From Candidatus Mucispirillum faecigallinarum (GTDB lineage: Bacteria > Chrysiogenota > Deferribacteres > Deferribacterales > Mucispirillaceae): 39,376 nucleotides of DNA. This document shows positions 1 to 39,376 of the stretch, one piece after another. The stretch spans positions 1 through 39,376 of the forward strand of contig DXAQ01000004.1 in assembly GCA_019116905.1 (NCBI GenBank). Reading direction: 5' to 3'. Position 1 is the first letter of the stretch. Every line of letters starts with the position of its first letter. A model generated the notes under the pieces. The model saw only the letters and a program-made list of their open reading frames with translations, made no database searches and was not told the origin of the DNA. The position numbers were made by a program, and so were the translations under genes.

Positions 1-45
1 CTAATATTATAATAATATATATGAAATAAAAAAATAAGGTATAGT

Positions 46-690
46 ATGAAACTTAGTAGAAGAATAGGTTATGCAGTTACATATTATTTAGGCACTGCAA
101 TTCTTAAAACATGGAGAATAAAAAATATTAATAAAGAGCCTTATAATGAAAGCAGAAGGGCAGGTAAAAGCTCTGTTGTTGTTTTATGGCACGATTCGTT
201 ACTGCCCCTTGCGTTCAGCCATTATAAAGACAGTATTGCAACTATTGCATCAGATTCAAAAGACGGGGATTTAATAGCATATATTTTAGAAAAATGGGGC
301 TATAAACTGGCAAGAGGTTCTTCCACAAGGGGCGGCATGAAAGCAGCTATGAAACTTGTTAAATTATGTAAAACTAATAAGATTTCAGCTGCTATAACAG
401 TAGACGGTCCAAAGGGTCCGCGCCATGAAGCTAAAAGCGGTGCAGTTTTTATTGCAAAATGTTTAGATAATGAAATATATGCAGTTACTTTAAAAACAGA
501 CAGCTTTATCAGGTTTAACAGCTGGGATAAATTTATCTTTCCCAAGCCTTTTGCAAAAGTAGAGGTTTGGTATTCCAACGTGTTTAAAGTTTCACCAGAG
601 AAAGATGAAAAATCTTTAAAAGAAGATACTGAAAGACTGCAAAATTTTATGATTGCTAGAACAAACTATGTATGCAGTAAGTTTATTTAA
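46..690 (+). CDS. DUF374 / LPLAT-superfamily lysophospholipid acyltransferase-like protein
   Basis: ORF; 'VVLWHDSLLPL' and 'ITVDGPKGPRHEAKSGAVFIAK' motifs typical of DUF374 LPLATs; directly upstream of waaA. Confidence 0.85.
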   Translation: MKLSRRIGYAVTYYLGTAILKTWRIKNINKEPYNESRRAGKSSVVVLWHDSLLPLAFSHYKDSIATIASDSKDGDLIAYILEKWGYKLARGSSTRGGMKAAMKLVKLCKTNKISAAITVDGPKGPRHEAKSGAVFIAKCLDNEIYAVTLKTDSFIRFNSWDKFIFPKPFAKVEVWYSNVFKVSPEKDEKSLKEDTERLQNFMIARTNYVCSKFI

Positions 691-699
691 TGAGGGGTT

Positions 700-1935
700 A
701 TGAATATACTGCTTTTTATATATAATATTATACTTGTAATTTTAACGCCTTTTCTAAGTATTGCAGGCTATTTTATTATGCGTAAGAAAAATAAACACCA
801 GTATTACTGGGAAAGGTTTGGATTTATTAAGATAGACGATTTTAAGCCTGAAAAATCTATCTGGTTTCACTGTGCCAGTGTAGGCGAAGTAAGAAGTATA
901 AAAAAAATTACTGATACTTTAAGAAAAACTAACCCAGAGTGCAGCATAATTATTTCTACAATGACAGCAACAGGCAGGCAAACTGCCATAGATTATATAA
1001 AGGCAGATAAAGCGTTTCTTTTACCAATAGAAAATTCAAGAGCAGTTAGTGTAATTATGTCATATATGAATGTGTCTTTATTAGTAATTGTAGATACTGA
1101 ATTATGGCCAAATTTAATATATACAGCATCAGATAAAGTTCCAGTTTTTTTAATAAATGGCAGAATATCTGATAAAACTTTTAAAACATATAAAAGGTTT
1201 TCATTTATATTTAAAAAAGTATTAAACAGGTTTACTGCCATTATGACAAAAAGCCAGCTTGATGAAGAAAGGTTCAGAGAGATTTTAGGCAGTTCTAATA
1301 AAGTAATTACAGCAGGCAATATAAAATTTCAGGAAAGAAAAAATAAGGCAGATATTAAAACTATAAAAGAATTAGAGAATATTAAATTTTTCTTAGCTGC
1401 TTCAACCCACAAGGGAGAGGAGGAAGAAATTATCAGCTGGTTTAATAAAGATATGCTTGGCTTTGAAAGAATAGTATTTGTGCCGCGCCATATAGAAAGA
1501 GCAGCAGAAGTAAAAGAAATTATAGAAAAAAACGGCTTTTCAGCAGGGCTTTATTCTAATAATGATTTTTCAAAGCAGGTAGTAATTATTGATACGTTTG
1601 GTATGCTTGAAGGGCTTTATTTAATGGCAGATAAAATATTTATAGGCGGCTCACTTAAAAAAATAGGCGGTCATAATATATATGAGGCGCTGCAGTTTGA
1701 AAAGATAATAGCTGTTGGAAAATATATGTTTTCTTTTCAGGAAATTTTTGATACTGCAAAAGAATTTCATCTTGTATATGTAATAGAAAACAAAGATGAT
1801 GCGTTAAATTATTTGAAAAGCAGTAATGAAACTAAGAATTTCATTGATTTTTTTAATAGAATAGATAAAATTAACAGCGATACTGTATCAATAATCACAG
1901 AAACAATTTATTCTGTTATTGATAATAAAGGATAA
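700..1935 (+). CDS. waaA: 3-deoxy-D-manno-octulosonic acid (Kdo) transferase
   Basis: ORF; 'WFHCASVGEVRS', 'ELWPNLI', 'FIGGSLKKIGGHNIYEAL' motifs of KdtA/WaaA. Confidence 0.92.
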   Translation: MNILLFIYNIILVILTPFLSIAGYFIMRKKNKHQYYWERFGFIKIDDFKPEKSIWFHCASVGEVRSIKKITDTLRKTNPECSIIISTMTATGRQTAIDYIKADKAFLLPIENSRAVSVIMSYMNVSLLVIVDTELWPNLIYTASDKVPVFLINGRISDKTFKTYKRFSFIFKKVLNRFTAIMTKSQLDEERFREILGSSNKVITAGNIKFQERKNKADIKTIKELENIKFFLAASTHKGEEEEIISWFNKDMLGFERIVFVPRHIERAAEVKEIIEKNGFSAGLYSNNDFSKQVVIIDTFGMLEGLYLMADKIFIGGSLKKIGGHNIYEALQFEKIIAVGKYMFSFQEIFDTAKEFHLVYVIENKDDALNYLKSSNETKNFIDFFNRIDKINSDTVSIITETIYSVIDNKG

Positions 1936-1940
1936 TAAGT

Positions 1941-2840
1941 ATGATACTATATTATATACTAAAACCACTTGTAATTATCTTAAACCATACTCCAAGAAAA
2001 GTGCTGCATGGGATAGCCAAATTTATGGCATTTTGTTTATGGCATATATCAAAGGACAGGCGCCATGTAGCAATCACTAATGCAAAAATATTAGGCGCAA
2101 AAGACCCTGTTAAAACTGCCCGCCAGTCATTTAATTATACATTTATGGCTTATATTGATATTTTTTATGCCCATAGAGTAAATGAAGATTATATCAAAAA
2201 TCATGTAACAATAGAGGGCAGAGAGATATATGAAAAAATAAAAAATGAGGGCGGCCAGTTTGTTTTTATAGGCGGTCATTTTGGTACATGGAGTATGCTT
2301 GCAACTATTGTGCCTCAGGCGCTTGATACTCAGGTTATTACAATAGGCCGTTCAACTAAAAATAAAGCTCTTGATAAAATATTAGATGAACTAAGAACAT
2401 TTGAGCGTGTAAAATACGTTACCCATAGAGGTGCAATGGATAAACTTTCATCATATATTAATGAAGGTTATATCCCAGGAGTTTATATTGACCATACAGC
2501 AACGGAAAAAGACTGTATTAATGCAAATTTCTGCGGCTATAAAGTGCCTGTTATTGCAGGTATTCCTGCCCTTTGTGCAAGAAAAAATTATCCAATAGTA
2601 TTTTTCTTTGGGCTTTATGAGGGAATGGATACAAAAGTAATACTGAAAGGTCCTGTTTATCCTGATAAAAGCTTAAAGCCAAAAGAAAGAATAATCAAAA
2701 TAGCAGAAGATATAAATAAAGTATATGAAGAAGTTTTTACAAAATATCCAGAACAGTGGTATTTAATCCACAGGCGTTTTAAAAGGGTGGAGCTGGAAGA
2801 CGGCACAATGAGTTATCATATATATAAGGAGAGTAAATAA
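1941..2840 (+). CDS. Lipid A biosynthesis acyltransferase (LpxL/HtrB family)
   Basis: ORF; 'FIGGHFGTWSML' and 'YIPGVYIDHTA' motifs; C-terminal 'YPEQWYLIHRRFK' typical of LpxL/LpxM. Confidence 0.88.
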   Translation: MILYYILKPLVIILNHTPRKVLHGIAKFMAFCLWHISKDRRHVAITNAKILGAKDPVKTARQSFNYTFMAYIDIFYAHRVNEDYIKNHVTIEGREIYEKIKNEGGQFVFIGGHFGTWSMLATIVPQALDTQVITIGRSTKNKALDKILDELRTFERVKYVTHRGAMDKLSSYINEGYIPGVYIDHTATEKDCINANFCGYKVPVIAGIPALCARKNYPIVFFFGLYEGMDTKVILKGPVYPDKSLKPKERIIKIAEDINKVYEEVFTKYPEQWYLIHRRFKRVELEDGTMSYHIYKESK

Positions 2841-3421
2841 TGGCAGATTTAAAACCTGTTGTATTTTTAGACAGGGACGGAACGATAAATTATGATGCTG
2901 GATATATTAATGATGTAGATAATTTTGTAATGTATCCATACGCTGCTCAGGCAATCAGAATGCTTAATATTAACGGTTTTTTAGTAGTAGTTATAACAAA
3001 CCAGTCTGGGCTTGCAAGAGGCTTTTTTACAGAAGAAACTCTTTCAGAAATCCATAATAAAATGGTATCAGATTTATTAAAGCAGGGCGCAAAAATAGAC
3101 GGTATATATTTCTGCCCTCATGACCCTAATGCAAAGGTGGAAAAATATAAGGCAGTCTGCACGTGCAGAAAACCAGAAACTGGTCTTATTGAGGCAGCAC
3201 TAAACGAACTGCCCATAGATAAAAATAAAATGTATTTTATAGGCGATAAACATTCTGATATTATGGCAGGTTATAAATCAGGCTGTAAAACTATTATGGT
3301 AAAGACAGGCTACGGAAAAGGTGATTTATTGCATAAGTCTGAAAAGTGGGAAGTAAAGCCTGATAAAGTTGCTGACACATTACTTGACGGTGTAAAATTA
3401 ATTATAAAAAATAAAATATAA
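2840..3421 (+). CDS. gmhB: D-glycero-beta-D-manno-heptose 1,7-bisphosphate 7-phosphatase (HAD family)
   Basis: ORF; 'VFLDRDGTINYDAGYI', 'VVITNQSGLARG', Zn-site 'CPHDPN...CTCRKPETGL'; start overlaps the preceding stop. Confidence 0.92.
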   Translation: MADLKPVVFLDRDGTINYDAGYINDVDNFVMYPYAAQAIRMLNINGFLVVVITNQSGLARGFFTEETLSEIHNKMVSDLLKQGAKIDGIYFCPHDPNAKVEKYKAVCTCRKPETGLIEAALNELPIDKNKMYFIGDKHSDIMAGYKSGCKTIMVKTGYGKGDLLHKSEKWEVKPDKVADTLLDGVKLIIKNKI

Positions 3422-3481
3422 ATCTTGAAAATATTTTAATAATGTAATACTATAATAAGATACAAAAAGAAGGGGTGGATT

Positions 3482-3877
3482 ATGAAAATGAGAACATTTT
3501 TATTTAAACTATTTGTACTTATGGCGGTATTAGTACCAGCTGTAGCTTTTGCTGAAATCAAAAATGAAGGAGCAGCAAAAGTTGATGAACTTATTAAAAG
3601 TGGTAAATATGTAGTAATTGATGTTAGAACTCCTGAAGAATATGCTGCTGGTCATATTAACGGAGCTGTTAATTACGATTATTACAGTGATGATTTTGAA
3701 GATAATTTAGAAGAAAATCTTACTGACAAAAGTAAATCTTATATAGTTTACTGCCGTTCAGGTAAACGCAGTCTTTATTCAGCACAAATTATGGAAGAAC
3801 TTGGCTATAAAGATATTATAAATCTGGAAGGTGGTTTCCTTGCATGGGAGAATGCTGGTAAGCCGGTGGTAAAATAA
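3482..3877 (+). CDS. Secreted/periplasmic rhodanese-like domain protein
   Basis: Signal peptide MKMRTFLFKLFVLMAVLVPAVAFA; 'VIDVRTPEEYAAGHINGAVN' and active-site loop 'YCRSGKRS'. Confidence 0.9.
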   Translation: MKMRTFLFKLFVLMAVLVPAVAFAEIKNEGAAKVDELIKSGKYVVIDVRTPEEYAAGHINGAVNYDYYSDDFEDNLEENLTDKSKSYIVYCRSGKRSLYSAQIMEELGYKDIINLEGGFLAWENAGKPVVK

Positions 3878-3903
3878 TAAGGTTTGTTGCTGTAGAAGGG
3901 AAT

Positions 3904-4269
3904 ATGGATTACGAAAAATTAAAAGATATAACAGTTCTCTATGTAGAAGATGAAGATATGATGAGAGAATCTGTTGTAATGCTGCTTAAAAGAAGGTTTA
4001 AAAAAGTATTAGTTGCTGCAAATGGTCTTGAAGCGATTGATATATATAAAGCAGAAAATCCAGATATTGTAATTACTGATTTACAGATGCCTGTTATGGA
4101 CGGTATGGAGCTTGCCCGCCAAATCCGCGCATTAGGCAGCACGCCTATTGTGGTAGTTTCTGCATTTAATGATGACAGCCATCAAGTTCCTGAGGCAAAC
4201 GGCAGATTATTAAAACCTATTAGGAAAAATGATTTATTTGATATTGTGCTGGACTGCCTGAGTGCATAG
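3904..4269 (+). CDS. Stand-alone response regulator receiver domain protein
   Basis: ORF; 'VLYVEDEDMMRE', 'DIVITDLQMPVMDGMELA', 'PIVVVSA', 'LLKPI'; no output domain. Confidence 0.9.
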   Translation: MDYEKLKDITVLYVEDEDMMRESVVMLLKRRFKKVLVAANGLEAIDIYKAENPDIVITDLQMPVMDGMELARQIRALGSTPIVVVSAFNDDSHQVPEANGRLLKPIRKNDLFDIVLDCLSA

Positions 4270-4285
4270 TCCGGCACTTTTTTTA
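4261..4285 (+). terminator. Rho-independent terminator after the receiver gene
   Basis: AGTGC-atagtccg-GCACT followed by a T run; short stem overlapping the stop codon. Confidence 0.5.
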
Positions 4286-4683
4286 ATATTTTTTAAAGCA
4301 TGTTTATCATATCTATATAAAATTAGCACATCAAATTATCTAATCTATTAAATTATTAATGAATATAATAAGTTTATCATAATATTTATTGAAAACTTAT
4401 ATATTTATTGATAAAATATAATTCTTGCAGCAAATATATTACAGCTGTAAACTAATAATAGAACTTTTTGCACATTTTTTGATAAATTGCTGATTTTTTT
4501 AATATTATCAGTTTTTTTTACTTGATTATTATAAAGAATTCTGTCATAAATAGAGCAAATATATTGTTGAATAATGTATCATTATTATATTCAGCATACA
4601 GGTATTATATATTAGTTAAAGAAATAATTTTTTTTAACGATATAATATATAAAAGTATATGTAAACGGAGCTGGGAGAGTATA

Positions 4684-5622
4684 ATGGCAAAAAAATATAC
4701 AGTTATGATTTTTGACCCTGAGAAATATGGTAAAAGTAAAACTTTATTTATTTCTAAGCGTCCATTTTTTGTTGCAGGTTTTATTTTACTTTTCCTTTTA
4801 GCTTCCACAGCCGTTTCTTCATATATTGCATATACTTTCTATAAAGAAGCACGCATGCAGCAGGCAGCAGTAGGTAATGACAGTAATAATGCACTTTTTA
4901 ATGCTCAGTTTGCAAACTATATTCAGCAGTTAGATGAGTTAAACAATAAAATAAGCGCGCTTGATGAGCTTGAATATAAAGTAAGAGAACTTGTTTCTTA
5001 TCAGGACGGCAGCCGTGTAATCAAGCAGGTTGCAGTAGGTGGTAAGGAAGTAGACATATTAAGAGAATACTTTGCTTTTTCAGACAGGAGAGAGCAGGAA
5101 TTTTTTGACAGTTTAAATGAAACACTTGATGTAATGCGAGTAGAAATAAACAAAAGGGAAGTAAGCCTTACAAAACTTGTAGATTTCTTAGAAGAACAGC
5201 GTCTTGTAATGGTTTCTACACCAACAATCTGGCCAGTTCGCGGCTGGGTATCATCTAAATTTGGTTTTAGAACTTCTCCATTTTCAGGCAGACGAGTTTT
5301 CCACGAAGGTTTAGATATTGCAGCAAGATACGGGCTGCCAGTTAGAGCAACTGCAAAAGGCATAGTAGTATTTGCAGGAGAAAAAGCAGGCTATGGTAAT
5401 ATTGTAACAATTGACCATGGCTATGGCTATATGACACGTTACGGCCACAACAGCTCGCTGACTGTTAAAGTAGGTGATAAAGTTGAAAAAGGCGATGTTA
5501 TCGCAAAAGTTGGCTCAACAGGTAGAAGTACAGGTCCACACGTTCACTATGAAGTGCTTGTAAACGGCATACCAGTAAATCCACAAAAATTTATTATTGA
5601 TGAAAATGAAACTGGAATATAA
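4684..5622 (+). CDS. M23 family metallopeptidase (LytM/DipM-like, membrane anchored)
   Basis: ORF track begins at 4522, but ATGGCAAAAAAATAT at 4684 follows a purine-rich RBS (GGGAGAG); TM segment, coiled coil, then 'HEGLDIAARYGLPVRATAKGIV...GYGNIVTIDHGYGYMTRYGHNS...GPHVHYEV'. Confidence 0.9.
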   Translation: MAKKYTVMIFDPEKYGKSKTLFISKRPFFVAGFILLFLLASTAVSSYIAYTFYKEARMQQAAVGNDSNNALFNAQFANYIQQLDELNNKISALDELEYKVRELVSYQDGSRVIKQVAVGGKEVDILREYFAFSDRREQEFFDSLNETLDVMRVEINKREVSLTKLVDFLEEQRLVMVSTPTIWPVRGWVSSKFGFRTSPFSGRRVFHEGLDIAARYGLPVRATAKGIVVFAGEKAGYGNIVTIDHGYGYMTRYGHNSSLTVKVGDKVEKGDVIAKVGSTGRSTGPHVHYEVLVNGIPVNPQKFIIDENETGI

Positions 5623-5628
5623 ATAATT

Positions 5629-5662
5629 AAAACGCCTGTGTTAATGCATAGGCGTTTTTTTT
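5629..5662 (+). terminator. Rho-independent terminator
   Basis: AAAACGCCTgtgttaatgcatAGGCGTTTTTTTT inverted repeat followed by T run. Confidence 0.85.
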
Positions 5663-5937
5663 GTATCTTATTCATTTACTTATATATTTTTTATATATAG
5701 ATATATTTATAATCATACACTGTGTTTGCTTTTTTCATAACAAAGTAATATATTTTATTAAAAATATTAAGCTGTAAATTTAATAAGTTAAATAATACCT
5801 TTTTAATCTTTTTATTATTTTTCAATTATAATTCTTTGATATTTAAGTAATTTTTTACATTTTTTACAATAATTTTCTTTACTTTTACATAAAATGATAT
5901 TATATTATCAGAAATTAATCGAGGAGGATTAAGAAAT

Positions 5938-7209
5938 ATGAAAAAGGTTTTATTGACTTTATTCGCTGTCTTAATGGCAGTTCCTGCTTTCGCTATTGAA
6001 GTTTACAATAACGATAACGGCACTACTGTTGACCTTTACGGTTCTATCCGTGGTTATGTTGGTTACGGCTGGGCTGAAAACTCTGCTACTAACGCTGGTG
6101 TAACTACTACAACTACTGCTGGCGATAATATGCTTTTTGGTCTTCAAAATAACTCACGAGTAGGTGTTAAATTTAAAGTTGGTCAATTCTCTGGTAATGT
6201 AGAGATTGGTGCTAACGAGCAAACACTAAATAATAGTGGAGGTGCCAGCAGTGCAAACACTATCGGTTTCAGGCACATTTGGGGTGCTTATGATTTTGGT
6301 GTTGGCGGTAAATTACTTGTTGGTAAAACAAGTACTCCAACTGAGATGAGTGGCTGGTCATCAGATGTATTTGATACAGACGGTGCATTAAACGGCTTTG
6401 GTGGTAACCCTACTGGCGACCGTCGTTTCCAAGTTCAATGGAGCCTTGCTGGTTTTCAACTGGCACTCGTTCAAGATGATACTCAAACAATAAATACATT
6501 AACAAGTTCTTTTGATGGTGGTTTTGGTAACTCATATATTCCAAGAATTTCTGCAGCTTATAACTATAATTATAAAGCAGACGGTTACAGCTTAAAAGCT
6601 AAAATCGGTGCAACTTATACTGCAGTAAATGGTGCACTTTCTGACCCAACAGTTGTTAATGATAACAGCAGATGGGATACAGTTCATGCATTTAAAATTG
6701 TTGCAGGCGTTCGCCCAACATTTTTAGGTGGTAAAATGTGGGTATCTATCCAAGGTGCTTACGGTCAAAATGAAGATTTATTCAGTGGTGCAAAAGCTGG
6801 TTACAGCACAGGCGGCTATGCATCAAAAGGTCTCACACTTACTGATTTAGGAATTACTGCTGACAGAAACAGCTATAATACTGAACATGGCGGTTTAATG
6901 GGTGAAGTTGGTTACAACATTACAAACGTTTTTGGTGTAGTAGTTGGCGGTGGTTATCAAAGAAGTAATTTCATTGGTAAAGACCAATATACTGCAACAA
7001 ACGGTATGAATGTAGGCGTAGACAGCTATGCAGTTTATTTCCAAGTACCTATAACAGTCAATAAATACCTTAGCTTCCACCCACAAGTTACATGGTATGA
7101 AACAGTTGTTGCATCAGCAAAATCAGGTGGTACAACAGTTACATATACAAGAGATGATAACAGAAGAACTGCAGTTGTAGCTGGTATGCAAATGCGTGTA
7201 ACATTCTAA
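5938..7209 (+). CDS. Outer-membrane porin-like beta-barrel protein
   Basis: Strong RBS GAGGAGG; signal peptide MKKVLLTLFAVLMAVPAFA; amphipathic Gly/aromatic-rich strands; terminal Phe (MQMRVTF). Confidence 0.85.
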   Translation: MKKVLLTLFAVLMAVPAFAIEVYNNDNGTTVDLYGSIRGYVGYGWAENSATNAGVTTTTTAGDNMLFGLQNNSRVGVKFKVGQFSGNVEIGANEQTLNNSGGASSANTIGFRHIWGAYDFGVGGKLLVGKTSTPTEMSGWSSDVFDTDGALNGFGGNPTGDRRFQVQWSLAGFQLALVQDDTQTINTLTSSFDGGFGNSYIPRISAAYNYNYKADGYSLKAKIGATYTAVNGALSDPTVVNDNSRWDTVHAFKIVAGVRPTFLGGKMWVSIQGAYGQNEDLFSGAKAGYSTGGYASKGLTLTDLGITADRNSYNTEHGGLMGEVGYNITNVFGVVVGGGYQRSNFIGKDQYTATNGMNVGVDSYAVYFQVPITVNKYLSFHPQVTWYETVVASAKSGGTTVTYTRDDNRRTAVVAGMQMRVTF

Positions 7210-7232
7210 TCATAAAAGATTAGTTTATATAT

Positions 7233-7260
7233 AAAAGCCGCTTTTATAAGCGGCTTTTTG
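7233..7260 (+). terminator. Rho-independent terminator after porin
   Basis: AAAAGCCGCTtttatAAGCGGCTTTTT perfect stem plus T run. Confidence 0.9.
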
Positions 7261-7349
7261 CGTTAAAAAGGTAAAGCAAAAATAAATAAGTTGACTAGTA
7301 AAAATTATTATTATATATAATAAATAATATGAATTTATAGAGGTAAATA

Positions 7350-7955
7350 ATGATTTATGCAACTGATAAATTGCAAACATTAATAAAAGAAAATAATATG
7401 GAACTTCTATCTGCAAATATAAAAGGTGCAAGTATAGATATAAGAATTGATTCAGTTGCATATATCAGAACAGATACCGAACCATTAATATTAACTGATA
7501 ATGAAGATAAAGATGAATTATTAAAAAATAGAACAAAAAGTATTGATTTAGCAAGTGGATTTCAATTAAAGCCAGGAGAATATCTTTATGGCAAATCATT
7601 TGAAACTATTAAAGTTCCAGCAAATACCTGCGGATTAATATTGCCACGCTCAACTTTTGCAAGAATAGGATTAATCTTACCAATATCGCAGTTTGCTAAC
7701 CCTGGATATATTGGAAATATACCAATTATAATATATAATGCATCTCCAGTAAAAGTGGAGATACCACCATATTATCGTGTAGCTCAAATATTATTTATGT
7801 CATTAGATGGTGAAGCTGTTCCTTATAATCAACAAACAGATGCAAAATACTACAAAGAAGGAAATATAAAAGCAGATGCATCATTAAAAGATGAAGAATT
7901 AATTTTAAATAAACTGCTGACAAAAGAAGATATTATAAAATTATGCAATAAATAG
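7350..7955 (+). CDS. dCTP deaminase/dUTPase-fold protein (catalytic residues appear altered)
   Basis: ORF; 'IKGASIDIRI', 'PRSTFARIGLI', 'NPGYIGNIPIIIYN', 'QQTDAKYYKEG' align with Dcd motifs. Confidence 0.8.
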   Translation: MIYATDKLQTLIKENNMELLSANIKGASIDIRIDSVAYIRTDTEPLILTDNEDKDELLKNRTKSIDLASGFQLKPGEYLYGKSFETIKVPANTCGLILPRSTFARIGLILPISQFANPGYIGNIPIIIYNASPVKVEIPPYYRVAQILFMSLDGEAVPYNQQTDAKYYKEGNIKADASLKDEELILNKLLTKEDIIKLCNK

Positions 7956-7962
7956 GGATAAT

Positions 7963-8250
7963 ATGTCTGTAAGTTTTAAGCAATTAATAGATTATATTGT
8001 ATATGAAATAGAAGTATCTCGTAAAGAAAAGCATAATAAATATTATGTAGTCAGTGATGTAGTTCATGCAATAAATCAATTAGAAAATATTCGTAAATTT
8101 TATCACTCTAATGAAGATAATAAGGCAAAAATTTTATATCTAATTAATAAGATATTTGAAAAAGATGGTATAGCAAACCCTGCTAAATCAGAAATAATGT
8201 ATGCAGAAATAGAGCAATTAATAATCAATATATATAATATGATAAAATAA
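7963..8250 (+). CDS. Small hypothetical protein, predicted helical, co-oriented with dcd-like gene
   Basis: ORF 7 nt after the dcd-like stop; no recognised family. Confidence 0.65.
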   Translation: MSVSFKQLIDYIVYEIEVSRKEKHNKYYVVSDVVHAINQLENIRKFYHSNEDNKAKILYLINKIFEKDGIANPAKSEIMYAEIEQLIINIYNMIK

Positions 8251-8350
8251 AAATCTTTCTTAATAAAAAGCCTTTATCAAATATATAAATGGTAGTAATA
8301 ATATTCTAGATTTCTTGACAAAAACTCATATCCATAATATACTCCACCTT

Positions 8351-9151
8351 ATGAATTTTATAGTAAACGGTAAAGATTATCATACAGAAAAAACTCTCAC
8401 TATTGCAGGCTTAATAAAAGAAACAAGAATTGATGCAGATATATTTATTGTAAACTCTTTCCCTGTTTCTTCATCATACATTATAAATAATAATGATGCA
8501 GTTACTTTAATCAAAAGGGGCAGCACATTACAAAGGGAATATTTAGAATATCAGCTTATAAGCAGGCAGGGATTAAAAGAGTATAACATATTAAAAAATT
8601 CATCAGTTGTAGTCTGTGGTTTAGGCGGCCTTGGCAGCAATGCAGCAATAAGCCTTGCAAGAGCAGGGGTGGGCAGATTAAAATTAATTGATTTTGATAT
8701 TGTAGAGCCATCAAATATTAACAGGCAGGCTTATTTTTTGGAACATACAGGTATGAATAAAACTGATGCATTAAAAGAAATTATAAGCAAAATCAACCCA
8801 TATATAAATATAGAATTATCAAATATATTTCTTAATAAAGATAACATAATTGATGAAACATCAGGCTTTAATGTTATTTTAGAATGTTTTGACAGTGCAG
8901 AATCTAAAATAATGCTTATAGAAAATTGTGTAAATAATATGGCAGAAAGTTATATAATAAGTGCATCTGGTGTTGCAGGATATTATGATACAGAAATATT
9001 TAAAAGAAAAAAATTAGGAAGTAACTGCGTAGTAATAGGTGATTTTGAAAACGAATCAGGCATAAATAAAGGTTTATATGCACCACGTGTTGCAGCAGCA
9101 GCAAATATTCAGGCAAATGAAGCATTAAGATACTTATTAAAGGATATATAA
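8351..9151 (+). CDS. thiF: ThiF-type sulfur-carrier adenylyltransferase with N-terminal ThiS-like domain
   Basis: ORF track starts at a TTG (8315); ATG at 8351 gives MNFIVNGKDY, matching a ThiS-like start; 'VVVCGLGGLGSNAAISLARAGVGRLKLIDFDIVEPSNINRQAYF' E1-like fold. Confidence 0.85.
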   Translation: MNFIVNGKDYHTEKTLTIAGLIKETRIDADIFIVNSFPVSSSYIINNNDAVTLIKRGSTLQREYLEYQLISRQGLKEYNILKNSSVVVCGLGGLGSNAAISLARAGVGRLKLIDFDIVEPSNINRQAYFLEHTGMNKTDALKEIISKINPYINIELSNIFLNKDNIIDETSGFNVILECFDSAESKIMLIENCVNNMAESYIISASGVAGYYDTEIFKRKKLGSNCVVIGDFENESGINKGLYAPRVAAAANIQANEALRYLLKDI

Positions 9152-9351
9152 TGAATGTTAAAATAAATGGAGAAAACCATACTTTTAATGATAATATTAC
9201 ATTAGAAAATATTATAAAAGAATTAAATATTACAATAAACAGCATAGTTGCAGAAGTTAATGGGCAGGTTATTACAAAAGAAAAATTTAGTAATACAGTA
9301 ATAAAAGATAATGATGTAATAGAGCTTATAAAATTTGTTGGTGGTGGCTAA
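9151..9351 (+). CDS. thiS: Sulfur carrier protein ThiS
   Basis: 66 aa; 'MNVKINGE...VAEVNGQVI...VIELIKFVGGG' with C-terminal GG; start overlaps thiF stop. Confidence 0.9.
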   Translation: MNVKINGENHTFNDNITLENIIKELNITINSIVAEVNGQVITKEKFSNTVIKDNDVIELIKFVGGG

Positions 9352-9354
9352 AAT

Positions 9355-10953
9355 ATGAAAAAAATACTTATTTTATTATTATTAATACCTAATATAATCT
9401 ATGCAAAAGAAACTTTTGAAGGGTTTTCTGCACGAGTTGAAAGCTGGGCGAAAGGCTTAAATGGTGTAGTTGTATCTGCTGGTAAAGATGTAACTATTGA
9501 TTTAGGCAGAAACGCAAATATGGTGCCTGGTATAAAGTTTACAACATCAAAAGAGGGGCAGGAGTTACTTCACCCAGTAACTGGTAAATCGCTGGGAAGA
9601 AAAAAAGTTGAAACTGGTAAAATAGTAATTACTCAGGTAGAAGAAAATTATAGTATATGTAAAATTCTTGAAAATAAAGGTATTAGCAAAGGAAATATGG
9701 TAAACCATACTTACCCTGTGCCAGTTAAGCTGAATATTACATTATTAGAAGAAAGTGAAACAGCACAGCTTAAATATGCTCTTTTTAATCAGGGTGCGCT
9801 GTTAGAAGATAATAATGCAGAATATTCTATTAACTGCGGCAGAGCAAAAAAAGGTGATAATACTGCTGTATGCAGCTTAAAATTAAATGATAAAACAATA
9901 TTATCTGATGAAATAGCAGTAAAAGGCGTAAAAATTATTTCAACAGGAGCAAATAATAACTCATATAAAATAGATACATCATCTGCCTATGGTATGGCGC
10001 TTGGGTATTTTATGGGTAAAGACGAAGGGTTTTTAATAGCAGTTAATGAAAGAACATCATTAATAATTTATGAATTAAAAGACGGGGAATTAAAAGAAAA
10101 AGCATCTATTAACTCTATTGGTGAAAATATAGTTAATGTTGAAGCGTTAGATTTAAATAATAATGGTAAAGATGAAATATTTGTATCAGCAGTAACAAAG
10201 AAAAATAAGCCTGCCTCATATATATTTGAATATGACAGCGGAGAATTTAAAACACTGCAAAAAGAAATACCATACTTTTTTCGCACATACTATGTAAACG
10301 GCAGGAAAAATATAGTATGCCAGAGTTATACAGAGGGCGCTATGACTGGTATGATTAATGGTGTAGAATATAATAATAAGGAAGATAAATATACATTTAA
10401 TACACCATACAGTCGCAGCTATGGGGCAGCAATATATGGATTTGGACTGATAAAAAATGGCGAAAATGAAGATGATGAAATACTTTTTATAAACAGGCAT
10501 GGGGAACTGAGTAAAACAGAGGGCGATGCAGTAAAAGTATATAAAGAGCTTGATTATGGTAATACGCCAAACTATATAGAATATTCAGAAAAGATGAATA
10601 CCGGCGTAAATGTAGGCGCAACTGGAGACAGCTCTGGCTTTTTTGTTTATGATGAACAAAGTATAATTGTACCAGTATATCAAAGAATAATACAGTTATC
10701 AGACGGCTCAATCATAATGTATTCTAACAAATTGCAAAAAAAGAATGTAATAGGCAAATATAAAGAGGGTAAAATAGGCTCATACTATTTAACAAATACA
10801 ATAGTTCCTGCATGGGAAGAACAGGTAAAAGGCAATGCAGTATCAGATATTGATATAACAAGCGATGGCAAACATATTGCATATATTGTATCTAATAATA
10901 AAACAGGGCTTAATAAATCATTTTTATATATAATTAATGAGCAGGTTCAGTAA
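9355..10953 (+). CDS. Secreted protein of unknown function with possible VCBS/FG-GAP-like repeats
   Basis: Signal peptide MKKILILLLLIPNIIYA; 'VEALDLNNNGKDEIFVSA' resembles an FG-GAP/VCBS calcium-loop motif. Confidence 0.7.
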   Translation: MKKILILLLLIPNIIYAKETFEGFSARVESWAKGLNGVVVSAGKDVTIDLGRNANMVPGIKFTTSKEGQELLHPVTGKSLGRKKVETGKIVITQVEENYSICKILENKGISKGNMVNHTYPVPVKLNITLLEESETAQLKYALFNQGALLEDNNAEYSINCGRAKKGDNTAVCSLKLNDKTILSDEIAVKGVKIISTGANNNSYKIDTSSAYGMALGYFMGKDEGFLIAVNERTSLIIYELKDGELKEKASINSIGENIVNVEALDLNNNGKDEIFVSAVTKKNKPASYIFEYDSGEFKTLQKEIPYFFRTYYVNGRKNIVCQSYTEGAMTGMINGVEYNNKEDKYTFNTPYSRSYGAAIYGFGLIKNGENEDDEILFINRHGELSKTEGDAVKVYKELDYGNTPNYIEYSEKMNTGVNVGATGDSSGFFVYDEQSIIVPVYQRIIQLSDGSIIMYSNKLQKKNVIGKYKEGKIGSYYLTNTIVPAWEEQVKGNAVSDIDITSDGKHIAYIVSNNKTGLNKSFLYIINEQVQ

Positions 10954-11774
10954 ATAAATCATAAGGTTTACCTTTAAACTTTTATTTTAAAATCATAAAG
11001 CTGCTTTTTTATTTCCTGCCTGCTTATCTGGAAAAAACGGCTCTAACAAAAAAGCTTGTCCATGGATTTTGAAAACGACGCATTTATGGAAAAATCCGTT
11101 GAATGCCCTAAACTTATGTGATTTCTGATTCTTAGCTGTTTACTCATGAAATGGGCAGTCCTTGTAAAAAGTATTTGCACAGGCAACAGCTTTTTAGCCA
11201 TTTTTTCTATTACCTACTTATTTAGTTGAGAAAAATATGGGGCTTATTTATCCTGATTGTTTTTTGATACAGAAGGAAGTGGAGCAAAAAATACAATCAT
11301 AAAAAGCACTCATCCTGCAGCTTACAATTTTTTTCGCCTGATACAACATGCTGTGCATAATTTATATATTTACAAACTATTTATATATTTTTTGCTGTAT
11401 AATCTGCCATTACTTTACTCCTCAGGAAAGATAATATATAAAAATACTTGTTTTATCATTTATTTGCTCCAAATAATTACACATTAGCAGTTTTTATCCA
11501 CTGATGCTGCAACTTACTTCTTTCATACAATCAATCGGCTAATTGTTACAAAAAGACTTTTATAAGAAATAGAGTTGAAAGTAGAATGAAATAATTAAAG
11601 TTTTTTATTAGGAAAATATTAACTATTGAGATTTATTATTAAACAGCATTAGCAAAATGCAAAAATATTAAAATATAAATATGAAAAGTTATTCGCTTAT
11701 TTTATAAGCTTTATTTATTAGCAATATATTTTTTACACTTGACCACAGGTTAAAAACTTAGTAATAATAAATTT

Positions 11775-12395
11775 ATGGAAAAAATAATATATGGTTTATC
11801 ATTAAAAACAACTGCAGCAAGACCAATGGGCTACCTTCGTTTCAGCCTTTTTTACCTTGCTTTTCTTATTGCACGTATACCATTATGGTTTATTATTCTC
11901 TGTGCATTTTTAATAAATAATACAATAGGCATAACATATACAGTATTTATTTCTTTTGCAGTTATATTATGCCGAATTTTTATTGAATCAGAAATAGCAG
12001 GTGGCAGCAACAGCTTTAAATATTTCTTTTTGCTGCATTTATTAAGGGGTGTAGGTGCTTTTCTTTTTTATTTTATAATATTTAGTATAATAATATATAT
12101 AGCAGCACCGCATAATGATATTATCGGTAAAATATCTATGGCAGCAGTGATTTTACTGCTTTATATGTTTATGTATTCTGATAATAAAAATACATATTAT
12201 AATGGCTATTATGTGCCGTTTAAGATTTCTATTGTTATTACTTTTTTATGGTTTTATTTAGCTTTTATACCAGACAGCTTATTTATGAATATAATTATAA
12301 TATGTATGATATATATTCTTGAATTTTATAATTTATTATACAATAAACCACTAGGTATACTGCCAAACAGACAGACCATTCATAAAGTAATATAA
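11775..12395 (+). CDS. Hypothetical multi-pass membrane protein
   Basis: ORF with about 5-6 hydrophobic segments; no family recognised. Confidence 0.6.
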   Translation: MEKIIYGLSLKTTAARPMGYLRFSLFYLAFLIARIPLWFIILCAFLINNTIGITYTVFISFAVILCRIFIESEIAGGSNSFKYFFLLHLLRGVGAFLFYFIIFSIIIYIAAPHNDIIGKISMAAVILLLYMFMYSDNKNTYYNGYYVPFKISIVITFLWFYLAFIPDSLFMNIIIICMIYILEFYNLLYNKPLGILPNRQTIHKVI

Positions 12396-12418
12396 TCACT
12401 TAGTAAGCAGTTAAACTT

Positions 12419-12450
12419 AATAAATTATTTTGCCGAATAAATTATTTTGC
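12419..12450. repeat. 15-bp direct repeat at the 3' end of the antitoxin gene
   Basis: AATAAATTATTTTGC-cg-AATAAATTATTTTGC. Confidence 0.8.
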
Positions 12451-12666
12451 AAGCCCAAGTTCACGCATAACTGAAGCATGAGTATATGTCAGTGGATTAC
12501 GGCTGTATGATTTAATTGCAGTTTCATACACTTCCATATCCATTTCATCTTTGATTCGCTCCAAAATGGCATTTTTTATAAACTCAGTAGTAGAAATATT
12601 ATGTTTAACTGCATATTTACCAAGCATTGCTATTTCTTCTTCTGTAAAATCAAGTGATAAGTTCAT
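12442..12666 (-). CDS. RelB/DUF6290-like antitoxin, no adjacent toxin
   Basis: ORF track starts at 12711, but ATG at 12666 has RBS GGGAGG; MNLSLDFTEEEIAMLGKYAVKHNISTTEFIKNAILERIKDEMD is ribbon-helix-helix-like. Confidence 0.7.
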   Translation of the reverse strand: MNLSLDFTEEEIAMLGKYAVKHNISTTEFIKNAILERIKDEMDMEVYETAIKSYSRNPLTYTHASVMRELGLAK

Positions 12667-12803
12667 AAAAGCCTCCCAAAAAAGTATAAGCAAATTACAT
12701 ACCTTTTGCAACCTTAAATTTTAACTTTTCATTGTAAATTTTGTAAACAATGCTTTATATACTTATCTTATCGCCTGATTTGCGTAATTTAATAAATATT
12801 ATT

Positions 12804-13490
12804 TTAAAATAATCTCATATCATCAAGAGGAAAGCCTTTACGGGCAAGCTCAACTATTATATTTTTTGCAATAATATCTTCACTGAGCATATTTTCGCCG
12901 TCTGTAACCTGCATAATAAGCCAGTCTTCTTCAAGCGCCATTTTTTTATACATATTATATACTTTATGCATATAGCTTTCGTTTTCTTCATGAATATCTT
13001 TTACAGCATCTGTATATGAGCGCTTACCTTTTTTTTCAACCATTTTACCGGCTATTTCTGGTGATGCATCTAAGAAAATTATTACATCAGGGGAAGGCAT
13101 TTCTAATATATTGTATTCTAATCGTTTTACCCAGTCTGAAAATGTTTTTTGCTGGTTTTCAGGAAATTTTACTGCCTGATGAGCAATATTTGATGGAACA
13201 TATCTATCAAATATAATGTTTGAACCTGCTGCAATATCTGCCATAATTGATTTTTTCATTTCAAACCTGTCCATAGCATAAAGCATAACAGGAAACTGGG
13301 GTGGTATTTCATCTAATGCACCAAAGCCGCCGTTTAAATATTTTCCTACTTCTAAACCAAAATTAGTGCCTTTATAGTTTGGAAAACTGTATAAAGAATT
13401 ATCTATACCTTTTGCACTCATTTTTGCAGATAAAATCTGTGATTGAGTGCCTTTACCTGAGCCGTCTAGTCCTTCAAATGCTACTATCAT
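12804..13490 (-). CDS. tmk: Thymidylate kinase
   Basis: P-loop 'FEGLDGSGKGTQ', 'FDRYVPSNIAHQ', 'LDASPEIA'. Confidence 0.88.
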   Translation of the reverse strand: MIVAFEGLDGSGKGTQSQILSAKMSAKGIDNSLYSFPNYKGTNFGLEVGKYLNGGFGALDEIPPQFPVMLYAMDRFEMKKSIMADIAAGSNIIFDRYVPSNIAHQAVKFPENQQKTFSDWVKRLEYNILEMPSPDVIIFLDASPEIAGKMVEKKGKRSYTDAVKDIHEENESYMHKVYNMYKKMALEEDWLIMQVTDGENMLSEDIIAKNIIVELARKGFPLDDMRLF

Positions 13491-13555
13491 ATTTACTCCT
13501 TTTAAATAATAATTATAAATTTATAGTTTAAATTTATAATGTATGCAATAAATGA

Positions 13556-16129
13556 TTATATATTATCTTTATTTTCTCTATTTTTATTAATAAATTCAGA
13601 AAGAACTGCATAAAGCATATTAACATTTACAGGCTTCGCAAGATGTGCATTCATTCCTGCTGCATTTGATTCTGCAATATCTTCTTCAAATATATTAGCA
13701 CTTAATGCAATAATAGGGATAGATAAAGCATCCTTCCTGTTAGACTGGCGTATAAGACGTGATGCATCAAGTCCGTCCATTACAGGCATTTGTATATCCA
13801 TTAATATGGCATCTATACTAAATGGCTCAGACTGTTTATACATATCTACTGCCTCCTCACCATTCCATGCCTGCAATACTTTTACTTTTTTTAGTGTCAA
13901 AAGCTCTACAAGGATTTGCATATTCACCACATTATCTTCAACAGCTAAAACAACAGCACCTGATAAATCAATATTTTCAATATTATTTTCTGCTTCTTCA
14001 TTATTACTTGATTCATCTGCCTTATTAAAAGGAAGTGTTATAGTAACAGTAGTGCCTATTCCATACTGGCTTTCGATGTTAATTTCACCATCCATTCTAT
14101 GAACCTGATTTTGTACAATGGAAAGCCCAAGCCCTGTGCCTGTTATGCCTAATGTTTCACTGCGTTTTTCTCTTGCAAATGGTGTATATATTTGGCTTAA
14201 AAATTCTTTACTCATACCAATGCCGCTGTCTGATACTATAAATTGATACCATAATTTATCAGATGATAGATGAATTTCTGTAACAGACATATTTATACTG
14301 CCGTTTTCTTTCGTATATTTAAAAGCGTTTGATAAGATATTATTTAAAATATGAACAAGTTTATTTAAATCACCCTGCACTTTATCATTTTTTATATTTA
14401 TTGATGCACTAAAGTTTTTATTATCTCTTTGAGCAATAAGTGTAAAAATATTAATTATTTCACCGATTTGGCTTTCTATGGAAAATGTTTCATTATTTGA
14501 TTCCATAGTTTTACTTTCAGATTTTGCCATTTCTAAGAAATTATCAATTAATGTTATAAGCTGCGAACCTGAAAGTTTGATTTTTTCAAGATAATCAGCT
14601 ATTTTTTCAGGATTATTTAAATGGTGTCCCATAAGTTCTGCAATACCTATTATTCCATTTAAAGGTGTACGCATATCGTGTGATACGCTTGAATAAAGTA
14701 TACGTTTAGATTCTGCACTTTCTTTTAAAGCGCTCACTGCATCTTCTAATAATCCAATATGAGCAAGTTCGCGTTTACGTTCTTCTTCACATTCTCTAAA
14801 ACATAAAAGAACGTATTCTTCAGAAACTGTTTTATCCATAATAAACCTAAGGTTTACCCATTTATAACCGTCTTCTAACATTCTGTGTAAATCAATAGAA
14901 TAATCAAGCTGGTTATTTTTTGCCATATTCCTAATATTTTCCATAGAAAAACTTGTTCTAAATTCATCGACTGATATATCATCAAGAGAATTAATCAAGG
15001 TATTATATAGCTCCTCATATTTTCCTTCCTGTTTTATCATGGAGCAGATAAAGTCTGTACCTCTAAGAATAACATATTCTTCTGTAATAATATTGACTCT
15101 GTATATTGCATAGTAGGAGTTACCAAGCATATCTATTACACTGTTAGAATCATATATTTTTTTATTAAGATAATTTTCTTCTGTATATATTACAACACCT
15201 GCAATAGATAAAATCATTAATATAATTAAATAACGCAGATGCCATATAGGAGAGGAGGAATAAAGCTTATTATTATTTATTAAAACTACTGATGTATATC
15301 CTGAATATATATTCTTTTTAAAAAATAAATTAAATATTTCATTGTTTCCTGTTACTAAAACTGATGAACCTAAACTGGAGTTATCACTTTTAATAATATT
15401 ATATATCTTTTTATACAGTTCATCATTTGTGCATGTTTTTAGTTCCGGAACATTTATAGCTGCAATATGAGTACCTTTATTATCAATAAGTATATATGTA
15501 TTATCATCAAAAATATCTTTTTGAGGCAGCCAGCTTTCTTCAATATTATCAATATATAAATCTAATGCTAAAACTCCTTTTCCATTAAGCAGGCTGATAG
15601 AAATTGTTATTACACTTTGATTATCAATTATATCATTATATACAGGTGTAAAAACAGGGTATGATTGAAATTTTAATGCAGTTTTATACCAGTAAGTTTC
15701 TTTTATATATTTTGATGAAAGTTTATCAATATTATAAGAAAAACTGCCAGCAAACCTGCCGTCATATTCATCGTTTCCAACTGCATAAGCTTTTATTTTG
15801 CCTATATGGGTAGCCTGCTCAACATAAGATACTAATTCTTTAAGCCATGCTGAAATTTCTTCATCATTTGCACCAGTTAAGGCAAGCAGTTCAACCTGCC
15901 TTGCACCCATTTCCAATGACATTTTATATGTATCTATTCTGTGAGAAATATGAGATGAAAATACATTTAATCTTAAGTTACCAAGTTCCTCAAGGTTTTG
16001 TTTGACTTTATTACTGGAAGATATAAGGCTGTATATAAATACAATTAATGATAAAAATAAGAAAATTAGTGTAAATATAACACTTCTATCAAAATGGTTA
16101 TTGTCTTTTTTTACTCTAGTAAAAGCCAT
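13556..16129 (-). CDS. Hybrid sensor histidine kinase (extracytoplasmic Cache-like sensor, HisKA, HATPase_c, receiver)
   Basis: Two TM segments; H-box 'SSVSHDMRTPLNGIIGI'; N-box 'NNILSNAFKYTKENG'; 'DSGIGMS', 'GTGLGLSIV'; receiver 'IDAILMDIQMPVMDGLDASR'. Confidence 0.92.
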   Translation of the reverse strand: MAFTRVKKDNNHFDRSVIFTLIFLFLSLIVFIYSLISSSNKVKQNLEELGNLRLNVFSSHISHRIDTYKMSLEMGARQVELLALTGANDEEISAWLKELVSYVEQATHIGKIKAYAVGNDEYDGRFAGSFSYNIDKLSSKYIKETYWYKTALKFQSYPVFTPVYNDIIDNQSVITISISLLNGKGVLALDLYIDNIEESWLPQKDIFDDNTYILIDNKGTHIAAINVPELKTCTNDELYKKIYNIIKSDNSSLGSSVLVTGNNEIFNLFFKKNIYSGYTSVVLINNNKLYSSSPIWHLRYLIILMILSIAGVVIYTEENYLNKKIYDSNSVIDMLGNSYYAIYRVNIITEEYVILRGTDFICSMIKQEGKYEELYNTLINSLDDISVDEFRTSFSMENIRNMAKNNQLDYSIDLHRMLEDGYKWVNLRFIMDKTVSEEYVLLCFRECEEERKRELAHIGLLEDAVSALKESAESKRILYSSVSHDMRTPLNGIIGIAELMGHHLNNPEKIADYLEKIKLSGSQLITLIDNFLEMAKSESKTMESNNETFSIESQIGEIINIFTLIAQRDNKNFSASINIKNDKVQGDLNKLVHILNNILSNAFKYTKENGSINMSVTEIHLSSDKLWYQFIVSDSGIGMSKEFLSQIYTPFAREKRSETLGITGTGLGLSIVQNQVHRMDGEINIESQYGIGTTVTITLPFNKADESSNNEEAENNIENIDLSGAVVLAVEDNVVNMQILVELLTLKKVKVLQAWNGEEAVDMYKQSEPFSIDAILMDIQMPVMDGLDASRLIRQSNRKDALSIPIIALSANIFEEDIAESNAAGMNAHLAKPVNVNMLYAVLSEFINKNRENKDNI

Positions 16130-16308
16130 ATTATTTTTTACCTCAGATTATTATAATCATATAAACAGCTATGTACAAACAACCATTTAACATAATATCA
16201 TATTCCATAAAAAAATTAAAGATATTATTTGTATAAACTATGCATAAATATGCTTTTTGTCTTGAAGTTTATATAATGAATGGTTATAAAAATAGTAAGA
16301 AGGATTAA

Positions 16309-16752
16309 ATGATAAGAAAACTTTGTTATATTTTTATATTTATAATTATCTTTTTATTTTACGGCTGCTCAAGTAATACGCCGGAATATGCAGTTAATAA
16401 CATTATTTCTGCATATAATAATAAAGATATTGAAAGCTTTTGGAATAATATACTGCCTGATGACAGGTATGCAGTTTCAAGCAGTCTAATATCAAACATT
16501 AATAATCAGGATTTATTTTATATGATAGCACCGGTTTTAGATAAGGATAATGTTTCTCCTGATAATATAAGTGCAGAAGAATATATATATGGCAGTTTCA
16601 GAATTATTTTAGGCGATAAAGATATGGAGCTTATTAAACTAAATAAAATAAGTGATTCTTTATATTATGCAGATATAAAAACAGGAGAAAAGCAGATTAT
16701 TATGCCGTTAAAATATTTTAACGGCAGCTGGTATATGAGTATAAAAAAATAG
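16309..16752 (+). CDS. Putative lipoprotein, unknown function
   Basis: Signal sequence with lipobox-like 'FYGCSSN'; no family recognised. Confidence 0.65.
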   Translation: MIRKLCYIFIFIIIFLFYGCSSNTPEYAVNNIISAYNNKDIESFWNNILPDDRYAVSSSLISNINNQDLFYMIAPVLDKDNVSPDNISAEEYIYGSFRIILGDKDMELIKLNKISDSLYYADIKTGEKQIIMPLKYFNGSWYMSIKK

Positions 16753-16753
16753 A

Positions 16754-17581
16754 TTATATTTCATCTTTGCTTACTGCTGTAAAAATCAGATTATGTTCAT
16801 CTGCATACTCTATGCATTTTTCCATATCAACAACTATTGTTTCTCCGCTTTCCATAACAAGACCAAGCCCGCCATTCTCTGCGATATTTCTTAATGTATC
16901 AAGTCCAACAGTAGGTAAATCAAACCTTTCATCCTGATATGCTTTACCTGTTTTTATACATATTGATTTTCCTTTGCCAAGTTTTGAGCCTCTTGCAAAA
17001 GTAATGTCTGTGCCTTCTGCACTTTCAACTGCCATAATGCCCTCACGGCTTATTACAATAGACTGACCTAAATCAAGATAACCTATATGCTTTGCAAATA
17101 AAAAACCTTCTTTTACAATATCCTGCAGTCCTTCATCAATATAAGACCTTTTAGAAAACTGTCTGCTTTTTGGTATAATAGATGAATAGACTTCTTTCTG
17201 AGAAAGCATTTCTATATTGATTTTTTTCATTTCATTTATAATAGCAAGGTTAATAGAATCGGTACTTTTTAATGATATTTTTGCAAGTATAAGCAGTGCT
17301 TTTAAATCAAACCTTGTGCTGTGCAGCAGTTTTATTTCTACTTTTCCAGAAAGCAGTGCGTGAGTAATTTTATGTTTTTTTAATGTTTTAAGCATTTTAC
17401 CTGCAAGCCCTACGCTGTATTCATAATAGTAATCAGCAAGCTCTTTTAATTCTTCATTTAAAGTACAGCTTTCTTTTAAGGCTATTATTAAAAGTTCATC
17501 GCCTTTTTCTTTAATATATTTTGCTCCTATTAAAGGCAGTGAGCCATATCCTGCAATTATTGCTACTTTTCTTTTTTCCAT
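16754..17581 (-). CDS. lpxI: UDP-2,3-diacylglucosamine diphosphatase LpxI (DUF1009)
   Basis: 'VAIIAGYGSLPLIGAKY', 'LLSGKVEIKLL', 'DLPTVGLDTLRNIAENGGLGLVMESG' typical of LpxI. Confidence 0.88.
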   Translation of the reverse strand: MEKRKVAIIAGYGSLPLIGAKYIKEKGDELLIIALKESCTLNEELKELADYYYEYSVGLAGKMLKTLKKHKITHALLSGKVEIKLLHSTRFDLKALLILAKISLKSTDSINLAIINEMKKINIEMLSQKEVYSSIIPKSRQFSKRSYIDEGLQDIVKEGFLFAKHIGYLDLGQSIVISREGIMAVESAEGTDITFARGSKLGKGKSICIKTGKAYQDERFDLPTVGLDTLRNIAENGGLGLVMESGETIVVDMEKCIEYADEHNLIFTAVSKDEI

Positions 17582-17595
17582 TTTTTTCCTTATAT

Positions 17596-20154
17596 TTAAA
17601 TATTTACTTTATTTTTAATAAGCTTAACAATTGTGCCATAAAGCTGAGGCAGATTAACAGGTTTTGCTAAATGCTCATTCATTCCAGCCTCCAGCGATGC
17701 TGCCACATCTTCTTCAAAAACATTAGCACTTAAAGCGATAATAGGCACAGTCTTTGCATCACTTCTATCAAGGTTTCTTATATCTTTTGCAGTTTCAAGT
17801 CCGTTAAGTACTGGCATTTGAATATCAATAATTAGTATATCAAATGTGCCTTCTTTTGAGTTTTTAAATGTGTTTACTGCTTCAAGCCCGTTAAATGTTT
17901 GTGTAACATTAATATTTTTAAGTTTTAAAAGCTCTGTTAATATCTGCATATTTACTACATTATCTTCTGCTACAAGCACATTAAGCCCAGATAAGCTTTC
18001 GTTATCTATATTATCATTTTTATTATCTACATCTTGGTTTAAAGTATTAGATTTCATAACTTCAAAAGGAAGTGTTATTATTACTTTTGTCCCTTTTTCA
18101 TACTGGCTTTCAATTTTAATATCGCCATTCATGTGTTTTACCTGACCATTAACAATAGAAAGCCCAAGCCCTGCACCTGTAATATTTTTTGTATCATTTC
18201 TATTTTCCCTGTTAAATGGTGTAAAAATAGTCTTTAAGAAATCTTCACTCATACCAATTCCATTATCTTCAATAATAAACTGAAATCGTGGTATGGAAGG
18301 CACAGTGTTTTCCTGCACAGTAAATTTTATTATGCCATTATCTTTTGTATATTTAAATGCATTTGATAATATATTGCTTAATATATGCATCAATGTATTG
18401 GCATCACCTTTAATATTTTTATGTGTTACATTAAAATCTACTATAAACTTTTTATTATCTCTTTCTGCAACAGTGTGGAAAAGGCTGCAGATTTCATTTA
18501 TTTTATTTTCAAGATTAAATTCAACAAGGCTGTAATCAAGCGCTTTACTTTCAGACTGGGCCATTTCTAAAAAGTTGCTGATTAATGTTAAAAGCTGTGA
18601 GCCTGAAATTTTAATCTTTTCAATATAATCAAGCAGTTTTTGCCTGTCATCAATATTTAAAGCCATTAATTCAGATATACCAATAATGCAGTTTAAAGGT
18701 GTGCGCATATCGTTGGAAACACTTGAATAAAGAATACGTTTTGCTGCTGCACTTTCTTTTAAAGCTTCCACCGCTTCTTCTAAAAGTTCAATATGGGCAA
18801 GTTCCTGTTCCCTTTCAATGCCACATTCCTTAAAACAAAGCAGTATATTTTCTTTTGATATTGCTTTATTTCTAATAATTCTTATATTTATCCATTTATT
18901 TTCACCGTTATCAATTTTATGGAAATATTTATCCATATTAAAGCTGCTGCTTTTTGACATTGATTTTAACCTTTCCAGTGAAAATGTATCTATAAATTCT
19001 TCTTTAGATGCTTCATCAAGAGTATCAACATATTTCTTAAAAAAATCTTCATACATTCCATTAGGGCGTATTCTGCATACGCTGCCTGTACTTCTTACAA
19101 TGCTGTATGTATTATTTTCAAGATTAACCCTGTATATGCAGTAATAAATATATCCAAGCATATCAACAGTGCTGTCAGAATCATCTGCACGTTTTTTTAG
19201 ATAATAACCATCAATGTATGAAATAGTTACTGCAAAAGCAAGCATAATGAAAATAATAATATATTTTGAATACTCATCTTCAATAGCAGAATGCATAACG
19301 TTATCATCTATAACTGTTATGGAATAATATTTAGTCCGTGGGTTTTGTCTATAAAATATAGAATACTTGTTGCCATTAACATACTCCATTTTAAAAAAGC
19401 CATATCTATTATGGGATTCTAAAATATTTTGTTTTATGCCGCTTAAAAATTCACTGTATTCATTAATTGATTTATTATCTTTTGAGTAAAAGGCAATCAT
19501 TTCACCTTTATCATCTATTAAGAAATTCATTTTCGTATCAAGAGTATGCTGATTAAAAAATTTATTTGTGCCAAGTGTATCAGTATGTAAATCAATTGCT
19601 AACACACCTTTATTATCAGGCAGGCTTATTGAGGCAGTAGCCACATACCTTTTAGTAATCATATCCTGATACACTTCTGAAAATACAGGCGTTCCTGGAT
19701 TCTTTATGGCATTTGTATACCATACTCTGTTTTTATAATTATTTTTTTCCCCTGTTTCTAAAATATCGCCATACTCTCTATCTACAAACATATTATCATT
19801 AGCAAAATAAACATTAATATCCTGCAGAAATAATGTTCTCCTTAAATGTTCATAATAAGTATTAAGCCATTTTATATAATCATCTTTTGTGGCGTTATTT
19901 GCAATGTATGTAATAAGTTCATCTGATGCAGTCTGTAATGAATATGAATAAAGCTGAGAAAGAAATGTTGTTTTTGTATAAAGCAGTTCAAGTGTATTTA
20001 TTCCTACATTTTCAATCCTTTGATTGATTTTTTCCTGATATGCAACGCGACTGAATGTAAAAATAATACCTGTAATAGCAATAAAAACAGCAAAAAAGAT
20101 TAATGCTCTGTATGAACTTGTAAAGCGTAATCTGTTTATTTTTTCCTTTCCCAT
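17596..20154 (-). CDS. Hybrid sensor histidine kinase paralogue lacking the phosphoacceptor His (pseudo-HisKA), with HATPase_c and receiver
   Basis: Same architecture as 13556-16129; H-box reads 'SSVSNDMRTPLNCIIGI'; N/G boxes and receiver Asp retained. Confidence 0.92.
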   Translation of the reverse strand: MGKEKINRLRFTSSYRALIFFAVFIAITGIIFTFSRVAYQEKINQRIENVGINTLELLYTKTTFLSQLYSYSLQTASDELITYIANNATKDDYIKWLNTYYEHLRRTLFLQDINVYFANDNMFVDREYGDILETGEKNNYKNRVWYTNAIKNPGTPVFSEVYQDMITKRYVATASISLPDNKGVLAIDLHTDTLGTNKFFNQHTLDTKMNFLIDDKGEMIAFYSKDNKSINEYSEFLSGIKQNILESHNRYGFFKMEYVNGNKYSIFYRQNPRTKYYSITVIDDNVMHSAIEDEYSKYIIIFIMLAFAVTISYIDGYYLKKRADDSDSTVDMLGYIYYCIYRVNLENNTYSIVRSTGSVCRIRPNGMYEDFFKKYVDTLDEASKEEFIDTFSLERLKSMSKSSSFNMDKYFHKIDNGENKWINIRIIRNKAISKENILLCFKECGIEREQELAHIELLEEAVEALKESAAAKRILYSSVSNDMRTPLNCIIGISELMALNIDDRQKLLDYIEKIKISGSQLLTLISNFLEMAQSESKALDYSLVEFNLENKINEICSLFHTVAERDNKKFIVDFNVTHKNIKGDANTLMHILSNILSNAFKYTKDNGIIKFTVQENTVPSIPRFQFIIEDNGIGMSEDFLKTIFTPFNRENRNDTKNITGAGLGLSIVNGQVKHMNGDIKIESQYEKGTKVIITLPFEVMKSNTLNQDVDNKNDNIDNESLSGLNVLVAEDNVVNMQILTELLKLKNINVTQTFNGLEAVNTFKNSKEGTFDILIIDIQMPVLNGLETAKDIRNLDRSDAKTVPIIALSANVFEEDVAASLEAGMNEHLAKPVNLPQLYGTIVKLIKNKVNI

Positions 20155-20199
20155 ATAAACCTCAAACTACTCTTTATAACTTCTGCTTTGTAGATAGGC

Positions 20200-20226
20200 A
20201 TTCCCCTTTTTAAAAAAAAGGGGAAT
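20200..20226. terminator. Inverted repeat/terminator, likely for guaA (minus strand)
   Basis: ATTCCCCTTTTTaaaAAAAAGGGGAAT between guaA stop and the upstream kinase start. Confidence 0.75.
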
Positions 20227-20256
20227 ATTATAAATAATATTTATTTTTCTATGTGA

Positions 20257-21795
20257 TTACAGCCATTCAACAGTTGCAGGTGGTTTAGTAGTAATATCAT
20301 AGACTACTCTGTTAATACCGCGAACTTCATTTACGATTCTATTAGATGTTTTAGCAAGTACTTCATGTGGAATACGAGCCCATTCAGCAGTCATAAAGTC
20401 AGAAGTAATAACTGCGCGCAGACCAACTGTATAGTAATATGTTCTAGAATCGCCCATAACACCAACAGAGCGCATATCTGTTAAAGCAGCAAAATACTGG
20501 CTTATTTCTTTATCAAGCCCCGCATTAGCTATTTCCTCCCTAAAAATAGCATCAGCGTCCTGCAGAATGGCAACTTTATCTGCAGTGATTTTGCCAATAA
20601 TCCTAACCCCTAAACCAGGACCAGGGAAAGGCTGCCTCATAACAAGGCTTTCAGGTAACCCTAAATCAATACCTACACGGCGGACTTCATCTTTAAAAAG
20701 CTCTCTTAAAGGCTCTATTAACCCTTTAAAGTCCATGTGTTCTGGCAGGCCGCCAACATTATGGTGGCTTTTAATCATTGCAGAGCTGCCAGCACCGCTT
20801 TCTATAACATCAGGGTAAATTGTGCCTTGTACAAGATAATCAACAGAGCCAAGTTTTTTAGCTTCTTCTTCAAATACAGCAATAAATTCATTGCCTATAA
20901 TTTTGCGTTTCTGTTCAGGGTCTTCCACATCTTTCAGTTTTGATAAAAATCTTTCCCCAGCATTAACTCTTATTAAGTTTAAGCCGAATTTTGAAAATAT
21001 TTTTTCTACTTCGTCCCCTTCGTTTTTTCTTAAAAGTCCATGGTCTACAAATACACATGTTAACCTGTCCCCAATAGCTTTTTGAACTAAAAGGGCAGCA
21101 ACAGAAGAATCAACTCCGCCGCTTAATGCGCATAGTGCTTTCCCATTTCCTGCTTTTTCTCTAATTTTAGCAATGGCATCATCAATAAATGATGACATTT
21201 TCCAATCCCCTTTAAAACCGCATATATCAAAAAGGAATGTTTTAATCATATCAATACCGCGGATAGAGTTTGTAACTTCCGGGTGGAACTGAACAGCATA
21301 AAGTTTTTTACTGTTATTTTCCATTGCTGCAACAGGGCAGTTATCAGTTTTTGCGCTGACATTAAAACCCTCAGGGGCAGTTTTAATATAATCAGTATGG
21401 CTCATCCATGTGGCAGTAGTTTCTTCCACATTAGGTGATTTAAAAAGCACGGCGTTTTTATCAACATGCACCATAGTAGAGCCGTATTCAGGTGAGCCGC
21501 TTCTTTCCACATATCCGCCAAGAGTTTTTGCCATAAGCTGAGCACCATAGCATATACCAAGCACAGGAAGCCCCATATCAAATATGGCTTTATCACACTG
21601 AGGGGCATTTTCTTCATATACACTTGCAGGACCGCCTGAAAGGATAATTGCCTTATACCCCTTTTCACGAATACGTTCAGGGCTTGAAGTATAGCTTAAT
21701 ATTTCACTAAATACTCCACACTCCCTTGTTCTTCTGGCAATCAGTTTGCTGTACTGGCCGCCAAAATCAAGAATAAGTATTTTTTCTAAATCCAT
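20257..21795 (-). CDS. guaA: GMP synthase (glutamine-hydrolysing)
   Basis: '[15 protein letters not shown]', '[10 protein letters not shown]', PP-loop '[14 protein letters not shown]', C-term '[13 protein letters not shown]'. Confidence 0.97.
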
Positions 21796-21971
21796 AAAAG
21801 TTTATTCTCCAAACATTATAGCTTTACCGCTACTATTTTCACTATAACAAATAATTCATTTTTTTGCATTAAAAATATTTGATTATTTACTAAAATTATT
21901 ATTTGAAGAAAATTTTTATATATGATATAGTAACAAGATAATTATAAATTTATACGAGGAAACAATCATTT

Positions 21972-23546
21972 ATGACTAAGTGGATATTTGTTACAGGCGG
22001 CGTTGCCAGCTCATTAGGTAAGGGAGTATCTGGTGCCAGTGTTGGTAAATTATTACAATTAAACGGGTTTAGTGCAGCAATGGCTAAGTTTGACCCTTAT
22101 TTTAATGTAGACCCAGGCACAATGAACCCATACCAGCACGGCGAAGTTTATGTAGCTTCTGACGGAGCTGAAACAGACTTAGATTTAGGCTACTATGAAA
22201 GGTTTCTTGGTATGAAAACTACTAAGGATAATACAAATACATCTGGCGATATATATAAAACAGTTATAGAAAGGGAAATCAGAGGTCAGTATAACGGTAA
22301 TACTGTGCAGGTTATCCCTCACATTACTGATGAAATCAAGCACCGTATTAATAAATTTGACGGCAAAGTTGATATAGCTTTAATAGAAATAGGCGGTACT
22401 GTTGGTGATATTGAGGGGCTGCCATTTTTAGAGGCTATCAGGCAGTTTACTCTTGAAAAAGGTAAAGGAAATGTTTTACATATTCACTTAACTCTTGTGC
22501 CTTTTATAGGCGCTGCTATGGAGCTTAAAACTAAACCTACGCAGCATTCTGTTGCAAAACTCAGGGAATCAGGAATTATGCCTGATATTATTATCTGCCG
22601 CAGTGAAAAGCATTTAGATGATGATGTTAAGAAAAAAATAGCGCTTTTCTGCAACGTTCGCAGAGAGGCTGTTATGGAGGCTACTGACTGCCCGTCAATT
22701 TACCAGATACCAGAATCTTTTTATAATCAAGGGGTAGATAAACTTGTTATGAAAATGTTAAACCTTACTCCTAAAAAAGAGTTTGACACTTCCTGGTTTA
22801 ACATAGTTAAAAAAGACTTAACAAAAACTGCCCGCATAGCTGTAATAGGTAAATATACAGGTATGAAAGATGCATATAAATCAATTGCAGAATCTTTATA
22901 TCTTGCAGGGCTGCATAAAGGTATAAAAGTAGAAGATGTATATTTTGAAGCAGAAGACCCTGAATTATTAAATAAAATAAAAGGTTTTGACGGTATATTA
23001 ATCCCCGGCGGCTATGGTTATAGAGGTGTAGAAGGAAAAATCTCTGCTATAACTTATGCAAGGGAAAATAATATCCCATTTTTTGGAATCTGCCTTGGTA
23101 TGCAGTGCGCAGTAATTGAGGCAGCAAGAAATTTAGCAGGTATAAAAGATGCAACTTCCGGCGAATTTGACAGTAATGCAAAAAATCAGGTAATAGCAAT
23201 GCTTAACGAACAGCGTTCCATAGTAAATATTGGCGGCACTCAGCGTGTTGGGGAATACAGCGCTAAAATCAAAAAAGGAACACTTGCATATAAACTCTAT
23301 GGCACAGAAGATATTGTAGAACGCCACAGGCACAGATATGAATTTAACCCAGAATATGCAGAACAGCTTGAAAAAGCAGGGCTTAAAATATCAGCTTATC
23401 ATGACAGCCTGCCAGAAATAGTGGAAATAGAAAGCCACCCATTTTTTATAGGCTGCCAGTTTCACCCAGAGTTTGCTTCAAGTGTAGATAAACCGCATCC
23501 AGTGTTTTCAGGCTTTGTTGAAGCCTGCGTGAAAAACCATAAGTAA
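21972..23546 (+). CDS. pyrG: CTP synthase
   Basis: 'FVTGGVASSLGKGVSGASVG', 'NVDPGTMNPYQHGEVYV', 'GICLGMQ', 'QFHPEFAS'. Confidence 0.97.
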   Translation: MTKWIFVTGGVASSLGKGVSGASVGKLLQLNGFSAAMAKFDPYFNVDPGTMNPYQHGEVYVASDGAETDLDLGYYERFLGMKTTKDNTNTSGDIYKTVIEREIRGQYNGNTVQVIPHITDEIKHRINKFDGKVDIALIEIGGTVGDIEGLPFLEAIRQFTLEKGKGNVLHIHLTLVPFIGAAMELKTKPTQHSVAKLRESGIMPDIIICRSEKHLDDDVKKKIALFCNVRREAVMEATDCPSIYQIPESFYNQGVDKLVMKMLNLTPKKEFDTSWFNIVKKDLTKTARIAVIGKYTGMKDAYKSIAESLYLAGLHKGIKVEDVYFEAEDPELLNKIKGFDGILIPGGYGYRGVEGKISAITYARENNIPFFGICLGMQCAVIEAARNLAGIKDATSGEFDSNAKNQVIAMLNEQRSIVNIGGTQRVGEYSAKIKKGTLAYKLYGTEDIVERHRHRYEFNPEYAEQLEKAGLKISAYHDSLPEIVEIESHPFFIGCQFHPEFASSVDKPHPVFSGFVEACVKNHK

Positions 23547-23565
23547 ATTATATTGGAGTATAAAT

Positions 23566-25404
23566 ATGTGTGGAATAGTAGGATATACAGGAAGAAAGGA
23601 AAGTGCACCTATTTTAATCGCAGGATTAAAAGCACTTGAATATAGAGGATACGATTCTGCAGGGCTTGCAGTAGAAGAAAAAGACGGTATAAAAATAGTC
23701 AAATCTGTTGGTAAAGTTTCAGCTTTAAAAAGTGAAGTATCTAATTATACGCTGCACGGCACAACAGGTATCGCTCATACCAGGTGGGCAACCCATGGAA
23801 AACCGTCTACAATTAATTCTCACCCACATTCAGACTGTTTAGGTGAAATAGCAGTTGTCCATAACGGTATAATAGAAAATTATCAGGCATTAAAAGATGA
23901 GCTTATAAAAAAAGGCCATACATTTAAATCAGAAACAGATACAGAAGTAATTGCGCATTTATTAGAGGAAAAACTAAAATCAGTAAATTCTGATTATGAA
24001 AATGAATTTTTAAAAGCAGCAGCAGAAGTAACAAAAATGCTTGAAGGAAGTTACGCTTTAGGGCTGCTTTGGAAAAAAGCACCAAATATGATAATAGGCA
24101 GCCGCGTTAAAAGCCCACTTGTATGCGGAGCAGGTGAAAATGAAAATTTTCTTGGCTCAGATGTTTCTGCCTTTAACCAGTGGACAAGAAATGCCATTTA
24201 TTTAGATGATTACGATATTGTAGTATTAAAAGAAAATGAAATAAAAATATATGACAGGCAGCTGCATGAAAAATATTATAATATAATAGAATTAGAGCAG
24301 GGCTTGGAGCAGTCAGGTAAAAACGGCTATGAGCATTATATGCTTAAAGAAATCAACGAACAGCCATTTACTGTAAGAAGCACAATAGAGGCAGTATTAA
24401 AAGATATTAATACAGCTTTTGGTATAACAAAAGATGAACTTAAAAATATAAAAAATATATTAATGATAGGCTGCGGCACAGCATACCATGCAACAATGGT
24501 TGCAAAATACTGGGTGGAAGAATTTTGCAATATTCCATGCCAGGCAGAATACGCCTCAGAATATAAATACAGAAAGGCTGCCATGCCTGATGAAACTTTG
24601 GCAGTATTTGTAAGCCAAAGCGGTGAAACAGCAGATACTGTATCAGCTTTAGAAAAAGCTCGCGCTGCAGGATTTAAAACTTTATCAATATGCAATGTGT
24701 TTGGCTCTACTCTTGCAAGAATGAGCGACCATACATTTTATACAAAATGCGGTTCAGAAATAAGTGTAGCATCAACAAAAGCATTTACTGCGCAGCTTGC
24801 AGCATTATTCTCTCTTTCTGTCTTAATTGCAGAATCAGCAGGCAGTATATCAACGGAAAAAAAAGGCAGGCTTTTAAATGAACTGGCAAAACTTCCTGTT
24901 GCAATAGAAACAGCAGTATCAGAAGACGGCAGTATTTCAAAACTTGCAGAAAAATATTATAAAGAAAAAACATTTGTATTTTTAGGCAGAAATGTAAACT
25001 ATCCAATAGCATTAGAAGGTGCTTTAAAACTAAAAGAAATCACATATTTACAGGCAGAAGGTTTCCCTGCTGGTGAAATCAAACACGGACCTATTGCCTT
25101 AATTAATACAGATATGCCAGTTATAAGCATTATGCCTGCAGACAGCCTTTATGATAAAATGGTTAATGCATGCGAAGAAGTTATGGCACGTGGTGCAAAA
25201 GCAATAGCTGTAACAGATGAAAAAGGGTATAAGCTGCTTGAAAACAGGGTTGAAGATGTGATAGTTCTTCCAAATGTAGAAGAATATTTATTTCCTTTTA
25301 TTTCAGTTATTGCACTGCAGCTTTTTGCATACCGCATAGCTAAACTTAATAACAGAGAAATAGACCAGCCTAGAAATCTGGCAAAAAGTGTTACTGTGGA
25401 ATAA
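23566..25404 (+). CDS. glmS: Glutamine--fructose-6-phosphate aminotransferase (isomerising)
   Basis: 'MCGIVGYTGRKE', 'HTRWATHGKPS', SIS domains, 'QPRNLAKSVTVE' C-terminus. Confidence 0.97.
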   Translation: MCGIVGYTGRKESAPILIAGLKALEYRGYDSAGLAVEEKDGIKIVKSVGKVSALKSEVSNYTLHGTTGIAHTRWATHGKPSTINSHPHSDCLGEIAVVHNGIIENYQALKDELIKKGHTFKSETDTEVIAHLLEEKLKSVNSDYENEFLKAAAEVTKMLEGSYALGLLWKKAPNMIIGSRVKSPLVCGAGENENFLGSDVSAFNQWTRNAIYLDDYDIVVLKENEIKIYDRQLHEKYYNIIELEQGLEQSGKNGYEHYMLKEINEQPFTVRSTIEAVLKDINTAFGITKDELKNIKNILMIGCGTAYHATMVAKYWVEEFCNIPCQAEYASEYKYRKAAMPDETLAVFVSQSGETADTVSALEKARAAGFKTLSICNVFGSTLARMSDHTFYTKCGSEISVASTKAFTAQLAALFSLSVLIAESAGSISTEKKGRLLNELAKLPVAIETAVSEDGSISKLAEKYYKEKTFVFLGRNVNYPIALEGALKLKEITYLQAEGFPAGEIKHGPIALINTDMPVISIMPADSLYDKMVNACEEVMARGAKAIAVTDEKGYKLLENRVEDVIVLPNVEEYLFPFISVIALQLFAYRIAKLNNREIDQPRNLAKSVTVE

Positions 25405-25406
25405 AT

Positions 25407-26195
25407 ATGCATAAATTTGGTTTAAAGCTCTGGTCTGTAAATAAAAATTATATTGATACAGCTAAAAAACTCTATGATGAAAATATTTATGACTATATAG
25501 AGCTTTATGCCATACCTTCCTCTTTTGATGAATATGCTGCCCTTTGGAAATCATTAAATATACCTTATATTATCCACGGACCACATTTTATGCACGGCAT
25601 TAATTTTTCATTTGAAGATAAATTAAATGATAATATGAAGCTTGCTTATGAAGCCTTAAAATATGCAGACTATCTTAATGCAGATAAGGTAATATTTCAC
25701 CCAGGCATTAAAGGAGATTACAGGCAGACTGCAAAGCAGATAAAAATGATTAATGATGAAAGAATATTAATAGAAAATAAACCATACCATGTGGCAGTAG
25801 AAACTGAAAACCTTTCATTAGACGATGTATGTGTTGGGTATTCTCCTGAGCAGATAAAATATATAATGGAAGAAAGCGGGGCAGGTTTCTGCCTTGATTT
25901 AGGTCATGGCACATGTGCAGCAAACAGCCTGCATATTAACTATCTAGAATTTTTAAAAGAATTTATAAGCCTAAACCCATATATGTATCACATAAGCGAT
26001 GGCGAAATAAATGGCACAACAGATAAACATTATAATATAGGAAAAGGCAGTTATGATTTTCATAAGCTTTTTTCTATTGTCCCAGAAAATTCTATAATGT
26101 CAGTTGAAACTGCAAAATCTTCAAAAGATAATCTTGATGATTTTGTATGTGATATGAAATTATTAAGAGAATACAGCAGAAACATAAATAATTAA
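25407..26195 (+). CDS. TIM-barrel sugar phosphate isomerase/epimerase-like protein (AP endonuclease 2 family)
   Basis: 'YIIHGPHFMHGINF', 'VIFHPGIKG', 'FCLDLGHGTCAA', 'MYHISDGE'. Confidence 0.75.
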   Translation: MHKFGLKLWSVNKNYIDTAKKLYDENIYDYIELYAIPSSFDEYAALWKSLNIPYIIHGPHFMHGINFSFEDKLNDNMKLAYEALKYADYLNADKVIFHPGIKGDYRQTAKQIKMINDERILIENKPYHVAVETENLSLDDVCVGYSPEQIKYIMEESGAGFCLDLGHGTCAANSLHINYLEFLKEFISLNPYMYHISDGEINGTTDKHYNIGKGSYDFHKLFSIVPENSIMSVETAKSSKDNLDDFVCDMKLLREYSRNINN

Positions 26196-26293
26196 TTATT
26201 GCATACATATATTATATAGTATATAATTAAACAAATATCCAATTCAATTATTTATATTAAATATAGAGCTTATAATAAGCTTAAGAGGGTAGA

Positions 26294-27892
26294 ATGTTTT
26301 TTTCCAAAAAAAATTATAATGTTACTATATCAGATAAAAATATAACACTTGAAGTCAAATCAGGTACTAATCTTTATAAATTATTAATTGATGAAAACCT
26401 TATCAACCCTACATTATGTAATGGTGCAGGCCAGTGCGGCAAGTGTAAAATACGCTATATCAGCCCAAACCCTCCAAAACCTGTGTATAAAGAAACGCTT
26501 ATTTTAGCAAAAGTTAATATTGATGCAGGTTACAGGCTTGCATGCCAGCAGGTAGTGAAAAAAAATATAGAAATAGATATAAGTGAAATTTCTTCCTCTG
26601 CTAAATTTTTCAATCCAGAAAAAAAGAATGAAAATAATAAGGCAGATGAGCAGGCAGCAAATGAAACGGCAGAAGAAAATACTTTATCAGAAGAAACTTA
26701 TGAAAATAATGAAGAAATAGATGAAACAGTATCAATAAACGATTTTAACCCAGAACCCCACAATAAAATCAACTTTGATTTAAGAAAAGAAGAAGGCCCT
26801 ACAGACGGTATATTACTTATCCAGCAAAGAAGCGGCATAAGATATTACTGCTATTCTGCAGCTATTGATAATATAGTATCAGAAGGCACTCACCCATATA
26901 ATGAACCATTAAGGGATATTATAGATAACGATATGCTGCCTGATTTTTTATATTCAGAGCTTAAAATAAGAGATATAGAGCGTGTTATGGTGCTGATAGA
27001 AGGTAACGACAGCTATGGGGCAGAGCCTAAAATGGATATGTTTAGGTATCTTAATTTTGAAATAGGCACTCAGCAGTATGAAATGATTATGCCTAGAGGC
27101 AGTAAAAGCTATGATATAACACATTTTTTCAGGCTTTTAAATGCAGATAAGAATAACCAGCTTATTTTTTCTCTTGATATGCTTAACCGCTGCCATTATG
27201 CTACGCCTAAACTTTTTACTGATATGCATTTTCCATTTTTAAAAAATGATAATCTTGTGGCAATAAAACCACGCGGATTAAACCCTATTACATCATTTAA
27301 TGATAAATTAGAGCCTGCATCTGTAGAAAGTCGTGAAAAAGATATTGACGGCATAACACTAAGCGCACTTTTACAGTTAATAAAATTAATGCTTAAACAT
27401 GGCATAATTAATAATAAATTTAAGCTGCGTCCACGCAGTGAGCTTGCAAAGCAGAATGTTCCGCTTGGGCTTTCTGTCCGTATATTTGGTCAGGAAACAC
27501 CAGAAGGGTTTTATGTATACAGGGACAGGTTTGCAGAAATAGTTTTAACTCAAAATGAACTTGATGAAATATATCAAATCAGGTCATACATTCGTGCAGT
27601 AATTGATTATACAAGGGACTGCATAGGTGTGGTAGACGGTCTTATTTTCTATACTACACATAACCATGAAGATTTAATTAATTTAATGTTTGATTTAGAT
27701 TTTATATCGAAAGAATTTGCAAATAAAGTTATATACAGACCAGGCGAAGCTACTGTGCAGGCTATAAAACTCTTTAAAGAAAAAGACGTACCAACATTTT
27801 TAGAAGTTAATTTTAAAAATGTAAAACGTATAGATTTACTTGATGATGCAGACTTCCAAAAAGCTGCCATATCAAATTTTTTAGAAATATAA
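26294..27892 (+). CDS. 2Fe-2S ferredoxin domain plus degenerate RACo/DUF4445-like C-terminal domain
   Basis: Fe-S ligands 'LCNGAGQCGKCKIRY...LACQQ'; acidic linker; 'DGITLSALLQLIKLMLKHGII' and 'VLTQNELDEIYQIRSYIRAVI' resemble RACo C-terminal motifs. Confidence 0.7.
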   Translation: MFFSKKNYNVTISDKNITLEVKSGTNLYKLLIDENLINPTLCNGAGQCGKCKIRYISPNPPKPVYKETLILAKVNIDAGYRLACQQVVKKNIEIDISEISSSAKFFNPEKKNENNKADEQAANETAEENTLSEETYENNEEIDETVSINDFNPEPHNKINFDLRKEEGPTDGILLIQQRSGIRYYCYSAAIDNIVSEGTHPYNEPLRDIIDNDMLPDFLYSELKIRDIERVMVLIEGNDSYGAEPKMDMFRYLNFEIGTQQYEMIMPRGSKSYDITHFFRLLNADKNNQLIFSLDMLNRCHYATPKLFTDMHFPFLKNDNLVAIKPRGLNPITSFNDKLEPASVESREKDIDGITLSALLQLIKLMLKHGIINNKFKLRPRSELAKQNVPLGLSVRIFGQETPEGFYVYRDRFAEIVLTQNELDEIYQIRSYIRAVIDYTRDCIGVVDGLIFYTTHNHEDLINLMFDLDFISKEFANKVIYRPGEATVQAIKLFKEKDVPTFLEVNFKNVKRIDLLDDADFQKAAISNFLEI

Positions 27893-27908
27893 TTAAAGGG
27901 AGTTGATA

Positions 27909-28640
27909 ATGAGTAATCCAGTATTTAGTGAGAGAGCATTTGAAAGGGCAGGTTACAGCTCAGGCACAGACAGCATGACTGTAAACGGCTCAATTATGAA
28001 AACTTTTATTTTAGGGCTTGTATTTGCTTTAACAAGCTTTGTAGTGATTAAATATTTACCTAATTTTTATGGTTCTATTGGTGGAGTAGTTACAGTTTCT
28101 GCCATAGCTGCTTTTGTAGTTGGGCTTATTATTTCTTTTAAACCAACAACTGCACCATTTTTATCTGTTGTTTATGCAGTGCTTGAAAGTATTGTGGTAA
28201 CAGTTATTTCCATACTTTTAAACCAGCAGTATAACGGTATTGTTTTTGAAGCAGTTACTTATACAATGATTGCATTTTTTACTATGCTTATTCTTTATAG
28301 AATAGGTGCAATAAAAGCAACACAAACTTTTAAATCAGTACTTATAACAGCAACGGCAGCAATAGCCATATCTTATATAATTTTATTTATATTATCATTT
28401 TTTAATATCCGTCCAGACTGGTTTTACGGCAATTCTACTTTAAGCATTGGTATTAATGCTGTTATTATAGTTGTTGCAGCTTTAAATTTAATTCTTGATT
28501 TTGATTTTATAGAAAAAGGCGCAGCAGAAGGTATGCCAAAATATATGGAATGGTATGCTGCGTTTGGTTTAATGGTAACAATTATATGGCTTTATATTGA
28601 AATATTAAGGATTTTGAGCAAAATAAAAAGCAGAGATTAA
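27909..28640 (+). CDS. Bax inhibitor-1/YccA-like multi-pass membrane protein
   Basis: ATG at 27909 preferred over TTG 27903; 'SNPVFSERAFERAG' N-terminus typical of the YccA family; about 7 TM segments. Confidence 0.8.
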   Translation: MSNPVFSERAFERAGYSSGTDSMTVNGSIMKTFILGLVFALTSFVVIKYLPNFYGSIGGVVTVSAIAAFVVGLIISFKPTTAPFLSVVYAVLESIVVTVISILLNQQYNGIVFEAVTYTMIAFFTMLILYRIGAIKATQTFKSVLITATAAIAISYIILFILSFFNIRPDWFYGNSTLSIGINAVIIVVAALNLILDFDFIEKGAAEGMPKYMEWYAAFGLMVTIIWLYIEILRILSKIKSRD

Positions 28641-28669
28641 TTATTAAATTAAATTAAATTATAACTTAA

Positions 28670-28708
28670 ATAACCCAAATTGATGAATATATCATTTTGG
28701 GTTATTTT
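28670..28708. terminator. Bidirectional terminator between convergent genes
   Basis: AATAACCCAAAttgatgaatatatcatTTTGGGTTATT inverted repeat with flanking A/T runs. Confidence 0.8.
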
Positions 28709-28717
28709 TAATAATTT

Positions 28718-29341
28718 TTATCTGCAGGCATCTTTATATCCAAGCCTGCATGCTTTATTTAGATAATTATTTGCCATATTAATATTTTTAGCTATATCGT
28801 ATTTGCCTGTATTTAAAAGATAACCTATTGTATAACATCCTAATGCGTAATTCATTTTACATGATTTTTCAAAGAAATTTAATGCTTTGTCTGTATCATG
28901 GGGAACGCCTTTACTGTAAAGGTATAATGCTCCTGCATAAAGACATGATTCTGGGTTTCCTGTATCACATTCTTTTGTAAGCATTTTATTTGATTTTCTA
29001 TAATATGCTTCTGACTGGTCCATATCTTCTGGAATAAACCTGCTTTCTGAATAAAGTTTACCCATCATATAGCATGCTCTGCCGTTGCCTATTTCACAAG
29101 ATTTAATATAATACCTTGCTGCTTTTACATGGTCCATTTGGCGGGAAAGCCCCATATAATATATATTTGCAAGAAGATAGCAGGCTTCGCCGTTTTTTTC
29201 ATTACAGCCTTTTTCTGATAATGAAAATGCCGTAATATAATCTTTATTTTGATATGCAGTAAGTCCATAATCTTGATTATTTTTATTACATGCAGCAGCA
29301 AAAAATAATACGGCAGTTATTAAAAATATATAATATTTCAT
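28718..29341 (-). CDS. Sel1-repeat / Hcp-like cysteine-rich lipoprotein
   Basis: Lipobox 'FFAAACNK'; repeats with paired Cys (CNEKNGEAC, CEIGNGRAC, CDTGNPESC, CKMNYALGC, CRLGYKDAC). Confidence 0.85.
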   Translation of the reverse strand: MKYYIFLITAVLFFAAACNKNNQDYGLTAYQNKDYITAFSLSEKGCNEKNGEACYLLANIYYMGLSRQMDHVKAARYYIKSCEIGNGRACYMMGKLYSESRFIPEDMDQSEAYYRKSNKMLTKECDTGNPESCLYAGALYLYSKGVPHDTDKALNFFEKSCKMNYALGCYTIGYLLNTGKYDIAKNINMANNYLNKACRLGYKDACR

Positions 29342-29360
29342 ATAATCCCCAATATGCAGA

Positions 29361-30344
29361 TTACTTTAAAGTGCAGGCAGAAATAAAACCAAGCTGGCAT
29401 GCTTTATCGTAATATCTTAAAGCAGAGCCGTCATTTTCCTGCACACCATAACCTAATGAATACATATCCCCAAGCAGCTTGCAGCCGTAAGGATTATTAA
29501 AATCACATGATACTAACATATTTTCAAAGCTTTTTTCTTTATCTATGCGTGAAAACCTTGTATATCTTTTATACATATTGCCAAGGTATACACATAAATT
29601 AGATGCGCCACTTTGGCACATTTTTTCAGCTTTTGAAATAATTTCTGCTTTATTATTTAATTCAGTATTTTTATATGTATTATACATATCTATTAATTTA
29701 AGGCATCCATCAGGGTTATGGTTATCACATGAACTTTTATAATAAGAAAAAGCAAGGCTTTTATTATCTTCTTCATAAAAATAGTAATCACCAAGCATAG
29801 CGCATCCTTTACCGTTATTTAAATCACATGATTTTTTAAGGTAGTTTATACCTTCTTCATAAGGGTCATATAATATACCCTTAATATACATCTGCCCAAG
29901 TTCAATACAGTCGCTGCTTTTATTATCATTGCAGTTTTGCAAAAACATGGTAGATGCCATTTGATAATATTCATCTCGTTTTTTATCATTCATAGTAACG
30001 GCTCTGCCCTCATTATACATTTTACCCATATACAAACAAGATTCAGGATATTTATTAACGCATCCTTTTGTAAAATATTTTAAAGCAGTGCTGTCGCTTT
30101 GTTCAACATATTTACCTTCAAGATATACTTTTCCAAGCAGCTGGCAGCTTTCATAATCTAAATTTTTACAGTTTTTTGCTGCCATATTAAGAGCAGATAT
30201 AATATTTCCATTATCATAAGCAGTTTGAGCACTGTTATGATAAAGTTCTGGAATATATAAATAAGCTTCCTCACTCTTAAATTTTGCACAGCTTGAAACA
30301 AAAACTATAAAAAATATTAAAAATATAAAAATTTTACTTTTCAT
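29361..30344 (-). CDS. Sel1-repeat / Hcp-like cysteine-rich lipoprotein
   Basis: Lipobox 'VFVSSCAK'; eight C-x7-C pairs in SLR repeats (CKNLDYESC, CVNKYPESC, CNDNKSSDC, CDLNNGKGC, CDNHNPDGC, CQSGASNLC, CDFNNPYGC, CQLGFISAC). Confidence 0.87.
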   Translation of the reverse strand: MKSKIFIFLIFFIVFVSSCAKFKSEEAYLYIPELYHNSAQTAYDNGNIISALNMAAKNCKNLDYESCQLLGKVYLEGKYVEQSDSTALKYFTKGCVNKYPESCLYMGKMYNEGRAVTMNDKKRDEYYQMASTMFLQNCNDNKSSDCIELGQMYIKGILYDPYEEGINYLKKSCDLNNGKGCAMLGDYYFYEEDNKSLAFSYYKSSCDNHNPDGCLKLIDMYNTYKNTELNNKAEIISKAEKMCQSGASNLCVYLGNMYKRYTRFSRIDKEKSFENMLVSCDFNNPYGCKLLGDMYSLGYGVQENDGSALRYYDKACQLGFISACTLK

Positions 30345-30437
30345 TTTTCCTACTTTTGTTTAAAGATATATAATAAGTGTATATTAAAAGATTTAATTTA
30401 TCAATTAAAAGATTACTTAAAAATAATTTTTGAGGGC

Positions 30438-31190
30438 TTGATGAAGAAATTAATGGTGGTGCCTGTATTTATTTTATTCTTTTTTCCTCTGCAGGCTTTA
30501 TGCAATCCAATATTTAATATTTTAGACAGTGAATGTGTAGTATTCATTCAAGGCTCTACTATTGACTCTACAATCAGTGCACCACTGGAAGTTTTTTTAA
30601 ATACAGTAAATAAAGCAAATCTTCAAGTATGGTATATTAAAAAAGACCAGTATTCCCGCGTAAAATTTAGCAATAATACATACCTTGAACTTGATAATAA
30701 ACCAAAAACAACATCAGAAATATATCTTTATAAAAAAGGCAGGTCATTTTACCAAATATCATTAAACGATGAAAATATGACAGCAAAAGTAAATAAGTAT
30801 TTTGGCAGGCAGATATTTCCTGTGTTTGATAAACGAAGTAAAGTAATCTATGAAAAAGAATATCAGGGGGCAATATATATAGATTACAGCCAGCAGGAGC
30901 TGTTTGATTTATCAAACGGTTATCTTGATGAAGAAGAATATGATGTATATATGCAGGCTCAAAAACAGCTTAAAAGCAAGCTGATGATTAATCTGCAGAT
31001 ATTAAAAATCCCATATAAAGAAACACCTGCAAATGCTAAATCAGTATTGTTTCCTAACAGATACAGCGTAGATTTAGAAGGAAAGGGTGGCAATGTAATA
31101 TTATTTAAACAGGGCAGAGAACCTATCGTTGTGCCGCTGTCATCTATTGATATAACAAATTTAAATTTATTTTTCAGCAAGGGTAAATAA
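30438..31190 (+). CDS. Secreted hypothetical protein
   Basis: Signal peptide MMKKLMVVPVFILFFFPLQALC; no recognised domain. Confidence 0.65.
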   Translation: MMKKLMVVPVFILFFFPLQALCNPIFNILDSECVVFIQGSTIDSTISAPLEVFLNTVNKANLQVWYIKKDQYSRVKFSNNTYLELDNKPKTTSEIYLYKKGRSFYQISLNDENMTAKVNKYFGRQIFPVFDKRSKVIYEKEYQGAIYIDYSQQELFDLSNGYLDEEEYDVYMQAQKQLKSKLMINLQILKIPYKETPANAKSVLFPNRYSVDLEGKGGNVILFKQGREPIVVPLSSIDITNLNLFFSKGK

Positions 31191-31192
31191 GT

Positions 31193-31483
31193 ATGGTATC
31201 TTTATTTAAAATGAGTAAGTCAGTAAACTGTTATGTAAAAGCATACTGCAAAGACGGGGAAATTGTTACAGGGTTTGTAGCATCATATACAAGACCTGAA
31301 GACAATCCTAATGAAAGAACTGGTTTTATAGAGGTAGATAAAAAAAGTCATTACATAGTGCTTAAACAGTATGAACTTGAAAATCTTGAAATATATGATG
31401 CAGCTGGCAGAAAAATTAATACAGAGCCTACTGCATTTGAAAAATTTAAATATTTTATGCTTGGCAGAGATATAAATAAATAA
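31193..31483 (+). CDS. Small hypothetical protein
   Basis: ORF immediately following 30438-31190; no recognised family. Confidence 0.6.
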   Translation: MVSLFKMSKSVNCYVKAYCKDGEIVTGFVASYTRPEDNPNERTGFIEVDKKSHYIVLKQYELENLEIYDAAGRKINTEPTAFEKFKYFMLGRDINK

Positions 31484-31513
31484 AAATTATAATTATAAGG
31501 AGTAAACATTATA

Positions 31514-31987
31514 ATGAAAAAAATAATCGTAATGGGCGTAGGTAACTATATATTAACAGATGAAGGTATCGGCATACATGTAATTAAAGAACTTGAAAAA
31601 ATGCAGTGGCCTGAAAATGTAGAAATATATGACTGCGGCACAACAGGTATATTATCATTTCACAAGTTTGTAGAGGCTGATATTTTAATTGCAATAGATG
31701 CAATAGCTTTAAAAGCAGAACCTGGCACAATAAAAGTGTATAATAAAGATGATATTATGCTTTCAAAAGTGCCAATGAAAATATCTCCACATCAAATAGG
31801 GTTTCAGGAAACACTTTTTCAGGCAGAACTTCATTCAAAATCACCAGAAATAGTAACATTAATAGGTGTAGTTCCAGAATCTTATGCAGCTGGCACTGAG
31901 CTTTCAGAATGTATTGCAGAAGTATTTCCAAAAGTGGTTGAGCTTACAATAGAATATATTAATAAATATGTGGAAGAATATAAATAA
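31514..31987 (+). CDS. Hydrogenase maturation protease (HyaD/HycI family)
   Basis: 'MGVGNYILTDEGIGIHVIKEL', 'DCGTTG', 'IAIDAIALKAEPGTI', 'SPHQIGFQETL'. Confidence 0.88.
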   Translation: MKKIIVMGVGNYILTDEGIGIHVIKELEKMQWPENVEIYDCGTTGILSFHKFVEADILIAIDAIALKAEPGTIKVYNKDDIMLSKVPMKISPHQIGFQETLFQAELHSKSPEIVTLIGVVPESYAAGTELSECIAEVFPKVVELTIEYINKYVEEYK

Positions 31988-31989
31988 AA

Positions 31990-32751
31990 CTAATTTTGTG
32001 CCATGGCTGTAGTTTTTACAGCCTGAAGCAGTTTATTATATTCTTTCATCACTTTGCTGCTGTATGCTTTTGGCAGTCTGTTTTCCCGCTTTGCTCTAAA
32101 CATATTTGCTGGACCCATATTATATGCAGTTAAAGCATGTTCCAGATTGCCATTAGTTTTATTTAAAAGGTATTCCATATATGCAGCACCAAGCATTATA
32201 TTTGTTTCTGCATCAAATAGATTATTTGTATTCATAATACCTTTATTTGTCTTAGTATTAATATATTTAGCAGTATCAGGCAGCAGCTGCATAAGTCCTT
32301 TTGCACCTTTATGAGAAAGAGCATTAGGGTTAAATGTGCTTTCCACATGGATAAGAGCAATAAGCAGCAGCGGGTCAATATTATGTATTTCTGACTGCTC
32401 TGCAATGACATCAGCAATTTCTAAACGCTGCCTGCTTGTTAAATATTTACCAGAAGTAAGCTGCATAGCATAATCAAGCATTAAAATATTTTCATGTTCT
32501 GCAATAGTTTGTTTTTTCTGATAGATTTCTGCTGAAATCTGATTAAGACGCCTTGTTTCCTGAATAATAGCAAGTTTATATTCATTATTTTTTTTATCAA
32601 TATAAGGTGATATTATTAAAGGAATAAGCGTTAAAAAGCCAAGCATTAAAGCAACTAAATAAAAAGGCGGTGTAATGTGGTATAAAAAATTTTCTGCCTT
32701 TGATAAGATATTTCTATTTTTCATAACATATAAATTAAGATAAAACTGCAT
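31990..32751 (-). CDS. Membrane-anchored lytic transglycosylase (SLT domain)
   Basis: TM anchor; 'PLLLIALIHVESTFNPNALSHKGAKGLMQLLPDTA', 'AYNMGPANM'; exact start uncertain. Confidence 0.88.
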   Translation of the reverse strand: MQFYLNLYVMKNRNILSKAENFLYHITPPFYLVALMLGFLTLIPLIISPYIDKKNNEYKLAIIQETRRLNQISAEIYQKKQTIAEHENILMLDYAMQLTSGKYLTSRQRLEIADVIAEQSEIHNIDPLLLIALIHVESTFNPNALSHKGAKGLMQLLPDTAKYINTKTNKGIMNTNNLFDAETNIMLGAAYMEYLLNKTNGNLEHALTAYNMGPANMFRAKRENRLPKAYSSKVMKEYNKLLQAVKTTAMAQN

Positions 32752-32823
32752 AAAGTCAAGTATAAAATGAAATAATAGACAAATTTATACAATTTATATA
32801 TAATAACATTCAAAGGTGTTAAT

Positions 32824-33543
32824 ATGGAATATACATATAACAGTATGATTTTTAAAGATATTACAATATGTCAGTTAAAAAATAAAGGCTTTCGTTTTGG
32901 CTGTGATTCACCTGTATTAGCCTGGTTTACCCGTGCAAAAAAGGGTTGGCATGTGGCAGACTGCGGCAGTGGAAGCGGTGTGATTGCTGCATTAATTGCA
33001 AAAGGGTATGGTGCAAAAGTAACGGCAATAGAAATGCAGCAGGAAATGTTCGAGTGTTTAAAGCAGACAGTAGAAATATGCAAAATGCATGATAAAATAG
33101 ATATAATAAATCAGGATATAAGGCAGATAAGTAGAGAAAAGCTTTATGATGCAGTAGTATGCAACCCGCCATACAGGCATGCAGGCACAGGTAAAACTGC
33201 AAAAGATGAGGTTGCAAATAAAGCCCGTTTTACCCTTACTATGAATATAGAAGATGTGGTGAAATTTGCAAAGGGTAGTTTAAAGCATCAGGGCAGGCTG
33301 TTTTTTTCATATGATGCAGATATGATGATTGAGGCGCTGCATATATGTAAAATAAACAATTTAGAGCCTAAAAGAATATTATCTCTGCATAAAGATATTT
33401 CATCAAAAGCAAAATTAGTATTTATAGAGTGTATGCTTGCAGGCGGTAAAGAATTATGTATTGAGCCGCCACTTTTCCAGCAAGGAACAATTGATGAAAC
33501 AAAAAGATATGATAATATATTTAAAGGCGTATGGGAAAGTTAA
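32824..33543 (+). CDS. tRNA1(Val) (adenine37-N6)-methyltransferase-like protein
   Basis: 'FRFGCDSPVLAWF', 'VADCGSGSGVIAALIA', 'VVCNPPYRHAGTGK'; TrmN6/YfiC family. Confidence 0.82.
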   Translation: MEYTYNSMIFKDITICQLKNKGFRFGCDSPVLAWFTRAKKGWHVADCGSGSGVIAALIAKGYGAKVTAIEMQQEMFECLKQTVEICKMHDKIDIINQDIRQISREKLYDAVVCNPPYRHAGTGKTAKDEVANKARFTLTMNIEDVVKFAKGSLKHQGRLFFSYDADMMIEALHICKINNLEPKRILSLHKDISSKAKLVFIECMLAGGKELCIEPPLFQQGTIDETKRYDNIFKGVWES

Positions 33544-33642
33544 TGTTTAGGGTATTGTAGCGTTTCTATAAATAAATAATAATTGCTATTAAATTTATTT
33601 TATGATATTTTTAACAGGTAATTTCTATATAAAGGTTATAAA

Positions 33643-34641
33643 ATGAATTATATTGGTTCAAAATATTCTTTAATGAATTTTTTAATAAAAAGTATAAGTT
33701 CAGTTATTAATAAAAAATCAAATATGATATTTGCAGATTTATTTGCAGGAACAGGTGTAGTTGGTGCAGAATATCGTTCTATGGGTTTTAATGTGATATC
33801 CAATGATATACAATATTATAGTTATGTTTTAAATAAACACTATATAACTAATAATGCAACTATAAGTTCCCAGTTAATAGATTATTTGAATAACTTAAAA
33901 GGTGTGGAAGGATTTGTATATAATAATTATTGTGCTGGTTCAGGTAGTGGAAGAAACTATTTTAGTGATGAAAATGGTAAGAAGTGTGATGCAATAAGAT
34001 TAGAGTTAAATTATTTATTTAGTAGAAATGAAATTGATGAATCATCATATTATACACTTTTAGCAAGTTTATTAAATTCTGTTGATAAGGTGGCTAATAC
34101 AGCATCTGTTTATGGTGCATTTTTAAAACATATTAAGCTATCTGCACAAAAACCATTGTTATTGGAATTATTACCCCAAATTAATGGTTTAATAGGTAGA
34201 GTATATAATATGAATATAAATGAGTTAATATCACATATTGATGGTGATATATTGTATTTAGACCCACCATACAATACACGCCAATATAGTGCTAATTACC
34301 ATGTATTGGAAACAATTGCAAGATATGATTATCCAGAATTATTTGGTAAAAGTGGTCTAAGAGATTATTCTACACAAAAAAGTGCATATTGTTCTAAACG
34401 TACAGTTGAAGAAGTGTTTGATGATTTAGTTAAAAGAGCAAAATTTAAGTATATATTTGTAAGTTACAATAATGAAGGATTAATGAGTTTAGATGTTATA
34501 AAAAATATTATGAAAAAATATGGTAAATATACCTGTTTTACTCAAGAATATAAACGTTTTAAAGCAGATAAAGATATAAATAGAAATATTTCATCATCAA
34601 AAACCATAGAATATTTACATTTATTAGAAAAGGTTTCATAG
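33643..34641 (+). CDS. Adenine-specific DNA methyltransferase, D12 class (R-M component M1)
   Basis: 'MNYIGSKYSLMNFL', 'FADLFAGTGVVGAEYR', 'ILYLDPPYNTRQYSANYHVLETIARYD'. Confidence 0.9.
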   Translation: MNYIGSKYSLMNFLIKSISSVINKKSNMIFADLFAGTGVVGAEYRSMGFNVISNDIQYYSYVLNKHYITNNATISSQLIDYLNNLKGVEGFVYNNYCAGSGSGRNYFSDENGKKCDAIRLELNYLFSRNEIDESSYYTLLASLLNSVDKVANTASVYGAFLKHIKLSAQKPLLLELLPQINGLIGRVYNMNINELISHIDGDILYLDPPYNTRQYSANYHVLETIARYDYPELFGKSGLRDYSTQKSAYCSKRTVEEVFDDLVKRAKFKYIFVSYNNEGLMSLDVIKNIMKKYGKYTCFTQEYKRFKADKDINRNISSSKTIEYLHLLEKVS

Positions 34642-35429
34642 TGGCAAAATATAATGATATTAATATGAAATTATGGCATAATTATAATGATATTTCTACA
34701 GATTCATTGTGGATTATTGATAAGCGTGATAATAGTGGAATACATAGTGGTCATTATCATGGTAATTTTATTCCACAAATTCCATATCAACTTTTTAGTA
34801 GATATACTAAAAAAGGGGATTGGATTCTTGATCCTTTCATGGGTAGTGGTACATCAATTATTGAAGCAATAAATATGGAAAGAAATGCTATTGGTATAGA
34901 ATTACAACAAAATGTTGCTCAAGAAGTTTCTGATAGATTAGGTAATATAAAAATAAATGATACAAAGTATTTAATTTTTCAAGGTGATAGTGGTATTTTA
35001 GATATTAATCGGCAGTTACAAAACCATAATATAAATAAGGTTCAGTTTATAATTTATCATCCACCTTATTGGGATATTATAAAGTTTTCAAATGATAAAC
35101 AGGACTTGTCAAATGCAGATACATTGCAAAATTTTTTATATAAATTTGGTAAAACAATAGATAATACATCAAAATTACTTGAAAAAAATAGATATTGTGC
35201 ACTAGTTATTGGTGATAAGTATGCAAATAGTCAGATTATTCCTCTTGGTTTTTACTGTATGAATCTTTTTATGGAGAGAAATTTTTTAATGAAAGCAATA
35301 ATTGTTAAAAATTTTGATGAAACTAAAGGAAAAAATGGTACAAAAGCAATATGGAGATATAGAGCGTTAGCGAGTGATTTTTATATATTTAAACATGAAT
35401 ATATATTTGTATTTAAAAAATTAGGTTAA
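34641..35429 (+). CDS. DNA methyltransferase, N4/N6 amino type (R-M component M2)
   Basis: 'GDWILDPFMGSGTSIIEAINMERNAIGIEL' (SAM motif) and 'FIIYHPPYWDIIKFSND' (catalytic xPPYW); start overlaps M1 stop. Confidence 0.88.
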   Translation: MAKYNDINMKLWHNYNDISTDSLWIIDKRDNSGIHSGHYHGNFIPQIPYQLFSRYTKKGDWILDPFMGSGTSIIEAINMERNAIGIELQQNVAQEVSDRLGNIKINDTKYLIFQGDSGILDINRQLQNHNINKVQFIIYHPPYWDIIKFSNDKQDLSNADTLQNFLYKFGKTIDNTSKLLEKNRYCALVIGDKYANSQIIPLGFYCMNLFMERNFLMKAIIVKNFDETKGKNGTKAIWRYRALASDFYIFKHEYIFVFKKLG

Positions 35430-36563
35430 TTCATTAAAAAGAATATTATCATTATCTTTATGTACACTAATATATTTTTCTTTTGATACTTTTATTTTTT
35501 CTTTATTACTTGATTCATATTTTATTTTTTTATTTGTTAATAAAGTGTTATTACCAAATGGAGCAATTATTATAGGATTTATTATTATAGTTTTATCATG
35601 GTATAGTGGACATATATAATCTTTTATCCATTTGATATATTTTTCTAATTGATTAAATGCGTTTTCATTTGGAGTAATGCATTTAAGCTCAATAACATTA
35701 ATGTATAAAGTATTATCTAAAAATTGCATTATTAATATGTCTATTTTTTGCATGCCTACGCCACAGCCTACTTCGTTACCTATCCAAAAAGAATCATTTG
35801 GATTTGGTATAATTAATTGTCTTAAGTTATTATTTATATCAATATTTTGTAAAATATATGCTTGTAAATGAGTTTCATATGCTTGATTATTTTCTATTTT
35901 AAAAAGCAATCTTTCTTTAATATCAAGAATAGGCTGAGGATCTTCTTGATACATAGTGTTAGATTGATTAATAGCGATACAATTTTTCTTTATGTCATAA
36001 TAGAATCTATCAGACACATTAGTAAGTGTTATGGGATTATTATTTTCATTTGCATTTTTTATCAACCTTTTTAATCGTTGTGCTTCATAATCAGTTATCA
36101 TTGTACAGCCACGATTACCGCGCAGTTTTCTATATATTAGACTCCAACACATTTCACTAGGATGTTTTATATCTTCTAAACAATCTAATGCTGCATATTC
36201 TGATATACCTTTTGGGTAGACTTCATCTTGTTCTATGAATACTCTATACTGTAATTCTTTATTTAGTTCATTATTTAAATATCCATTTTTACAATAAAAA
36301 GGATTGTTTTTTACTTTAAAAATGCCAAAAATTGTTCCAGAATGACTATTATCTCCTTGTAAATAAAATAATATTTTATCATTAATTTTTACTCTGCTTA
36401 TATCAGCAATTAATCCAAGTAAATTGCGTTCTCTACTGTGATGTATATTGTTACATTTTGGGTTAAGTAGAAAGTCTGGATTATTAGCTGTGCCTGTAGC
36501 AGCAAACATATATTTTAAATGAATATCAAATGTTGTATTGTTAACAATAAATACATGTGTCAT
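35421..36563 (-). CDS. Putative restriction nuclease: PUA/EVE-like N-terminal domain plus NucS-like PD-(D/E)xK C-terminal domain
   Basis: ATG at 36563 (GTG at 36575 possible); 'GMQKIDILIMQFLDNTLYINVIELKC...QLEKYIKWI' is a D...ExK...Q nuclease core; N-terminus resembles PUA-like modified-base/substrate binding folds. Confidence 0.65.
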   Translation of the reverse strand: MTHVFIVNNTTFDIHLKYMFAATGTANNPDFLLNPKCNNIHHSRERNLLGLIADISRVKINDKILFYLQGDNSHSGTIFGIFKVKNNPFYCKNGYLNNELNKELQYRVFIEQDEVYPKGISEYAALDCLEDIKHPSEMCWSLIYRKLRGNRGCTMITDYEAQRLKRLIKNANENNNPITLTNVSDRFYYDIKKNCIAINQSNTMYQEDPQPILDIKERLLFKIENNQAYETHLQAYILQNIDINNNLRQLIIPNPNDSFWIGNEVGCGVGMQKIDILIMQFLDNTLYINVIELKCITPNENAFNQLEKYIKWIKDYICPLYHDKTIIINPIIIAPFGNNTLLTNKKIKYESSNKEKIKVSKEKYISVHKDNDNILFNELT

Positions 36564-36564
36564 T

Positions 36565-37159
36565 TTAGTTACCACTTAAATGCTTTCTAAATTCTATTGG
36601 ATCATACCAAAAGCAACCAACACATTTGTTTGTAGTATCATATTGCAATGTTCCCTGATAAAAAGAAATTGGGTATCCAAGTTGTTTAGCATCATATCGT
36701 AGACCTGATTGGATACATTCTTTGCAAAATTGCCTTTTTGCATCGTTAGCGGCTTTGCTTAATGGTTGAAAATCATATAATTGCTGATTTTTATTTAACA
36801 TTACTCTATCGTCGTTTTTACGACCATCTTTATGGTCAACTTCTGGATTAGATGTTCCTAGGACAACGCATCTTTGTTTTTTTTATTGATTTTTTAATAT
36901 CAGCTCTAATATGTTGTGAATAATTATTGTTATTAAATCCATTTAATCTAATGGCATCTATACCATTACCGCTTGTTAATGTTTTAGTAAATTCTACAAT
37001 ATATTGTTTAGCAATTGATGATTCTTTTCTACACCAAGATCCACCATTCCCAAGTTGTAGTGCTTTATATTTTCCTACAAACTCATTTACATTTACCCAT
37101 CTACTAATACCATTACTATCTGGTTTAGCTAATTCTAAAAATAAATCTTTTTTAGTCAT
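36565..37159 (-). pseudogene. HNH/beta-beta-alpha-Me type II restriction endonuclease, reading frame split at a poly-A tract (possibly phase variable)
   Basis: ORFs 36848-37192 and 36565-36801 become one ~197-aa frame if one A of the A8 tract (36877-36884, minus strand) is removed; joined frame reads ...KKQRCVVLGTSNPEVDHKDGRKNDDRVMLNKNQQLYDFQPLSKAANDAKRQFCKEC...CVGCFWYDP. Confidence 0.8.
36877..36884. repeat. Homopolymer T8 (A8 on coding strand) inside the HNH nuclease gene
   Basis: tctttgTTTTTTTTattg in the given sequence. Confidence 0.95.
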
Positions 37160-37373
37160 TATTTTTAACATCCTTAAGTAATAAATATGCATCTATCTGT
37201 AGTGCATTAGCAATTTTTTCAATATTTTCAATTGAAACATTACGCCTTCCACATTCAATATCACTAATATATGTTCTGTGTAGATTAGAAATTTCCGCTA
37301 ATTTTTCTTGTGATAATTTTCTTATTTGTCTAAATTTTTTTACATTAAAACTAAATATTTTTAATAAACTCAT
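37152..37373 (-). CDS. XRE-family HTH regulator, R-M controller (C protein)-like
   Basis: 73 aa; 'LSQEKLAEISNLHRTYISDIECGRRNVSIENIEKIANAL'; overlaps the start of the nuclease gene. Confidence 0.85.
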   Translation of the reverse strand: MSLLKIFSFNVKKFRQIRKLSQEKLAEISNLHRTYISDIECGRRNVSIENIEKIANALQIDAYLLLKDVKNND

Positions 37374-37400
37374 ATTATCCTCACTAAAAATATATTATAA

Positions 37401-37432
37401 ATACATAAAATGTCCACAGACTATAAGTGTCA
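37401..37432 (-). promoter_or_regulatory. Putative C-box operator upstream of the controller gene
   Basis: Minus strand TGACACTTATAGTCTGTGGACATTTTATGTAT; resembles C-protein operators containing ACTTATAGTCCGTG; TATAAT at 37394-37399 lies just downstream. Confidence 0.6.
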
Positions 37433-37567
37433 TTAGCATAAGTAAGTATTATTTTTTCATTTACAAACATGTAAAAGTGTGGTATAAGCTTTTTTCTCTT
37501 GACGATTATTATTATATTTATTATAATCGGCAGCAAATGTTTATGATTATATAAGAAACGAGTTATT

Positions 37568-38065
37568 ATGATTATATATTATGAGCAGGTACATGATGAA
37601 GGCTTTATTATTGATGAGGCTTTTTCATTTGCCGAAGGTGATGATAAATTTGATATTAAATTTTCAGGCCGTGTTGATAAAGCAGGGGATGCTTACGTTG
37701 TTACAGGCAGAGTAAACCTGCACTTTTCCTGCCCATGCGACAGGTGTTTAGAGCCTGTTAATATGGATATAGCAGAAGATTTAATATTAACATTATCTCC
37801 CCTTGGGGAATACCCGCCTATTCAGGCAGACGGGGAGGAAGGTCTTTCTGATGAGGAAGCAGGAATGTATGTTACCCCAAAAGACCATTTTGATATACAC
37901 GAACTTTTAAGGGAGGAAGCGCTGCTTTTAGTGCCTGAAAAAAGGTTGTGCAGGGAAGACTGTAAAGGGATATGTCAGGGCTGTGGTGCATCACTTAATA
38001 CTGAAAAATGCACATGCACTAAAAAAACTGATGAACGCTGGGCAGCACTTGATAAATTAAAATAA
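37568..38065 (+). CDS. DUF177 (YceD-like) protein
   Basis: 'CPCDRCLEPVNMDI', 'REDCKGICQGCGASLNTEKCTC'; directly upstream of rpmF. Confidence 0.88.
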   Translation: MIIYYEQVHDEGFIIDEAFSFAEGDDKFDIKFSGRVDKAGDAYVVTGRVNLHFSCPCDRCLEPVNMDIAEDLILTLSPLGEYPPIQADGEEGLSDEEAGMYVTPKDHFDIHELLREEALLLVPEKRLCREDCKGICQGCGASLNTEKCTCTKKTDERWAALDKLK

Positions 38066-38070
38066 TTAAA

Positions 38071-38130
38071 AATAACCATTTTTGGTAAACAATATAAAAT
38101 ATAAAATAATAAATAACCATTTTGGTAAAA
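38071..38130. repeat. Two copies of a palindromic element AATAACCATTTT(T)GGTAAA upstream of rpmF
   Basis: aataaccatttttggtaaac (38071-38090) and aataaccattttggtaaaa (38112-38130). Confidence 0.8.
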
Positions 38131-38143
38131 CAGGGAGAGCAAA

Positions 38144-38329
38144 ATGCCTAATCCAAAACACAAGACAACTAAAAGCAAAGTAGGTATGAGAAGGTCTCAT
38201 CACCAGCCATCTACACTTCTTGGTGTTAAATGTGATAACTGCGGTGAGTTAAAACAGGCTCATACTGTATGCCCAAGCTGCGGAACATATAAAGGCCGTA
38301 AAGTAGTGGCTGATACTAAAGAAGTATAG
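38144..38329 (+). CDS. rpmF: 50S ribosomal protein L32
   Basis: 'MPNPKHKTTKSKVGMRRSHH' and two Cys pairs (CDNC, CPSC); RBS GGGAGAG. Confidence 0.96.
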   Translation: MPNPKHKTTKSKVGMRRSHHQPSTLLGVKCDNCGELKQAHTVCPSCGTYKGRKVVADTKEV

Positions 38330-38331
38330 TT

Positions 38332-39357
38332 ATGATTATCGCTGTTGATGCTATGGGCGGTGATAACGCTCCAAGCGAAGTTGTAAAAGGTGCTGTTAAG
38401 GCTGTTAATGAAACTGAAAATTTAGAAGTTATTTTAGTAGGTAATAAGGCTTTAATTGAAAAAGAACTTGCTGCCTGCTCAAAAAAAGAACAGCCTAAAA
38501 TACAGATTATGCATACTGATGAATTTATTGCTATGGATGACCATCCGTCAGAAATAGTGCGTGGAAAACGTAAGTCATCAATGCATGTTGGCTTAAAGCT
38601 TGTTAAAGACGGCAAAGCTGCTGGATTTTTTACAGCTGGCAACAGCGGTGCAGCTATGGCTGTTGCGATGGTTGTATTAGGGCTGCTTGAAGGTGTAGCA
38701 CGTCCGGCAATTGGCACAATACTTCCATGCTCAACAGAAAGGGGTCATTTTTTTATGCTGGATGTTGGGGCAAATGTGGACTGCCGTCCTGAGCATTTAG
38801 TTACATTTGCTATTATGGGTTCAGCTTATGCAAAAAAAGTTCTGCATATTGATAATCCGACTGTTGGTCTTTTAAATAATGGGGAGGAAGAAGGTAAAGG
38901 CGATATGCTTACAAAAGCAGTCTACCCTATTCTTAAAAAGACAGATGTAATAAATTTTGTAGGTAATGTTGAAGGCAAAGCTTTATTTAGAGGGGAAGCA
39001 GATGTGGTTGTCTGCGACGGGTTTGCTGGTAACATTGCTTTAAAAGTAAGCCAGTCAGTTGCTAAATATATGACTTCTATGTTAAAACAGGAACTTTTAT
39101 CTTCAACAGTTTCTAAAATAGGTGCATTACTTTCTAAAAAAGCATTTGAAAACTTGAAAAAGAAAACAGACGGCGCTCAATACGGTGGAGCACCTTTACT
39201 TGGAGTTAAAGGTGTATGCGTTATTGGCCATGGTTCGTCAAACGATGTAGCTGTTGCAAACGGTATAAGGGTTGCAATGCGTGCATCTATGAGCAAAATG
39301 AATGAGGCTATTGTTGATGATGTAAGAGATTCTCTTACACATATACTTAACTATTAG
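38332..39357 (+). CDS. plsX: Phosphate acyltransferase PlsX
   Basis: 'IIAVDAMGGDNAPSEVVKGAV', 'GFFTAGNSGAAMA', 'VVCDGFAGNIALK', 'GAPLLGVKGVCVIGHGSS'. Confidence 0.96.
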   Translation: MIIAVDAMGGDNAPSEVVKGAVKAVNETENLEVILVGNKALIEKELAACSKKEQPKIQIMHTDEFIAMDDHPSEIVRGKRKSSMHVGLKLVKDGKAAGFFTAGNSGAAMAVAMVVLGLLEGVARPAIGTILPCSTERGHFFMLDVGANVDCRPEHLVTFAIMGSAYAKKVLHIDNPTVGLLNNGEEEGKGDMLTKAVYPILKKTDVINFVGNVEGKALFRGEADVVVCDGFAGNIALKVSQSVAKYMTSMLKQELLSSTVSKIGALLSKKAFENLKKKTDGAQYGGAPLLGVKGVCVIGHGSSNDVAVANGIRVAMRASMSKMNEAIVDDVRDSLTHILNY

Positions 39358-39376
39358 CCTGTAATTGATAAAGTAA

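What the first reader, a model, noticed from the sequence alone, without database searches (positions are those of the whole stretch)
36565..37192. HNH restriction endonuclease split by a frameshift exactly at an A8 homopolymer: candidate phase-variable restriction
Seen directly: ORFs 36848-37192 and 36565-36801 (minus) are the two halves of one protein. The first half runs ...DIKKSIKKTKMRCPRNI*. Removing a single A from the AAAAAAAA tract (36877-36884) makes the frame continue as IKKQRCVVLGTSNPEVDHKDGRKNDDRVMLNKNQQLYDFQPLSKAANDAKRQFCKEC...CVGCFWYDPIEFRKHLSGN*. That downstream part carries the whole HNH/beta-beta-alpha-Me signature (DH...N...C-x2-C...C-x2-C). From MTKK (37159) to the stop is 595 nt; minus one it equals 198 codons. 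The second half is otherwise intact, which argues against an old pseudogene. Established: homopolymer slippage switches R-M genes ON/OFF in several host-associated bacteria. Inference: this copy is the OFF state. Transcriptional slippage or an assembly homopolymer error are the alternatives.
Basis: partly seen in the sequence, partly recalled or inferred. Interest (0 to 1): 0.8.

Follow-up and report, generated by a model that had tools for sequence, protein, structure and literature searches.

The report
Frameshifted IceA restriction enzyme gene
In this gut bacterium (genus Mucispirillum) the gene for a DNA-cutting defence enzyme of the IceA/NlaIII kind is switched off by one extra A in a run of eight; close relatives have seven and an intact gene, so it looks like a recent, possibly reversible, but fairly ordinary loss rather than a proven on/off switch.

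Summary
On the minus strand, an ICEA-family (PF05315, NlaIII/HpyI-type HNH) endonuclease gene, 37159-36565, is split at A8 (36884-36877). Two other Mucispirillum MAGs carry the same locus with A7 and an intact 197-codon gene. Of about 30 orthologues compared over 27.5 kb, iceA alone is frameshifted. The part beyond the break is still under purifying selection (dN/dS about 0.16), so the break is recent. The gene belongs to a roughly 3.9-kb R-M island: C protein with C-box, iceA, an EVE+NucS-like nuclease and two methyltransferases. Relative G009 has the empty site. The interpretation "phase-variable" is only partly supported. A8 lies below the poly-A cut-off (>=10) used for contingency loci in Campylobacter. 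The tract is not conserved outside the genus, and A7 there is what AT-rich codon use gives by chance (37%). No second allele of this species could be seen. IceA is broken in 12 of 25 Helicobacteraceae carriers at scattered sites, as in most H. pylori iceA1 genes. Best reading: a recent slippage null of the nuclease with methyltransferases kept. It could revert, but no evolved switch is shown. Assembly error and transcriptional-slippage rescue remain open.

The parts
36565..37159 (-). iceA, split ICEA/NlaIII-type HNH restriction endonuclease gene (595 nt; 197-codon gene in relatives)
   Evidence: PF05315 hits to both halves; intact orthologues L022, L005
36877..36884 (-). A8 tract (T8 on +); A7 in both Mucispirillum relatives; site of the frameshift
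36848..37159 (-). first frame as it stands: 103-aa truncated product without any HNH/zinc residue
   Evidence: invariant residues
36565..36882 (-). out-of-frame C part: DH, N and two C-x2-C pairs, all invariant family residues kept
37152..37373 (-). C (controller) protein gene, overlapping iceA start by 8 nt
   Evidence: PADLOC Control_protein 2.8e-22; PDB C.BclI 4.3e-13, C.AhdI, C.Esp1396I class
37405..37433 (-). C-box-like operator TGACACTTATAGTCTGTGGAC upstream of the C gene (one mismatch to GACTTATAGTC over the core), identical in L022 and L005
   Evidence: consensus from PMC3115060
35421..36563 (-). R2: EVE/YTH-like N domain plus NucS-like PD-(D/E)XK C domain (GCGVGMQKIDI...IELK); ATG 1 nt after the iceA stop
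34641..35429 (+). M2: beta-class N6/N4 DNA methyltransferase, intact
   Evidence: PF01555 1.9e-19; PADLOC MTase_II 5e-103
33643..34641 (+). M1: D12-class N6-adenine methyltransferase, intact (class of M.NlaIII/M.HpyI by own knowledge)
   Evidence: PF02086 3e-46; PADLOC MTase_II 4e-106
33544..37450 (.). R-M island between a TrmN-like gene and yceD-rpmF-plsX; absent in relative G009 (L044), where TrmN and yceD are neighbours

Best explanation
The locus is a C-protein-regulated type II R-M island whose IceA/NlaIII-type endonuclease has been knocked out recently by a one-base expansion (A7 to A8) of an A run during replication. The cell makes a 103-residue fragment without the catalytic HNH centre, so it does not cut at the IceA site, while both methyltransferases are kept and the DNA stays modified. 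Shown: the split, the A7 intact relatives, recency, the intact partners. Inferred: loss of cutting, continued methylation, and that the A8 can slip back at a low rate (a leaky null rather than a dedicated switch). Losing the nuclease while keeping the methylase is the safe order of decay and is what most H. pylori iceA1 genes show.
For: A7 and an open frame in L022 and L005, A8 and a stop in the window. iceA is the only frameshifted gene of about 30 orthologues and the only one in a wider sample of 68 ORF comparisons, 66 kb, two of which are iceA itself. The seven other A8/T8 runs in window genes lie in open frames. dN/dS is 0.16 for the C part against 0.11 (L022) and 0.19 (L005) for the N part, and M1 and M2 are at 0.07-0.11. 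IceA is broken in 12 of 25 Helicobacteraceae and 3 of 12 Campylobacteraceae carriers, at different sites with runs of at most 6. Most H. pylori iceA1 genes carry frameshifts (PMC13340068).
Against: One assembly of the species and no reads, so a consensus error at A8 or a mixed population cannot be excluded. Purifying selection on the C part would also fit a gene that is regularly ON.
Confidence: 0.58

Rival explanations
1. True phase variation: the A-run toggles A7 (ON) and A8 (OFF) often enough that populations are mixed; the methylases stay on, so switching the nuclease is safe.
For: Break exactly in the longest run of the gene; ON allele in sister species; C part under purifying selection.
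Against: A8 is below the >=10 A/T cut-off used for Campylobacter contingency loci (PMC6321876). The tract is not kept in other IceA genes. A7 is expected in 37% of synonymous versions and some run >=7 in 81%. No second allele was seen within the species.
Confidence: 0.17
2. Assembly or base-calling error: the true tract is A7 and iceA is intact.
For: Draft MAG-like genome of 168 contigs; homopolymers are the usual place of indel errors.
Against: No other frameshift in about 30 orthologues or in the wider sample, and seven other A8/T8 runs in genes are in frame.
Confidence: 0.14
3. Transcriptional slippage on A8 makes a share of A7 (or A10) messages, so some full-length IceA is made from the A8 gene, as for poly-A frameshifts in Buchnera and Blochmannia.
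For: A and T runs slip in bacterial transcription, and frameshifted endosymbiont genes are rescued this way (PMC3017870; PMC5009743). The C part is well conserved.
Against: Documented slippage sites are mostly runs of 9 or more. Ribosomal -1 shifting, the kind an A AAA AAA heptamer favours, leads to a stop after NKDALS, so only +1 or -2 restores the frame.
Confidence: 0.11

Closest known systems
Helicobacter pylori iceA1 / hpyIM (HpyI, NlaIII-like CATG R-M)
   Same: Same Pfam family (ICEA), next to a methyltransferase gene, nuclease gene commonly frameshifted while the methylase is kept (PMC13340068)
   Different: Here in Mucispirillum, with a C gene, a second methyltransferase and an EVE+NucS-like nuclease in the island; break at A8, whereas the Helicobacteraceae breaks inspected are at shorter runs or none
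NlaIII R-M system (Neisseria lactamica)
   Same: IceA1-type HNH endonuclease with a D12-type adenine methylase (NlaIII relation via PMC13340068)
   Different: CATG specificity not tested here; extra genes in the island
Phase-variable R-M genes (e.g. Campylobacter poly-G type IIG, Mycoplasma agalactiae poly-G/GA methylases)
   Same: Frame change by repeat length (PMC6321876, PMC9465063)
   Different: Those have longer or G/C tracts, shown length variation, and often hit the methylase; here A8, one allele seen, nuclease only
C-protein-controlled R-M systems (Esp1396I, PvuII, AhdI, BclI)
   Same: C gene just upstream of R, C-box core CTTATAGTC-nGTG
   Different: Second operator half is weak or degenerate in this sequence; regulation not tested

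Membership tests
ICEA (PF05315) endonuclease family | Profile match over the whole family model above cut-off | tested here: met
   Both halves above the 24-bit cut-off, 143 and 114 bits, covering 1-94 and 94-200 of 218
ICEA (PF05315) endonuclease family | Invariant HNH/zinc residues (DH, N, C-x2-C, C-x2-C) | tested here: met
   All present in the out-of-frame C part
ICEA (PF05315) endonuclease family | CATG recognition and cleavage | not testable with these tools
   Needs enzyme assay or methylome
Type II R-M system | Adjacent intact DNA methyltransferase | tested here: met
   M1 and M2 intact and under purifying selection
Type II R-M system | Intact cognate endonuclease in this genome | tested here: not met
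   iceA split; the only ICEA locus in the genome
C-protein-controlled R-M system | C-type HTH protein upstream of R with a C-box | tested here: met
   second half-site weak
Phase-variable (SSR contingency) locus | Repeat tract of accepted length in the gene (poly-A/T >=10 in the Campylobacter survey) | tested here: not met
   A8; cut-off in PMC6321876
Phase-variable (SSR contingency) locus | Different tract lengths within one species or clone | not testable with these tools
   One assembly of the species; between species A7 versus A8
Phase-variable (SSR contingency) locus | Tract more frequent or conserved than codon use predicts | tested here: not met
   37% chance of A7 at this place, 81% of some run >=7 in the gene; absent outside the genus

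The most novel reading that the evidence does not exclude
The A-run is a reversible switch that controls two nucleases at once: A8 stops translation of iceA 281 nt before its normal end, and the EVE+NucS-like R2, whose ATG lies 1 nt after the iceA stop, loses its coupled translation, while both methylases on the other strand stay on.
Probability: 0.1. Interest if true: 0.6.

Novelty: new member of a known kind. Interest (0 to 1): 0.3.

Why it matters
It extends the iceA1 pattern (nuclease repeatedly broken, methylase kept) from Helicobacter to a mucus-dwelling Deferribacterota genus and gives a recent case caught one base after the break. It makes testable whether gut bacteria turn type II restriction off reversibly by plain A-run slippage. 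If only a null, it is an ordinary R-M decay event.

Tried and rejected
Programmed -1 ribosomal frameshifting: rejected, the -1 frame stops after NKDALS. Separate translation of the C half: unlikely, since the first ATG of that frame (36801) lies past the DH motif and no ATG/GTG/TTG lies between the break and it. Old pseudogene: rejected by dN/dS and by all invariant residues being kept. Recurrent homopolymer hot spot in the family: tested on the split IceA loci, breaks scattered, runs of at most 6. Viral contigs and phage records: no IceA relative. Plasmids: one weak IceA relative. Structure of IceA: model too poor to use (pLDDT 65, pTM 0.43). Gracilibacteria locus L023 first looked broken but carries 14 in-frame TGA codons, which fits its TGA=Gly code (own knowledge).

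Full report
OBSERVATION. The window is contig C160 of a 2.31-Mb, 168-contig draft genome. Same-genus MAGs found through the gene are titled uncultured Mucispirillum. On the minus strand the gene starting MTKK at 37159 reads to a stop at 36848; one base on, the frame continues to 36565. The shift lies in an A8 run, 36884-36877. Both parts match one Pfam family, ICEA, in consecutive stretches of the profile.

IS THE OTHER ALLELE REAL? Two same-genus genomes (L022 = G006:C26, L005 = G003:C1) have the same gene in the same place, with A7 and one open frame of 197 codons. The other seven genus genomes searched lack IceA. All invariant family residues, including DH, N and the two C-x2-C pairs, lie after the break and are kept in the window. 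The truncated 103-residue product therefore has no catalytic centre.

IS IT AN ERROR OR OLD DECAY? Every reference ORF of the two relatives was compared with the window. Of about 30 orthologous genes over 27.5 kb only iceA changes frame. In a wider sample of this assembly against the genus genomes (68 ORF-place pairs, 66 kb) iceA is again the only frameshift; two short ORFs with internal stops also appear, one of which lies antisense to a longer gene. The seven other A8/T8 runs inside window genes lie in open frames. These results make a general homopolymer-error problem unlikely but cannot exclude one error. dN/dS between window and L022 is 0.11 for the part before the break and 0.16 for the part after it (dS about 0.7), against 0.07-0.11 for the methylases. 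The break is recent, or the gene is not always broken.

SURROUNDINGS. iceA overlaps by 8 nt the end of a 73-codon HTH gene, which is a controller protein: PADLOC Control_protein 2.8e-22; closest solved relatives C.BclI, C.AhdI and the Esp1396I class. Upstream lies TGACACTTATAGTCTGTGGAC, identical in window, L022 and L005 within a diverged spacer, matching the published operator form GACTtatAGTC with central GT (PMC3115060). Downstream, 1 nt after the iceA stop, starts R2, a 380-codon protein. Its model (pTM 0.80) matches EVE/YTH modified-base readers at the N end (PH1033, E=4e-7). Its C end carries a D...ExK motif and a weak NucS match. On the other strand are a beta-class methylase (M2) and a D12-class methylase (M1). 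In G009 the TrmN-like gene and yceD are direct neighbours, so the roughly 3.9-kb block is an island absent there. The trio M2-iceA-M1 recurs in most of the genome loci found, in Bacteroidales, Campylobacter, Cloacimonadota and others; R2 is present in some only.

WHAT IT MOST LIKELY IS. A recent loss of the nuclease by one-base growth of an A run, with the methylases kept. Three facts argue against an evolved switch. First, A8 is shorter than the poly-A/T length (>=10) used to call contingency loci in Campylobacter (PMC6321876). Second, in this genome's codon use A7 arises at IKKQ in 37% of random synonymous versions, and some run of 7 or more arises in 81%; other IceA genes have no such run there. 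Third, IceA is often broken: in 12 of 25 Helicobacteraceae genomes and 3 of 12 Campylobacteraceae genomes with a strong match the gene is split, interrupted or truncated (my count). The breaks inspected lie at different places with runs of at most 6. For H. pylori the literature says most iceA1 genes carry frameshifts (PMC13340068). Reversion through A8 remains possible in principle, so "OFF state" is fair but "phase-variable" is unproven.

RIVALS. Phase variation 0.17, assembly error 0.14, transcriptional-slippage rescue 0.11. Slippage rescue has precedents in endosymbionts (PMC3017870), mostly on longer runs. A -1 ribosomal shift at the run leads to a stop after NKDALS, so that route is closed.

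MEMBERSHIP. ICEA family: met by profile and residues; CATG cutting not testable. C-protein-controlled type II R-M: met by gene content; without an intact nuclease the system is at present a modification-only remnant for the IceA site, unless slippage or reversion supplies enzyme. SSR contingency locus: length and conservation tests not met, variation not testable.

Noticed in passing
L022:4700-8560 versus L005 (window 33544-37450): Between two Mucispirillum species the R-M island is almost identical (dS 0-0.05 for C, iceA C part, M1, M2) while flanking genes are at dS 0.2-0.4, so the island was exchanged recently between species.
   Followed up: partly
L005:5101-5220 (iceA residues about 33-72): In L005 a patch of iceA differs strongly from L022 (37 of 100 nt) inside the otherwise identical island and departs from residues common in the family (LQLGNGGSWCRK becomes LVFGNGASWCRS): a mosaic allele, possibly altered DNA contacts.
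   Followed up: partly
window 35421-36563; L022/L005:5596-6735: R2, an EVE/YTH-like reader domain fused to a NucS-like nuclease domain, sits in some IceA islands and evolves fast (dN/dS 0.34 window-L022, 0.71 L022-L005), with changes clustered at residues 26-43. A modification-reading nuclease inside a methylating R-M island is unusual.
   Followed up: partly
L007-L020, L024: Two methylases (M2 beta class and M1 D12 class) flank iceA even where R2 is absent, so both may belong to the IceA system.
   Followed up: no
L057/L070 and L058/L069: Two Campylobacteraceae genomes carry a partial second copy of the iceA 5' part directly upstream of the intact gene.
   Followed up: no
window 13556-16129 and 17596-20154: Two long hybrid sensor kinase / response regulator genes with PDC-like sensor domains lie close together, one gene apart, and share similarity (cross-matches).
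   Followed up: no
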